Shown here: in pieces, positions 1 through 59,955 of the stretch | Layout: every line of letters begins with the position of its first letter | How positions within the stretch are numbered: position 1 is the first letter of the stretch | Origin: Alphaproteobacteria bacterium | Lineage (GTDB): Bacteria > Pseudomonadota > Alphaproteobacteria > RS24 | DNA: 59,955 bases | Assembly: GCA_022426245.1 (NCBI GenBank) | Contig: JAKMDW010000131.1 | Coordinates: forward strand, 1 to 59,955 | Reading direction: 5' to 3' | Notes under the pieces: model-generated | The model's input: only the letters and a program-made list of their open reading frames with translations | What the model was told of the DNA's origin: nothing | Databases searched by the model: none | Made by a program: the position numbers and the translations under genes

Positions 1-1151
1 CCATCAAGCCCTTCAAGGGTGAGGGGGAACATGCGGTCATTGAACAGCTGCTTGATGATTTGAAGTGATGCCGTGTGCTCCCAATAGCGTTCGCCCAGCG
101 GGTTCAGCCAGACGGCGCTTTCGTAAATATCGGTGACGCGCTTCAGCCAAAGCGCGCCCGGCTCTTCATTCCAATGCTCGACACTGCCGCCCTCATAAGT
201 CACCTCATAGGGGCTCATGCTGGCATCACCGATGAAAATCACTTTGTAATCACTGCCATAAGTATGCAGCACATCCCATGTGCTCATCTTCTCAGTGTGG
301 CGGCGGCTATTATCCTTCCACACGCCCTCATACAGGCAGTTGTGGAAGTAGAAATATTCCATATTCTTAAACTCGGTGCTGGCCGCCGAAAACAGCTCCT
401 CGCACAGGCGGATATGCGGATCCATCGAGCCGCCAATATCGAAAAAGACGAGGACTTTCACCTTGTTGCGCCGCTCGGCAATCAGCTTGATATCCAAATA
501 GCCGGCATTGGCGGTTGATTTAATCGTGTCATCGAGGTCGAGCATATCGGCCTCGCCATCGCGGGCAAATTGGCGCAAGCGGCGCAAGGCGACCTTAATG
601 TTGCGCGTGCCAAGCTCGACCGAGTCATCGAGGTTTTTATATTCGCGCTTGTCCCAAACTTTCACCGCTTTGAAGTTTTTATTTTTCTCTTGGCCGATGC
701 GCACGCCTTCGGGATTATATCCATCGGAGCCGAAAGGCGAGGTGCCGCCGGTGCCAATCCATTTATTGCCGCCTTCATGGCGCCCTTCTTGTTCCTCGAG
801 GCGCTTTTTCAGCTCCTCCATGATTTTGTCCCAGCCGCCGAGTTTTTCAATCTCGGCCTTTTCCTCATCGGTGAGGAATTTCTCGGTCAGGGTTTGCAAC
901 CAGTCCTCAGGAATTTCGGCAATATCGCCTTCGCCCAGACTTTCCAGCCCCTTAAAGACACTGCCGAAGACTTGGTCGAACTTATCGAGATTGCGCTCAT
1001 CTTTGACCAATGCCGATTTCGACAAATAGTAAAATTCCTCGACATTATTTTCGATAACGTCATGGTCGAGCGCCTCCAGGAGCGACAGATATTCGCGCAG
1101 AGACACCGGCACATTGGCCGACTTCAACTCATGGAAAAAATTAACGAACAT
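1..1151 (-). CDS. VWA-domain (CoxE-like) protein, 3' end truncated by window edge
   Basis: Reverse-strand ATG at 1149-1151 opens an uninterrupted frame to position 1 (MFVNFFHELKSANVPVSLREYLSLLEAL...NKVKVLVFFDIGGSMDPHIRLCEELFSAA...). It has a DIGGSM metal-site-like motif and lies directly downstream of a MoxR ATPase. The ORF track misses it because it runs off the window. Confidence 0.85.
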   Translation of the reverse strand, partial: MFVNFFHELKSANVPVSLREYLSLLEALDHDVIENNVEEFYYLSKSALVKDERNLDKFDQVFGSVFKGLESLGEGDIAEIPEDWLQTLTEKFLTDEEKAEIEKLGGWDKIMEELKKRLEEQEGRHEGGNKWIGTGGTSPFGSDGYNPEGVRIGQEKNKNFKAVKVWDKREYKNLDDSVELGTRNIKVALRRLRQFARDGEADMLDLDDTIKSTANAGYLDIKLIAERRNKVKVLVFFDIGGSMDPHIRLCEELFSAASTEFKNMEYFYFHNCLYEGVWKDNSRRHTEKMSTWDVLHTYGSDYKVIFIGDASMSPYEVTYEGGSVEHWNEEPGALWLKRVTDIYESAVWLNPLGERYWEHTASLQIIKQLFNDRMFPLTLEGLD

Positions 1152-1174
1152 GGGCTTTGCCCCTTTCGGTTAAT

Positions 1175-2026
1175 CTAATTTCTTTCCCGCCGCGCCAAAA
1201 AGGCCAGACGCTCGAACAAATGCACATCCTGCTCATTTTTAATGAGCGCGCCATGCAGCGGCGGAATCATCTTACCCGCATCCTGCTCGCGCAGCGTTTC
1301 GGGGTCAATATCTTCATTCATCAACAGCTTCAGCCAGTCGAGCAATTCAGAGGTCGACGGCTTTTTCTTCAGACCCGGCACATCGCGCACTTCATAAAAA
1401 GAGCTCAGAGCATTTTTCACCAGACGGTCTTTAATGTCGGGGTAATGCACATTGACGATTTGGCTCATCGTGTCGGCATCGGGGAATGAAATATAATGGA
1501 AGAAGCAGCGGCGCAAAAATGCGTCCGGCAATTCTTTTTCATTATTCGAGGTAATGATAACCAGCGGGCGTTGTTCCGCCTTAATCGTCTCGCCCGTCTC
1601 ATAGACATAAAATTCCATGCGGTCGAGTTCTTGCAGCAGGTCATTGGGAAATTCGATATCGGCTTTGTCAATCTCGTCAATCAACAGCACGACGCGTTTG
1701 TCTTGGTCAAAGGCTTCCCACAGCTTGCCTTTATTGATGTAGTTCTTCACATCCTTAACGCGCTCATCGCCCAACTGGCTGTCACGCAAGCGCGTGATGG
1801 CGTCATATTCATACAAGCCCTGTTGCGCTTTGGTGGTTGATTTAATGTGCCAAGTGATAAGCTCCATATCCAAGGCTTTGGATACTTCCTCGGCCAGCAC
1901 GGTTTTACCTGTGCCCGGCTCGCCCTTAATCAGCAGCGGACGCTCAAGCGTTAACGCTGCATTAACCGCAATGCGCAAATCTTCCGTAGCGATATAATTG
2001 TCGGTGCCTTGAAATTTTTCGGTCAT
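1175..2026 (-). CDS. MoxR family AAA+ ATPase
   Basis: Walker A GEPGTGKT, Walker B VVLLIDEIDKAD, MoxR-like architecture, next to a VWA protein. Confidence 0.92.
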   Translation of the reverse strand: MTEKFQGTDNYIATEDLRIAVNAALTLERPLLIKGEPGTGKTVLAEEVSKALDMELITWHIKSTTKAQQGLYEYDAITRLRDSQLGDERVKDVKNYINKGKLWEAFDQDKRVVLLIDEIDKADIEFPNDLLQELDRMEFYVYETGETIKAEQRPLVIITSNNEKELPDAFLRRCFFHYISFPDADTMSQIVNVHYPDIKDRLVKNALSSFYEVRDVPGLKKKPSTSELLDWLKLLMNEDIDPETLREQDAGKMIPPLHGALIKNEQDVHLFERLAFLARRERN

Positions 2027-2237
2027 GAAACTTTCCTATTTTTGGCCGTGTCGGCAGAAAAACCCGATAGAGGGTCACTTATGGCGGCAGACATTAAGGG
2101 CAAGGGCACGGTGGCGCAACCCCATATTAGCTGCAATGGGTGCATCATCGTGGCTTGATTTAACGGCTAAGATTGCATATAGAAAATGCGCTTGCCTTTT
2201 GGCAGGGCGTGTAAAAGAAACTTTATAAGAGGCTTGC

Positions 2238-2654
2238 ATGGCGACCCGACTGCCAAAAGATTATACACCCAACGACAATGAGCCGTTTATGAACGCGCGC
2301 CAGCGCGAATATTTTCGCCGTAAATTGTTGGATTGGAAAGAAGACATTATCAGAGGTACGAAAGAGACCGTGATTGGCTTGCAAAACGAGAGCGAGCAGC
2401 ATCCTGATGATGTAGACCGCGCCAATTCGGAAGCTGAAAAGCAACTGGAACTGCGCACACGTGACCGCCATCGCAAACTGATCAATAAAATTGATTCTGC
2501 GCTGCGCCGCATTGATGACAAGACTTACGGCTATTGCGAGGAAAGCGGTGAACCGATCAGCCTGAAGCGGCTGGATGCGCGCCCGATTGCTACTTTGGGG
2601 CTGGAAGCACAAGAGCGTCACGAAAAGCGTGAGCGGGTTTATCGCGACGACTGA
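2238..2654 (+). CDS. dksA: RNA polymerase-binding transcription factor DksA (alphaproteobacterial, zinc-finger-degenerate type)
   Basis: DksA coiled coil plus YGYCEESGEPISLKRLDARPIATLGLEAQERHEKRERVYRDD. Confidence 0.9.
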   Translation: MATRLPKDYTPNDNEPFMNARQREYFRRKLLDWKEDIIRGTKETVIGLQNESEQHPDDVDRANSEAEKQLELRTRDRHRKLINKIDSALRRIDDKTYGYCEESGEPISLKRLDARPIATLGLEAQERHEKRERVYRDD

Positions 2655-2760
2655 TTCTCTGTTTTTGCGGCCAAATTCGGCGGCGTGAACATTTATTCAC
2701 AGCCGCTAAATCTCTGAAAAACAAGCAAAAACAAATAGTTATTTTTGTTCTGGACAAAAG

Positions 2761-2775
2761 GAACAAAATGAGAAC
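2761..2775. promoter_or_regulatory. Putative LexA/SOS box (GAAC-N7-GAAC, reverse complement of GTTC-N7-GTTC) upstream of recA
   Basis: GAACAAAATGAGAAC matches the alphaproteobacterial LexA consensus; 53 nt before the recA start. Confidence 0.8.
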
Positions 2776-2827
2776 ATAATGTCTCATTGCTCACATGGGT
2801 GGGCTATGAAATAACGGAGGAGACATT

Positions 2828-3928
2828 GTGGCTGAAGTGGTGAATCTCATGGGAAAAAGTGAAGAAAAGAAGAAAGCGCTGGAAGCGGCTCTTTCTCAAA
2901 TTGAGAAGAATTACGGCAAAGGCTCGGTCATGAAGCTGGGCGATCCGGAAAATATTGTTGAAATCGAATCGATTTCAACCGGGTCGTTGGGGCTTGATAT
3001 CGCGCTGGGTATTGGCGGTTTGCCAAGGGGCCGAATTATTGAAATTTATGGGCCTGAAAGTTCGGGTAAAACGACGCTGGCGCTACACACAGTGGCTGAG
3101 GCGCAAAAGACCGGCGGCATATGCGGCTTTATCGATGCGGAACACGCGCTGGACCCGGCCTATGCTAATAAGCTGGGTGTCGATATTGAAGATTTGCTGA
3201 TTTCACAGCCCGATAATGGTGAGCAGGCACTTGAGATTGCCGACACGCTGGTGCGCTCTGGCGCGGTTGATGTGTTGGTCATTGACTCGGTCGCTGCCTT
3301 GACCCCGCGCGCTGAATTGGAAGGCGATATGGGCGACAGCCTGCCGGGCTTGCAAGCCCGTTTGATGAGCCAAGCGCTCAGAAAGCTGACCGGTTCCATT
3401 TCGCGTTCCAATACAATGGTGGTTTTCATCAACCAAATCCGTATGAAAATCGGCGTGATGTTCGGTTCGCCCGAAACCACCACAGGTGGCAATGCGCTGA
3501 AATTCTATTCGTCTTGCCGTCTGGATATTCGGCGCATTGGCGCGATTAAAGATCGTGATGAAGTTATCGGTAATCACACCCGCGTTAAAGTTGTTAAAAA
3601 CAAAGTTGCGCCGCCTTTCCGCGTCGTCGAGTTTGATATTCTCTATGGCGAGGGCATTTCCAAAATGGGTGAGCTGATTGACCTTGGGGTGAAAGCCGGT
3701 GTGGTTGAGAAGTCAGGTAGCTGGTATAGCTATGGCACGCAGCGCATTGGGCAGGGTAAAGAAAACACCCGCAAGTTTCTGCTGGAAAATCCTGATATGG
3801 CTGATGAGATTGAAGAAAAAGTCCGCGCTGATGCCGGACTGGTCGATATTGAAGAGCTGACTCAAGAAGAAACCAAAATGACTGAGGGTCAAGATGACGA
3901 GCCGCCAATGGAAGAAGCGGCAAGCTAA
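2828..3928 (+). CDS. recA: Recombinase RecA
   Basis: Full-length Rec[62 protein letters not shown]. The start may be the ATG at 2849. Confidence 0.98.
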
Positions 3929-3950
3929 CGCTTCCGGCTAAGCGAAACTG

Positions 3951-3980
3951 AAAAGGCTCGGCTTATGTCGGGTCTTTTTT
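3951..3980 (+). terminator. Intrinsic terminator after recA
   Basis: AAAAGGCTCGGCTTATGTCGGGTCTTTTTT: 8-bp stem (with G-U pairs) and U-tract. Confidence 0.7.
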
Positions 3981-4063
3981 GTTTCTGATAGGGCAATTTG
4001 TCGGCCTCTTGCGCTTGTCGCCTCCGCTCGGAGCGGTTACAACAGCGTAGGAGTGAGGTAATT

Positions 4064-6736
4064 ATGTCAACTGGTCTGGCGGATATCCGCAGCGCATTTC
4101 TGGATTTTTTTGGCGACAGAGACCATGAGCTTGTGGCGTCCAGCCCGCTTGTGCCGCTGAATGACCCGACGCTGCTGTTCACCAATGCCGGCATGGTGCC
4201 GTTTAAAAACTATTTCACGGGTCAGGAAACACCGCCTTATCAGCGCGCAACTTCGTCGCAAAAATGCGTGCGCGCCGGAGGTAAGCATAATGACCTCGAC
4301 AATGTCGGTTACACGGCACGTCACCACACATTTTTTGAAATGCTGGGCAATTTTTCTTTCGGTGATTACTTCAAAGAAGAAGCGATTGACTATGCTTGGA
4401 CGTTTCTGACGAAGGAACTCGACATACCGGCTGATAAATTATTGGCGACAGTTTATGCCGAAGATGAGGAAGCCTTCACGCTTTGGCAAAAAATTGCCGG
4501 ATTACCTGACGAGAAAATCATTCGCATCGCGACCTCGGATAATTTCTGGTCAATGGGTGATACCGGCCCTTGTGGGCCGTGTTCGGAAATCTTTTTCGAT
4601 CATGGCGAGGCGATTGCCGGCGGCCCGCCGGGCAGCCCTGACGAGGATGGCGACCGATTTATTGAGATTTGGAATCTTGTTTTTATGCAATTTGAGCAGC
4701 AGGCCGACGGCACACGCATCGACCTGCCCAAGCCGAGCATTGATACCGGCATGGGGCTGGAGCGCATTGGCGCGTTGTTGCAAGGCAAGCACGATAATTA
4801 TGATACGGACTTAATGTATCACCTGATTGAGGCCTCGGCCGACCATTCGGGGCAGCCGGCGGCGGGGGATTTGGCTGTCAGCCACCGCGTGATTGCTGAC
4901 CATTTGCGTTCCTCGGCGTTTTTGATCGCCGATGGTGTGCTGCCTTCTAATGAGGGGCGCGGTTATGTGTTGCGCCGTATTATGCGCCGCGCGATGCGTC
5001 ACGCGCATATGTTGGGCACCAAAGAACCTTTGCTGTGGCAACTTGTGCCGGCGTTGAAAACGCAAATGGCCGCTGCCTATCCTGAACTTGAACGCGCCAA
5101 TGCGCTGATTGTTGAAACGCTGAAACATGAAGAAGAGCGCTTTCGCGACATGCTGGGGCGTGGCCTAAAATTGCTTGATGATGAGGTTAGCAATTTATCC
5201 GGCGATACGCTGGCCGGTGAGGTCGCCTTTAAGCTTTACGATACATATGGCTTCCCGCTTGATTTGACGCAAGATGCGCTGCGCGAACGCGGCCTGTCGG
5301 TTGATACGAGCGGCTTTGATACGGCGATGGAAAAGCAACGCGCCGAGGCGCGTGCCAATTGGAGCGGCTCGGGCCAGGCAGAAACCGAGGCGGTTTGGTT
5401 TGATTTGCGCAACACGCATGGCGCGACTGAATTTGTCGGATATCAATCAACTGCCGCAGACGGTCAAGTGCTGGCGATTGTCAAAGACGGTGCGCCGGTG
5501 GGTGAGGCAGATAAGGGCGATGAGGTCGCGCTAATGCTTAACCAAACGCCTTTCTATGCTGAGAGCGGTGGGCAGGTGGGTGACACTGGCACGGTTTCAA
5601 ATGAAGATGGGCTGGTGATTGACATTGGCGACACGCAAAAACGCTTGGGCGATGTGCATGTGCTGCACGGCAAAATCAGCAAAGGCAAAATCGCTATTGG
5701 TGATTTGGTGCATCAGCAAATTGACGCGTCGCGCCGCGATGCCATTCGCGCCAATCACTCAGCAACCCATTTGCTGCATGAGGCGCTGCGCCGCGTATTG
5801 GGCGATCATGTGACGCAAAAAGGTTCATTGGTGAATGAGCATCATCTGCGTTTCGACTTTTCCCACCCGCGTGCCATGAATGATGGTGAAATCGATACGG
5901 TGGAGGTTCTGGTCAACCGCATTATCCGTCAAAATGACGAGGTGGCGACACGCCTGATGACACCCGATGAGGCGATTGACGCTGGCGCATTGGCGCTGTT
6001 TGGCGAAAAATACGGCGAGGAAGTGCGGGTGCTTTCCATGGGGCTGGGGGCGCGCGATGAGCGCGCGAGAGATGATGCAACCGCCTATTCGGTTGAACTA
6101 TGTGGCGGCACCCATGTGGGTCGTCTGGGTGATATCGGCCTTTTGAAAATTTCACATGAGGGCGCGGTGGCGTCGGGTGTGCGCCGCATTGAGGCGCGCA
6201 CGGGCGAGGGCGCTTTGGCCCAAATCGCGGCGCATGAACATGTGTTGCACGCGGCGACCAATGAATTGAAAGTGGCCATTGAAGACCTCCCAACGCGCAT
6301 CAGCAAATTGGTCGAGGAACGCAAAATGCTCGACCGCGAATTGAGCGAGACCAAAAAGCAACTGGCATTGGCCGGGGCTTCGGGCGGCGCAGGGGCGTCT
6401 GAGGATGCCAGCCGCGAGGTGAATGGCACATCCTTTATGGCGCGCTGCCTTGATGGGCTGCCCGCCAAACAATTACGCGGATTGGTTGATGACGCCAAGC
6501 AGCAAATCGGCAGCGGTGTGGTGGTGTTTATCGGCATTGATGGCGACAAGGCGGGCATCGCCGTTGGCGTGACTGACGATTTGACCGATAAATATGATGC
6601 GGTGAATTTGGTTCAGGCCGGTTCTCAGGCAATGGGCGGTAAAGGCGGCGGCGGCCGCCCCGACATGGCGCAAGCCGGTGGCCCCGATGTCAATGCGGCG
6701 GATGCTGCGATTGCGGCGATTGAGAAACTGCTTTAG
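4064..6736 (+). CDS. alaS: Alanyl-tRNA synthetase
   Basis: [31 protein letters not shown]..., editing motif [11 protein letters not shown]-terminal [12 protein letters not shown]. Start refined from 3998 to the ATG at 4064. Confidence 0.97.
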
Positions 6737-6742
6737 CGCAGC

Positions 6743-7963
6743 CTATTTAACGGATAATGCCGCGTCCAAATTCTCATTCAGCTTATCGAGGAAACCCTCT
6801 GTGCTGAGCCATTTTTGGCCTTCACCGACCAGCAGTGCCAAGTCTTTGGTCATGGCGCCGCGCTCTACCGTGCTGACGCAGGTTTTCTCAAGCGTGAGTG
6901 AGAAGTCGGCCAGCGCTTGATTATTGTCCAGCTCGGCGCGCTTGGTGAGGCCGCGCGTCCACGCAAAAATCGACGCAATCGAATTGGTTGAGGTTTCTTC
7001 ACCACGTTGATGCGCCCGATAATGGCGCGTCACCGTGCCGTGCGCCGCTTCTGCTTCCATGGTTTTCCCGTCCGGCGTCAGCAATACCGAGGTCATGAGG
7101 CCCAATGAGCCAAAGCCTTGTGCCACTGTGTCGGATTGCACATCACCATCATAGTTTTTGCACGCCCAGACAAATTTGCCGTTCCATTTAAGAGCGGCGG
7201 CGACCATGTCATCAATCAGGCGGTGTTCGTAATCAATGCCCAATTTGGCGAATTGGTCTTTGAACTCGGCGTCGAAGACTTCTTGAAACAAATCTTTGAA
7301 GCGGCCGTCATAGGCTTTCAAAATGGTGTTTTTGGTAGACAGATATAGCGGCCAGCTGCGATCCAGCGCATAGAGCATACAGGCGCGGGCGAAATCGCGA
7401 ATGCTGTCATCGAGGTTGTACATGGCCATTGAAACCCCGCCACCGGGGAAATCAAAGACATCAAACTCTTTGGTGTCGCTGCCGTCTTCGGCTTCCCATT
7501 TCATGGTCAGCTTGCCTTTGCCGGGCACAACAAAATCAGTGGCGCGATATTGGTCACCAAATGCGTGACGCCCGATAACAATCGGGTCTGTCCAACCCGG
7601 CACAAGGCGCGGAACATTGCGGCAAATAATCGGCTCCCGAAACACTGTGCCGCCCAGAATGTTGCGGATTGTGCCATTGGGCGAGCGCCACATTTGCTTC
7701 AGGCCAAACTCTTCAACGCGCGCCTCGTCTGGCGTGATGGTCGCGCATTTAACGCCGACACCGATTTCTTTAATCGCTTCTGCCGCGTCAATGGTGATTT
7801 GGTCATCTGTATCATCGCGCGCTTCAATACCGAGGTCGTAATATTGCAGGTCAATGTCAAGATAAGGCGCGATGAGCTTGTCTTTAATCATTTGCCAGAT
7901 GATGCGCGTCATCTCGTCACCATCGAGTTCAACAATAGGATTTTCGACTTTTATTTTTGACAT
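6743..7963 (-). CDS. icd: NADP-dependent isocitrate dehydrogenase
   Basis: [61 protein letters not shown]. Confidence 0.96.
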
Positions 7964-8036
7964 GGGACTTCCTCATTTTCGAATGTCTAGCGTATAGCAA
8001 AATGCCCGCATTGATTAAAGCCCGTCTTTAGCTTAA

Positions 8037-8933
8037 TTGAGCCTGATGGAAGAAAAAATTAGACAAGCCACAAAGTCGGCTTTGACGCCGAATAGCGCAA
8101 TGGCACCGGCCATTATACTGGTCGGCGCGCAATTGGGCGAGAATATCGGCACAGTTGCACGCGCCATGTTAAATTTCGGTCTCACCGATCTGCGTCTGGT
8201 CAGTCCTCGCCCGGGCTGGCAAATGGAGCGCGCGGTCAAAGCCTCGGCCGGGGCTGAGGCTTTAATTGAAAATCATCGGCTGTTTGACACCGTAGCGGCG
8301 GCGACGGCTGATTTGGGGTTCGTTGTGGCCACGACGGCGCGTCAGCGCGATATGGTGAAGCCGGTTCTTACGCCGGCCAAGATGGCCTTTGACATGCGGG
8401 CGCGGCAAATACAAACCAACCCGCAGAGCGGTATCCTGTTCGGCTGTGAGCGCACCGGTTTGGATAATGATGATATTTCGCTGGCCGATGCGATTTGCAG
8501 CGTGCCGCTTAATCCTGAATTTTCATCGCTCAATTTGGCACAAGCGGTTTTGCTGATGGGCTATGAATGGTATCAGGCCGATGATGAAACACCGGCCACG
8601 CAGCTAGATATGCAAGAAGCGCGCCCCGCGACTCGGGGCGAGATAAATGCCATGTTCGAGCATATGGAAGCGGCTTTGGACGCGGCGGGTTTTCTCGCGC
8701 CGCCCGAGAAGAAACCGGCAATGGCCCGCAATATAAGAAATATCTATAATCGCGCCGCCCTGACCGAGCAGGATGTGCAGACGCTGCGGGGCGTAATAAA
8801 CGCGCTTTTGCGCTGGCCGCGGGGCGCACAGGACAAACTTCTAAAGCCGCGGGTCGCGGCTATTTCACGCGGCCTTGCCGACCCTGAGGGGGTAGAAAAA
8901 AAACAGCAAAAGAAGGGTAAAAATCCTGTTTGA
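8037..8933 (+). CDS. trmJ: tRNA (cytidine/uridine-2'-O-)-methyltransferase, TrmJ family (SpoU/TrmH superfamily)
   Basis: AIILVGAQLGENIGTVARAMLNFGLTDLRLVSPR, GILFGCERTGLDNDDISLADAICSVPLNPEFSSLNLAQAVLLMGYE. Confidence 0.88.
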   Translation: MSLMEEKIRQATKSALTPNSAMAPAIILVGAQLGENIGTVARAMLNFGLTDLRLVSPRPGWQMERAVKASAGAEALIENHRLFDTVAAATADLGFVVATTARQRDMVKPVLTPAKMAFDMRARQIQTNPQSGILFGCERTGLDNDDISLADAICSVPLNPEFSSLNLAQAVLLMGYEWYQADDETPATQLDMQEARPATRGEINAMFEHMEAALDAAGFLAPPEKKPAMARNIRNIYNRAALTEQDVQTLRGVINALLRWPRGAQDKLLKPRVAAISRGLADPEGVEKKQQKKGKNPV

Positions 8934-8957
8934 CAACGCGTCTCTCTTGCGTATATT
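8930..8957 (+). promoter_or_regulatory. sigma70-like promoter for rpsD
   Basis: TTGACA (8930-8935), 16-nt spacer, TATATT (8952-8957). Overlaps the trmJ stop codon. Confidence 0.65.
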
Positions 8958-8969
8958 ACGCGCCAATCC

Positions 8970-8995
8970 CGCGAGAAATGGTCTCGCGCTTTTTA
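8970..8995 (+). terminator. Hairpin plus U-tract between the rpsD promoter and rpsD start (trmJ terminator or rpsD leader attenuator)
   Basis: CGCGAGA-AATGG-TCTCGCG followed by CTTTTTA; perfect 7-bp stem. Confidence 0.6.
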
Positions 8996-9022
8996 TTTGA
9001 GCAAATGTAAGGACAGCGCCGC

Positions 9023-9643
9023 ATGAGCAAGCGCCTTTCGACGAAGTATAAAATTGACCGCCGCATGGGCGAGAATATTTGGGGTCGCCCGAAGAGCCCG
9101 GTAAACCGCCGTGATTACGGCCCGGGTCAGCACGGCCAACGCCGCCGCGGTAAATTGTCGGATTTCGGCACCCAGTTGCGCGCCAAGCAGAAGCTTAAAG
9201 GCTATTATGGCAATATTACCGAAAAGCAGTTTAAAGGCATTTATGCCGAGGCTGTTCGGGTGAAGGGCGATACGAGCGAGAACCTCGTGGGTCTGTTGGA
9301 AAGCCGCCTTGATGCGATTGTTTATCGCGCAAAATTCGTAACAACCGTTTTCGCAGCGCGCCAATTCGTTAATCATGGTCATGTGATGGTAAATGGTCGC
9401 CGGTGTAATATTCCAAGCCGTCGTTTGAAAATCGGTGATGTGGTTGAGGTTCGTGAGAAGTCACGTAACCTCAATGTTGTTTTGGAAGCCATTCAAAGCG
9501 CTGAGCGTGACATTCCGGAATATCTCTCGGTTGATCACAGCAAAATGACAGCGTCGCTGGCACAAGTGCCGCAGCTGACGGATATTCCTTATCCTGTTCA
9601 GATGGAACCCAATCTTGTGGTCGAGTTTTACTCGCGCAATTAG
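9023..9643 (+). CDS. rpsD: 30S ribosomal protein S4
   Basis: [49 protein letters not shown]..., S4 RNA-binding domain. Confidence 0.98.
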
Positions 9644-9661
9644 AGCTTTAAGGCTCGTATC

Positions 9662-9693
9662 AAAAAAAAGACCGCCACTTTGGCGGTCTTTTT
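9662..9693. terminator. Bidirectional intrinsic terminator between convergent rpsD and grxD
   Basis: AAAAAAAA-GACCGCCA-CTT-TGGCGGTC-TTTTT. Confidence 0.85.
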
Positions 9694-9712
9694 CTTTGCC
9701 TGAACCGGTGAG

Positions 9713-10042
9713 TTAAGAAACCGCTTCAATGCCCTTTTCATCGAGGAAGGGGCGCAATTCGCCCTCTTCAAACATTTCGCGGATAATATCGCACCCGCCA
9801 ACAAACTCGCCTTTAACATAAAGCTGCGGAATAGTCGGCCAGTTTGAGAAGCTTTTAATGCCCTCGCGCAGACCATCATCTTCCAGCACATTGACGCCTT
9901 TGAAGGGGATGCCGACATGCGACAGAATTTGCACAACCTGGCTTGAAAAACCGCATTGCGGAAAAACCGGCGTGCCTTTCATGAAAAGAACCACGTCGGC
10001 GCTGCCAATCTCGCCCTGAATGACTTCATTTATATCGCTCAT
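9713..10042 (-). CDS. grxD: Monothiol glutaredoxin, Grx4 family
   Basis: [48 protein letters not shown] motif. Confidence 0.95.
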
Positions 10043-10083
10043 AATCTGCTCCTCAGCCGTCTTGTCTGACGTCTATATGTTGC

Positions 10084-10323
10084 TTATGTGTTGTCTGGCA
10101 CGCCGGTTTGCAAGGCCAATGCGTGTAATTCGTCACCCATGCCGCCTTCTATGGCGTCATATACCATTTTATGCTGTTGCACACGCGTCTTGCCTTTGAA
10201 AGACGAGCTGACAACGCGCGCGGCATAATGGTCGCCATCGCCGCGCAAATCGGTAATTTCTACCTCTGCATCGGGCAGGGCAGCGCGTATCATATGTTCC
10301 AGTTCACCGGCGCTCATTGGCAT
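10084..10323 (-). CDS. bolA: BolA family protein
   Basis: MSAGELEHMIRAALPDAEVEITDLRGDGDHYAARVVSSSFKGKTRVQQHKMVYDAI; next to grxD. Confidence 0.92.
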   Translation of the reverse strand: MPMSAGELEHMIRAALPDAEVEITDLRGDGDHYAARVVSSSFKGKTRVQQHKMVYDAIEGGMGDELHALALQTGVPDNT

Positions 10324-10344
10324 GGGGTCACCCTTATCTTGCAG

Positions 10345-12540
10345 CTATCCTTGCATGAGGGCAGGAAACCAGCCCTCGTTCAAATCATGCAATTGCTTGA
10401 CTGATATGGTAACTGTATCACCGAATTTCAATTCTGCGCCAGTGGTTGTGCCGATTTTGTGCAGGGGCAGCCCGTCAGCAAGCGCCTCAAACGCCATTGC
10501 ATTATCGGCAGTGACGGCCAGCACATAACGCGCTTGGTCTTCACCAAACCAGAAGCCGGCATCGCCCTGCGCGGTAATTTCAGCGCCGATAGTGTGCCCG
10601 ATGGCCATTTCAGCGAGTGCGACAGCCAAACCGCCATCTGAAATATCATGCGCGGCGGCAATAAGTCCTTTGTCTATGGCTTCACGCACCAATGCGCCAT
10701 GCGCGGCTTCAGCGGCAAGGTTAACCGTTGGCGGCGCAAAAATGCTGTCATTGCCCAATACGTCACGCTGATAAAGCGAGGCGCCCAAATGGCCTGCCGT
10801 GTCGCCCAATAGGTAAATCGTTTGCCCCTCCGCCGTGAAGCGATTGCCAATGGCCTTGTCGAGTTGTTTCAGCAGGCCAACGCCGCCAATGGCCGGGGTC
10901 GGCAAAATGCCGGTGCCGTTTGTTTCATTGTAAAGCGATACATTGCCCGAAACGACGGGGAAGTCGAGCGCGCGCCCGGCGCCGCCCATGCCCTCAAGGC
11001 AGCCGACAAACTGTCCCATAATTTCGGGGCGCTCCGGATTGCCGAAATTCAGGCAATTGGTTATCGCCAGAGGGGTCGCGCCGGTGGCCGAGATATTGCG
11101 ATAGGCTTCCGCCACCGCCTGTTTGCCGCCCTCTACCGGGTCGGCAAAGCAATAGCGCGGGTTCACGTCGGTTGAGATGGCCAGAGCTTTTTGAGTGCCA
11201 TGCACGCGCACCAAAGCGGCGTCGCCGCCCGGTCCGGCCAGCGTGTCGCCCATTACCATTGAATCATATTGCTCATATACCCAACGGCGCGAAGCGACCT
11301 CAGAGGATGCCATTAGCGCTGTCAGCGCATCGGCCATATCGGGCGCATCAGCGAGCAAAGCCATATCGAAATCAGCGGCTTGCGGGGTCGGCACATGCGG
11401 ACGGTCATATTCAGGTGCACCATCAGCCAGCGGCGCAAGCGGCATATCGGCAATGGTCTGCCCTTCATGATTGACCACCATGCGGCCCGTATCGGTCAGC
11501 TCACCAATCACCGCGAAATCCAGCCCCCAACGGCTGAAAATGGCTTCAGCCTCCGGCTCGCGGCCCGGCTTCAGCACCATCAGCATACGCTCTTGGCTCT
11601 CCGACAGCAGCATCTCATAGCCCGTCATATGGGTTTCGCGGCACGGCACTTTATCGAGATTAAGCAGAATACCGACGCCGCCCTTATCGGCCATTTCAAC
11701 CGAAGAGGAAGTCAGGCCGGCCGCGCCCATATCCTGAATGCCGATAATGGCGTCAGAGGCCATCAGCTCTTGGCAGGCTTCGAGCAGCAGCTTTTCGGTG
11801 AACGGGTCACCGACCTGCACCGTTGGACGCTTTTCTTCCGACGCGTCGTCAAACTCAGCCGAGGCCATGGTGGCGCCGTGAATGCCGTCGCGACCGGTTT
11901 TGGAACCGACATAGACAACCGGCGAGCCAATGCCCGTGGCGGCGGCATAGAAAATTTTATCGGTACGCGCCACACCGACACACATGGCGTTGACCAGAAT
12001 ATTACCGTTATAGCTGGGGTCGAAATTAATCTCGCCACCAACCGTCGGCACGCCCATGCAATTACCATAGCCGCCAATGCCGGACACGACACCGGCCACC
12101 AAGTGACGGGTTTTGGCGTGGTCGGGTTGTCCGAAACGCAGCGCGTTCAGATTGGCAACCGGACGCGCGCCCATGGTGAACACATCGCGCATAATGCCGC
12201 CAACACCGGTGGCCGCGCCCTGATAGGGCTCAATAAAAGAGGGGTGATTATGGCTTTCCATTTTGAAAACCGCGGCATCGCCATCGCCAATATCAATCAC
12301 ACCGGCATTTTCGCCGGGCCCTTGAATGACTTGGGGGCCATCGATCGGCAGTTTTTTCAGCCATTTGCGAGAAGATTTATACGAGCAATGCTCCGACCAC
12401 ATGACTGAGAAAACGCCCAATTCAGTGTAGTTCGGAATACGCTCCATATGGTCGCACACCATTTTGAACTCGTCCGGCGTCAGCCCGTGCTCGGCCACCA
12501 ATGCGTCGGTAATTTCAGTGTCGTTAATATGCCCGCTCAT
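10345..12540 (-). CDS. purL: Phosphoribosylformylglycinamidine synthase subunit PurL (small type)
   Basis: 731 aa; [47 protein letters not shown]. Confidence 0.97.
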
Positions 12541-13205
12541 GACAGCGCCTCCACAATGCCGGTAAACATGCGTTTGCCGTCTTCGCCGCCTAATGCGGTT
12601 TCAGCGCGACGCTCGGGATGCGGCATCATGCCGACAATGCGTCCGGCTTTATCACAAATACCCGCAATATCGAGACATGCCCCATTGGGGTTGTCGCCCT
12701 CGGCATAGGTAAAAGCGATGCGGTCTTCGTCTTGCAATTGTTTCAGTGTGTCGTCATTGGCAAAATAATTGCCCTCATTATGCGCCACCGGCACAATAAT
12801 CTCTTCACCATCTGCATATTGCGCGGTGAAAGCGGTTTTATTATTGCTGACTTTCAAGCGCGTATTGCGACAGACAAAATTCAGCCCTTTGTTTTGCATC
12901 AGCACGCCGGGCAGCAAGCCACACTCGGTTAGCACTTGAAAGCCGTTGCAAATGCCCAGCACAGCCGCGCCCTTCTCAGCCTGCGCCACAACTTCCCGCA
13001 TAATCGGGCTATTGGCCGCCATAGAGCCGCAGCGTAAATAATCGCCGTAAGAAAACCCGCCGGGCAGAACAATCAAATCGCTTTTAGGCAGGGTCGCATC
13101 GCCATGCCACGCCATGAGAGGCGCTGTGCCCATCGCCGCTTCGACACAAACGGCGACATCGCGGTCGCAGTTTGAACCGGGAAAAACAATAACCGATGCT
13201 TGCAT
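12537..13205 (-). CDS. purQ: Phosphoribosylformylglycinamidine synthase subunit PurQ
   Basis: [38 protein letters not shown] (class I glutamine amidotransferase). Confidence 0.97.
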
Positions 13206-13208
13206 TGC

Positions 13209-13454
13209 TTACTCGCTATCAAGGTGGATGTGATAATTCTCGATCACCGTATTGGCGAGTAGCTTCTCGCACATATCGGTCAGCGCCGCTTCGGCCTTCG
13301 CCGGATCACGCTCGCTTAAATTGACTTCAACCAACTTGCCCTGACGCACCTCGTCAACGCCATCAAAGCCAAGCTGACCCAGCGCGTTTTCAATCGCCTT
13401 GCCTTGGGGGTCCAGCACGCCGTTTTTGAGGGTAATGTGAATAGTCGCTTTCAT
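13209..13454 (-). CDS. purS: Phosphoribosylformylglycinamidine synthase subunit PurS
   Basis: 81 aa, MKATIHITLKNGVLDPQGKAIENALGQLGFDGVDEVRQGKLVEV; adjacent to purQ/purC. Confidence 0.95.
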   Translation of the reverse strand: MKATIHITLKNGVLDPQGKAIENALGQLGFDGVDEVRQGKLVEVNLSERDPAKAEAALTDMCEKLLANTVIENYHIHLDSE

Positions 13455-13462
13455 CTGATTTC

Positions 13463-14224
13463 CTAATTATCCTTAATGTCGCTTGCCAGGCCGAGGCGTT
13501 CCGCCACTTGCTGATAAGCATCTACCATGCCGCCCAAATTTTGCCGGAAGCGGTCTTTATCCATCTTCTCATTCGATTCAATATCCCATAGTCGACAGCT
13601 ATCAGGGCTAATCTCATCGGCGAGAATAATCTTTTGTCCCATGTCATCAGCCACGCGGCCAAATTCTAATTTGAAATCAACCAATCTGATGCCGACTTTC
13701 TCAAATATCTCAACCATGCAGTCATTGATTTTTCTGGCCAGCGTCACAATTTCGGCAAGTTCATCGGCGCTGCACCAGCCGAACACCGCAATATGGTCCT
13801 CTGAAATCAACGGGTCACCCAGCGCATCGTCTTTATAATAAAACTCGACCAGTGGACGCGGCAGGGTCTCGCCCTCGTTCAGGCCGAGGCGTTTCACCAA
13901 AGAACCGGCGGCAACATTGCGCATCACCACTTCCAGCGGGATAATTTCGGCTTGGCGCACAAGCTGCTCACGCGGGCTCAATGTTTCAATGAAATGCGTC
14001 GGCACGCCGGATGCTTCCAACCGGCTGAAAATATATTCGGAGATGCGAAGATTAAGCACACCCTTGCCGGCCATAATTTCATGCTTTTCAGCATTAAAGG
14101 CCGTGGTGTCGTCTTTGAAATATTGAATGAGCGTGCCGGGTTCAGGCCCTTCAAACAGAACTTTGGCCTTACCCTCATAAATTTGACGCCCTTTCGGCGT
14201 ATCGTGTGACATATCGTGCGACAT
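13463..14224 (-). CDS. purC: Phosphoribosylaminoimidazole-succinocarboxamide synthase
   Basis: [44 protein letters not shown]. Confidence 0.96.
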
Positions 14225-14278
14225 AATTTGTCTCCGTCAGATGACCGCTAAACTAATCAATGCGAATGATTCGAGCAA

Positions 14279-15571
14279 TTATTGCGCCCCGAAAACGCGG
14301 TCAAAAACCGTATCGACATGTTTGAAGTGATAGGCCAAATCAAACAATTCTTCCAATGCGCCATCGCTCAAAATCACGTCCTCATCGGCCTTCAGCAAAT
14401 CGAGGAATTGTCCTTCGCCGCGCCACACCGGCATCGCATTACGTTGCACCAAACGATAAGCGTCTTCGCGGCTGACACCGGCTTGGGTCAACGCCAACAG
14501 CACGCGTTGCGAATGCACCAAACCGCCCAGCTTGTCGAGATTGGCTTGCATACGCTCGGGATAGACCAGCAGGTTCTCCACCACATTGGTCAGACGCACC
14601 AGAGCAAAATCCAGCGTGATGGTTGCATCGGGGCCAATCATGCGCTCAACCGATGAGTGCGAAATATCGCGCTCATGCCAAAGCGCGACATTCTCCATGG
14701 CCGGCACTGACATGCCACGCACCAAACGCGCCAAACCGGTCAAGTTTTCGGTCAAAATAGGATTGCGCTTATGCGGCATAGCGGAAGAGCCTTTTTGGCC
14801 TTCGGAAAAATATTCTTCCGCTTCCAGAACCTCAGTGCGTTGCAAATGGCGCACTTCGACAGCGAGGCGTTCCATGCTGGAGGCAATAACGCCCAAAGTA
14901 GCAAAGAACATGGCATGGCGGTCACGCGGAATGACTTGTGTCGAAACCGGCTCGACCTCAAGACCCATCGCATCAGCAACATGTTCTTCAACCGATGGGT
15001 CGATATTGGCAAATGTGCCGACCGCGCCCGAAATGGCGCAAGTGGCAATTTCTTTGCGCGCCGCGATAAGGCGGTCACGGCAGCGGTCAAATTCGGCATA
15101 GGCTTGCGCCAGTTTCAGGCCGAAAGTTGTCGGCTCAGCATGAATGCCGTGGCTGCGGCCAATCGTGGCCGTCATTTTGTGCTCTAAGGCCCGCTTTTTA
15201 ATGGCGGCCAGTAACCCGTCCAAATCTGCCAGTAGGATATCGCTGGCGCGCACAAGCTGCACATTGAAACATGTATCCAGAACGTCAGATGACGTCATGC
15301 CCTGGTGCACAAACCGTGCTTCCGGCCCAACATGTTCCGACAGGCTGGTCAGAAAAGCGATAACGTCATGTTTAACTTCGCGCTCAATCTCATCAATCCG
15401 GTCAACGTCAAAGCCGCCTCTTTCGCGCACGGCTTTGGCGGCTTCCGCCGGCACAATGCCCAATTTCACCATTGCGTCCATAGCGTGGGTTTCAATTTCC
15501 AACCAAATGGAAAAACGGCTTTCGGCCTCCCATAGGGCGGTCATATCGGGGCGGGCATAACGTGGAATCAT
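14279..15571 (-). CDS. purB: Adenylosuccinate lyase
   Basis: MIPRYARPDMTALWEAESRFSIWLEIE, GSSAMPHKRNPILTENLTGLAR signature. Confidence 0.97.
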   Translation of the reverse strand: MIPRYARPDMTALWEAESRFSIWLEIETHAMDAMVKLGIVPAEAAKAVRERGGFDVDRIDEIEREVKHDVIAFLTSLSEHVGPEARFVHQGMTSSDVLDTCFNVQLVRASDILLADLDGLLAAIKKRALEHKMTATIGRSHGIHAEPTTFGLKLAQAYAEFDRCRDRLIAARKEIATCAISGAVGTFANIDPSVEEHVADAMGLEVEPVSTQVIPRDRHAMFFATLGVIASSMERLAVEVRHLQRTEVLEAEEYFSEGQKGSSAMPHKRNPILTENLTGLARLVRGMSVPAMENVALWHERDISHSSVERMIGPDATITLDFALVRLTNVVENLLVYPERMQANLDKLGGLVHSQRVLLALTQAGVSREDAYRLVQRNAMPVWRGEGQFLDLLKADEDVILSDGALEELFDLAYHFKHVDTVFDRVFGAQ

Positions 15572-15677
15572 GAGTACTCTCCTTATGGTCTCGACTTACC
15601 AGAGTCGGGCGAGGCAATAAAGGCGAGCAGGCCATTTAAGTGTGTGTAGCCTTATAAAAACCGATCGGAAAAGATAC

Positions 15678-16391
15678 TCACAACAAGCCTTGCGATTTGA
15701 AGCTCAATACGTGACCCCGCGCAACGATGAGATGGTCGTGCAGCGCAATGTTGAAGCTCTTGGCGAGGTCGCGCAGCTTATAGGTCATTTCAATATCAGC
15801 CTTAGAAGGCGACGGGTCACCGCTCGGGTGATTATGCGCAATAATCAGCGCAGTGGCATTTAAGGCCAAAGCGCGTTTTAAAACCTCACGTGTGTAAACC
15901 GGCGTGTGGTCAACAGTGCCGCGCCCCATCACCTCATCAGCAATGATACGGTTTTGCTTGTCGAGAAACAGCACGTGAAATTCCTCGACTTTATTCTCAG
16001 CCATTTTTGTCCGGCAATAAATAACCAAATCATCCCAACTGGCCAGCAAATCACCCTTCAGTATTTTTGACTGGCCGAGGCGTAAGGCGGCTGCCTGAAT
16101 GGTCAGAAATTCATGCACCACGCGCGGCGTGATATTGTCGAATTTAACCAACTCATCAGGCGGTGCGGACAAGACAGCTGAAATATCCCCGAAATGGGTA
16201 ATCAGCTCGCGCGCTATCTCTTTGACATCGCGGCGCGGAATGGCGCGAAACAAAACCAGTTCCAGCAATTCATGGTCGGCGACAGATTTCGGCCCGGCCA
16301 ACTGCAATCGCTTGCGCAATCTGTCGCGGTGGCCTTCTCTTGGGTCTTTCTTTTTCTTGGCAGGTATCGGTTTTTGTTGTTTTTCCTGCAA
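15678..16391 (-). CDS. radC: RadC-family JAB-domain protein (DUF2466)
   Basis: DREGHR...HELLELVLFRAIPRRDVKEIA, LFLDKQNRIIADEVMGRGTVDHTPVYTREVLKRAL, HNHPSGDPSPSKAD. Confidence 0.93.
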   Translation of the reverse strand: MQEKQQKPIPAKKKKDPREGHRDRLRKRLQLAGPKSVADHELLELVLFRAIPRRDVKEIARELITHFGDISAVLSAPPDELVKFDNITPRVVHEFLTIQAAALRLGQSKILKGDLLASWDDLVIYCRTKMAENKVEEFHVLFLDKQNRIIADEVMGRGTVDHTPVYTREVLKRALALNATALIIAHNHPSGDPSPSKADIEMTYKLRDLAKSFNIALHDHLIVARGHVLSFKSQGLL

Positions 16392-16404
16392 CAGCTCGGC
16401 CTCC

Positions 16405-17235
16405 TCAGCCTGACGGGTTTTTGTGTGGCGTCTCGTGACCGTTCAATGATTTGGTAAAAATCTCACAACCATCAGCCGTAATGCCGACGGAATGTTCAAA
16501 TTGAGCCGACAGGGTGCGGTCGCGGGTAACGGCTGTCCAGCCGTCACCGAGAATTTTAACCGCCGGTTTACCAAGATTGAGCATAGGCTCAATGGTGAAG
16601 AACATGCCCTCGCGTAAGGTCAGGCCTTCGCCCTGGCGGCCATAATGTAGAATATTCGGCGTATCGTGAAAAATGCGCCCCAGCCCGTGCCCACAAAAAT
16701 CACGCACCACGGCAAGGCGTTGCACTTCGGCATAAGATTGAATGGCATGGCCGATATCGCCCAGCGTTGCCCCCGGGCGCGCCGCCTCAATGCCCTGCAT
16801 CATCGCCTCATAAGTTACGTTCATCAGCTTTTGCGCTTTCACTGAGGTTTTGCCCAGCGCATACATGCGGCTGTGGTCGCCATGCCAGCCCTTATGATAC
16901 AGCGTGACATCGACATTCATAACATCGCCATCGCGCAGCATTTTATCGCTCGGAATACCGTGGCACACGACATGGTTAATCGAGGTGCAGATGGATTTGG
17001 TGAAGCCGCGATAATTCAACGGGGCGGGAACCGCGCCGAGGTCGCGAATGATTTCAACCGCTTTGTCATCGAGAAATTGGGTGGTCACGCCGGGCGCTAC
17101 AAATTCGCCCAATAGGTCGAGTGTCTGCGCGGCCATGCGGCCAACCGTGCGCATGCCTTCAAAATCCGCCTCAGTGTGGATTTTAATTTGGCCCGTATTT
17201 TTTAACGGCGCATGGCTGGCATCAATAAAGTTCAT
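16405..17235 (-). CDS. map: Type I methionine aminopeptidase
   Basis: GVTTQFLDDKAVEIIRD, SINHVVCHGIPSDKMLRDGDVMNVDVTLYHKGWHGDHSRMY, GHGLGRIFHDTPNILHYGR. Confidence 0.96.
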   Translation of the reverse strand: MNFIDASHAPLKNTGQIKIHTEADFEGMRTVGRMAAQTLDLLGEFVAPGVTTQFLDDKAVEIIRDLGAVPAPLNYRGFTKSICTSINHVVCHGIPSDKMLRDGDVMNVDVTLYHKGWHGDHSRMYALGKTSVKAQKLMNVTYEAMMQGIEAARPGATLGDIGHAIQSYAEVQRLAVVRDFCGHGLGRIFHDTPNILHYGRQGEGLTLREGMFFTIEPMLNLGKPAVKILGDGWTAVTRDRTLSAQFEHSVGITADGCEIFTKSLNGHETPHKNPSG

Positions 17236-17368
17236 TATTCTTCCCCGACCCGTTCATTACCACCCCATTAGCACATTGGCCGGCTTTCTGTCGATAAGCG
17301 GGGTTTTCACAACAGCGCTTGTCTTATCGCCTGCTAAGTCTACATTGCGGCGCAGAAGGATTATTTCA

Positions 17369-18151
17369 ATGACAGAAACCAAACAAATCACCGCCGCCAT
17401 GCTGATTATCGGCAATGAAGTGCTGTCGGGGCGCACGCAGGATAAAAACCTCGCCTTTGTCGGCAGCGCGCTGGGCGAGATTGGCATTGATATGAAAGAA
17501 GTGCGTATTGTGCCCGATGAAGAAGCTGAGATTGTCGGCGCGGTAAATGCTTTGCGCGAAAAATATAGCTATGTGTTTACCTCGGGCGGTATCGGCCCGA
17601 CACATGACGACATCACGGCAGACTGCATTGCCGCGGCGTTTGGCGTGAAACTGGAAATGCATCCGCTGGCAACACAACTTTTGGAAGCGCATTACGAAGC
17701 GCAAGGTATTGAGTTTAACGCGGCGCGCGCACGCATGGCGCGCATTCCGGAGGGCGCGAGCCTGATTGACAATCCGGTATCGACCGCGCCCGGCTTTCGC
17801 ATCGGTAATGTTCATGTGATGGCCGGCGTGCCGAAAATCATGCAAGCCATGATGGAAAATATTTTGCCGACGCTTGAGGGCGGCGAGAAGTTGTCCTCGG
17901 TTACCATTACGGCGCAAGTGCCGGAGGGTTCGATTGCTTCGGCTATGGAGAAGCTGCAAGGCGACCACCCTGACGTAAATATCGGGCTGTATCCGTTTTA
18001 CGGCGCCGACGGGGCAGGGGTCAGCGTTGTGGCGCGCGGGCGCGACCTTGATGCGCTGGCTGCGGTGGAAGCGGCGGTCAAAAAGCAATTTGCCGATATG
18101 GGTATGCCGCTCATTCAGCGTCCGCCACCGGCTGAATTCCTCAAAGGCTAA
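17369..18151 (+). CDS. MoaB/MogA (CinA N-terminal) molybdopterin-binding domain protein
   Basis: MTETKQITAAMLIIGNEVLSGRTQDKNLAFVGSALGEIGIDMKEVRIVPDEE..., FTSGGIGPTHDDITADCIAAAF. Start refined to ATG 17369. Confidence 0.88.
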   Translation: MTETKQITAAMLIIGNEVLSGRTQDKNLAFVGSALGEIGIDMKEVRIVPDEEAEIVGAVNALREKYSYVFTSGGIGPTHDDITADCIAAAFGVKLEMHPLATQLLEAHYEAQGIEFNAARARMARIPEGASLIDNPVSTAPGFRIGNVHVMAGVPKIMQAMMENILPTLEGGEKLSSVTITAQVPEGSIASAMEKLQGDHPDVNIGLYPFYGADGAGVSVVARGRDLDALAAVEAAVKKQFADMGMPLIQRPPPAEFLKG

Positions 18152-18237
18152 ACGCAAAGAACCAAACCTAACAAAAATTTTAATTTTAATTTGCTGTGAA
18201 ACTGCGCAATGTGGGTTCACCAATTAGGGAGGTTCTT

Positions 18238-18483
18238 ATGAAGAAAACTGTTTCTGCTCTGGCCGTAGCCGCCATGTTCGCTCTGCCGAATGCTGCTGTT
18301 GCCTTGAACTCAAGCTTTGACGCGATGTCACAATCCGGCAACCATAAATTCTATGTGTGGTGCACCGGTAAAGACGATTACACAGCCACTCAGTCGGGCG
18401 ACAATGCAAAAGCTGCGCAAGCCGCTGTTGCCGCCAAAGCCGGCAGCAAATGCTGGCCTGTATGGCAAGGCCTTGACAACTAG
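18238..18483 (+). CDS. Small secreted protein of unknown function (81 aa, signal peptide, two Cys)
   Basis: ATG 18238 preceded by AGGGAGG; MKKTVSALAVAAMFALPNAAVALNSSFDAMSQSG... has a signal peptide; followed by a strong terminator. Confidence 0.75.
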   Translation: MKKTVSALAVAAMFALPNAAVALNSSFDAMSQSGNHKFYVWCTGKDDYTATQSGDNAKAAQAAVAAKAGSKCWPVWQGLDN

Positions 18484-18517
18484 GCTGGACATTTAGGGTT
18501 TATACCCTATTTCCTTG

Positions 18518-18546
18518 AACGGCGGTCCTCTGGGCCGCCGTTTTTT
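18518..18546 (+). terminator. Intrinsic terminator after the 81-aa secreted protein
   Basis: AACGGCGG-TCCTCTGGG-CCGCCGTT-TTTT. Confidence 0.8.
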
Positions 18547-18581
18547 ATGCTGCCGGCGGCGGCGCAACCAAAGAGGCGGAA

Positions 18582-19670
18582 ATGAAAATGACGGCATTAG
18601 CGGGGCTCGCAGTAGTTTTTGGATTGGGCCTATTGCTGTCGGCATGCAGCAGCAATGTCGGTCGGCCCTTAGGGGGCGACGCGCCTTACCATCACCTCGA
18701 AAACGGATTTCGTAATCCGCCCAATAGCCCGAAGCGGACCATTCCGTTTGCCCGTCGCATGAAGTTTTTCAGCCAAGCCGTATGGCGCAATGCGGTGAGC
18801 AAAGCGCCGAATATTCCGACCGATCACGCGATTAGTAGCGATGCCGCGAAAGCCCAATTGGCCGCTATGGGTGACACAGACTTTGTGAGTTGGATTGGCC
18901 ATGCAACATTTTTGGTGCGCCTTGATGGCGTCAATGTTTTGACTGATCCGGTGTTTTCGCGCCGCGCCAGCCCGATGTCTTTCGCCGGGCCGGCCCGACT
19001 TTTGCCGCCGGGTCTGCGGATGGAAGATTTGCCACCGATTGATGTGGTTGTTATCAGCCATGCGCATTATGACCATCTCGACACGGCGACGCTGGATAAG
19101 CTGCCCAATAAGAGCCGCATCACCGCGATTGTGCCGTTGGGCTTGGGTAAATATTTCAAAGGCTATAGCGATGTGCGCGAGGTTGATTGGTATGATGAGG
19201 TCACGCTGCCATCATCAAATGGTGGCTTTAAGTTGACCGCTTATCCGGCCGTGCATTGGTCGAACCGCTCTTTGTTCGACATTAACCGCACACTTTGGAT
19301 GTCATATGGTTTTTCCGCTGGCGGGCGCTCGGTTTATCATACCGGTGATACTGAAACCCACCCCAGCCTGTTTGCCGATATTGGTAAGCACATGGCCGAT
19401 AATCATGGCGGCTGCGATTTGGGGCTGATGAGTGTCGGAGCCTACGCGCCGCGCGACTTCATGCGCGGGGCGCATATGGACCCTGAAGGCGGTGTCGATA
19501 TGGGGCGCGATGTCGGCTGTAAGCGCATGGTGCCGATGCATTGGGGCACGTTTATTTTGTCATTCGAGCCGTTTGATGAACCGCGCCAACGCTTCGTGCA
19601 GGCGGCGGGCAATCAAGCGCTGGTGATGAAAATCGGCGAAAGCGTGACGATGCAGGATATTTCCCGCTGA
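18582..19670 (+). CDS. MBL-fold metallo-hydrolase (NAPE-PLD/UlaG-like), predicted lipoprotein
   Basis: Lipobox-like LLSACSS; SWIGHATFLVRLDGVNVLTDPVFSRRASP; VVVISHAHYDHLD; AVHWSNRS; MPMHWGTF. Confidence 0.88.
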   Translation: MKMTALAGLAVVFGLGLLLSACSSNVGRPLGGDAPYHHLENGFRNPPNSPKRTIPFARRMKFFSQAVWRNAVSKAPNIPTDHAISSDAAKAQLAAMGDTDFVSWIGHATFLVRLDGVNVLTDPVFSRRASPMSFAGPARLLPPGLRMEDLPPIDVVVISHAHYDHLDTATLDKLPNKSRITAIVPLGLGKYFKGYSDVREVDWYDEVTLPSSNGGFKLTAYPAVHWSNRSLFDINRTLWMSYGFSAGGRSVYHTGDTETHPSLFADIGKHMADNHGGCDLGLMSVGAYAPRDFMRGAHMDPEGGVDMGRDVGCKRMVPMHWGTFILSFEPFDEPRQRFVQAAGNQALVMKIGESVTMQDISR

Positions 19671-19709
19671 CGCGGCAAAAAATCATGGTATAGAAGCGCT
19701 CTCCGGCGC

Positions 19710-19797
19710 GGCCTCGTGGTGGAATTGGTAGACACAGCAGACTTAAAATCTGCGGCTCGATTAGAGCGTGACGGTTCGAGTCCGTCCGAGGCCACCA
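19710..19797 (+). tRNA. tRNA-Leu (anticodon UAA), CCA encoded
   Basis: GGCCTCG...CGAGGCC acceptor stem, CAGACTTAAAATCTG anticodon arm, class II variable arm, GGTTCGAGTCC T-arm, ACCA end. Confidence 0.96.
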
Positions 19798-19800
19798 CCC

Positions 19801-20781
19801 TTATTCAGAATACAAAACGCGGTTCAGGAACTGGCGGATATCGCCGGCGGTTTTTTCGGGCATTTCTTCATGCGCCAAATGGCCGGCTTGCGGGTAAAGC
19901 TTGAGCAGGCTGCCGATGATTTGCGTGTTCATCTCAATGCCATATTCCGGGTTAATGACCGTGTCTTGTGAGCCCCAAAGCAGTAAAGTCGTTGGGTTGA
20001 CGGCGCGCAATATGGGTTCCAATGGCGGCTCAAGATGGCGCTCCGAATAACGCTTAATCGCGGCATCGCGCGAGCCCGCCATGCGGAGCAATTTCCAATA
20101 GCGCGTGACCATCTCATCAGTAACGAAATTATCGGGGTCACCGACCTGTCCTTTCAACGTGCTGGCGAGCAAGAATTTCGGCGTGAAATAACGCAGCAAG
20201 CTGAGGCCGATGCCGGAACGGGTGAGCGTATATGCACCGCCCGCACTGTCGCCCTCATCGCGTTGCATACCGCTCGAGGCCACCAGCACCAGCGCCGCAA
20301 CTTCGCGCGGATGCAAAAGGGCATAGCGCAGGGCAACGCCGCCACCGGCTGAATGACCGACCAAAGTCACCGCATCAAAATCGTAAAGCTCGATAACCTC
20401 GCGGGTGAAATTGGCCATGGCGATATTGCTGTAATCTTCTTGCGGGGTCGCGCCGGTCAGCCCGTGACCGGGCAGGTCGAAGCTGATCAGCCGATACTCA
20501 TTTTTCAGTTCGCCAACCAGCTTCTCCCAATTATGCAAAGAGCCATTGGCCCCATGCAGCAAAATCAGCGGCGGTTTGCTTTTATCGCCTTCATCGCGAA
20601 TATGCACCTCCGCGCCCGAAGGCAGGAAGTAGAAGAATGATTTCTCATTCGCGTATTCATCGATCAGTTCTTGTTTGGTGAGGTCGGTCGCAATCATCAG
20701 GCTGGAAAACAATAACAACACGACAAGCAAGCCAATAGCGACCAACACCGCATAACCAAAACTTTGCAGCAGTTTCCCCAT
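19801..20781 (-). CDS. alpha/beta-fold hydrolase, N-terminal membrane anchor
   Basis: PPLILLHGANGSLHNWEKL, LVGHSAGGGVALRYAL, GHLAHEEMPE; N-terminal TM segment. Start likely the internal Met (MGKLLQSFGYAV). Confidence 0.9.
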   Translation of the reverse strand: MGKLLQSFGYAVLVAIGLLVVLLLFSSLMIATDLTKQELIDEYANEKSFFYFLPSGAEVHIRDEGDKSKPPLILLHGANGSLHNWEKLVGELKNEYRLISFDLPGHGLTGATPQEDYSNIAMANFTREVIELYDFDAVTLVGHSAGGGVALRYALLHPREVAALVLVASSGMQRDEGDSAGGAYTLTRSGIGLSLLRYFTPKFLLASTLKGQVGDPDNFVTDEMVTRYWKLLRMAGSRDAAIKRYSERHLEPPLEPILRAVNPTTLLLWGSQDTVINPEYGIEMNTQIIGSLLKLYPQAGHLAHEEMPEKTAGDIRQFLNRVLYSE

Positions 20782-20843
20782 AGACTTTAGATTGCTTGTG
20801 TTCGAGACACATCGCAAGAAATTTCGACTTTATCGGGGGCTAT

Positions 20844-21038
20844 TCAGACCGGTTTTTTGAAGCGGAAGCGGGTCGAGCAATAGGGGCAAATAATTTCGTC
20901 TTCGCTGCCCATATCGAGAAATATATGGGGGTGGTCATAAGGCGGTTCAGCGCCAATGCACTCAAACTCTTTCACACCTACAAAAACTTCCGAAGCGCCG
21001 TCATCATTGCTGATTTTGGGGATCGCTGCTTGCGCCAT
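20844..21038 (-). CDS. Zinc-finger (CHCC/NDUFS6-like) small protein
   Basis: 64 aa; C...HPHIFLDMGSEDEIICPYCSTRFRFKKP. Confidence 0.85.
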   Translation of the reverse strand: MAQAAIPKISNDDGASEVFVGVKEFECIGAEPPYDHPHIFLDMGSEDEIICPYCSTRFRFKKPV

Positions 21039-21096
21039 GATTTACCTCTTGTGACTCGCCGCGTTTATAAACCGTTGCCGAGGGCAGCGCAAGAAA

Positions 21097-22362
21097 TCAG
21101 CAGCAGCCACATCCGCCAAGGGCAGCATCACCGTTTTCGTGGCCGCCTTCGCCGTGCCATGCTTGCGCGATAGATTTGGCCGAGAATTCGGCTGTTTCGG
21201 CAAAATCATCTTTTGCCTGCTGCATTAAGGCCTTGTCGGTCAGCACGTCGATTGCCGTCATGGCTAGCGATTTCGCGCCATCGACAACCGCTTTGTCGCC
21301 TTTTTCCGAACCGGCCCATTTGGCAAATTCAGGATTATGGATAACGACACTTGGCGGCGCGACGGCAATCATCGGATGAATGGACGGCACGCGATGGCTG
21401 ATATTGCCCATATCGGTTGAGCCGGCACCGCTGTTCGGCATTTTTTCCAGCGGGAAGAAGTCGCGACCCAGGCTCTCGGCATTTTGCTTATAGCGTTCGG
21501 CAATCGCCCAGCTTTCTTTAATCTCCAGATAATCGCCCAACGCCCAATCAATCTGCACGTCGCAGCCTGCGGCCAGCGCACCGGCTTCAAAGCAATTTTT
21601 CACACGTTGCTTCAACTCGGCCAGCGCCAACCCGTTTTCGGCGCGCACGTAAAAAGTGCCAACCGCATGGTCAGGCACAATATTGGGGGCAAGACCGGCT
21701 TCGTTGAAAATGCCGTGAATGCGCTCACTTTGCTTTATGTGTTGGCGCAGTTGCGCGATGGACTGATACGCCGTCACCAGCGCGTCCAACGCATTAACGC
21801 CCGCGAAAGGCATGGCCGAAGCGTGGGCCGCCTTACCGGTATAGGTGACACGCACCTCATTGACCGCAAGGCTTGGCATGGTGATGAGGTCGATACCGGC
21901 CGGGTGCACCATCATGGCGGCATCAAGCGCGTCAAACGCGCCCTGACGGGCCATCAGCTCTTTGCCATTGCCGCTTTCCTCAGCAGGCGTGCCGAGATAG
22001 CGCACCTTGCCCGGCAAATTGCCGTTCAGCTTGGCAAGCGCCAAAGACGCGCCGAGGCCGGTAGTGGCGATGATGTTGTGGCCACAAGCATGGCCGATAC
22101 CGGGCAGGGCGTCATATTCGGATAGAATGCCGACTTCCGTGTCGCCTGCGCCAAAAGAAGAAATAAATGCCGTGTCCAAACCGCATGCGTGCCGTTCGAC
22201 TGAAAGTCCGGCGGCTTCCACCTTATCGGTCAGCAGGCCGTGGGCGAATTTTTCTTCAAAGGCGACTTCCGGCTTGGCGTGGATAGCGCGGCTGGCCTCG
22301 ACCAGTTCACCGGCCATGTCGTCAATAATATCGCAAACCTTGTTTTTCAGTTCGGCACTCAT
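21097..22362 (-). CDS. M20 family metallopeptidase / amidohydrolase with Cys-rich C-terminus
   Basis: AIHAKPEVAFEE, SEYDALPGIGHACGHNIIATTGLGAS, GTPAEESGNGKELM; ends ...GGHENGDAALGGCGCC. Confidence 0.9.
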   Translation of the reverse strand: MSAELKNKVCDIIDDMAGELVEASRAIHAKPEVAFEEKFAHGLLTDKVEAAGLSVERHACGLDTAFISSFGAGDTEVGILSEYDALPGIGHACGHNIIATTGLGASLALAKLNGNLPGKVRYLGTPAEESGNGKELMARQGAFDALDAAMMVHPAGIDLITMPSLAVNEVRVTYTGKAAHASAMPFAGVNALDALVTAYQSIAQLRQHIKQSERIHGIFNEAGLAPNIVPDHAVGTFYVRAENGLALAELKQRVKNCFEAGALAAGCDVQIDWALGDYLEIKESWAIAERYKQNAESLGRDFFPLEKMPNSGAGSTDMGNISHRVPSIHPMIAVAPPSVVIHNPEFAKWAGSEKGDKAVVDGAKSLAMTAIDVLTDKALMQQAKDDFAETAEFSAKSIAQAWHGEGGHENGDAALGGCGCC

Positions 22363-22401
22363 ATTAGGCTCCTTTTTCGCCCTAATCTGTCCTTTATTCG
22401 T

Positions 22402-23190
22402 CTAGCCGATTTTAAACGGCATGCCCAGCAGCATTCCGGCGTCGACGACCAGCAACTGACCGGTCACATGGGCGCTGCTGCGGCCGGCAAAAAATAAAAT
22501 CGGCCCCGTCGTGTCCTGTGGGCTGCCGGCCCGTCCCATCGGTGTGCTCTGGCGTTGGCCTTCGGCGATTTGATCAAACACTTCATCGCCAAACGCATTG
22601 CGGAACCAATCGGTACCGACAAAGCCGGGGCAGACCGCATTAACGCGAATGTTTTCCGGCCCCAATGAGCGCGCCAATGCCATTGTCATAGAGTTAAGGG
22701 CGCCTTTTGAGGCGACATAAGCCAATGAAGACCCAATGCCGCGCACACCGGCGATTGATGAAATATTGACGATGGATGGGGCATCGGTTTTCGCCAGATG
22801 CGGTCGCGCATGTTTAATCATTTGATACGGGCCGATGAGATTGAGCGCATAAATTTGTTCAAAATCTGCCGCATCCAGACCTTCCAAATCATCATGGTTC
22901 ATGAATTTTGTGGTGCCTGCATTATTCACCAGAATATCGAGCCGACCCCATTTATCCATGGCGGCCTCAACCAGTGTCTTGCCGCTTGCATCGTCGGAGA
23001 CATCGGCTTGCACGGCGATGGCCTCGCCACCTGCAGCTTCGCAAGCGGCAACAACTTTTTCAGCCGCGTCCGCATTTTTTGAATAATTGATGACGACTTT
23101 GCCGCCGCCTTCAGCAATTCCAATGGCTGCTGATTGTCCAATGCCGGCTGATGAGCCGGTGACAATGGCGACTTGATCTGAAAAATTCAT
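22402..23190 (-). CDS. SDR family oxidoreductase
   Basis: VAIVTGSSAGIGQSAAIGIAEGGGKVVINY, NNAG, YVASKGALNSMT. Confidence 0.93.
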   Translation of the reverse strand: MNFSDQVAIVTGSSAGIGQSAAIGIAEGGGKVVINYSKNADAAEKVVAACEAAGGEAIAVQADVSDDASGKTLVEAAMDKWGRLDILVNNAGTTKFMNHDDLEGLDAADFEQIYALNLIGPYQMIKHARPHLAKTDAPSIVNISSIAGVRGIGSSLAYVASKGALNSMTMALARSLGPENIRVNAVCPGFVGTDWFRNAFGDEVFDQIAEGQRQSTPMGRAGSPQDTTGPILFFAGRSSAHVTGQLLVVDAGMLLGMPFKIG

Positions 23191-23211
23191 AATTGGCTCC
23201 TTGATGCGTTA

Positions 23212-24048
23212 TTAGCGACCCTTGAATTCCGGTTTGCGCTTTTCCATAAACGCGCGCCGACCTTCTTCATAATCAGCACTGGCCAGACAATCTGCAAGCC
23301 GTTTTTTAACCTCGTCTGCGTCGGCTTGCGGGTTGTTGAGCACGAATTTGCTGGCTTGCAAACTCATCGGCGCATTGGCCGAAACCTGATTTACGAGCAT
23401 GGCTAGCGTGGCGTCGAAATCCGTCGCCTCCGCCGATAAACTGATAAGGCCATTATTCAGCGCGTCAGGCACATTTAGGGTGGCGGCGGTGAAAATAATG
23501 CGCTTCGCCTCGGACACCCCGACCAGCCGTGCCAGTTGATGCGTGGCATTGGCCGGATAAGCCAGCCCCAATTTACCGGCCGGAATACCAAAGCGGCTAT
23601 CCTTGCGCGCCAGACGTAAATCGCAGGCCGCGGCAATGCCCAACCCGCCGCCAATGCAATAGCCTTCAATGGCGGCCAGTGTGGGTATCGGACAATCGGC
23701 AATGGCGTCAAAAGCGGCAATGGTGGCGCGGTCGAAATCAGTGCCGCCATTTTCCGTATGGGGGCCACCGCTGAGGACTTGTTCAAACTGGGCAATATCA
23801 GCGCCCGCAACAAACGCCTTGCCGCCAACCCCGCGCAGGATAATCAGGCGCATATCCGGCGTCTTGGCAAGTGTCTGCATCAGGGGCGCAATAGCCTGCC
23901 ACCCCTCAAGGTCGATGACATTATGTTTCTCCGGCAGGTTGAAGCGCACATGCCCGATAATGCCATTGGCGGTGGTTTCCAGTCCGGCAATCAGCCGCGC
24001 CGCGCCGCTGTCCAAGCTTTGCGTGTTGGGGGGTAAAATGTCGCTCAT
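23212..24048 (-). CDS. Enoyl-CoA hydratase/isomerase family protein
   Basis: LRGVGGKAFVAGADIAQFE, AIEGYCIGGGLGIAAACDLRLARKDSRFGIPAGKLGLAYP. Start likely the internal Met (MSDILPPN). Confidence 0.93.
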   Translation of the reverse strand: MSDILPPNTQSLDSGAARLIAGLETTANGIIGHVRFNLPEKHNVIDLEGWQAIAPLMQTLAKTPDMRLIILRGVGGKAFVAGADIAQFEQVLSGGPHTENGGTDFDRATIAAFDAIADCPIPTLAAIEGYCIGGGLGIAAACDLRLARKDSRFGIPAGKLGLAYPANATHQLARLVGVSEAKRIIFTAATLNVPDALNNGLISLSAEATDFDATLAMLVNQVSANAPMSLQASKFVLNNPQADADEVKKRLADCLASADYEEGRRAFMEKRKPEFKGR

Positions 24049-24055
24049 TAAATCC

Positions 24056-24880
24056 TCAATTCTCTTCGGCCATATTGTCGGCAAAAAAAGCCATCAGGTC
24101 GGGAAACGCCTTGCCGTCTTGTAGCATGAAAAAATGCCCGCCTTCATAAAGCGTCAGCCGCGCATCAGGCAGTTTTGACTGCATGGCTTGCATGATTTCG
24201 GGTTTGGCGATGCCGTCATATTTGCCGCCGCCCAAAAATACCGGACAGGTGATGTGCTCAAGCCTGTCCCAGCAATCATGTTGCGCGCGCGCCGCCATTT
24301 GACCGGCACGGCCCTGTGAAAAACGCGGCTCATTTTCAAAAGCTGACATATCAAGGCGCTGGCGCGCCGCTTCAAGCGCATCAGCCGCACCGGCATTGGT
24401 GGCCATCCATGCATCGTCTATGCGGCTATCGTTTAGTCTCATACCGGCAATAAGGCGCGCGTCACCGCTCAGTTTTTCAAGTTCTTGCAGCGGGTAAGAG
24501 GCCCCTCCGGCCCCGCCCGGGGCCGTGCACCAAAGCGCCAGCTTCGACACATATGCGCCATGTCGAAGGCTTAATTCTTGCGCCACCATGCCGCCAAAGC
24601 TGATGCCCAACACCATGGCGCTCTCAATTTCCAGCGCGTCCATAACCGCAGCCGCGTCGTCGGCATAATCTTGCATGGTGTAGCCGGTCTCAGGCTTGTC
24701 GGTTTGGCCAAGCCCGCGTTGGTCATAAGCAGTGACATGAAAATGCGAGGTCAGCGGGCTATCCATAATATTGGGTTTCTTGCGCAGGTCGGCGCCCGTG
24801 CCGTTAATCACCAGCACATTATCGCCGCTGCCTGCTTGCTCGACGTAAAAATTCAGCCTGTCTGTCTTGAGAAATTGCAT
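24056..24880 (-). CDS. alpha/beta-fold hydrolase
   Basis: MQFLKTDRLNFYVEQAGSGDNVLVINGTGADLRKKPN, LGISFGGMVAQELSLRH. Start refined to ATG 24880. Confidence 0.88.
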   Translation of the reverse strand: MQFLKTDRLNFYVEQAGSGDNVLVINGTGADLRKKPNIMDSPLTSHFHVTAYDQRGLGQTDKPETGYTMQDYADDAAAVMDALEIESAMVLGISFGGMVAQELSLRHGAYVSKLALWCTAPGGAGGASYPLQELEKLSGDARLIAGMRLNDSRIDDAWMATNAGAADALEAARQRLDMSAFENEPRFSQGRAGQMAARAQHDCWDRLEHITCPVFLGGGKYDGIAKPEIMQAMQSKLPDARLTLYEGGHFFMLQDGKAFPDLMAFFADNMAEEN

Positions 24881-24969
24881 AAAAAGACTTGTGAAACGTT
24901 GCTTGCCAGAGAATCCGCCAAAATGGTAGCTTGAAGTGCATTGAGGCGAAAGCCAAAACGGAAGTGAAT

Positions 24970-25788
24970 ATGATGGAAACGGCAGAAAAACTTGCGACAA
25001 TCGATCCGGTATGGTCGCAAATTCGCGATGAAGCGATTCAAATGGCTACAAATGAGCCCGGCATGTCGGGTTTTTTGCACGCTACCATTTTGAATTTTGA
25101 CCGGTTGGAATTGGCACTTGCTTCGCATTTATCGGAAAAACTGGCCAATTCAGAAATGGGTGCGCGCAGCCTGTGCGAAGTTTTTGAAGAAGCCTTCACC
25201 GATAATAAAGCGATTAGCGAGGCGATACGCGCAGATATTGTGGCGCATTTTGACCGCGACCCGGCCTGCCGTTTATATTTGGATCCGGTGCTTTATTTCA
25301 AAGGCTTTTTGGCCGTGCAGACTTATCGGGCGGCAAATTGGTTGATTACCAATAATCGTCGGGGCATGGCGCTGTATTTGCAAAACCGTGCCTCGGAAAT
25401 TTTTCAGGCCGATATTCACCCCGCCGCGCAAATCGGCAAGGGCGTGTTTGTCGACCATGCCACCGGTGTGGTGATCGGCGAAACCGCTGTGGTTGGCGAT
25501 GATGTGTCCATGCTGCACGATGTGACGCTGGGCGGCAGTGGTAAAGAGGGGGGCGACCGTCACCCGAAAATAGGTAATGGTGTGTTGATATCCGTCGGCG
25601 CGAAAGTGCTAGGCAATATCCGCGTGGGCGATTGCGCCAAAATCGGCGGCGGTTCGGTGGTGTTGACCGATGTGCCTGCCTACACAACGGCGGTCGGTGT
25701 GCCTGCCAAAATTGTCGGTAAGGTGACCTCGCCGGAGCCGTCGCGCCAAATGGACCATTCGGTCGGTGAAGGCGGCGACGCGATATAA
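24970..25788 (+). CDS. cysE: Serine O-acetyltransferase
   Basis: DPACRLYLDPVLYFKGFLAVQTYRAANWL, IHPAAQIGKGVFVDHATGVVIGETAVVGDDVSMLHDVTLGGSGKEGGDRHPKI. Confidence 0.95.
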   Translation: MMETAEKLATIDPVWSQIRDEAIQMATNEPGMSGFLHATILNFDRLELALASHLSEKLANSEMGARSLCEVFEEAFTDNKAISEAIRADIVAHFDRDPACRLYLDPVLYFKGFLAVQTYRAANWLITNNRRGMALYLQNRASEIFQADIHPAAQIGKGVFVDHATGVVIGETAVVGDDVSMLHDVTLGGSGKEGGDRHPKIGNGVLISVGAKVLGNIRVGDCAKIGGGSVVLTDVPAYTTAVGVPAKIVGKVTSPEPSRQMDHSVGEGGDAI

Positions 25789-25820
25789 CAAAATCTAAAA
25801 GTCAAAAGGGGGATTTTGAC

Positions 25821-26597
25821 ATGGCGAGATTAAAGGGAAAAACCGCATTTGTATCGGGCGGCGCAAAAGGGCTGGGCGCTGAAATGGCGCGCGCCATGCA
25901 TGAAGAAGGGGCCAATGTCATGGTCACTGATGTGCTTGAAGAAGAGGGCATTAAGCTGGCCGACGCGCATGAAAACATACAGTTTATGACCCATGATGTG
26001 ACCGATGAGGCGCAGTGGCAGGCGGCGATTGACGCGACGGTGAAAACTTTTGGCGGCCTAAATGTGCTGGTCAATAATGCCGGCATTGCGCATGACTCGA
26101 CCCCGCTTGAGGAAACAACATTGGCGCAATGGCGTCATGTCACGGCAATTGACCTTGATGGGGTTTTTCTGGGTGCCAAATATGGTGTCCGCGCCATGAA
26201 AGAAAACGGTGGCAGCATTATCAATGTGTCGTCGATTTACGGTATTGTCGGTTCGGCGGCGCAAGCGCCTTATCATGCCGCTAAGGGTGGGGTGCGCTTG
26301 CTCACCAAAGCGATGGCGGTTGAGATGGGCAGTCTTGGATATAAAATCCGCGTCAACTCAATTCACCCGGGCTTTGTCGGCACGGATATTTTGCGCGACG
26401 GCATTAAGCGCGCCGTTGAAATGGGCGCAATGGATGGCGAGAACGAAGCGATTGAGACGCTGACCATGGGCACGCCGGCCGGGCGTTTGGGCGTGCCGCG
26501 CGACATTGCCAATGGCATTGTATTTTTGGCATCTGATGAATCTGAATGGATGACAGGTGCCGAGCTGGTTATTGACGGCGGTTTCACAGCCCAGTAG
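25821..26597 (+). CDS. SDR family oxidoreductase (hydroxysteroid-dehydrogenase-like)
   Basis: GKTAFVSGGAKGLGAEMARAMHEEGANVMVTDV, NNAG, YHAAKGGVRLLTKAMA. Confidence 0.92.
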   Translation: MARLKGKTAFVSGGAKGLGAEMARAMHEEGANVMVTDVLEEEGIKLADAHENIQFMTHDVTDEAQWQAAIDATVKTFGGLNVLVNNAGIAHDSTPLEETTLAQWRHVTAIDLDGVFLGAKYGVRAMKENGGSIINVSSIYGIVGSAAQAPYHAAKGGVRLLTKAMAVEMGSLGYKIRVNSIHPGFVGTDILRDGIKRAVEMGAMDGENEAIETLTMGTPAGRLGVPRDIANGIVFLASDESEWMTGAELVIDGGFTAQ

Positions 26598-26626
26598 TTT
26601 GCAGCAGTTATTTTCGGAGGTATTCC

Positions 26627-26839
26627 ATGAGCAATGATGAAATCATTCGCGTGCAAACATATTTGCGGCTGAAGTTTCAAAACGATATGCTGACGCTAAA
26701 GCGCGGCGCGAAAGACGACATGATCGAAGTGTTCATGGAAGATGAGTTCATCGGCACGTTGTTCCGTGATGATGAAGAGGGCGAAATATCCTACGCTTTT
26801 AACATGGCGATTTTGGAATTCGATTTACCGACCCTTTAG
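26627..26839 (+). CDS. DUF3126 family protein
   Basis: 70 aa MSNDEIIRVQTYLRLKFQNDMLTLKRGAKDDMIEVFMEDEFIGTLFRDDEEGEISYAFNMAILEFDL. Confidence 0.85.
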   Translation: MSNDEIIRVQTYLRLKFQNDMLTLKRGAKDDMIEVFMEDEFIGTLFRDDEEGEISYAFNMAILEFDLPTL

Positions 26840-26869
26840 AGGTCGACGTTTTCGGATTTCGGTTTGCGC

Positions 26870-27619
26870 CTAATTTTGGCGACGCGCTGCGGCACGAAAA
26901 CCGCGTATCTTTTCACGAATGTCGCGGTCAATGGTTTCCCATTGCCTTAGATGAACGCGCTTAAATACATAGCTGACCTGCGCCGAATTACCGAGATTGA
27001 AACGGCTTTCACATGTCGGGTTATCATGGCTGGTGAGGTCGCAAATAAATAGCGGCGGGCGCTGGCGTTCTGCTGCGCTGCCGGTTTTCAACCCGCGAAA
27101 AATTTGCTTGCCGGCATAGGGCGAGTCCGAGCGAAAGTTGAAGCTTTGCAGCCCCACATCACTCACTTGACCGGAACCGGCAATATAAGGCTGATAAATC
27201 GCTTTGAAGATGCGCTCTTCCGGCAATCCGCTGGTCGCGGCGCGAATGTTTATGGTCAGTAAAACTGAGGCAATGCCGGTGTCAAGAAACCCATCTGCGC
27301 GGTCATCGCGCCACGGCGTCAGACTTGGCAGCAGCGCATGCAGGCTGGCATGGTCGAGCGTGCCGCCGCGCCGCGAGCGGCCATTGCGCGTATAATGCGC
27401 AGGCACGGAAAACAATGTGCCGCCTATTTCAATGCGCACCCGCCCGGCATCACCGGTCGGCGCATAGGCAAGGCCTTGCAGGTCACGAATGCCCGGCCCG
27501 AAATAGAACAGATAAAAAAGAAAGCCGCTGACAATAAAGCTGCCGAGCATAATTGCCGGAAGTGCCCATATGGGCCATTCATGTTCGGGCACTGCCCGCG
27601 ACAATAAGCGCTTAATCAT
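26870..27619 (-). CDS. Membrane-anchored protein of unknown function
   Basis: One strong TM segment (WALPAIMLGSFIVSGFLFYLFYF) then a soluble domain with no family I recognise. Start likely MIKRLLSRAVPEHEWP. Confidence 0.7.
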   Translation of the reverse strand: MIKRLLSRAVPEHEWPIWALPAIMLGSFIVSGFLFYLFYFGPGIRDLQGLAYAPTGDAGRVRIEIGGTLFSVPAHYTRNGRSRRGGTLDHASLHALLPSLTPWRDDRADGFLDTGIASVLLTINIRAATSGLPEERIFKAIYQPYIAGSGQVSDVGLQSFNFRSDSPYAGKQIFRGLKTGSAAERQRPPLFICDLTSHDNPTCESRFNLGNSAQVSYVFKRVHLRQWETIDRDIREKIRGFRAAARRQN

Positions 27620-27695
27620 GGTTTCCTCTTTCACAGCTTGAAAACTGTGTTTACCATGAGATTTCAAAAGGTAATAGCTCCAATGGGAGGGATTT

Positions 27696-28226
27696 ATGAC
27701 CGTTTATGCATTGGGTGACCGCGCCCCTGAATTTCCTGCCAGCGGCAATTATTGGATTGCGCCGGACGCGCAAGTTATGGGCGCCATTATCCTCGAGGAG
27801 AATGCCAGCATTTGGTTCGGTGCTGTGCTGCGCGGCGATAATGAGCCGATTACCATTGGCGTGAATTCTAATGTGCAAGACGGCACGGTCATGCATACGG
27901 ATATTGGCTTTCCGCTAACGTTGGGGAATAATGTGACGGTGGGTCACCAAGCTATGCTGCATGGCTGCTCGGTAGGCGATAATTCGCTTGTCGGTATTGG
28001 CGCGACCATTTTGAATGGCGCTAAAATAGGTAGAAACTGCCTCATCGGCGCGCATGCGCTGGTTGGGGAGGGAAAAGAAATACCTGATAATTCTATGGTG
28101 CTGGGCATGCCCGGTAAAATCGTCCGTGAATTGGATGGGATGAATGAGAAAATAATGATTGCCTCGGCTGAACATTATGTCGAGAACTGGAAGCGCTATA
28201 AGCGGGATTTAAAAAAGGTCGGATGA
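27696..28226 (+). CDS. Gamma-class carbonic anhydrase family protein
   Basis: Left-handed beta-helix repeats; [58 protein letters not shown]. Confidence 0.93.
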
Positions 28227-29870
28227 ATGATTGAAGCAGTTGATTACATTATTGTAGGCGCAGGCAGTGCCGGTTGCGTGTTGGCAGCGCGTTTGAGCGA
28301 AGACGAGAACAAGTCTGTTTTGTTGCTGGAAGCAGGCGGTAAGGATAAGAACCTGTTCATTCATATGCCGGCCGGTTATTCGCAGCTTGTGCCAGAGCGC
28401 AATGACCAGAATTATGGTTTTGAAACCGAGGCTGAACCGAATTTGGAAGGGCGGCAAATGTATTGGCCGCGGGGTCGCGGTTGGGGCGGCTCATCTTCCA
28501 TCAATGCAATGGTTTATACGCGCGGCAATGCCTATGACTATGACCATTGGAGCCAGCTTGGGAATACCGGTTGGTCTTATGAAAGCGTGTTGCCCTATTT
28601 CAAACGCGCTGAAGATTTTTCCGGCGAAGGCGATGACGATTATCACGGCACAGGCGGGCCGCTGAGTGTGCAGAAATCAAGTCGCAAGAATGACGAATTG
28701 CTTGATGTTTTCGTCGCGGCCGGTCAGCAGGCGGGTATTCCTTTCACCAAAGATTTTAACGGTAAGAGCCAAGAGGGTGTGTCGCGCTATGAGCATACCA
28801 TGCGCGGGTCGAAGCGTTGTAGTGCGGCGCGCGGTTATCTGCACCCGTCGTTGAGCCGCAAAAACCTTCATACCGAAACCGATGTGACGGTTGACCGTGT
28901 TGCGTTTGATGGCAAAAAAGCCACCGGCGTGTCGTTTGAAAAAAACGGCAAGACCTATCTGGTGCGCGCCAATAAGGAAGTCATTTTGTCAGCCGGTGCG
29001 ATTAACTCGCCGCAAATTTTGCTGCGCAGTGGCGTTGGGCCTGCTGATGAGATTAAGCCGCATGGCCTTGAAATGGTGCACGAGTTGCCGGGTGTCGGGC
29101 AGAACTTGCAAGACCATTTGGGTGTTGTCAGCCAGTTCGAATGCGTCCAGCCGGTAACCCTGCACCGCTCTGCCGTATGGTGGCGCACGCAGTTGGCGGG
29201 TATCCAGTATTTGCTGTTCGGCAAGGGCGACGCATCATTTCCGCCAACCGCTGCCGGTGCTTTCTTTAAATCGAGTGCTGAGAAAGCGGTTTGCGATATG
29301 CAAATCCACTATGTCTCCGTCGCCGTGCCCGATGTGCATGGGCGCGCTGATATACCGACCTCGCATGGCTTCTCGTCAATTGTGTATGGTTGCCGCCCGG
29401 AGAGCCGCGGTCATCTTGGTCTGAAAACAGCCAATCCTGACGATGCACCGGCGATTTTCCCAAATTATTTGTCGGCCGAGCAAGACATTGTTGATATTCG
29501 CAATGGCTTCCGCATCACGCGCGATATTTTTCTGCAAAAAGCTTTCGACCCATATCGCGGGGAGCAAATGAAACCGTCGGCTGATGTAAATATCGATAAT
29601 GATGATGAGTTAGACGGTTGGATTCGGGCCACAGGCGAGACGCTATATCATCCGGTCGGCACCTGCAAAATGGGCAGCGACCCGATGGCGGTAACCAATG
29701 AGCATGGTCAAGTGCACGGGCTGGACAGCTTGCGCGTTATTGACGCCTCATTGATGCCGACGCTGATTAGCGGCAACACCAATGCGCCGACAATTATGAT
29801 GGCCGAGAAAATCTCTGACCATATTCGCGGGCGCAGCTTCCTCGCGCCGCAGCAAATTGCTGCTGAATAG
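28227..29870 (+). CDS. GMC family oxidoreductase (choline/alcohol dehydrogenase-like)
   Basis: DYIIVGAGSAGCVLAARLSE, GRGWGGSSSINAMVYTRG, SAGAINSPQILLRSGVGPADEI, HPVGTCKMG. Confidence 0.94.
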   Translation: MIEAVDYIIVGAGSAGCVLAARLSEDENKSVLLLEAGGKDKNLFIHMPAGYSQLVPERNDQNYGFETEAEPNLEGRQMYWPRGRGWGGSSSINAMVYTRGNAYDYDHWSQLGNTGWSYESVLPYFKRAEDFSGEGDDDYHGTGGPLSVQKSSRKNDELLDVFVAAGQQAGIPFTKDFNGKSQEGVSRYEHTMRGSKRCSAARGYLHPSLSRKNLHTETDVTVDRVAFDGKKATGVSFEKNGKTYLVRANKEVILSAGAINSPQILLRSGVGPADEIKPHGLEMVHELPGVGQNLQDHLGVVSQFECVQPVTLHRSAVWWRTQLAGIQYLLFGKGDASFPPTAAGAFFKSSAEKAVCDMQIHYVSVAVPDVHGRADIPTSHGFSSIVYGCRPESRGHLGLKTANPDDAPAIFPNYLSAEQDIVDIRNGFRITRDIFLQKAFDPYRGEQMKPSADVNIDNDDELDGWIRATGETLYHPVGTCKMGSDPMAVTNEHGQVHGLDSLRVIDASLMPTLISGNTNAPTIMMAEKISDHIRGRSFLAPQQIAAE

Positions 29871-29878
29871 GAGGGGAC

Positions 29879-30508
29879 ATGACCGCGTCAGACGTTAAAT
29901 TTGAATTCTTTTACGATATTTCCAGCCCGTGGACCTATTTGGCTTTTACCCGGGTTGAAGATGTGGCGGCGCGTTGCGGCGTCGAGATTGACTTCAAGCC
30001 GATTTTGGTCGGCGGTGTCTTTAACGCGGTGAATGAGACCGTATATGAGGCGCGCTCTAATCCGCATCCGGTAAAAGGGCGCTATTACGTCAAAGACCTG
30101 CGCGACTGGGCCAAGTTTTGTAACGTTACCATTGGCCAGCCGTCGGTGTTCCCATTGCCTGCAGCAGGCATTATGCGCGCAGCATTGCTGGCGCAAGACG
30201 CGGGCAAGCTGGTTGCGTTTTCCAAGGCGGCTTTCCATGCTTATTGGGGCGCGTTGAAAGACATCAGCCAGCCCGAAGAAATTGCCGCGCTGTGCGACAC
30301 GGTCGGCATGGATGCCGCCGCGGTGGCCGAAGCCATGCAAACTGATGAAGTAAAAGCCCGACTGCGCGATAATACGCAAGAGCTGATCGAGCGCGGTGGC
30401 TTCGGTTCACCGACCATGTTCGTCAATGAGACGGATATGTATTTCGGCAATGACCGCTTTGAGTTGGTTGAAGCCGCCCTCAAAGAACAATCTCAAGCGG
30501 CGGGATAA
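29879..30508 (+). CDS. 2-hydroxychromene-2-carboxylate isomerase / DsbA family protein
   Basis: VKFEFFYDISSPWTYLAFTRVEDVAARCGVEIDFKPILVGGVFNAVN, GGFGSPTMFVNETDMYFGNDR. Confidence 0.92.
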   Translation: MTASDVKFEFFYDISSPWTYLAFTRVEDVAARCGVEIDFKPILVGGVFNAVNETVYEARSNPHPVKGRYYVKDLRDWAKFCNVTIGQPSVFPLPAAGIMRAALLAQDAGKLVAFSKAAFHAYWGALKDISQPEEIAALCDTVGMDAAAVAEAMQTDEVKARLRDNTQELIERGGFGSPTMFVNETDMYFGNDRFELVEAALKEQSQAAG

Positions 30509-30514
30509 TTTGCC

Positions 30515-31312
30515 GTGAGTGACCCCGCACCAAAGGAAAAACAACCGATTTTGCGCGCGCCACCCGTGGTGCTGGTATTGTTAGCTGTCCTGATCGCATT
30601 TCACTTATTGTCGGTGTTTGGCGGCAATGCCATGCGCATTGAATTGATTGTTGCGCTGGGGCTGTTTCCGGCGCGCTTTTTTGCCGAAGGGCTGGGTGGC
30701 TTGCCCGGCACTTGGGTGCAGGGTGTTGTAACCCTGTTCAGCCATTCGATGCTGCATGGCGGCTGGACGCATTTGATTTTGAACGCGGTGTGGCTGCTGG
30801 CTTTTGGCGCGCCGGTCGCGCGGCGTCTCGGGCCACGCAAATTCCTGTTTCTCTATATGGTCTGCATCATGTTTGGCGGGCTTGGGCAAATTCTCATTAC
30901 CGATTATAGCGGCTATCTTATTCCGATTATCGGCGCGTCGGGCGGTGTTGCCGGTCTTATGGGCGCGGCTTCGCGCTTCGCCTTTTCTGATGTGCGGTGG
31001 CTGAACCCCAATGAACACGGCCCCGATAGCGAACAGGCGCGCCGCCGATTATTACGCCTCAGCGAAGTGCCACGCCGCCGACCGGTTATGATTTTCATCG
31101 CCGTTTGGCTGATTATGAATTTGAGTTTTGGTTTGCTTGGCCCTTATGGGCTGGCCGACCCGGGCGGGGCGGCGGTCAATGTCGCTTGGGTCGCGCATTT
31201 GGGAGGCTTTTTTGCCGGCTTGCTGCTTATCGGCTGGCTTGAAAAACCACCGCTCTCTGCCTCCGGTGGGCCCGGCCATGTTGATTATGGTGCGTGGAAG
31301 AACCGCAAATAA
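30515..31312 (+). CDS. Rhomboid family intramembrane serine protease
   Basis: LFSHSMLHGGWTHLILNAVWLLAFG, IIGASGGVAGLMGA, VAHLGGFFAG. Confidence 0.93.
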   Translation: MSDPAPKEKQPILRAPPVVLVLLAVLIAFHLLSVFGGNAMRIELIVALGLFPARFFAEGLGGLPGTWVQGVVTLFSHSMLHGGWTHLILNAVWLLAFGAPVARRLGPRKFLFLYMVCIMFGGLGQILITDYSGYLIPIIGASGGVAGLMGAASRFAFSDVRWLNPNEHGPDSEQARRRLLRLSEVPRRRPVMIFIAVWLIMNLSFGLLGPYGLADPGGAAVNVAWVAHLGGFFAGLLLIGWLEKPPLSASGGPGHVDYGAWKNRK

Positions 31313-31375
31313 CAGACATTTTCATCCCCGACCCTTGCATGCTGCGTCAAGCTGCCGCATGCTAAAGGCGGAAGG

Positions 31376-31816
31376 ATGGGGTCAATGACAATAAAAGCCA
31401 TTTTGAAAAGTAAAGGCGCTGAGGTGGTGGCCATTGATGCGGCGCATCCGGTGGCTGAGGCCGTGCGCATAATGGATAAGCGCCAAATCGGCGCGCTGGT
31501 GGTCACGGGGCAGGGCGAAGACTGCTCCGGGATTTTTACCGAGCGCGATGTGATGCGCGCCCTGGCGAGGCACGGCACGCATATTCTTGACGAGGTGGTG
31601 GCGAAACATATGACCGACCGCCCGCAAAGCATCCTGCCCGATACATCGGTTGAGGAAGCAATGGAAATTATGACCGAGAAACGGTTTCGTCACCTGCCGG
31701 TGATTGCCGACACCACCCTATGCGGTATCGTCTCTATCGGTGACTTGGTTAATTACCGTATTCACCAAACCGAACGAGAAGCCAGTGCGCTGAAGCAGTA
31801 TATCGCGAGCGGGTGA
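31376..31816 (+). CDS. CBS domain-containing protein
   Basis: Two CBS modules: VVTGQGEDCSGIFTERDVMRAL, MTEKRFRHLPVIADTTLCGIVSIGDLVNYRI. Confidence 0.92.
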   Translation: MGSMTIKAILKSKGAEVVAIDAAHPVAEAVRIMDKRQIGALVVTGQGEDCSGIFTERDVMRALARHGTHILDEVVAKHMTDRPQSILPDTSVEEAMEIMTEKRFRHLPVIADTTLCGIVSIGDLVNYRIHQTEREASALKQYIASG

Positions 31817-31818
31817 GC

Positions 31819-32295
31819 TTACAGTTTCGTCGGGTTCGGGGCGTCGCCATAGACATCGAGCGGGTCAAAGACTTTTTCGTCTTCTTCATAAGTCAGCGCG
31901 ACGGGTGCGTCGGGCAGGTCGCCGGTCGGCAGTGATCGATAAAAACATGAGCGATAGCCGACATGGCAGCTTGCACCATTACCGCCGACATTGACCCGCA
32001 GCCAGACGCAATCCTGGTCATCATCAATCCGCATTTCAGCAATTTCTTGCACCAAACCGCTGGTTGCGCCCTTGTGCCAAATCGCTTCGCGTGAGCGCGA
32101 CCAGTAATGTGCCTCGCCAGTGGCGATGGTTTGTTTCAACGCCGTTTCATTCATATAGCCGTGCATCAGTAATTCGCCACTGGTGAAATCTGTGGTGACC
32201 ACAGGAATAAGGCCATTGGCGTCGAATTTTGGCGCCAGCACATGGCCTTCTTCAACCTGTTCTACGGTTTCGCGCGGAGCAAAAGGACCTGACAT
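31819..32295 (-). CDS. hisI: Phosphoribosyl-AMP cyclohydrolase
   Basis: MHGYMNETALKQTIATGEAHYWSRSREAIWHKGATSGLVQEI, DCVWLRVNVGGNGASCHVGYRSCFYR. Confidence 0.94.
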   Translation of the reverse strand: MSGPFAPRETVEQVEEGHVLAPKFDANGLIPVVTTDFTSGELLMHGYMNETALKQTIATGEAHYWSRSREAIWHKGATSGLVQEIAEMRIDDDQDCVWLRVNVGGNGASCHVGYRSCFYRSLPTGDLPDAPVALTYEEDEKVFDPLDVYGDAPNPTKL

Positions 32296-32329
32296 AAAAA
32301 AACCCTCTAAAGTTCGGGGTTTTATAGAC

Positions 32330-32956
32330 CTAGCTGTTAATCATGGCAAGGAAGCGTGCTTCCATTTTCGGATCTTCAGCAAAAACTCCGGTAAATTGAG
32401 TGGTGATGGTGGCCACATCGGGCTTTCTGATGCCGCGTGTCGTCATGCATTGGTGCTTGGCATCAACTAAAATGGCAATACCGGCAGGTTCCATAGCGCG
32501 TTGAATACAATCAACAATTTGTGCCGTCATGGTTTCCTGCGTTTGTAGACGTTTGGCAAAAATCTCAATCACACGGGCCAATTTGGAAATGCCGACAACT
32601 TTATCGACCGGCATATAGGCGATGTGAACTTTGCCCAAAATCGCGACCATGTGATGCTCGCAATGGCTTTCCAGAGAAATATCGCGCAACATGACCATAT
32701 CGTCATAGCCCTCGACATCCTCAAAAGTGCGTCCCAGCACCTCTTCCGGATCCTCGTCATAACCGGCGAAAAATTCTTGATATGCTTTGACTACGCGCTT
32801 TGGCGTATCGACCAGACCTTCACGGTCAGGATTGTCACCGGCCCAAGAAATCAGCGTGCGAACCGCTGCTTCGGCCTCTTCGCGAGAAGGTTTTTCCACT
32901 TTTACGTCCCGTTCCCTATTCATTGGCGTATTATTGCCATCAACTCTTGCGTCCAT
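32330..32956 (-). CDS. folE: GTP cyclohydrolase I
   Basis: [57 protein letters not shown]. Start may be the internal Met (~32923). Confidence 0.95.
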
Positions 32957-33109
32957 TTTAGCCTCACCCTACGGGGAAAACGCCCCGGTATTCGTCAGGC
33001 ACGCTGAATGCCTATCTTTAATAATGGCCCCAGCAGTCACGGCTTTATGCCATGATACGATGGAAACGCCGCCACATAAAAAACGCACAAGGTCTTGCAA
33101 ACTTGCAAA

Positions 33110-33141
33110 CACGCGGTTTCTCAATACCAGAAAACGCCGTG
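33110..33141. other. Imperfect stem-loop in the folE-cysS intergenic region, preceded by a tandem 8-mer repeat
   Basis: CACGCGGTTTCT-caatacc-AGAAAACGCCGTG (11 bp, one bulge, one mismatch). CTTGCAAA x2 at 33094-33109. Confidence 0.4.
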
Positions 33142-33262
33142 TCTTAAGCATGACCCTGTATTGTCTTTAGGTTGACGACCGGTCGCAGCCATATCTTCTA
33201 CGGGTTTTATATTAAGTTAGATTACCGAAATTACCAGCGAAAGCAGCACGGAAAGAACGAGC

Positions 33263-33319
33263 ATGAGCGAAACCGCTTGCTGGCGGTGGGGCGCACTATT
33301 ATGGTGCGCGCATGACTGA
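33263..33319 (+). CDS. Candidate upstream ORF/leader peptide MSETACWRWGALLWCAHD overlapping the cysS start
   Basis: ATG AGC GAA ACC GCT TGC TGG CGG TGG GGC GCA CTA TTA TGG TGC GCG CAT GAC TGA read directly. GGAAAG lies upstream. The stop falls inside the cysS 5' end. Confidence 0.35.
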   Translation: MSETACWRWGALLWCAHD

Positions 33320-34670
33320 GCAGCTCGTATTACACAATAGCCAATCGCGGCAAAAAGAAGTTTTTGTGCCGCAAAATGCCAATCGCGTTACGATTTATGT
33401 ATGCGGACCAACGGTTTATGGCGCTTGTCATATCGGCAATTTTCGTCCCGCCGTGGTTTTTGATGTGTTGGTGCGGGTGCTGCGACAGCTTTATCCGCAA
33501 GTGATTTATGCTCGCAATATCACCGATATTGACGATAAAATTAATGCCAAAGCCGCTGATGAGGGCGTGGATATTTCAGAAATCACCCAGCGTTTTCACG
33601 CAAAATATGCGGCTGATATCGCGCAAATCGGGGTGTTGCCGCCTGATGTTGAACCGTTTGCCACACGCCATATGGACGAAATGCAGGCGATGATTGGTGG
33701 CCTGATTGAAAGCGGCCACGCTTATGCGGCCGAAGGTCATGTTTTGTTTGATGTCACAAAAGATGGCGAATATGGCGGCCTGTCGGGGCGTGCGCAAGAA
33801 GATATGCTGGCCGGTGCGCGGGTCGAGGTCGCGCCGTATAAAAAGAACCCCGGTGATTTCGTGCTGTGGAAACCCTCTACTGACGACCAGCCGGGCTGGG
33901 ACAGCAAATGGGGGCGCGGTCGGCCGGGCTGGCATATTGAATGTTCCGCAATGATCGAGAAGCATTTGGGCGAGACCATTGATATTCATGGCGGCGGGGC
34001 TGACTTGCAATTTCCGCATCATGAAAATGAGGCGGCGCAAAGCCGCTGCGCCCATGCCGCGCCGTTGGCGCGATATTGGTTGCATAATGGCATGCTGAAT
34101 ATTGGCGGCGAAAAAATGTCTAAATCGCTGGGCAATATTATGGTGATGGATGATTTGCTGGCACAAGCGCCGGGTGAGGCCGTGCGGCTGGCTTTGCTAC
34201 AAGGGCAATATCGGTCGCGGCTCGACTTTACGCCTGACCTGCTGACGCAATCTAAGAAAAACCTAGACCGGCTCTATGGCGCGCTGCTTGAGTCAAAAAA
34301 TGATGCGGCGGATGTGCCTGTGCCGGATGGCTTTATGGCGGCATTGTGCGACGATTTGAACACGCCGAAAGCGCTGGCAGAATTGTTTGCGCTAGCCAAG
34401 CGCGCCGATACGCCGGAGGGCAAGGGGGCGTTGCTGGCGGCCGGCAATTTGATGGGTTTGCTGGAACAAAACCCGGAAGATTGGTTCGCCGCGCAAAACA
34501 TCGATGCCGATATTGATGCGGCTCAGGTGGAGACGCTGATTGCCAAGCGCGCCAAAGCCCGCGCTGATAAGGATTACGCGGCAGCCGATGCGGCGCGAGA
34601 CGAGCTGACCGCTATGGGGGTCGCCATTGAAGACACGGCCAATGGCACGATTTGGAAACCGGCAGGATGA
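33312..34670 (+). CDS. cysS: Cysteinyl-tRNA synthetase
   Basis: VTIYVCGPTVYGACHIGNFRPAVVFDVLVR, GWHIECSAM, HHENEAAQS, KMSKSLGN. Confidence 0.97.
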   Translation: MTEQLVLHNSQSRQKEVFVPQNANRVTIYVCGPTVYGACHIGNFRPAVVFDVLVRVLRQLYPQVIYARNITDIDDKINAKAADEGVDISEITQRFHAKYAADIAQIGVLPPDVEPFATRHMDEMQAMIGGLIESGHAYAAEGHVLFDVTKDGEYGGLSGRAQEDMLAGARVEVAPYKKNPGDFVLWKPSTDDQPGWDSKWGRGRPGWHIECSAMIEKHLGETIDIHGGGADLQFPHHENEAAQSRCAHAAPLARYWLHNGMLNIGGEKMSKSLGNIMVMDDLLAQAPGEAVRLALLQGQYRSRLDFTPDLLTQSKKNLDRLYGALLESKNDAADVPVPDGFMAALCDDLNTPKALAELFALAKRADTPEGKGALLAAGNLMGLLEQNPEDWFAAQNIDADIDAAQVETLIAKRAKARADKDYAAADAARDELTAMGVAIEDTANGTIWKPAG

Positions 34671-34681
34671 TGGCGCGTTAG

Positions 34682-35122
34682 ATGATGAATGAGCTTTACA
34701 ATCAGCGGATTTTGAAGCTGGCGGCGGAAATCCCGCATATTGGTCGGCTGGATGCACCGCAGGCGCAAGCCGATGCACAGTCGCGGCTGTGCGGCTCAAA
34801 AGTGCATGTCGAATTGAGCTTGGCAGATGATGGCACGGGCAATGTTGTCGTGGCAGCTTTCGCGCATGAAGTGGAAGCCTGCGCGCTCGGCCAAGCCTCA
34901 AGCGCGGTGATGGCGCGCGAGATTATCGGCTCCGGCCCCGATGAATTGCGTGAAGTCGGGGCGCAAATGCGCGCCATGCTGAAACAAGATGGCAAACCGC
35001 CAACCGACCGCTGGGCCGATTTGGAAGTGCTGGAACCGGTGCGTGACTATAAAAACCGCCACGCCTCAACGCTGCTGACCTTCGACGCAGTAGAAGATTG
35101 TTTGGCGCAATTAGGGGTTTAG
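34682..35122 (+). CDS. Iron-sulfur cluster assembly scaffold protein (IscU/NifU-N-like)
   Basis: Fold with ADAQSRLCGSKVHVEL, EACALGQASSAVMA, RDYKNRHASTLLTFDAV. Confidence 0.85.
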   Translation: MMNELYNQRILKLAAEIPHIGRLDAPQAQADAQSRLCGSKVHVELSLADDGTGNVVVAAFAHEVEACALGQASSAVMAREIIGSGPDELREVGAQMRAMLKQDGKPPTDRWADLEVLEPVRDYKNRHASTLLTFDAVEDCLAQLGV

Positions 35123-35427
35123 AGCCCCAGCACCGTTATCTTAACCGTTTGTGGTTCTCCGACTTTCACGCCCTCGGCGTCACGGATGGCTTTTTTGATG
35201 GGAAGCAAATAGCTTTTGCGTTCTTTCGACGGGAACATGGAGGTCTGCCATTCCGACCCGCCAATGCGCGCATTGACTTTCAATGATTTGAAGCCGCGCT
35301 GCACATGTTTAGTGAAATGTTGCGCATGATCGCTCATCTCGCGCGGCATGGTGACGAACCACCAGTCGGTTTTCTTGCCCGACCAGAGCCATACCTCGCT
35401 CTCAAATTCATATTCCAGCGTGTCCAT
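35119..35427 (-). CDS. DUF1905 domain-containing protein
   Basis: EFESEVWLWSGKKTDWWFVTMPREMSD..., VNARIGGSEWQTSMFPSKERKSYLLPIKKAIRDAEGVKVGE. Confidence 0.88.
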   Translation of the reverse strand: MDTLEYEFESEVWLWSGKKTDWWFVTMPREMSDHAQHFTKHVQRGFKSLKVNARIGGSEWQTSMFPSKERKSYLLPIKKAIRDAEGVKVGEPQTVKITVLGL

Positions 35428-35430
35428 TAT

Positions 35431-35637
35431 TTAATCTTTACGGATTAACAGCTTCACCGCCAGCGGAATATAAGTGATGATGAAAACTGCGCCGAAGACT
35501 TTCCAATCGGGCGTTAAAAGCGGCGGCCATAATTTGGCGACCATCAGGCCGAAAGCCAGCACGCAGATTTTCAGTAGGCCGATATCCAACGCATTCATGC
35601 GCGCGACACGGGTTTCAATCCAGTTCCAAAACGTCAT
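35431..35637 (-). CDS. Small membrane protein, unknown function
   Basis: 68 aa with hydrophobic segments, [41 protein letters not shown]; next to DUF1905. Confidence 0.65.
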
Positions 35638-35679
35638 TTTGTTTCCTTTCTTAGGGCGACAGGGTTTATTATAAGCGCG

Positions 35680-35997
35680 ATGATACGTTCCGTTCTACAT
35701 TTTGTTCTGTCTTTTCTTGTGCTGTTGCCGGTGCATGTTTACCGCTTGTTTATCTCGCCCATGCTTGGGCCGCGCTGTCGGTTTCAGCCGACATGCTCGG
35801 AATATGCGGTGGAAGCGGTGCGTGTGCATGGCGCTTGGGCAGGGCTGTGGCTCAGTTTGAAGCGGCTGTCGCATTGCCATCCGATAGAGGCATTATGCGC
35901 GCGGCATGGTTTTGATCCGGTTCCTGTTGAGATTTACCGCGCAGCTTGGTATGCACCTTGGAGAATTAAAGCCAGAGAAGAGCACACAGAGACATGA
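35680..35997 (+). CDS. yidD: Membrane protein insertion efficiency factor YidD
   Basis: [49 protein letters not shown]. Confidence 0.94.
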
Positions 35998-37952
35998 TTA
36001 CGCTGACACTGCCCGACGGCGCGACCCGCCAATTTGACGGACCGATAGACGGTCTCGCCTTTGCCACCAGCATTTCAAACTCGCTGGCCAAGAAAGCTCT
36101 GGCATGGAAGGTCAATGGCGAGCTGGTTGATTTGGCCATCTCGGTTGAGTGTGACGCCGAGGTCGCGGTGATTACCGCCGCCGATGATGACGGTGTTGAG
36201 CTGATGCGCCATGACTGCGCGCATGTTCTGGCCGAAGCGGTGCAGGAGCTTTTTCCCGGCACGCAAGTGACCATTGGGCCGGTGATTGAAAACGGCTTTT
36301 ATTATGATTTTGCTCGCGAAGAACCTTTCAGTCTTGACGACCTTGAGGCAATTGAAAAAAAGATGAAGGAAATCGTCGATCGCAATGAAGATATTGTGCG
36401 CGAGGAATGGAACCGCGACGAAGCGGTGGCGCATTTTACAGAGATTGGCGAAGCCTATAAGGCGGAGATTATCGCCTCTATTCCGGCCGAGCAGACAATT
36501 ACGATTTATCGCCAAGGGGAGTGGAAAGACTTGTGCCGCGGCCCGCATTTGCCATCAACCGGCAAGCTGGGTAAGGCGTTTAAGCTGACCAAACTGGCCG
36601 GTGCTTATTGGCGTGGCGACAGCAATAATGAGATGTTGCAGCGCATTTACGGCACATGCTGGGGCAATGAAAAAGACCTGAAAGCCTATTTGCATATGGT
36701 GGAGGAAGCCGAAAAACGCGACCACCGTAAAATCGGCCGCGAAATGGATTTATTTCATTTGCAAGAAGAAGCACAAGGGAGCGTGTTCTGGCATGCCAAG
36801 GGCTACACGATTTGGCAGCAGCTTGAGCAATATATTCGCCGCCGCCTTGGCGCGCATCACTATGAAGAGGTGAAGACGCCGCAGCTTTTGGATAAACGCT
36901 TTTGGGAGCAGTCGGGTCATTGGGACAAGTTTCGTGAGAATATGTTTGTTGTGCCCGATGCGGTGCCGTCCTCCGAAGACGGCGATGCAGCGATTTCCGG
37001 TGACGCCGATTTGATGGCCCTGAAGCCGATGAACTGCCCGGCCCATGTGCAGATTTTCAAACAGGGTATCAAATCTTATCGCGACCTGCCCATTCGTATG
37101 GCCGAATTTGGCTGCTGCCATCGCAATGAGGCGCATGGCGCGCTGCACGGGCTGATGCGGGTGCGGCAAATGACGCAAGACGACGCGCATATTTTCTGCC
37201 GTGAAGACCAGATTATTTCTGAGGCTGTCGATTTTTGCGGATTGGTGACGCAAGTCTATACGGATTTGGGTTTTGAAGATGTATCGGTGAAATTGGCGTT
37301 GCGCCCTGAAATGCGCGCCGGTGAGGATGATGTGTGGGACCGCGCCGAAGGCGGCTTGCGCGAGGCGCTGACGGCGGTCGGCCTTGAATGGGAAGAACTG
37401 CCGGGTGAGGGCGCGTTTTACGGGCCGAAGATTGAATATCATTTACGCGATGCAATTGGCCGAACCTGGCAATGCGGCACGCTGCAACTCGATTTTGTGC
37501 TGCCTGAGCGGCTGGACGCTTCTTATATTGGTGAAGACGGCAATAAGCACCGTCCGGTGATGTTGCACCGCGCCGTGCTCGGCACGTTGGAACGCTTTAT
37601 CGGTATTATGTTGGAAAGCTATGCGGGTAAAATGCCGCTCTGGTTGGCGCCTGAACAAATTGTCGTTTGCCCGATTACCTCGGAAGCCGATGATTATGCG
37701 CTTAAAGTGGTCGCGGCTTTGCAGGCGCAGGGTCTGCGTGCGCGGGCTGATGTGCGCAATGAAAAAATTAATTATAAAGTGCGCGAGCACTCGGTTTCCA
37801 AAGTGCCGGTCATTTTGGCTGTTGGCATGCGCGAGGCGGAAGAAGGCACAGTGTCGATGCGCCGCCTCGGCTCGAAAGAGCAAAGCGTGATGGCGCTCGA
37901 CGCGGCAACGGCATCATTGGCCGCAGAGGCGACGCCGCCCGATTTGCGCTAA
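35994..37952 (+). CDS. thrS: Threonyl-tRNA synthetase
   Basis: TGS domain, [67 protein letters not shown] overlap with yidD. Confidence 0.97.
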
Positions 37953-38728
37953 AAAGCCAACTCAAACTCCAGTGTCAGCGACTCGTTTTTCTGCATTGCC
38001 AGCCCACCCAATGGGGCGCGCCGTGTGCCGGATTTCAATCGCATCTGCCAGTTGCGCGGGCCCAAACCCGAAGGCTTCCATTGCAAGTAATAGTTATGCG
38101 ATAGCGCCTGATATGTGCCTGCATAATCAATAAAGCGATGTGTCTCGGTGCCGATATCGACATCGGCAAAGCCAAGCGTGAACCGATATAACCAGTTGCG
38201 CCAATCGCGGCCTTTGCCGCGCACGCGGTCAAACTCCACTTCTTGCGTTGCCCTAAAACCACCGACAGAAATCCGGTCGGCTTGCGCCAGCGCTGACCAA
38301 TATTGGTTTTCATCATCAAGCCAACCCAGCGTCATGCTGGCGCGTTTCTCGCGGCGGAGGTTTTTCACCGGTATCGCGCTTTTTACCAGCTTATAGAAAT
38401 AGGGCGGGAGCAGGCCGGTGGCGATGGCGGGCACATCAAGCGTGATGCCCAAGCGGGTCTCATGGGCGCGGGTGTTGTCCTGCGGTAAAAAACTTTCCTG
38501 CACGCCGCGTTTGGCAATGATGCCGACAGTCTCGCTTAGCCCATATTCGAGAAGCAGCGATTGATAAACTTCCCGATGGCGAAAATTCACCACATTTGCG
38601 GTCTCTTGCTTTTGTTCGATTTGGTTGAGAGTGAGTTTGCCGTGGTCTTTTTGTGGCACCCACGCGCCTGCCTCCGCCGATTGAAAGGCGGTAAAAAAGA
38701 TCAAAAGAAAGCCGGTTAAGACGCGCAT
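37949..38728 (-). CDS. Secreted/outer-membrane-like protein of unknown function
   Basis: Signal peptide [22 protein letters not shown]; alternating pattern; C-terminal ...LTLEFELAF (terminal Phe). Confidence 0.7.
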
Positions 38729-38819
38729 AATGTTTCGCCGTTTATTGTTTTTCAACGCTGATTGACTTTAATGAAACGCAGCTATATGGCAGAGAACGAC
38801 TTAAGGAGAATAACACGGT

Positions 38820-39362
38820 ATGGTCGAGACCATAGAATTTTTACAAAAACGCCGCTCGGTTATGGCCCGCAATATGACGGCGCCGGGCCCCGATGCCGCT
38901 CAGTTGCGCGCGCTTCTGGGTATTGCTGCGCGCGTGCCGGATCATGGCAAATTGGCGCCGTGGCGGTTTGTGGTTCTTGAAGGCGATGACCGCGCCAAGC
39001 TGGGTGCGATTGCGGCCGAGGCGCTAGATGATGACAGCGTCGCTGACCATTATGAGCGCGCACCATGTGTGGTGGCGGTGCTGGCCTGTCCGGTCGCGCA
39101 CCCTAAAATTCCGCGTAGCGAAATGATTTTATCGGCCGGCGCGGTGTGCATGACCTTGCTGATAGCGGCGCAAGCTGAGGGCTTTGCGGCACAATGGTTA
39201 ACCGGCGCGGCTGCCTATGAAGACGCCGTGCTGAAAGCAATGGGCGGCGCAGATGGCGATGAGATTGCCGGCTTTATTTACCTCGGCACGGCCCAAGAAG
39301 CGCCGAGTGAGCGCGCGCGGCCCGAGCTAGATGAGATTATTCATTTCGGCCTGAAAGATTAG
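38820..39362 (+). CDS. Nitroreductase family protein
   Basis: FLQKRRSVMARNMTAPGPDAAQLRALLGIAARVPDHGKLAPWRFVVLEGDDR. Confidence 0.92.
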   Translation: MVETIEFLQKRRSVMARNMTAPGPDAAQLRALLGIAARVPDHGKLAPWRFVVLEGDDRAKLGAIAAEALDDDSVADHYERAPCVVAVLACPVAHPKIPRSEMILSAGAVCMTLLIAAQAEGFAAQWLTGAAAYEDAVLKAMGGADGDEIAGFIYLGTAQEAPSERARPELDEIIHFGLKD

Positions 39363-39367
39363 CCGTC

Positions 39368-40708
39368 ATGAATAGCCTGACCCAAGACATTAAGACATTG
39401 CTCAACCTCGCCTGGCCGGTGGTGATTTCGCGCGTCGGTATTTTGACGCTTGGCATTACCGACACGGTGATGGTCGGGCGCTATGCATCAGAGCATTTGG
39501 CTTATTTGGGCATTGGCATGGTGCCAAGTAATATTTTTATTTTGATCATGATTGGCCTGCTGATGGGCACATCAGTTTTGGTGTCCAATCGTTATGGCGC
39601 AGGGCAATATGACAAAACCGGCGAGGTGTTGTGGCAGGCTTTGCCGTGGGGTTTTGCCATCGGCTTGGGCGGCTTTGTATTCTGCTATTTTGGCGAATTT
39701 TGGTTGCTGCTGACCGGTCAGGATGCCGCGCTGGCTGCCAAAGGTGGGCATATTTCCATCATTGCCGGATTGAGCTTGCCGCTGGCGGCGGTGCATATGA
39801 CGACGGGCTTTTTCCTTGAGGGTATTCGCAATCCGCGGCCCGGCATGGTGATTATGATTGCCGCCAATATCATCAATATTTTCGCCAATTATGTTTTGGT
39901 TTATGGCGTTTACGGCTTCCCTGAACTGGGCGCTGAAGGCTCGATTTGGGCGACATTTATTGTCCGGTGCGCGCAGGTTGTCGCCATTCTGTCTTATGTC
40001 TGGTTCTTTATCGACCATGAAAAATTTGGACTGCGGAAGCCGAAGCTCACATGGAAAGGCGGCACGGAATTGCGCCGCATCGGCTATGCGTCGGGCATTT
40101 CTATGGGGCTGGAAAACGGAGCGTTCAACGCGCTGGTTTTGTTCGCCGGTTTCCTCGGCACGGCGGCAGTGGCGGCGCATGTGATTATGATTAACGTTTT
40201 TGCCGTCTTCTTCATGATGGGTCTGGGCTTTGGCGTGGCGACAGCCGTCAGTGTCGGCAATGCAAATGGTGCAGGCGACATGCGCCAAGTCACGCGTTGG
40301 GCTTGGCTTGGCCTATCCATTCAAAGCGTCATTATGGTGGTCGGTGGCATCATCATGTTTGTGACGGCGCGGCAGCTGGGTGCATTTTTCAGCACCGATC
40401 CGGCCGTCTATAATTTGGCGGCGGCGATGATTGCCTGGGTCGCAATTGCGCTGGTGTTTGACACCGGCCAGTCGCTTTTGGCGATGGCCTTGCGGGCGCG
40501 GGGCGACACATGGGCACCGACGCTTATTCATTTCATCGCCTATGGCGTGGTAATGATACCGCTCGCCTATATTATGATTTTCCCGCTTGGGCGCGGCGCC
40601 ATGGGGCTGGCCGATGGCGTTATCCTCGGCACTCTAGTGCCGTTTGTGCTGGTGATGTGGCGCTATCGCCATCTCGACCGGCAAACCGCTTTGGCGCAAC
40701 CGGCCTAA
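39368..40708 (+). CDS. MATE family efflux transporter
   Basis: LAWPVVISRVGILTLGITDTVMVGRYASEHLAYLGIG; 12 TM-like segments. Confidence 0.93.
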   Translation: MNSLTQDIKTLLNLAWPVVISRVGILTLGITDTVMVGRYASEHLAYLGIGMVPSNIFILIMIGLLMGTSVLVSNRYGAGQYDKTGEVLWQALPWGFAIGLGGFVFCYFGEFWLLLTGQDAALAAKGGHISIIAGLSLPLAAVHMTTGFFLEGIRNPRPGMVIMIAANIINIFANYVLVYGVYGFPELGAEGSIWATFIVRCAQVVAILSYVWFFIDHEKFGLRKPKLTWKGGTELRRIGYASGISMGLENGAFNALVLFAGFLGTAAVAAHVIMINVFAVFFMMGLGFGVATAVSVGNANGAGDMRQVTRWAWLGLSIQSVIMVVGGIIMFVTARQLGAFFSTDPAVYNLAAAMIAWVAIALVFDTGQSLLAMALRARGDTWAPTLIHFIAYGVVMIPLAYIMIFPLGRGAMGLADGVILGTLVPFVLVMWRYRHLDRQTALAQPA

Positions 40709-40720
40709 TTAACCTGCAAA

Positions 40721-41929
40721 TCAGCCCTCATGCTGGCCGATAATACCGGCCGCGAGATATTTCGCGCGGGTTTCTTCATCAAGACCATATTGCTCAAGCA
40801 CGTCCATTGTGTGCTGGCCAATTTCCGGCAGCGGCCCTTTCGGGTCGGTGCTTTCATCGCCAAAGCGAATGGGCGAAGCAATGTTTTTATAGCTCGTGCC
40901 GTCGGTTTTCGGCATGTCGACATAAACACCGGCTTCGTGCATTTGCGGGTCTTCAAAGGCTTGCTCAAAAGTCTGCACGGGCGACCAAATGAGGCCGGCA
41001 GCATCGAGAATGGGTTTCCATTCATCAATGGTTTTTTGCGCAAAGGCTTCGTCCATCATCGCAATCAATGCGACACCATTGCGGCGGCGGTCGCGCAGAC
41101 TGCCGAAGCGGTCATCCTCCAGTAAATCCTCGCGGCCAATAGCGCGGGCGACATCCGGCCAATCCGGCTCACCCGGACGGCCATTGATAAACAACCAATA
41201 TTCATCTTTGGTCATGTAATAATTATTAATCGCTACAATCGCTTCGTCGCGTGGGCGTGAGCGCGCAATACGGCCATAACGCAGCCATGTGCCGTAATCA
41301 CAGCCGACCGCATAAGCGGCGGAGCGCACCAGCGAGCTTTCGACCAGCGTGCCCTTGCCGGTATCGCGCGCTTTCAACAAGGCAGCAAGAATGCCGCTGG
41401 CCGTAGCAATGCCGGTAATGTGGTCACCTGCGGCTGTGCGCAAAGGGGCCGGGGCCGCGCCTTTGGGTGTCATAATCCAGCCGAAGCCTGATTTGGCGTT
41501 AAACGCTGCCGTGTCAAACCCCGGCTTATCGGCTTCTTCGCCCTGAAGGCCGAAACCGGTAACGCTGGCATAAACCAGCTTCGGGTTGATTTTCGACAGC
41601 GCGTCAAAGTCGAGGCCTTGTTCTTTCAGTTGGCCGGGGCGCACATTGGTCAAGAACACATCGGCATCCGCCACCAGCTTGCGGACAATGGCGCGGCCTT
41701 CATCAGTGCCGGTATTGACTGCAATGGCGCGCTTGCCACGATTGTCGAGTGCGGAAACCGGATTGTCGGGATAATCATCAGTCATCGCGCTGGCATAGAA
41801 TTTGCGCATCGGGCAACCGCCCAGCGGCTCAATTTTAATCACGTCTGCACCCCAATCAGCCATAATGCCGCCGGCAGAGGGGGCGGCGATATAGGTTGCC
41901 ATTTCAATTATTTTGACGCCTTCTAGCAT
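40721..41929 (-). CDS. CaiB/BaiF CoA-transferase family protein
   Basis: MLEGVKIIEMATYIAAPSAGGIMADWGADVIKIEPLGG, NRGKRAIAVN. Confidence 0.94.
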   Translation of the reverse strand: MLEGVKIIEMATYIAAPSAGGIMADWGADVIKIEPLGGCPMRKFYASAMTDDYPDNPVSALDNRGKRAIAVNTGTDEGRAIVRKLVADADVFLTNVRPGQLKEQGLDFDALSKINPKLVYASVTGFGLQGEEADKPGFDTAAFNAKSGFGWIMTPKGAAPAPLRTAAGDHITGIATASGILAALLKARDTGKGTLVESSLVRSAAYAVGCDYGTWLRYGRIARSRPRDEAIVAINNYYMTKDEYWLFINGRPGEPDWPDVARAIGREDLLEDDRFGSLRDRRRNGVALIAMMDEAFAQKTIDEWKPILDAAGLIWSPVQTFEQAFEDPQMHEAGVYVDMPKTDGTSYKNIASPIRFGDESTDPKGPLPEIGQHTMDVLEQYGLDEETRAKYLAAGIIGQHEG

Positions 41930-41981
41930 GGTCAGAACTCCCTTTTGCGTTTAACTTAATGCCAGCCAATAAGAAAAGGCA

Positions 41982-42320
41982 ATGATTGAAAGCGTGACTG
42001 AAGAAAAGACAAGAAAAATACTGCTGGCGAAAAAGCAGGAGGTGTCGGATTTGCTGAATAACAGCGCCGATGATTCCGCGCCGGTTGAGCTAGACCAAAC
42101 CCAACAGGGGCGTTTGTCGCGCATGGATGCGTTGCAGCAACAAGCCATGGCAGCAGAAACGCAAAGACGCCGCCAACGCGAAGTATATTTATTGGACGCA
42201 GCGTTGAAGCGACTGGACGAAGGCGAATATGGCTATTGCGTCAATTGCGGCGAGGCGATTGAGCCACAACGTCTCGCGCTCGACCCTGCGACACCCTTTT
42301 GTATTTCACATGCGGTATAA
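41982..42320 (+). CDS. TraR/DksA family zinc-finger protein
   Basis: LLDAALKRLDEGEYGYCVNCGEAIEPQRLALDPATPFCISHAV (C-x2-C...C-x2-H). Confidence 0.9.
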   Translation: MIESVTEEKTRKILLAKKQEVSDLLNNSADDSAPVELDQTQQGRLSRMDALQQQAMAAETQRRRQREVYLLDAALKRLDEGEYGYCVNCGEAIEPQRLALDPATPFCISHAV

Positions 42321-42404
42321 GGGTTAGGCTGTGAAACAGCCCCAGCCCGCTTCTGCTGAACAAATTCCGTTGCCGCCGACGCGTTGGGGCTTTATCAGAG
42401 GCGA

Positions 42405-43616
42405 ATGAACTATTTCTCTTTCATTGGTGCGCATTACCGCTTTTTGTTGTTCGGATTTTTGATGATGGGGCTGTCGAATTTCGGCCAGACTTTTTTCATT
42501 GCGCTTTACAGCAATGAGATACGCACCATGTTCGACCTGTCCAATGCCGGTTTTGGCGGTCTTTATTCTGCCGCCACTTTGGCGAGCGCGCTGGCGATTA
42601 TTGTCAATGGCCGCTTTATCGATGACTGGCCGCTTCGGCGTTATGCGCTGTTTGTGCTCGGCGGTTTGGCGCTTGGCTGTGTGGCGATGGGGCTGGCGGC
42701 GCATGTAACCGTCTTGTTTCTCGCGCTGTTTATGTTGCGCCATTTCGGGCAGGGTTTGAGCGGTCACACGGCCATGACCTCGACCGGGCGTGCTTTTGAT
42801 AAGAACCGTGGGCAAGCCGTATCATTGGTGCAGCTAGGCTATGCCGGATTTGAGAGCTTTTTTCCCATTATGGCGGTGACGGCGATTGCCCTTATCGGTT
42901 GGCAGCAAAGTTGGTTTCTCTATGCCGCGCTTTTGCTCATGGTTGCCATTCCGTTGCAGATGATGCTGGTCGGTTATGAGCCGCGCCGCGATGGCATGAG
43001 CGATGATGACACGCCTGAGAAAGGCGCTGACCGCGCGGCAATGCTGCGCGATAAGCGTTTTTATATGGTGCTGCCGCTTTATCTGGCGCCACCGTTTTTC
43101 CTGACCGGTCTGTTTTTTCATCAGGTGCAACTGGCCGCCGCACGCGGCTGGGCGATTGAGACATTGGCGGCGGCGTTTACGCTTTACGCCTTCATCAAAG
43201 TGGCGTCATCGCTGGCCACTGGCCCTTTGGTTGACCGCTTTACCGCATTGCGCCTGCTGCCACTCAGTGCCGTGCCATTGGTGGCGGCCTTCTGGCTGCT
43301 GGTGGTGCCGGATAATCTGTTCGGCGCGGCGACTCCATTTATTTATATGGGGCTTATTGGCCTCAATCTCGGTCTCATTGGGCCGATTAGTGGCGGCTTA
43401 TGGCCGGAGCTTTTTGGCACGGCGCATCTTGGCGCTATCCGCTCCTTGACCGCTCCGATTGGCATTTCGGCAACGGCCGCTGCGCCGGTTTTGTTCGGCT
43501 TGGCGATTGATATGGGTATCAGTTTCAGTGCGGTTGCCTTGAGCGGAATTGCATTTCTGATTGGGTCAGCATTGCTTGCGTTTTCAGTGACAGCCGATAA
43601 ACTCCCCTCCAAATAG
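42405..43616 (+). CDS. MFS transporter
   Basis: MNYFSFIGAHYRFLLFGFLMMGLSNFGQTFFIALYSNEIR; 12 TM-like segments. Start refined to ATG 42405. Confidence 0.9.
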   Translation: MNYFSFIGAHYRFLLFGFLMMGLSNFGQTFFIALYSNEIRTMFDLSNAGFGGLYSAATLASALAIIVNGRFIDDWPLRRYALFVLGGLALGCVAMGLAAHVTVLFLALFMLRHFGQGLSGHTAMTSTGRAFDKNRGQAVSLVQLGYAGFESFFPIMAVTAIALIGWQQSWFLYAALLLMVAIPLQMMLVGYEPRRDGMSDDDTPEKGADRAAMLRDKRFYMVLPLYLAPPFFLTGLFFHQVQLAAARGWAIETLAAAFTLYAFIKVASSLATGPLVDRFTALRLLPLSAVPLVAAFWLLVVPDNLFGAATPFIYMGLIGLNLGLIGPISGGLWPELFGTAHLGAIRSLTAPIGISATAAAPVLFGLAIDMGISFSAVALSGIAFLIGSALLAFSVTADKLPSK

Positions 43617-43635
43617 GGCCAATGGGGAGAGCACA

Positions 43636-44415
43636 ATGAGCGAAAATGATTTGATTCCGGCCGCCACGGTTATGATGCTGCGCGATACGGATAATGGCCC
43701 TGAAGTATTCATGGTGGTGCGTCATCACGAGATTGACTTCGCCTCAGGGGCGCTGGTGTTTCCCGGCGGCAAAGCGGATAAGGCGGATTTTGACTCTGCC
43801 CTGCGCGCCCATTGCGGCAAAGCCGATGATTTTGATGATAAAGAGTTGGCGTTGCGTATTGCCTCAATTCGCGAGAGCTTTGAGGAATGCGGTATTTTGC
43901 TGGCTCGCGAAAAAGGGCAGAGCGATTTTATTTCCGCCGCGCGCCTTCAACAACTTGATGGCTGGCGCGACCGCTTCAATAATCGCGATGCCACCATGCT
44001 GGCTTTTGCCGAGGCGGAAAATCTGGAATTTGCTGTCGATGCGTTAGGCTTTTACGCGCATTGGATTACACCGGAAATGATGCCCAAGCGTTTCGACACA
44101 TATTTTTATATGGCGCGCGCACCGCAGGACCATATCGGTTTGCATGATGGCAGCGAAAGCGTTGACAGTGTTTGGATTACCGCCAAACAGGCGATTGCCG
44201 AAGCCGATGCGAAAAAGCGCACGGTCATTTTCCCGACCCGCATGAATATTGAAAAGCTAGCCAATAACAGCAGTGTTGATGAAGCGCTGGCGGCATGCGG
44301 CGATGTGGTGACGGTGACGCCGTTTATCGAAAAAGAGGGCGAGAAATCGTTTTTGCGTATTCAGCCCGATGCCGGTTATGGCGACCCGAAAGAGGATGTC
44401 ACCCGAGGTCTTTAA
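43636..44415 (+). CDS. NUDIX hydrolase
   Basis: GALVFPGGKADKADFD, ELALRIASIRESFEECGILLA. Confidence 0.88.
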   Translation: MSENDLIPAATVMMLRDTDNGPEVFMVVRHHEIDFASGALVFPGGKADKADFDSALRAHCGKADDFDDKELALRIASIRESFEECGILLAREKGQSDFISAARLQQLDGWRDRFNNRDATMLAFAEAENLEFAVDALGFYAHWITPEMMPKRFDTYFYMARAPQDHIGLHDGSESVDSVWITAKQAIAEADAKKRTVIFPTRMNIEKLANNSSVDEALAACGDVVTVTPFIEKEGEKSFLRIQPDAGYGDPKEDVTRGL

Positions 44416-44430
44416 GGCGGTTTGTTGCCC

Positions 44431-45231
44431 CTATGGCAAAAATTGTTCGGCCAAAATCCGCTCGTCTAGGCTGTGGTCCTTGTCGAACAGCATCAGCAAA
44501 TTATGCGCTTTTGACTGGCGCACACTGACCTCAATGACATTGCGAAACTCGCTATGGTCGGCCACCGCGCTTATTGGCCGCTTCTCGGCCTCCAATGCGG
44601 TGAAGGTGACAGTGGCGTTTTCCGGCAGAAGCGCACCGCGCCACCGCCGTGGCCGAAACGCCGAAATGGGCGTGAGTGCCAATAATTGCGCATCAATCGG
44701 CAGGATTGGGCCATGCGCCGACAGATTATAGGCAGTGCTTCCGGCCGGTGTCGCGAGCAAGGCACCATCGCAAATCAATTCTTCCATGCGGGTTTTACCG
44801 TCAATGGCAATTTGCAGCTTGGCAGCTTGGGCAGTCATGCGCAGCAATGAGACCTCATTAATCGCCAAGGCTGTATGGGTATTGCCATCCGCATCCTTAG
44901 CGGTCATCTCCAAAGGATGCAGCAAAGTCATTTTGGCGTCGGCAACGCGCTCAGCCAAACCGTCCTCGGAAAACTTGTTCATCAAAAACCCGACAGAGCC
45001 GTGATGCATGCCGAATATCGGTTTCCCCTCATCCATAAAGCCGTGCAGGCTGGCGAGCATCAGCCCATCACCGCCAAGCGCAATAATAACATCGGCATCA
45101 TTAACGCTGACGCCGTCATAGCGCGCATGCAGCCCGGCCCGCGCCGTCTCGGCGGCAGCGTCAGGGCTGGCGACAAAGGCCAGTTTTTTGCGTTTAGCGT
45201 CGCTCACATTGCGTCCAATCGCGTCTTGCAT
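44431..45231 (-). CDS. nadK: NAD kinase
   Basis: [60 protein letters not shown]. Start likely the internal Met ~45231. Confidence 0.93.
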
Positions 45232-45291
45232 CAGCGGCCTAAAATGGCCACAGTCGTTATGTAGCATGATAATAAAAGAAAGGAAGCTGCC

Positions 45292-45714
45292 ATGCCAAAT
45301 ACAACACAATTTCAGGGCGCGAGGCTCATTCCTAATTTGGTCTATCACGATGCCGATGAAGCGATTATTTGGCTCGATCGCGCATTCGGATTTACGGTGC
45401 TATTGCGGGTTGAGGGCGAGGGCGACAAAATTGCGCATGCGCAATTGGTGCGCGACGAAATGATGATTATGCTGTCCAGCACGCGCGATGATGATTTCGG
45501 CAAAAATTTTGACACCCCGCAGGTCAGGGGTATCAACACGCAAGGCGCATATATTGTGGTAGAAGACGTTTCCGCGGCCTATGAACGCGCACTGGCCGCA
45601 GGGGCGCAAACAGTGATGCCGCTTCAAACACAAGATTATGGCGGCGAGGGCTTTACGGTGCGCGATCCGGAAGGGCATATTTGGAGCTTCGGGGATTACG
45701 ATCCGTGGGTTTAA
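45292..45714 (+). CDS. VOC family (glyoxalase-like) protein
   Basis: [44 protein letters not shown]. Confidence 0.92.
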
Positions 45715-45724
45715 GGTAAGCGTT

Positions 45725-47233
45725 ATGAGTGAACAGTATATTTTGAGTATCGATCAGGGCACGACTTCGTCACGCGCTTTGGCTTTTAACAAAGCCGGGC
45801 AAGTGAAGGCTGTCGCGCAAAGTGAGTTTCGGCAAATCTTTCCCGATGCCGGTTGGGTAGAGCACGACGCAATTGAGATTTGGGACACTACGCTGGCCTG
45901 CTGCAAAGATGTGCTGGCCGATTTGGGGGCAGAAAATTTTGTCGCCATTGCCATTACCAATCAACGCGAGACCGCCGTGGTGTGGGAGCGCGCAACCGGC
46001 AGGCCGATTGCCAATGCCATTGTTTGGCAAGACCGCCGCACAGCTGATATTTGCAATGGCCTGAAAGAGGCCGGTCACGAGGCGATGATTACCGAGAAAA
46101 CCGGACTGCTGCTCGACCCATATTTCTCGGCCAGCAAAGTCGGCTGGCTGCTCGACAATGTGGAGGGTGCGTCCGGAAACATAAGGGCGCGGGCCGAAGC
46201 CGGCGAACTGGCTTTCGGCACGATTGATAGCTGGTTGGTTTGGCAATTAACCGAAGGCGCAAGCCATGTCACCGATGCCAGCAATGCGGCGCGCACCAGC
46301 CTGTTCAACATTCACGATAATCAATGGGATGCTGATTTGCTTGACCTGTTTGGCGTATCGGCGGCGCTAATGCCTGAGGTCAAAGACAATGCGGCTGATT
46401 TCGGCACAGCAACGACCGCCGTTCTGGGCGTGGCCTTGCCAATTCTCGGCATGGCCGGAGACCAACAAGCGGCGACCATCGGGCAGGCTTGTTTCAAACC
46501 GGGGATGATTAAATCGACCTATGGCACGGGCTGTTTCGTGCTGGCCAATACGGGTCACAAACCCGCCGCATCTGGCAACCGCCTGCTGACGACCATCGGT
46601 TATCGCCTCAAGGGCGAGACCACTTTTGCGCTCGAGGGCAGTATTTTCATGGCCGGTGCGATCGTCCAATGGTTGCGCGATGGTTTGCAGCTCATTGACG
46701 ACGCTGCCGAGACACAAAAGCTGGCCGAGGCGGCCAATCCCGATAGCGCGGTGACGATGGTGCCTGCCTTCACCGGACTGGGTGCGCCGCATTGGGCGCC
46801 TGATGCGCGCGCGGCGATTTTTAATATGACCCGTGATAGCGGCAAGGCCGATATTGCGCGCGCTGCATTAGAGAGTGTATCTCTGCAAACGGCCGATTTA
46901 ATGCGCGCCATTGCCGATGATATGGCGGCGGCGGGAATGGATGTGCCGCCGCGCCTGCGGGTTGATGGCGGCATGGTGGCTAATGATTGGCTGTGTCAAA
47001 ATCTTGCAGATTTATGTGCTTGCCCGATTGACCGCCCCGCCGTGACTGAAACCACGGCACTGGGCGCGGCCATGTTGGCGATGTTACAGCTTGGCTGGTT
47101 TGATAGCCTCGACGCGTTGGGCGAAAGCTGGGCACTGGAAGCGCAATTCGAGCCGCAAATGGCGGGCGAGAAAAGAGCCGAGAAACAAGACCTCTGGCAG
47201 GCCGCATTGCAGCACGTTTTGACTAGAATTTAA
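45725..47233 (+). CDS. glpK: Glycerol kinase
   Basis: MSEQYILSIDQGTTSSRALAFNKAGQVKAVAQSEFRQIFPDAGWVEHDAIEIWDT, YGTGCFVLANTG. Start refined from 45638. Confidence 0.96.
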   Translation: MSEQYILSIDQGTTSSRALAFNKAGQVKAVAQSEFRQIFPDAGWVEHDAIEIWDTTLACCKDVLADLGAENFVAIAITNQRETAVVWERATGRPIANAIVWQDRRTADICNGLKEAGHEAMITEKTGLLLDPYFSASKVGWLLDNVEGASGNIRARAEAGELAFGTIDSWLVWQLTEGASHVTDASNAARTSLFNIHDNQWDADLLDLFGVSAALMPEVKDNAADFGTATTAVLGVALPILGMAGDQQAATIGQACFKPGMIKSTYGTGCFVLANTGHKPAASGNRLLTTIGYRLKGETTFALEGSIFMAGAIVQWLRDGLQLIDDAAETQKLAEAANPDSAVTMVPAFTGLGAPHWAPDARAAIFNMTRDSGKADIARAALESVSLQTADLMRAIADDMAAAGMDVPPRLRVDGGMVANDWLCQNLADLCACPIDRPAVTETTALGAAMLAMLQLGWFDSLDALGESWALEAQFEPQMAGEKRAEKQDLWQAALQHVLTRI

Positions 47234-47299
47234 GCCGCAGGATTTGACAAATTTGCCCATTGGTAGCAGGGTAATCGAAATAATTGAGGGAGAACTGTT

Positions 47300-48064
47300 A
47301 TGTCAGCAGCAGAAGAGATTAAAAGCGTCAAAGATATGGTCAGCGCCGAGGAATGGCAGCTGCGGGTCGATTTGGCGGCAACCTATCGTTTGGTCGCCAT
47401 GTATGGCTGGGACGATATGATTTTTACCCATATTTCGGTGCGTGTGCCGGGGCCTGAGCATCACTTCCTGATCAACCCTTATGGCATGCTGTTTGAAGAA
47501 ATTACCGCATCAAGCTTGGTCAAAGTTGACCTTGAGGGCAATATCGTTATGGACAGCCCGTATTTCGTCAATCCGGCAGGTTTTACCATTCATTCCGCCA
47601 TTCACATGGCGCGCGAAGATGCGCAATGCGTGCTGCACTTGCACACCGATGACGGCGTAGCTGTATCAGCGCAAAAAGAAGGTCTGATGCCTTTGTCGCA
47701 ATTCGCCATGCTGGTGCGCCCGCATCTCGCCTATCATGATTATGAGGGCGTGGCGCTTGACCTCGATGAGCGCGAGCGTTTGGTCAAAGATATTGGTGAT
47801 AAAAATGCCATGTTGCTGCGCAATCACGGCACTTTGGCGGTCGGGGCAAATTGCGCCATGGCGTTTATGGCGATTTATTTCCTTGAGCGCGCCTGCGCCA
47901 CACAAGTGCGCACGATGAGCGCCAAGCCGCATATGCCGAGCCAAGACGCGATTGATACGGTTGATGAGCAATCGCAATCACTGTTTGAACCGGGCATTGA
48001 TGCGCTGGCATGGCCGGCGCTGCTGCGAAAGCTCGACCGCCTCGACCCGTCATTCCGCGATTAG
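47300..48064 (+). CDS. Class II aldolase/adducin family protein
   Basis: DDMIFTHISVRVPGPEHHFLINPYGMLFEEITASSLVKVDLEGN, HLHTDDGVAVSAQ. Confidence 0.92.
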   Translation: MSAAEEIKSVKDMVSAEEWQLRVDLAATYRLVAMYGWDDMIFTHISVRVPGPEHHFLINPYGMLFEEITASSLVKVDLEGNIVMDSPYFVNPAGFTIHSAIHMAREDAQCVLHLHTDDGVAVSAQKEGLMPLSQFAMLVRPHLAYHDYEGVALDLDERERLVKDIGDKNAMLLRNHGTLAVGANCAMAFMAIYFLERACATQVRTMSAKPHMPSQDAIDTVDEQSQSLFEPGIDALAWPALLRKLDRLDPSFRD

Positions 48065-48520
48065 ATGATGCGTAAATCCGTTTTAAGCCTCGTTGTGAGC
48101 GCTGTTTTGGCCATGCCCACAACAGCGGTACTGGCGCATGAGCCCGGCACTTATGAAAGCCCGATTGTTGAAATGCGCGTCAAACGCTTCAAGCAAAGCG
48201 GGGCTGACATTCAGGCGATTTTCAAAAAACATATGGGCGCGGGCGATTTCTCTGCGATTGAAGAAGCCGCTACGCTTATGGCGGCGTGGGGTCAGGAAAT
48301 GCCCGACGCCTTTCCTGAAGGCAGTAACAGCGTCGGCGCAGACCCGGCCATATGGCAGAATTTTGATGATTTCAAAAGCAAGTCGGACGCTTTCGCCAAA
48401 GCCGCCATGCAGTTAAAGGCGGTGGCCGGTTCAGCCGATGCGCAGGCGGTTAAGAAAGCCGCCCAAGCGGTCGGCGGCACGTGCAAAGCCTGTCACGACA
48501 GCTATCGCATTAAGCATTAA
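48065..48520 (+). CDS. Cytochrome c' / c-556 family protein
   Basis: Signal peptide, four-helix-like region, C-terminal haem motif CKACHDSYR. Confidence 0.93.
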   Translation: MMRKSVLSLVVSAVLAMPTTAVLAHEPGTYESPIVEMRVKRFKQSGADIQAIFKKHMGAGDFSAIEEAATLMAAWGQEMPDAFPEGSNSVGADPAIWQNFDDFKSKSDAFAKAAMQLKAVAGSADAQAVKKAAQAVGGTCKACHDSYRIKH

Positions 48521-48527
48521 TATGCCT

Positions 48528-49166
48528 CTAATATGAGGGGGTGAGCAGCGATAAGCTGAGCGCCCCACCGACGCAAATCACCAGCAGGGCCAGCCCTGCT
48601 TGCGTGCGTTTGGGTGAGGGCAGGGTGCGGCCTTCGCCACCCGTTACCATGCGGCTGACCAGCTTTTCGCCCAGCCATAGCCGATGCGCCAAAAGCGCCA
48701 GCACATGCAGCGCGACCAGCGGAATGACCAATATATGCAGGCGTTGGTGCCATGCGCCCATCGGCCCGGCCAGTTCGGGTGCTGCCCCGACGACGGTCAA
48801 TGGCGCTTCATAGAGAATATCATCGCCGGTCCATAATCCGGTGACCGCCATCGCCCCCATCAGCGCCAGCATGGCGATAACGGCCAGCGCGCCGGTCGGG
48901 TTGTGGCCGGGCTGCAATGTGGATGTGCGCGCAACCAGATGTTTGATATAGGCCCAAATGGCTTTTGGCCCGCGCAAAAAAACCACGAAGCGCGCTGTCT
49001 CATGGCCGACAAAGCCCCAAATCAAACGGAAAGCCAATAAGCCACAGGCGGCGAGGCCAAAATATTCATGCGCGTCAATCGCACCGCGTTCGCCGCTAAT
49101 GTAAGCACCGGCAATGCTGATGACGAAGCCCCAGTGAAACAGGCGGGTCGGTAAGTCCCAGACCAT
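48528..49166 (-). CDS. Cytochrome b561-type membrane protein
   Basis: VWDLPTRLFHWGFVISIAGAYISGE, FRLIWGFVGHETARF, HQRLHILVIPLVALHVLALLAHR. Confidence 0.92.
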   Translation of the reverse strand: MVWDLPTRLFHWGFVISIAGAYISGERGAIDAHEYFGLAACGLLAFRLIWGFVGHETARFVVFLRGPKAIWAYIKHLVARTSTLQPGHNPTGALAVIAMLALMGAMAVTGLWTGDDILYEAPLTVVGAAPELAGPMGAWHQRLHILVIPLVALHVLALLAHRLWLGEKLVSRMVTGGEGRTLPSPKRTQAGLALLVICVGGALSLSLLTPSY

Positions 49167-50083
49167 CAGGCGGCTGCGCTTCGGGTGAATAGTTTTGCCA
49201 GCGCCGCCGCATCAGGCATTTGCGGTTTGCCGATAATGACAAAATGCCCAGACGCATCGCGCGCATAAGCCTCGGTAGAAATACGCCCACCGGCCAAATG
49301 CAGCACATAAGCGCCCTCGCTGTCGCGCAACACGCCTTTGGCGCGCAGCACATGCGGGCGCAGGGTTTCCAGTTTTGCAATCAGTTCGGCGCGCGGCATG
49401 TCACTCAAATGACCCGCCCATTGCACAAAATCATGCTCAATATCCCCTTGCGGGTGCGGTATTTCGCTGTCGGTGTTCAGCCCCAGCACAACATTAATCG
49501 GCATTTTGCCGTGCGTAATCTCGGCCAGCGGAACGCCCGGATAGCTGGCGCGCAATTCATCGCTCAGCGCGGCGCGTTGTTTTTCATCGGCCAAATCGGT
49601 TTTCGATATCAGCAATAAATGCGCCGCCGCGATTTGCTTGGCATAATTATCGGCCAGATGCGGGTCTTTTGAATGAATGTGATGCGCCGCCGCATCGACC
49701 AAAGTCACAATGCCATCAAGTCGCATTTGCGGGTCAACCGCGGCGAAACCGGCAATGCGCGTTGGCTCGGCAACGCCGCTGGCCTCAATAATAATGTGGT
49801 CGGGTAGCGGGTCTTGCTGCATCACCTCAATAAATGTTCGCATCAAATCATCACCGATCGAACAACACACACAGCCATTGGCCAGCGCAATTTGATTGCC
49901 GTGCTTTTCTGCAATCAGTTCGGCGTCGATATTCAGCGCGCCAAAATCATTGACCAGAGCGGTGATGCGCCGCCCGCCATTTGATGGCCCGGTCTGTGTC
50001 AGCAGGTGATTGAGCAGGCTGGTCTTGCCGCTACCGAGAAATCCACTGATAATGGTCAGCGGAACTTTCTGCGCCGCTTGCAT
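49166..50083 (-). CDS. CobW/COG0523 family GTPase (putative metallochaperone)
   Basis: PLTIISGFLGSGKTSLLNHLL, NDFGALNID, ANGCVCCSIGDDLM (CxCC), SKTDLAD. Confidence 0.94.
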   Translation of the reverse strand: MQAAQKVPLTIISGFLGSGKTSLLNHLLTQTGPSNGGRRITALVNDFGALNIDAELIAEKHGNQIALANGCVCCSIGDDLMRTFIEVMQQDPLPDHIIIEASGVAEPTRIAGFAAVDPQMRLDGIVTLVDAAAHHIHSKDPHLADNYAKQIAAAHLLLISKTDLADEKQRAALSDELRASYPGVPLAEITHGKMPINVVLGLNTDSEIPHPQGDIEHDFVQWAGHLSDMPRAELIAKLETLRPHVLRAKGVLRDSEGAYVLHLAGGRISTEAYARDASGHFVIIGKPQMPDAAALAKLFTRSAAA

Positions 50084-51747
50084 TAATCGCGGCCCTGATT
50101 GAGATGCACATGACCGCCGACCATAGTGCCGATAACGCTGATGTCTTTCAGCCCCTGTGCGCCGACCTCGATCGGGTCTTCGGCCAATATGGCGATGTCG
50201 GCGCGTTTTCCGGTTTCCAGACTGCCGACTTCGTTTTCCATTTTCAAAGAATAAGCCGCACCCATAGTGATGGCGTAAAGCGCTTGCTCAACGGTGATGT
50301 TTTGCGTGCCATTGCCCAGCGTCACGCCGCCCGATGACAGCCGATTGACAGCGCACCAAGCGGTAAAGAGCGGGGCGAGGGCGGTAACCGGCGCGTCCGA
50401 ATGAATGGCCAAAGGCACACCTTCGGCCAAAGCGCCGCCGGCATCGTCGAGCCGCGCTGCACGTTCCGGCCCCATGGTGATATTGATATGCGCGTCACCC
50501 CAATAATAAAGGTGATTGGAAAACAGGTTTACCCCGACCCCCAGCGCTTTCATGCGCTTGAAATGTGAGCGTGTTGCCATTTGGCAATGTTGTAATGTGT
50601 GGCGGTGGTCGGGCCACGGATGTTCGCGCAGCGCCTCTTCAATTTTGTCGAGCGCGACTTCAGTGCATTCATCGCCATTGGTGTGCACATGCACTTGCAT
50701 ACCGGCTTTCGTATAGGCCTTCAGATAGTCGCCCAAGCGCTCCGGCTCGATATACCAAAGCCCGTTTTCCGCGCCATTATAATAATGCGGCCATTTCAGC
50801 CGCGCGCTAAAGCCTTGAATGGATCCATCGGCCACCATTTTGATAATCGAAAAACGCAGCTTGTCGCTATTGCTCTCCTGCAATTCTTGCATGCGGGCGA
50901 CGGCTTCCTCCGGCTCTTTGCTGTTACCTTGAAAGGCGACGACAAGGCGCATCGGAAAATCATCCGCGTCAACCGCGTCACGCATCGGCTTTTCACTGCC
51001 CTCCGGCATCGGGTTGACCAAATCAGTGGCGGTGGTGACGCCGGTTTGACGCGCCACATTGGCGAAATTCACCAGCGTTTCAGGCGAGGAGGCGATGGCC
51101 AGCAGGTTAATGCCGGTCGTTCGCATTGCCATATAATAGCCAAGCTGACCCAGAAACTCGCCGGTCGGCTGGCCGTTTTCATCGCGCCGGATAAACTCAC
51201 TATTATCCGCACCCTTCACATCAGCTGCGTCCATCACAAAATTATTGGCATTCAAAATATGCAAGCTGGCATGCAGCACAATCACCGCGCAGTCCATTGA
51301 CACGGCATCAAGGTCGGCGGCATTCATGCGCCGGTCGGTGAAGTAAATCGGGTCAAAGCCCCACGCCAGTAGCGGCGTGTCTTTATCGCTCCGCGCGGCT
51401 TGAATTTCCTTCAGCTTTGCGACCACCTCATCAATGCTTTTCAGCCCCGGCCAAACCGTGCCATCGGGGCCTTCGCGGTCATAAAAACCGATATAGTGAT
51501 AATCCCAGAACATGCCTTCCATCATATGGCTATGGCCTTCAATGAACCCGGGTAGCAGGCTGCGCTCGGCAAAATCCGCGTTCAGTTCAAGCGGCCCCCA
51601 AGCCTCTTGCCAGCCATCAATATCTTGCTCGGTGCCGACCGCCAGAATATGTCCGTCGCGCACAGCAATATGCGTCGCATGCGGCAGATGCGGGTTCATA
51701 GTGCGAATGCTTTTCGCTTGATAAATAATGCTCACCTTGTCCCCCAT
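50083..51747 (-). CDS. Amidohydrolase family protein (YtcJ-like)
   Basis: LLPGFIEGHSHMMEGMFWDYHYIGF, HVHTNGDECTEVALDKIEEAL, AIHSDAPVTALAPL, GKRADIAILAEDP. Confidence 0.92.
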   Translation of the reverse strand: MGDKVSIIYQAKSIRTMNPHLPHATHIAVRDGHILAVGTEQDIDGWQEAWGPLELNADFAERSLLPGFIEGHSHMMEGMFWDYHYIGFYDREGPDGTVWPGLKSIDEVVAKLKEIQAARSDKDTPLLAWGFDPIYFTDRRMNAADLDAVSMDCAVIVLHASLHILNANNFVMDAADVKGADNSEFIRRDENGQPTGEFLGQLGYYMAMRTTGINLLAIASSPETLVNFANVARQTGVTTATDLVNPMPEGSEKPMRDAVDADDFPMRLVVAFQGNSKEPEEAVARMQELQESNSDKLRFSIIKMVADGSIQGFSARLKWPHYYNGAENGLWYIEPERLGDYLKAYTKAGMQVHVHTNGDECTEVALDKIEEALREHPWPDHRHTLQHCQMATRSHFKRMKALGVGVNLFSNHLYYWGDAHINITMGPERAARLDDAGGALAEGVPLAIHSDAPVTALAPLFTAWCAVNRLSSGGVTLGNGTQNITVEQALYAITMGAAYSLKMENEVGSLETGKRADIAILAEDPIEVGAQGLKDISVIGTMVGGHVHLNQGRD

Positions 51748-51820
51748 TTGGCGCCAAGCCTAGCATTGCTTTGCGGCCAGTCATAGTCCACACTCCTTCC
51801 AAATTTCTTGGGAGGATAAG

Positions 51821-52504
51821 ATGAAACTACTCGGAGCCCCGCTATCTCCTTTTGTGCGCAAGGCGGTTATTGTCGCGGCGGAAAAAAATCTCGATTATGA
51901 ATATGACCCACGCCCCAGCCCGTTGGGCTGGACGGAGGATTTTGAAAAAATAAATCCCCTGAAGCGGATACCGGCTTTGCTGCCTGACCCTGACAATATC
52001 ACTTATGCGATTAATGACAGTTCAGCGATTTGCGCTTATTTCGAAAAGCTGCAACCCGAACCGGCACTATATCCAAGCGATGCAGAAGCCTATGGTCGCG
52101 CTTTGTGGCTGGAAGAGGCGGCCGATACTGACTTGGCCAATAAGATCGGCATGTTGGTTTTCCGTCCTGTCTTCTTTAACTTGGCTGCGGGCAAAGCCGC
52201 TGATATTGACGGTGCCAAAGACGGGTTTGAAAAACTGTCAGAACTATTACTGCCTTATCTTGAAAGCCAAATTGGCGATGCTGACTGGTTTGCCGGCGAC
52301 ATGTTCTCGATTGCCGATATTGCCGTAGCCTCGCAATTAATGAATTTGAATATGGTCGGTTTCGCTGTGCCGGAAGACCGCTTCCCGAATTTGCGCGCCC
52401 ATTATGAACGTTGCATTGAGCGTCCCTCGATTGCCGCTTGCATTGAGGGCAATGAAAAATTCATCAGCAAATCCGGATTTAAAATTGAGCGCGTTATCAG
52501 TTAG
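51821..52504 (+). CDS. Glutathione S-transferase family protein
   Basis: MKLLGAPLSPFVRKAVIVAAEKNLDYEYD..., INPLKRIPALLPDP, INDSSAICAYFEKL. Confidence 0.92.
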   Translation: MKLLGAPLSPFVRKAVIVAAEKNLDYEYDPRPSPLGWTEDFEKINPLKRIPALLPDPDNITYAINDSSAICAYFEKLQPEPALYPSDAEAYGRALWLEEAADTDLANKIGMLVFRPVFFNLAAGKAADIDGAKDGFEKLSELLLPYLESQIGDADWFAGDMFSIADIAVASQLMNLNMVGFAVPEDRFPNLRAHYERCIERPSIAACIEGNEKFISKSGFKIERVIS

Positions 52505-52517
52505 GTGTTTGAGCTTG

Positions 52518-52532
52518 GCGCAAAATTTGCGC
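52518..52532. promoter_or_regulatory. Perfect 15-bp palindrome upstream of the DUF1538-PII operon (candidate operator)
   Basis: GCGCAAA-A-TTTGCGC; 41 nt separate its end from ATG 52574. Confidence 0.5.
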
Positions 52533-52573
52533 TAAAGTCTGGATTACAGGCATCGATTCGAAGGAGAAGCCTT

Positions 52574-54307
52574 ATGTTGCGTTATTCGTCAGTGCTGCGA
52601 TCTAATGCGGTGCGGCATCGTGAGATCAGTTACAATGCACTGACCCCAAAACCGGTGAGCGGAAAAAAAGATAGTCTTAAACCGCAGCGTTTACGTCTCG
52701 GTTTTGAGCAGACAATGGCGCTGCTTATGCCTTATTCAGGCGTGCGCGTGCTGGAGCAAATGAAGGCGGTTATTCCGCTGGCGCTCTATTTGGTGCTGTT
52801 TCAACTTATTATTCTGCGCCAACCCGTCGACGCGGCGCTGCTGCTGGTCGGTGGTTTGTCGGCCGTGATTGTCGGCCTCGCTTTGTTTATGGAGGGGCTT
52901 AATATCGGGCTGATGCCGTTTGGCACGCTGATTGGCGATAAGCTGCCGCGCAAGGCCAGCATGCCCGTCATGTTGTTGATTATTGCCGCATTGGGCGTCG
53001 GGGTGACCTTTGCCGAACCGGCGATTGGCGCATTGCAGGCTTTTGGGGCGTCGGTTGATGTCACCCGCGCGCCATATCTTTATGAGATATTGAACAATTG
53101 GACATTGCCGCTCGTGCTGCTGGTCGGTGCGGGGGTTGGCTTGGCGGCTGTGCTGGGCACATTGCGCTTTGTGAATGGCTGGTCGCTAAAGCCGATGATT
53201 TACATCGCCGTTGGCCTGACCCTGTGCCTCACGCTGGTGGTCTATGCCAATAATGACTTGCGGGCTGTTTTGGGTCTGGCTTGGGATTGCGGGGCGGTGA
53301 CAACCGGTCCGGTAACCGTGCCATTGGTTTTGTCGCTAGGTATCGGCATTGCCAATTCGACGGGTCAAAGCAGCGATAACTCGCTCTCAGGCTTTGGTGT
53401 CGTTACGCTGGCCTCGCTGTTCCCAATCATTGCGGTGCTATTGCTGTCGCTTTATGTCAGCACGCAAATCAGTGCCGAGCAGATTGTCGTCGCGGCGGCC
53501 ACGGCCAGCAGCGCGGGCGAAGTTGTGCAGCAAAGCATGTGGGATGTATCGCCCTTGCAGGAAATTGTGCTGGGCGTGCGCGCGATTGCGCCGCTGGTTT
53601 TGTTCTTGATGTTTGTGCTGTTTATTGTGCTGCGCGAGGGGCTGGCCAATAAGCTGTTCACGGCTTATGGGCTGGTGCTGTCGATTGTCGGCATGTGCGT
53701 GTTTAATATCGGGCTGACTTATGGTCTGGGCGCGATTGGCGCCCAAACCGGTGCTGTTTTGCCGGCCGCCTTTATGGAGGTTTCCATCAGCGATATTTCA
53801 CCGATTTATTCCGCCGCTCTGGGGTTGGTGCTGGTGATTTTATTCGCCTGGTTTATGGGCTTCGGCGCGACACTGGCCGAACCGGCATTGAATGCGCTGG
53901 GTCTCACCGTGCAGAACCTGACCAATGGTGCGTTTAAAAAATCCATGCTGATGTATTCGGTTGCAACCGGTGTGGCTTTCGGCATCGCTTTGGGCATGGC
54001 GAAAATCTTATTTGAGATTGACCTCGCCATGCTGCTGATACCGCTTTATCTCATCGCGCTTGCGCTGACTTATTTCTCAACCGAGGAATTCGTCAATGTG
54101 GCATGGGATAGCGCCGGTGTAACCACCGGGCCGGTTACCGTGCCGCTCGTGCTGGCAATGGGGTTAGGGCTTGGCAATGCGGTCTCAGCCATTGAGGGCT
54201 TTGGTATTTTGAGCATGGCCAGTATCGGGCCGATTATCGCCGTATTGGGTATGGGCCAATATATTCGTTTTAAGCAATCGCGCGCGATTGCTCCTGAGGG
54301 AAATTAA
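52574..54307 (+). CDS. DUF1538 multi-pass membrane protein with two tandem DUF1538 repeats
   Basis: Internal duplication: AWDCGAVTTGPVTVPLVLSLGIGIAN / AWDSAGVTTGPVTVPLVLAMGLGLGN, and GVTFAEPAIGAL / GATLAEPALNAL. Start refined to ATG 52574 with AAGGAGAA upstream. Confidence 0.88.
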   Translation: MLRYSSVLRSNAVRHREISYNALTPKPVSGKKDSLKPQRLRLGFEQTMALLMPYSGVRVLEQMKAVIPLALYLVLFQLIILRQPVDAALLLVGGLSAVIVGLALFMEGLNIGLMPFGTLIGDKLPRKASMPVMLLIIAALGVGVTFAEPAIGALQAFGASVDVTRAPYLYEILNNWTLPLVLLVGAGVGLAAVLGTLRFVNGWSLKPMIYIAVGLTLCLTLVVYANNDLRAVLGLAWDCGAVTTGPVTVPLVLSLGIGIANSTGQSSDNSLSGFGVVTLASLFPIIAVLLLSLYVSTQISAEQIVVAAATASSAGEVVQQSMWDVSPLQEIVLGVRAIAPLVLFLMFVLFIVLREGLANKLFTAYGLVLSIVGMCVFNIGLTYGLGAIGAQTGAVLPAAFMEVSISDISPIYSAALGLVLVILFAWFMGFGATLAEPALNALGLTVQNLTNGAFKKSMLMYSVATGVAFGIALGMAKILFEIDLAMLLIPLYLIALALTYFSTEEFVNVAWDSAGVTTGPVTVPLVLAMGLGLGNAVSAIEGFGILSMASIGPIIAVLGMGQYIRFKQSRAIAPEGN

Positions 54308-54317
54308 AGGAGGCATC

Positions 54318-54764
54318 ATGTCCGACAGACAGATTACCTATCTCACCGACGCTTTGATTATCACCTGCATTGTGCAGGCCAGTCATGCTGATGATGTTGT
54401 GAAAGCGGCGCAAAATGTGGGCGCACAAGGTGCGACGGTCACTTATGCGCGTGGCACAGGCGTGCGCGAACGCATGGGGCTGATGGGCGTGACCATTGAT
54501 GAACAAAAAGAAATGGTGCGCATCATTGTCTCGCAAGAGCAATCGGACCGTGTCTTTGAAGCCATGTATCTGGCTGGCGAGCTTGATAAGCCGGGCATGG
54601 GCATCATGTTCATGAATAAGCTGGACCGTATCGCCACTTATATTCCAGATGAAGTTTTGGCCGAAGCTTCTGCGCCTAAAGCGAAAGCAAAAGCGAAAGC
54701 AAAGGCGGCGCCCAAAAAACGCAAAACGGCGACCCGTCGCCCTGCTAAGAAGGTCGGCAAATGA
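54318..54764 (+). CDS. P-II family signalling protein with basic Lys/Ala-rich C-terminal tail
   Basis: VVKAAQNVGAQGATVTYARGTGVRER...MVRIIVSQEQSDRVFEAMYLAGELDKPGMGIMFMNKLDR, then APKAKAKAKAKAAPKKRKTATRRPAKKVGK. Start refined to ATG 54318 after AAAGGAGG. Confidence 0.82.
   Translation: MSDRQITYLTDALIITCIVQASHADDVVKAAQNVGAQGATVTYARGTGVRERMGLMGVTIDEQKEMVRIIVSQEQSDRVFEAMYLAGELDKPGMGIMFMNKLDRIATYIPDEVLAEASAPKAKAKAKAKAAPKKRKTATRRPAKKVGK
54678..54701 (+). repeat. 12-bp tandem repeat (AAAGCGAAAGCA x2) encoding the K-A-K-A tail of the PII protein
   Basis: Two exact consecutive copies read directly, followed by a partial copy. Confidence 0.85.
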
Positions 54765-55048
54765 TTACCGAGATTGGCGCATTTATGCATAAGGGCGAGG
54801 GCTTGCGGCTGATGAATGAGCTGCATGGCGATAAGAAAATTCTGGGCATTTATGTCGAAGCAGGACGGACAGAAGACCTGTTTGCTTTTCGCGAGTTTGG
54901 CTCGGCATCTGAGAATGATATCGTCACTATTTTGGTGGAAGCGCGCCACGCGACCAAAATCTTTGATTTGGTTTGCAGCAAAATGGGGCTGGATAGCCCC
55001 CAAAGCGGCATGGTTTTCCAAATGCCACTGCATACGCAGCCTGCATAG
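54761..55048 (+). CDS. Small PII-like protein (second paralog), ATGA-coupled to the upstream PII gene
   Basis: MITEIGAFMHKGEGLRLMNELHGDKKILGIYVEAGRTEDLFAFREFGSASENDIVTILVEARHATKIFDLVCSKMGLDSPQSGMVFQMPL; beta-alpha-beta pattern and C-terminal GMVFQMPL parallel to GMGIMFMNKLD. Confidence 0.6.
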   Translation: MITEIGAFMHKGEGLRLMNELHGDKKILGIYVEAGRTEDLFAFREFGSASENDIVTILVEARHATKIFDLVCSKMGLDSPQSGMVFQMPLHTQPA

Positions 55049-55094
55049 GCGGTTCGCCTAATTAAATGCTTCAAAATCGCCGCCTTTAAGCGGC
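55046..55094 (+). terminator. Two consecutive hairpins downstream of the PII-like gene (putative operon end)
   Basis: TAGGCG-GTT-CGCCTA (55046-55060) and GCCGC-CTTTAA-GCGGC (55079-55094), followed by T-rich TGGTTTTCACGTTTTT. Confidence 0.5.
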
Positions 55095-55137
55095 TGGTTT
55101 TCACGTTTTTCGTCCTATATTCAGCTTCAAACAGGAG

Positions 55138-56565
55138 TTGTTTGTGACCGAAAGCGTGACTGAAATTGAAACCGATTATCTGATTGTTGGCGCCGGTGCG
55201 ATGGGCATGGCGTTTGCCGATACCTTATTGAGCGAGAGCGACGCGGATATGGTGATTGTTGATCGCCATGCCAAGCCGGGCGGCCACTGGAATGTGGCCT
55301 ATCCGTTTGTGCGGCTGCACCAACCATCTTCTTTCTTTGGTGTTGCCTCACGCGAATTGAGCCGTTTCGAAAAAGACAAGATTGGCCTTAATAAAGGCCT
55401 GTTCGACCTCGCATCGGGCGCAGAAGTGAACGCCTATTTTGACGATGTGATGAACCAGACCTTGTTGCCCAGCGGGCGGGTGCGTTATTTCCCGATGAGC
55501 GATTATAAAGGCGGCGGCGTGTTCACCTCAATGACCGGCGGGCAGGAAACAAGGGTGCGTTACAAGAAGCTGGTCGATGCCACGCGTCTGACGGTTGATG
55601 TGCCATCAGAGCATATACCGGCCTTCACCATTGCCGAGGGTGTGCATTTTATGCCGCTCAATGATTTGCCAATGCTGAAAGCGCCGCCGCAAGGTTATGT
55701 GGTTATCGGTTCGGGCAAAACCGGCATGGATGCATGCCTATGGCTTTTGCAGACCGGCGTTGAACCTGATGCCATTCGTTGGATTATGCCCCGCGATGCG
55801 TGGATGCTGCCGCGCGAATTTGCACAGAATGCCGATGAGTTTTTCACCGATGTATTCGGAAATCAGGCCAATCAATTTGAGGCGCTGGCGGCGGCTGAGA
55901 ATATTGACGATATGTATGACAGGTTGGAGAGAGCCGGTTGCGTTGTGCGTTTCGATACTGATATTCGCCCGACCATGTTCCATGCGGCAACGATTAGCCG
56001 TCCGGAATTGGCGGCACTGCGCCGTATCAAGCAGGTTATTCGCATGGGGCGCGTGCAAGCGTTGGAATGCGATAAAATTATCCTCGATGAGGGCGAGCTG
56101 GAGACCGGCCCTGATATTGTGCATGTCGATTGCTCGGCCAGCCTGTCGCGCACCATGCCGCAAATGTCGCCCATGCCGGTTTTTGATGGCAATGTGATTA
56201 CGCCGCAAACAACCCGCAGTTTTATGCCGGTTTTTAGCGGGTCGATGATTGCCTATGTCGATGTGCATTATGAAGATGAAGCGGAAAAAAACCGTATCTG
56301 CAATGTTGTGCCGCTACCCAATAAGGCCGAAGATTTTGTGCCGATGACGCTGGTGGCGATGATGAACCAATTTAATTGGTCGCAAGACAAACCGTTACGT
56401 CAATGGATACGCGCCAACCGCCTCGATGGCTTTACCAAGCTGACCAGCGGCGTTGACCCTGATGATAAAGAAAAAATGGATATTTTATTGCGTATGCGAG
56501 ACAATGCGCCAAAGGCGGTTGGCAATTTAATCAAGCTGGCCGAAACAATCGACACTTCTGCCTGA
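55138..56565 (+). CDS. FAD/NAD(P)-binding oxidoreductase (flavin monooxygenase-like)
   Basis: ETDYLIVGAGAMGMAFADTLLSESDADMVIVDRHAKPGGHWNVAYPFVRLHQPSSFFGVASREL; second nucleotide-binding motif VIGSGKTGMDA. Start TTG 55138 or GTG 55144. Confidence 0.85.
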   Translation: MFVTESVTEIETDYLIVGAGAMGMAFADTLLSESDADMVIVDRHAKPGGHWNVAYPFVRLHQPSSFFGVASRELSRFEKDKIGLNKGLFDLASGAEVNAYFDDVMNQTLLPSGRVRYFPMSDYKGGGVFTSMTGGQETRVRYKKLVDATRLTVDVPSEHIPAFTIAEGVHFMPLNDLPMLKAPPQGYVVIGSGKTGMDACLWLLQTGVEPDAIRWIMPRDAWMLPREFAQNADEFFTDVFGNQANQFEALAAAENIDDMYDRLERAGCVVRFDTDIRPTMFHAATISRPELAALRRIKQVIRMGRVQALECDKIILDEGELETGPDIVHVDCSASLSRTMPQMSPMPVFDGNVITPQTTRSFMPVFSGSMIAYVDVHYEDEAEKNRICNVVPLPNKAEDFVPMTLVAMMNQFNWSQDKPLRQWIRANRLDGFTKLTSGVDPDDKEKMDILLRMRDNAPKAVGNLIKLAETIDTSA

Positions 56566-56575
56566 GGAGGGGCCC

Positions 56576-57694
56576 ATGGCCGAATTTCAAACCCATAAAA
56601 ACGATATAACAAAAAACCGTCTGGTTGATGTCGGCAATCGCGCCGAAGATTTCACACTGGGCGCGGGCGAAGTGCTGGCCAAGATTGAGCGTTTTTCTTT
56701 CACCGCCAATAATGTGACCTATGGCGCAGTGGGCGAACAAATCGGTTATTGGGAATTCTTCCCGCCGCATTTGGCGGTTGATGATGCCGCCGATGATAAA
56801 TGGGGCATTGTGCCGGTTTGGGGGTTTGCTGAAATTGTTGCATCGAACAATACGGACATTCAAATCGGCGAGCGCAGCTATGGCTATTTCCCGCTGGCGG
56901 ATTTTGTGAAAATGCTGCCGACGCGGGTGACTGATGAGCGTTTTGTCGATGGCGCCCCGCACCGCAGCGAACTTCCGGCTGTTTATAACAGCTATGACCG
57001 CCTCGGCGCGGATAGTGGCAATGCGACAAATGATAATCTGCGCGCGCTGTTGAACCCGCTTTACGGCACATCCTTTTGCTTGGTGGACGCCTTGCAGGAA
57101 GAGGCATTTCACCATGCCGAGCAGGTGGTGATTTTATCCGCTTCGTCGAAAACCGCTATCGGCTTGGCCTTTGGTCTGTCCCTTATCGAGGGCGATCGTC
57201 CGGCGATTATCGGGCTTACCTCGCCGGGCAATATCGGCTTTGTTGAGAAGGTCGGCAGCTATGACGAGGTTATCGGTTATGATGGCTTGGAAGCGCTTCC
57301 CAATAAGCCTTCTGTGCTGGTTGATATGTCCGGCAATCGTGCCGTTATCGGCGCTTTGCATGGCGCGTTGGGCGATAATATGCGCTGGTGTCACAATGTC
57401 GGCCTCACGCATTGGGATGATAGCGAGACTAAAAATGACCCGGCCGCCGCGCAGCTTATTCAAGAGCGTAGCGCCATGTTCTTCGCCCCCGGCCATATTG
57501 CGCGGCGCGCCAAAGAGTGGGGTGCGACGACATTCAACCAGAAAGTTGCCGAATTTCTGGCCGAAGGCATGGCCCATGCCGATGGCTGGATGCAGGTGCA
57601 TGAGACCAAAGGTTTGTCGCAATTCGGGCCGATTTACGACCGCGTGGTGAAGGGCGATATGCGCCCCGAAGAAGGCATTATCATCACGCCCTGA
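56576..57694 (+). CDS. DUF2855 family protein (MDR-like)
   Basis: VLAKIERFSFTANNVTYGAVGEQIGYWEFFPPH...WGIVPVWGFAEIVASNNTDIQIGERSYGYFPLA. Confidence 0.88.
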   Translation: MAEFQTHKNDITKNRLVDVGNRAEDFTLGAGEVLAKIERFSFTANNVTYGAVGEQIGYWEFFPPHLAVDDAADDKWGIVPVWGFAEIVASNNTDIQIGERSYGYFPLADFVKMLPTRVTDERFVDGAPHRSELPAVYNSYDRLGADSGNATNDNLRALLNPLYGTSFCLVDALQEEAFHHAEQVVILSASSKTAIGLAFGLSLIEGDRPAIIGLTSPGNIGFVEKVGSYDEVIGYDGLEALPNKPSVLVDMSGNRAVIGALHGALGDNMRWCHNVGLTHWDDSETKNDPAAAQLIQERSAMFFAPGHIARRAKEWGATTFNQKVAEFLAEGMAHADGWMQVHETKGLSQFGPIYDRVVKGDMRPEEGIIITP

Positions 57695-57761
57695 AGTGTT
57701 TGTTTGCATGGCCGCATATCCCCTTGCAAAGAGCAAATAGATTGGCTACTTAAATGCCGTT

Positions 57762-57837
57762 GCCGGTATAGCTCAGTTGGTAGAGCATCTGATTTGTAAT
57801 CAGAGGGTCCCGAGTTCAAATCTTGGTGCCGGCACCA
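57762..57837 (+). tRNA. tRNA-Thr (anticodon UGU), CCA encoded
   Basis: GCCGGTA...TGCCGGC acceptor, CTGATTTGTAATCAG anticodon arm, GAGTTCAAATC T-arm, ACCA end. Confidence 0.96.
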
Positions 57838-57965
57838 TTTTTCCCGCAGAAAACCCCTCAAAAATATACCCCTTGATTTGCGCTGAGAGGCCGTGCCGCC
57901 GCAGGACACGCTGAGGATGCACTTTTTTAATTGTGGTCAAAATGACAGGTCAAATAGTGACGGAA

Positions 57966-57994
57966 GCAGCGTGTCTTAACTCTTAACACGCTGC
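57966..57994. repeat. Perfect inverted repeat downstream of the oxidoreductase gene
   Basis: GCAGCGTGT-cttaactctta-ACACGCTGC, no U-tract. Confidence 0.6.
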
Positions 57995-58011
57995 CCCCAA
58001 TCCAGTGGCGG

Positions 58012-59031
58012 CTATGCAGGGTCGGCAATTTTCAATAATTGCTTGCCAAAATTTTGGCCGGTATAGAGGCGCTGAATAGTGGTCGGAATGTTTTCAAATC
58101 CTTCCGCCATATCAACCTCATAAACGATATCGCCCGAGGCAACCCAGCCCATAAGCTGTTCTATGGCCTCCATCGCGCGCGGCAGAAAGTCGAGAATAAT
58201 AAATCCCTGCATGCGGCCGCGATTGGTGACGATGGTCATCAGATTATTGGGGCCCGGTTCAGGTTGTTCAGCATTATAAGTGGAAATGGCACCGCACATG
58301 ACCACGCGGCCATAAAGATTGATATGGTTGAGGGCAGCTTCCAAGATTTCGCCGCCAACATTATCGAAAAATATGTCCCATTTATCGGGGCAATGATGCG
58401 CAATCTGGGCGGAGACATCTTCTGATTTGTAATCGATAACGGCGTCGAAACCGGCCTGCTCGATCAGCCAGCGACATTTTTCTTCACCGCCCGCAATGCC
58501 GACAACGCGGCAGCCTTTCAGCTTTGCAATTTGCCCGACCACTGAGCCGGTTGCTCCGGCAGCGCCTGAAATCAGGACGGTTTCTCCGGCTTTTGGCATG
58601 CCGATATCCATGAGACCGAAATACGCTGTCATGCCGGTAATGCCGAGAATCGATAACATCATTTCTGGCGATACGCCGGGCGGCAATTTATTGACCCCGG
58701 TCGGGCCTTTGCCCGGTGTCACGACGGCATAGTCTTGCCAGCAGCCGGTTGTCTGCACCAATTCGCCGATGGCGAAATCGGGATGATTGGATTGCACCAC
58801 TTGCGACACAGAACCGGCCCGCATCGGCGCTCCGATTTCAACCGGTGGCAAATAGCCCGGGCGGTCAACCATCCAATTGCGTTGCGTCGGGTCGAAAGAC
58901 AGCATGAGGTTTTTGACCAAAACTTCCTCTGCCCCAATTTCCGGCATGTCGGTCTCTGCGTAGGTAAAGTTTTGCGGGCCGATAGCGCCATTGGGGCGTT
59001 TGGCCAATAGCCATTGTCGATTGGTGGTCAT
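58012..59031 (-). CDS. NADP-dependent oxidoreductase, MDR family (zinc-independent)
   Basis: RQWLLAKRPNGAIGPQNFTYAETDMPEIGAEEVLVKNLMLSFDPTQRNWM, VLISGAAGATGSVVGQIAKLKGCRVVGIAGG. Confidence 0.93.
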   Translation of the reverse strand: MTTNRQWLLAKRPNGAIGPQNFTYAETDMPEIGAEEVLVKNLMLSFDPTQRNWMVDRPGYLPPVEIGAPMRAGSVSQVVQSNHPDFAIGELVQTTGCWQDYAVVTPGKGPTGVNKLPPGVSPEMMLSILGITGMTAYFGLMDIGMPKAGETVLISGAAGATGSVVGQIAKLKGCRVVGIAGGEEKCRWLIEQAGFDAVIDYKSEDVSAQIAHHCPDKWDIFFDNVGGEILEAALNHINLYGRVVMCGAISTYNAEQPEPGPNNLMTIVTNRGRMQGFIILDFLPRAMEAIEQLMGWVASGDIVYEVDMAEGFENIPTTIQRLYTGQNFGKQLLKIADPA

Positions 59032-59051
59032 GAAAAACTCCTTATTGGTAA

Positions 59052-59711
59052 TCAGGCGCGCGAACCCTTATCGGCTCGGATGCCGCGGATAATGAAACAG
59101 GCATTTGTGACGAATAGTTTTTCTGAGGCGAAGCTGTCGATAAAGCTCTGCACATCTTCCGGCACGCTCTCATCTTGCAGGTTTGGACCCTGGTCTGCGC
59201 CGGATACGCCGATGAGCAAAACCCCCATGGCCTTCACCAATTCGGTAGCTTGGGCTTGTGTTAAGCCAAGTGCCGGCGCGGTGGCCTCAGCGATGTATCC
59301 GATGCGCTTGGCGAAAAGTCGCTTGGATTCCATCATTTGCGAAAACGAGACATTGTGTTCGATAATATGCTCTAAGCGCACGAGTAGGGAGACGAAACCA
59401 TCTGCCGCCATCGCCGTATTATGCAAGCGCACACAATATTCGCGGTCGTCCATACCGACATGCAAACCGGAGACGAAATAATCGCTCCAGCTCAGCAGGC
59501 TTTGCGCGTAAAGCGCCAGAAATACTTCTTCACGGGTTGTGAAGTAAAGATAGAGCGTGCCTTTGGCGACCCCCGATAGCTTCGCCAAATTTGCCATTGA
59601 GAATGACTCATAGCCGACATCTTCAAAGTGCGATTGCGCCGCGCTCAAAATTTCTTGGCGACGGAAAAGCTTCTGGTCTTCAGTGCGGGCGCGGTGACGC
59701 TCAACACTCAT
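59052..59711 (-). CDS. TetR family transcriptional regulator
   Basis: RQEILSAAQSHFEDVGYESFSMANLAKLSGVAKGTLYLYFTTREEVFLALY. Confidence 0.94.
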   Translation of the reverse strand: MSVERHRARTEDQKLFRRQEILSAAQSHFEDVGYESFSMANLAKLSGVAKGTLYLYFTTREEVFLALYAQSLLSWSDYFVSGLHVGMDDREYCVRLHNTAMAADGFVSLLVRLEHIIEHNVSFSQMMESKRLFAKRIGYIAEATAPALGLTQAQATELVKAMGVLLIGVSGADQGPNLQDESVPEDVQSFIDSFASEKLFVTNACFIIRGIRADKGSRA

Positions 59712-59955
59712 TTTTTGACCTTCTGACGAATGCTTTTTTCAGATGCCTCACCATAAGGCGGCATGAAGCCGGCCATTTTGGCAAATGGAATCCGGTTTGG
59801 CTGGCGGTATACACCCTTGGCATGGCTGAAGGTTTTGAAACCTTCAATGCCGTGATAGGCGCCCATGCCGCTCGGGCCAATGCCGCCAAAGGGTATATCT
59901 TTTTGCAGCATGTGGAACATCACATCATTGATAGATACGCCCCCCGAGGTTGTGC
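59708..59955 (-). CDS. Aldehyde dehydrogenase (coniferyl-aldehyde-type) C-terminus, truncated by window edge
   Basis: TTSGGVSINDVMFHMLQKDIPFGGIGPSGMGAYHGIEGFKTFSHAKGVYRQ...; ATGA overlap with tetR. Confidence 0.9.
   Translation of the reverse strand, partial: TTSGGVSINDVMFHMLQKDIPFGGIGPSGMGAYHGIEGFKTFSHAKGVYRQPNRIPFAKMAGFMPPYGEASEKSIRQKVKK

Follow-up and report, generated by a model that had tools for sequence, protein, structure and literature searches.

A fused UmpAB-type membrane protein encoded together with two PII-like proteins: a recurrent bacterial gene trio

Results and Discussion

Three tightly packed genes on the same strand were found in the window, the whole 59,955-nt stretch of an Alphaproteobacteria bacterium analyzed here (contig JAKMDW010000131.1). 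They encode a membrane protein, a PII protein and a second, smaller PII-like protein (Table 1). Dozens of genomes, from two or more bacterial phyla, have the same trio. With a probability of roughly 0.55, we favour the reading that the membrane protein works as a single-chain monovalent-cation/proton antiporter of the UmpAB type and that one or both of the PII-like proteins gate it from the cytosol.

Table 1. Features of the trio, in window positions.
Feature	Coordinates	Strand	Evidence
Fused UmpA-UmpB-type membrane protein, 577 aa	52574..54307	+	PF07556 twice; UmpA/UmpB are the best NCBIfam profiles
First PII protein, 148 aa	54318..54764	+	PF00543 (42.3 bits); PDB P-II chains by profile
Second PII-like protein, 95 aa	54761..55048	+	hhalign, AF2, Foldseek; outside Pfam/NCBIfam
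Possible weak intrinsic terminator hairpin	55073..55101	+	Not convincingly above shuffled sequence

Gene organization

The original prediction described a DUF1538 reading frame, a 10-nt gap, a PII frame and an ATGA overlap into a third frame, all of which we could confirm in the sequence. The first frame can be opened at a GTG at position 52505, but the ATG at 52574 is preferred as the probable start since it is preceded by GAAGGAG and the alignments of its relatives begin there. The TAA of this gene (54305–54307) is followed by 10 nt containing a second Shine-Dalgarno sequence, AAAGGAGG, and then by the ATG of the PII gene at 54318, whose own TGA overlaps with the ATG of the second PII-like gene at 54761–54764. 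The three genes appear to form one translationally coupled operon and would be co-transcribed. Hairpins had also been predicted to close the unit; stretches 3′ of the last stop can indeed fold (55046–55060 and 55073–55101), but with a z score of −1.78 and a weak T-run a terminator is possible rather than established.

The trio is immediately preceded by a glutathione-S-transferase-like gene (51821–52504) in the window and its nearest relatives only. This gene was not counted in the unit because this adjacency is limited to the closest relatives (L004–L011), and a downstream FMO-like gene, present only in L003, L005–L007 and L009–L011, was rejected as well.

The membrane protein

The product of the first gene contains two DUF1538 domains (Pfam PF07556; E = 2.4e-103, 344 bits against a cut-off of 22.6), and its best NCBIfam profiles are UmpA for residues 60–293 and UmpB for residues 335–570 (NF041627/NF041628). 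It scores below the equivalog cut-offs of both profiles (210.8 vs. 490 and 163.2 vs. 500), which are very strict and are likewise failed by split UmpA- and UmpB-type proteins. The protein had been predicted to be an uncharacterised transporter, a description that has to be revised as the DUF1538 family includes an experimentally studied antiporter, the two-gene UmpAB of Halomonas zhaodongensis, which carries out Na+(Li+, K+)/H+ antiport in E. coli KNabc if umpA and umpB are expressed together (PMC5484666). The literature search turned up no other biochemical study of the family. UmpAB and the window protein share PF07556 and the A-then-B order of homologous halves, whereas in the window A and B are one polypeptide that belongs to a long-fused clade, carries an extra N-terminal segment and has two PII partners; the published work on UmpAB does not mention PII (PMC5484666).

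Homologues of the window protein were 56–96% identical to it, and its DUF1538 halves share only ~32% identity with split proteins of the UmpA/UmpB type. The window and split forms have AEP and AxDSGGVTT-type motifs, with their acidic residues, in all halves; in the window protein these residues are E148, D238, E436 and D512. The protein is a probable sodium/potassium-proton exchanger. An N-terminal ISYN-x-LTPKP-type segment, with variants, was found only in the long-fused clade, where 58 of 81 proteins have the strict SYN-x-LTPKP pattern and most others a recognisable variant, as opposed to 0/16 split or short-fused proteins. This segment and the second PII occur together, and only in that clade. 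In the PDB comparison no solved structure was matched by sequence, and a Foldseek search with a moderate-quality model of the fused protein (pLDDT 77, pTM 0.77) found nothing alike among solved structures (best E = 0.036, TM < 0.2), which may mean that the fold has no solved member or that the model is too poor.

The two PII-like proteins

The first PII matches PF00543 with 42.3 bits against a cut-off of 25, and PF04350, the accession originally named, is not the P-II family; a profile search against P-II chains in the PDB gave E values down to 3e-6. It has a divergent PII core with a short T-loop, a Lys-rich C-terminal tail and an N-terminal extension that is found in 75/75 first-PII sequences and is about 12 residues long in the window protein. 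Neither the uridylylation motif Y-[KR]-G-[AS]-[AE]-Y nor the C-terminal signature with G-D-G-K was found in any of these 75 sequences, and the first PII is without the uridylylation tyrosine. None of the PII classes has equivalents of the ATP-phosphate residues K90, R101 and R103, which are replaced mostly by I/F, T and I, respectively; the canonical GlnB of the window's genome (L113) has all three along with both P-II signature motifs. Since the GlnB positions G35, G37, K58 and G89 are kept in the first PII, and Q39 is changed to Arg in 17 of the 19 sequences sampled, it is plausible that the protein binds a ligand at an altered site in the same GlnB-type cleft. The C-terminal tail of the window protein (54660–54764, KAKAKAKAKAAPKKRKTATRRPAKKVGK) is Lys/Ala-rich and resembles histone H1, and such Lys-rich tails, of variable length, are found only in its nearest relatives (L003–L011).

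The second PII-like protein has no match in Pfam or NCBIfam, PF00543 included. Its profile had no significant match among PDB sequences, the best being S100-A9 at E = 0.09, which we took as chance, and the P-II entry 9p1x at 0.11, and for this reason we turned to fold and profile–profile comparison. Profile matches between the two PII-like proteins were reciprocal, with hhalign giving a probability of 96.3% (E = 1.8e-9). The AF2 model (pLDDT 85.2) has the order beta-alpha-beta-beta-alpha-beta, and AF2, Foldseek and hhalign together describe a ferredoxin-like fold in which a loop joins strands 2 and 3. GlnK leads the Foldseek matches (GlnK1, E = 1e-4, TM 0.71), among which are also CutA chains and the NrtBCD-PII complex 8wm7. 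A distant orthologue in L143 passes the Pfam P-II cut-off with 32.4 bits. Within the window's clade the protein carries the motif GR(S/T)xDLFxxxxFGxxxE, and it has no conserved Cys or His. For both PII-like proteins, the nearest sequences of solved structure include chain H of PDB 9p1x, an entry with 12 chains of a 105-aa P-II protein. The earlier suggestion that the third frame is PII-like was borne out by these comparisons, which identify 54761–55048 as a second PII-fold protein.

Distribution and history of the trio

To describe the linkage we used 80 long-fused loci from GTDB species genomes and seven further loci (L140–L146). A PII gene lies directly downstream of long-fused umpAB in 79 of the 80, the exception being a contig that ends there, and both PII genes were present at every locus with enough downstream sequence (84/84), covering Alphaproteobacteria, Gammaproteobacteria and Nitrospinota, though many of these loci are closely related and the counts are therefore not independent events. 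In a long-fused locus from Verrucomicrobiota (L079) the sequence ends after the first PII. The survey shows a recurrent linkage, the absence of which would have counted against the original prediction, and two PII-like partners for one membrane protein, originally thought to be unusual, are the rule in the long-fused clade. The open frame of the first PII begins further upstream in L116, L140 and L142.

A single PII accompanies split umpAB at 37 of 42 distinct loci, in a set picked mainly by best DUF1538 score rather than at random and with same-genome loci among L083–L112 and L115–L139 counted once, and short-fused umpAB in 5/5 genomes. The remaining five split pairs (L137, L138, L139, L147 and L148) have no recognisable downstream PII; some of these genomes hold several DUF1538 copies. 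In L126 (1–4214) two systems sit side by side, a short-fused umpAB with its PII being directly followed by another PII and a split umpAB. Overall, the adjacency of umpAB and PII is kept over three phyla. With two P-II genes in the 1.8 Mb of the window's genome, simple arithmetic gives an expectation that a P-II gene would lie by chance in the 1 kb downstream of ~0.1% of its genes, and given that the trio is found in dozens of genomes, the arrangement is far beyond chance.

The long-fused membrane proteins form a separate clade (support 100/100) with a long branch between them and the split proteins, and the second PIIs form a single clade (support 100/99). The two-PII arrangement therefore looks ancient as judged from these trees, although the exact point of origin of the second PII is not fixed because the tree rows are short and the branches long. 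Both the transporter tree and the PII tree set the long-fused lineage apart from the split and short-fused ones, as expected of partners that are inherited together.

Proposed function and comparison with known systems

PII-superfamily proteins encoded beside the membrane transporter that they gate are known from GlnK-AmtB, and SbtB is a divergent PII-like regulator encoded with its own transporter, SbtA. The window resembles GlnK-AmtB in having a PII-superfamily gene beside a membrane transporter, presumed here to be gated, but the transporter is unrelated, there are two PII-like proteins instead of one, and the first PII differs from GlnK in its shortened T-loop without the uridylylation Tyr and in the absence of the ATP-phosphate residues. 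It differs from SbtB-SbtA in its transporter family, in the presence of a second PII and in that its first protein belongs to Pfam's P-II family. PMC7726332, citing Sant'Anna et al. 2009, describes PII-NG, a non-canonical PII that adjoins the CzcABC cation/proton antiport system (Geobacter GSU2134-2137); a non-canonical PII by a presumed system of this kind is also what the window has, although its partner is a DUF1538 protein and not an RND pump. All components of the trio belong to known superfamilies. We found no papers joining UmpAB, DUF1538 or PF07556 with PII in a search that left aside bioRxiv preprints and most subscription papers, and the same search gave no earlier description of the conserved linkage of UmpAB with PII, of the two PII genes in tandem or of the second PII family.

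Gating by PII from the cytosol is the reading best supported by the conserved adjacency, the parallel lineage split and the known PII-transporter pairs (GlnK-AmtB, NrtBCD-PII) together. The long-fused protein would work as a single-chain antiporter for monovalent cations and protons, with an ion path that may be formed by one acidic pair in each homologous half (E148 with D238, and E436 with D512). The PII-like proteins would be cytosolic trimers, or might form a mixed trimer, and would dock on the transporter from its cytosolic side, perhaps at the clade-specific N-terminal segment, and a small bound ligand would set whether they open or close transport. The first PII would be the ancestral partner and the second a diverged duplicate that may add a second signal, serve as a structural or antagonistic subunit, or take part in a mixed complex. 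A PII of its own, if Halomonas UmpAB has one, is not strictly needed, as subclones with umpAB alone are active in E. coli (PMC5484666). This observation, the five split umpAB loci with no PII and the missing ATP-phosphate residues speak against the favoured reading. A more specific version, in which the diverged pair acts together as a heteromeric or two-signal switch on an antiporter of unsolved fold and couples cation and pH homeostasis directly to a signal from a metabolite or nucleotide, is tentative.

It is possible, if rather doubtful, that the long-fused protein is PII-gated but moves another substrate, which could be K+ alone, a divalent metal or a small anion, and is not a Na+/H+ antiporter. 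The long branch that separates it from the split proteins, the ~32% identity and the scores far below the equivalog cut-offs all mean that its substrate may differ from that of UmpAB, and there is no solved fold from which a substrate could be inferred; however, the AEP and AxDSGGVTT-type motifs and their acidic residues are common to the window and split halves. We consider it improbable that the PII-like proteins make no contact with the transporter and are co-expressed sensors that act elsewhere, for instance on metabolic enzymes or on transcription, under the ion or pH conditions that need the antiporter. In favour of such a role, nucleic acid or another anionic partner could be bound by the Lys-rich tail that the first PII has in the window, but this tail is missing from most relatives, and the adjacency of umpAB and PII over three phyla, with the split, short-fused and long-fused forms each having its own PII lineage, is the pattern known for GlnK-AmtB.

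More improbable still is a role for one or both of the PII-like proteins as CutA- or PII-NG-type binders of metals or cations, which would buffer or directly sense the transported ion. Such a role would fit the CutA chains matched by the second protein and the PII-NG genes reported beside CzcABC efflux systems, but the absence of conserved Cys or His in the second protein and a neighbour that is UmpAB and not an RND efflux pump speak against it.

The transporters for which PII control is established carry nutrients, among them ammonium, nitrate and bicarbonate. If gating of the antiporter by the PII-like proteins is correct, a conserved PII pair acting on an antiporter of monovalent cations and protons would bring salt and pH homeostasis, in marine bacteria and others, within the range of PII signalling. 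A transporter family with a single biochemical study to its name would in that case gain a likely regulator, and a PII-like family that still lacks a Pfam model would be defined. Since the trio recurs across phyla, these results suggest a so far unreported use of PII-family sensors in ion and pH balance.

Follow-up and report, generated by a model that had tools for sequence, protein, structure and literature searches.

PII proteins are best known as sensors of nitrogen and carbon. Among the transporter-associated PII-like proteins, SbtB carries a C-terminal appendage reported to be a short redox-sensitive loop (PMC10991534). On the transporter side, umpAB of Halomonas zhaodongensis alone conferred Na+(Li+,K+)/H+ antiport on E. 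coli KNabc; umpB is the last ORF of the cloned fragment, and PII goes unmentioned in the paper (PMC5484666). Our search of a collection of mainly open-access papers retrieved no paper linking DUF1538/UmpAB with PII and no description of a Lys-rich PII tail.

Here we analyzed a PII-family gene (P1) on a 59,955-nt alphaproteobacterial contig (the window). An initial annotation, made from the sequence alone, had described P1 as a PII-like protein with a histone H1-like Lys/Ala tail adjoining a DUF1538 protein, and had suggested that the tail may tether a metabolic sensor to DNA, RNA or membrane phospholipid.

Results

Organization and conservation of the locus

P1 is flanked by a gene for a fused UmpA-UmpB membrane protein and a second PII-like gene, P2 (Table 1). 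The annotated DUF1538 identity of the upstream neighbour held: the Pfam profile matched the fused antiporter homologue in two stretches (E 2.4e-103). NCBIfam UmpA matched residues 60-293 (E 1.7e-62) and NCBIfam UmpB residues 335-570 (E 7.3e-48), so that the protein comprises two DUF1538 domains, UmpA-like followed by UmpB-like. The scores of 210.8 and 163.2 bits fall below the respective equivalog cut-offs of 490 and 500, and antiport activity of the fused homologue is therefore not assured. Sequence searches of the PDB detected no DUF1538 structure.

Table 1. Features of the P1 locus (window coordinates).
Feature	Position	Strand	Remarks
Fused UmpA-UmpB / DUF1538 membrane protein, putative PII target	52574..54307	+	Pfam DUF1538, NCBIfam UmpA/UmpB
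P1, PII-family protein, 148 aa, basic C-terminal tail	54318..54764	+	
T-loop equivalent of P1, about ARGTGVRERMGLMGVTIDEQ	54447..54506 (approximate limits)	+	Without uridylylation Tyr; strongly conserved among P1 orthologues
P1 tail, basic, predicted disordered, residues 115-148	54660..54761	+	14 K/R, 1 D/E; pLDDT about 40; net +13
Tandem repeat AAAGCGAAAGCA, 12 bp, 2.5 copies (TRF), coding KAKA run	54678..54707	+	Length differs among relatives
Tail block KKRKTATRRP	54714..54743	+	Invariant in 7/7 subclade genomes; 8/10 codons synonymously variable
P2, second PII-fold protein, 95 aa	54761..55048	+	ATGA overlap with P1 stop codon

P2 had no significant Pfam match. Its AF2 model (pLDDT 80.6) displays the order beta-alpha-beta-beta-alpha-beta, and the top Foldseek matches of this model were PII proteins (E about 1e-4). 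Translational coupling of P1 and P2 via the 4-bp ATGA overlap, which is present in all ten tailed loci with a complete P2 and in the tail-less sister, is probable, and the two proteins may form a mixed complex.

The order DUF1538 - P1 - P2 is kept in the tailed genus, in its sister genus and in SAR116-type loci. A PII-like ORF also adjoins 29 of the 30 DUF1538 loci examined in other families of the phylum; these 30 were the best-scoring loci and not a random draw. Moreover, in named records of Bacillota and Alphaproteobacteria a ‘P-II family nitrogen regulator’ immediately follows DUF1538: in Paraclostridium, Vescimonas and Peptoclostridium the P-II protein after DUF1538 has about 222-224 aa, and in Methylocystis and Chelativorans P-II comes after two DUF1538 genes. 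Such linkage speaks for a regulator of PII type that acts on the antiporter, and the conserved neighbourhood suggests that P1 is this regulator.

Several variations of this arrangement were observed. The PII proteins downstream of DUF1538 in Bacillota are about twice the usual length (L148 3623-4291, Paraclostridium; L149 4042-4716; L152 3099-3767); the P-II match in L148 covers just the C-terminal half, and a divergent PII-like domain may make up the N-terminal half. In locus L053 the gene after the P1 orthologue (5361-6101) encodes 247 aa that include another two P1-like stretches, so that a single DUF1538 gene is accompanied by three PII-like domains. Within the tailed genus the conserved neighbours also include a GST-family protein upstream (window 51821-52504) and, downstream, a flavin-binding oxidoreductase (55144-56565) and a DUF2855 protein (56576-57694), none of which was found in the SAR116-type loci.

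P1 is predicted to be a non-canonical PII protein

The PII-like core of P1 was recovered both by profile and by fold. Pfam P-II (PF00543) matched residues 15-105 (E 1e-10) with 42.3 bits, above the cut-off of 25. The AF2 model is of moderate confidence (mean pLDDT 65.7), with most of the core at 70-88 and the tail at about 40. By Foldseek this model is closest to PII proteins (E 1.4e-6); its best VIA match was GlnZ 4co3 (Z 12.2, rmsd 3.2, 96 aligned), and PDB entry 9p1x, labelled P-II, was among the matches. As modelled, the P1 core thus has the PII (double beta-alpha-beta) fold.

The initial annotation had seen no T-loop uridylylation Tyr context, and both the GlnK alignment and the P1 family alignment bear this out: the equivalent of GlnK Tyr51 is absent, and GVRERMGLMGV stands in P1 where GlnK has the Tyr context. 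GlnK GDGK aligns with GMGI of P1 (K90 to I), GlnK R101 with T107, which is invariant in the P1 family, and, when the alignment is extended, GlnK R103 with I109. Thus, all three ATP-phosphate ligands of GlnK are replaced, and the equivalents of Q39 and K58 are kept (Q37, K64). Since the uridylylation Tyr is absent and the ATP ligands are replaced, P1 is, judged by its sequence, a non-canonical PII protein and not GlnB/GlnK. A canonical P-II (GlnB) gene is present elsewhere in the same genome, and congeners encode a textbook P-II protein with YRGAEY/GDGKIF/IRIRTGE. Because K90, R101 and R103 are replaced, the role of ‘metabolic sensor’ that had been assigned to P1 is unproven. Compensation for the lost ATP ligands by the tail is unlikely, as tail-less relatives carry the same replacement.

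Basicity and distribution of the C-terminal tail

Translation of 54318-54764 agreed with the annotated Lys/Ala-rich end (APKAKAKAKAKAAPKKRKTATRRPAKKVGK; composition of the final 34 residues in Table 1). The exact 12-bp repeat AAAGCGAAAGCA was located, as annotated, in two copies at 54678-54701 within the tail-coding part, and TRF widened it further. C-terminal 30-mers were ranked by basicity in a sample made up of the window and 400 kb of its congener G010, which together gave 425 non-overlapping ORFs of 90 aa or longer; the P1 tails of the window and of the congener were the two most basic, followed by trigger factor. The basicity of the P1 tail is beyond chance within this sample, which rules out basic C-termini as a proteome-wide trait of the 425 ORFs, though trigger factor has a similar style.

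Wherever P1 was detectable in the genus, namely in 11 genomes, the tail is present in frame and comprises 24-41 aa with a net charge of +9 to +16; in one further congener (77% complete) no P1 was detectable. The P1 of the sister genus (L041 = G018) ends in AQRSEREGGDTL without a tail, and the SAR116-type, gammaproteobacterial, Gemmatimonadetes-labelled and other P1 orthologues stop after about 118-130 aa, their tail charge being at most +4. In a tree of the antiporter and the P1 core the tailed members lie on one side of one branch (77/77; 78% of bootstraps). A single gain of the tail is the simplest reading of these sequences, not a firm one given the modest branch support.

The tail-less sister also has the ATGA overlap. 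This rules out both readthrough of an old stop codon into P2 as the origin of the tail and a need for the tail in P1/P2 translational coupling, and places the insertion or expansion that gave rise to the tail ahead of the stop codon. The same operon holds tail-less P1 orthologues; the tail is therefore dispensable for core function.

Selection on the tail

In subclade A (7 genomes), which includes the window, pN/pS was 0.05 for the core and 0.23 for the tail, and in subclade B (4 genomes) 0.05 and 0.33, respectively; these ratios are rough, since synonymous sites approach saturation and parts of the tail align ambiguously. Low-complexity alignment can also push pN/pS down, a bias from which the ungapped KKRKTATRRP block is free. 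This block is identical in all seven subclade-A genomes although 8 of its 10 codons vary synonymously. The repeat part is freer, its units being AK in subclade A and PAKK in subclade B, and the charge of the tail is maintained in the genus while length and repeats change. Codon-level comparison thus indicates that the tail is real and under purifying selection; together with its reading frame in 11 genomes, this rules out a sequencing frameshift or MAG artefact.

The same data bear on the idea that the tail stems mainly from lineage-biased 12-bp slippage (AK/PAKK), with weak selection for solubility or charge and no specific partner. Different 12-bp repeats were indeed expanded in each subclade, tail length varies, and K/A/P tails recur in the family, trigger factor being an example. 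However, the low pN/pS of the tail despite high synonymous divergence, the invariant block and the retention of charge in 11/11 genomes speak against this origin, which we consider unlikely.

The H1-like composition is shared with trigger factor

A long tail of Lys/Ala/Pro repeats occurs on trigger factor in four or more genera of the family (L069 7437-8951; L123-L145; G000:C54:5311-6822), and the only HC2 (H1-like) match, weak and below the cut-off, was to the trigger factor of the congener tested. P1 had no H1-like (HC1/HC2) Pfam match at E 0.01. Trigger factor is a ribosome-associated chaperone and is not known to associate with DNA. Similar K/A/P tails on this protein therefore mean that an ‘H1-like’ composition is no pointer to DNA, and that the ‘histone H1-like’ appearance is a trait of the lineage.

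A nucleic-acid-binding tail resembling H1 or HU extensions, which would anchor a PII sensor to the nucleoid or to RNA/ribosomes, would fit the K/A/P composition, the HC2-like similarity of the trigger factor tail in the same lineage and the invariant KKRKTATRRP block. Nevertheless, P1 has no DNA-binding domain, its operon partner is a membrane protein, and the similar tail of the family sits on a chaperone of the ribosome; we consider this anchoring improbable. Of the tether proposed initially, the basic tail, found here to be conserved, and the DUF1538 neighbour stood, with a context favouring a membrane target. DNA or the nucleoid as its anchor gained no specific support, given the similar tails of trigger factor.

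Charge of possible tail partners

Both ends of the antiporter are basic in the tailed genus, slightly so at the C-terminus (+1 to +4) and more at the N-terminus (+5 to +9); an acidic docking partner was found at neither. The DUF1538 protein of the tail-less sister (L041) ends in the acidic stretch GSDSEAEVEASLEGAH. Contact of the tail with protein, be it acidic cytoplasmic loops of the antiporter, P2 or an adjacent subunit with its acidic PII core, in order to tune assembly of the complex is the least probable alternative: the P1 core is negative in the tailed genus (net -4 to -5), P2 is mostly negative and the two are encoded with a co-translated overlap, but P2 ranges from -7 to +1 and shows no greater acidity in the tailed genus than in the other loci, and an acidic antiporter C-terminus occurs only in the tail-less sister.

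Discussion

We tentatively propose that P1 is a PII regulator of the UmpAB antiporter and that its tail is a genus-specific tether, most likely to the anionic membrane. P1, probably together with P2, would regulate the UmpAB (DUF1538) cation/proton antiporter encoded upstream. If GlnK-AmtB and other transporter-PII pairs are taken as a guide, it might dock via the T-loop at the cytoplasmic side of the antiporter and control its gating through a ligand. In one genus P1 has gained the disordered, highly charged tail; if P1 forms a trimer, three tails would create a strong polycationic patch. Such a patch could tether P1 electrostatically to the inner membrane as the presumed polyanion beside the antiporter and raise its local concentration, and ionic strength could switch this tethering.

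The membrane is favoured as the anchor because the presumed target lies in it and the antiporter has no acidic terminus in the tailed genus. The non-acidic termini mildly favour lipid or another polyanion as the partner of the tail, and the second PII-like gene together with the UmpAB-PII linkage across phyla favours a membrane target. As UmpAB performs antiport in E. coli without PII, the PII protein is suggested to be a modulator and not an essential subunit. A rather doubtful extension of this model is that a widespread and so far undescribed class of paired PII-like proteins controls DUF1538/UmpAB and thereby couples Na+/K+/H+ homeostasis to a metabolic or nucleotide signal; in one marine genus the selected tail would make this control sensitive to ionic strength or surface charge at the membrane.

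A consistent pairing of PII with UmpAB/DUF1538 would bring the homeostasis of alkali cations and pH within the reach of PII control, in a concrete two- or three-gene system that is open to testing. The tail offers a clean case of a recently gained and selected disordered polybasic extension of a small regulator, with tail-less orthologues as natural controls. The PII-UmpAB pairing, undescribed in the open-access literature searched, probably matters more than the tail.

Compared with the two-component UmpAB of H. zhaodongensis, the upstream gene here is a fusion of UmpA-like and UmpB-like DUF1538 domains into a single polypeptide, which scores below the equivalog cut-offs and is linked to PII. 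With HC1/HC2 and HU-extension tails the P1 tail shares Lys/Ala/Pro-rich basic repeats, but it sits on a PII domain and the protein matches no H1-like Pfam profile. P1 and GlnK/GlnB, the partners of AmtB, have in common the PII fold, the nature of a small regulator encoded beside a transporter and the equivalents of Q39 and K58. P1 differs from them by an identity of only about 20-27%, by the lack of Tyr51 and the replacement of K90, R101 and R103, by linkage to DUF1538 instead of Amt, by a second PII-like partner and by the basic C-terminal tail. SbtB and other transporter-associated PII-like proteins share with P1 the link to a transporter and, in the SbtB type, a functional C-terminal appendage; in P1 this appendage is a long disordered basic tail and not, as reported for SbtB, a short redox-sensitive loop.
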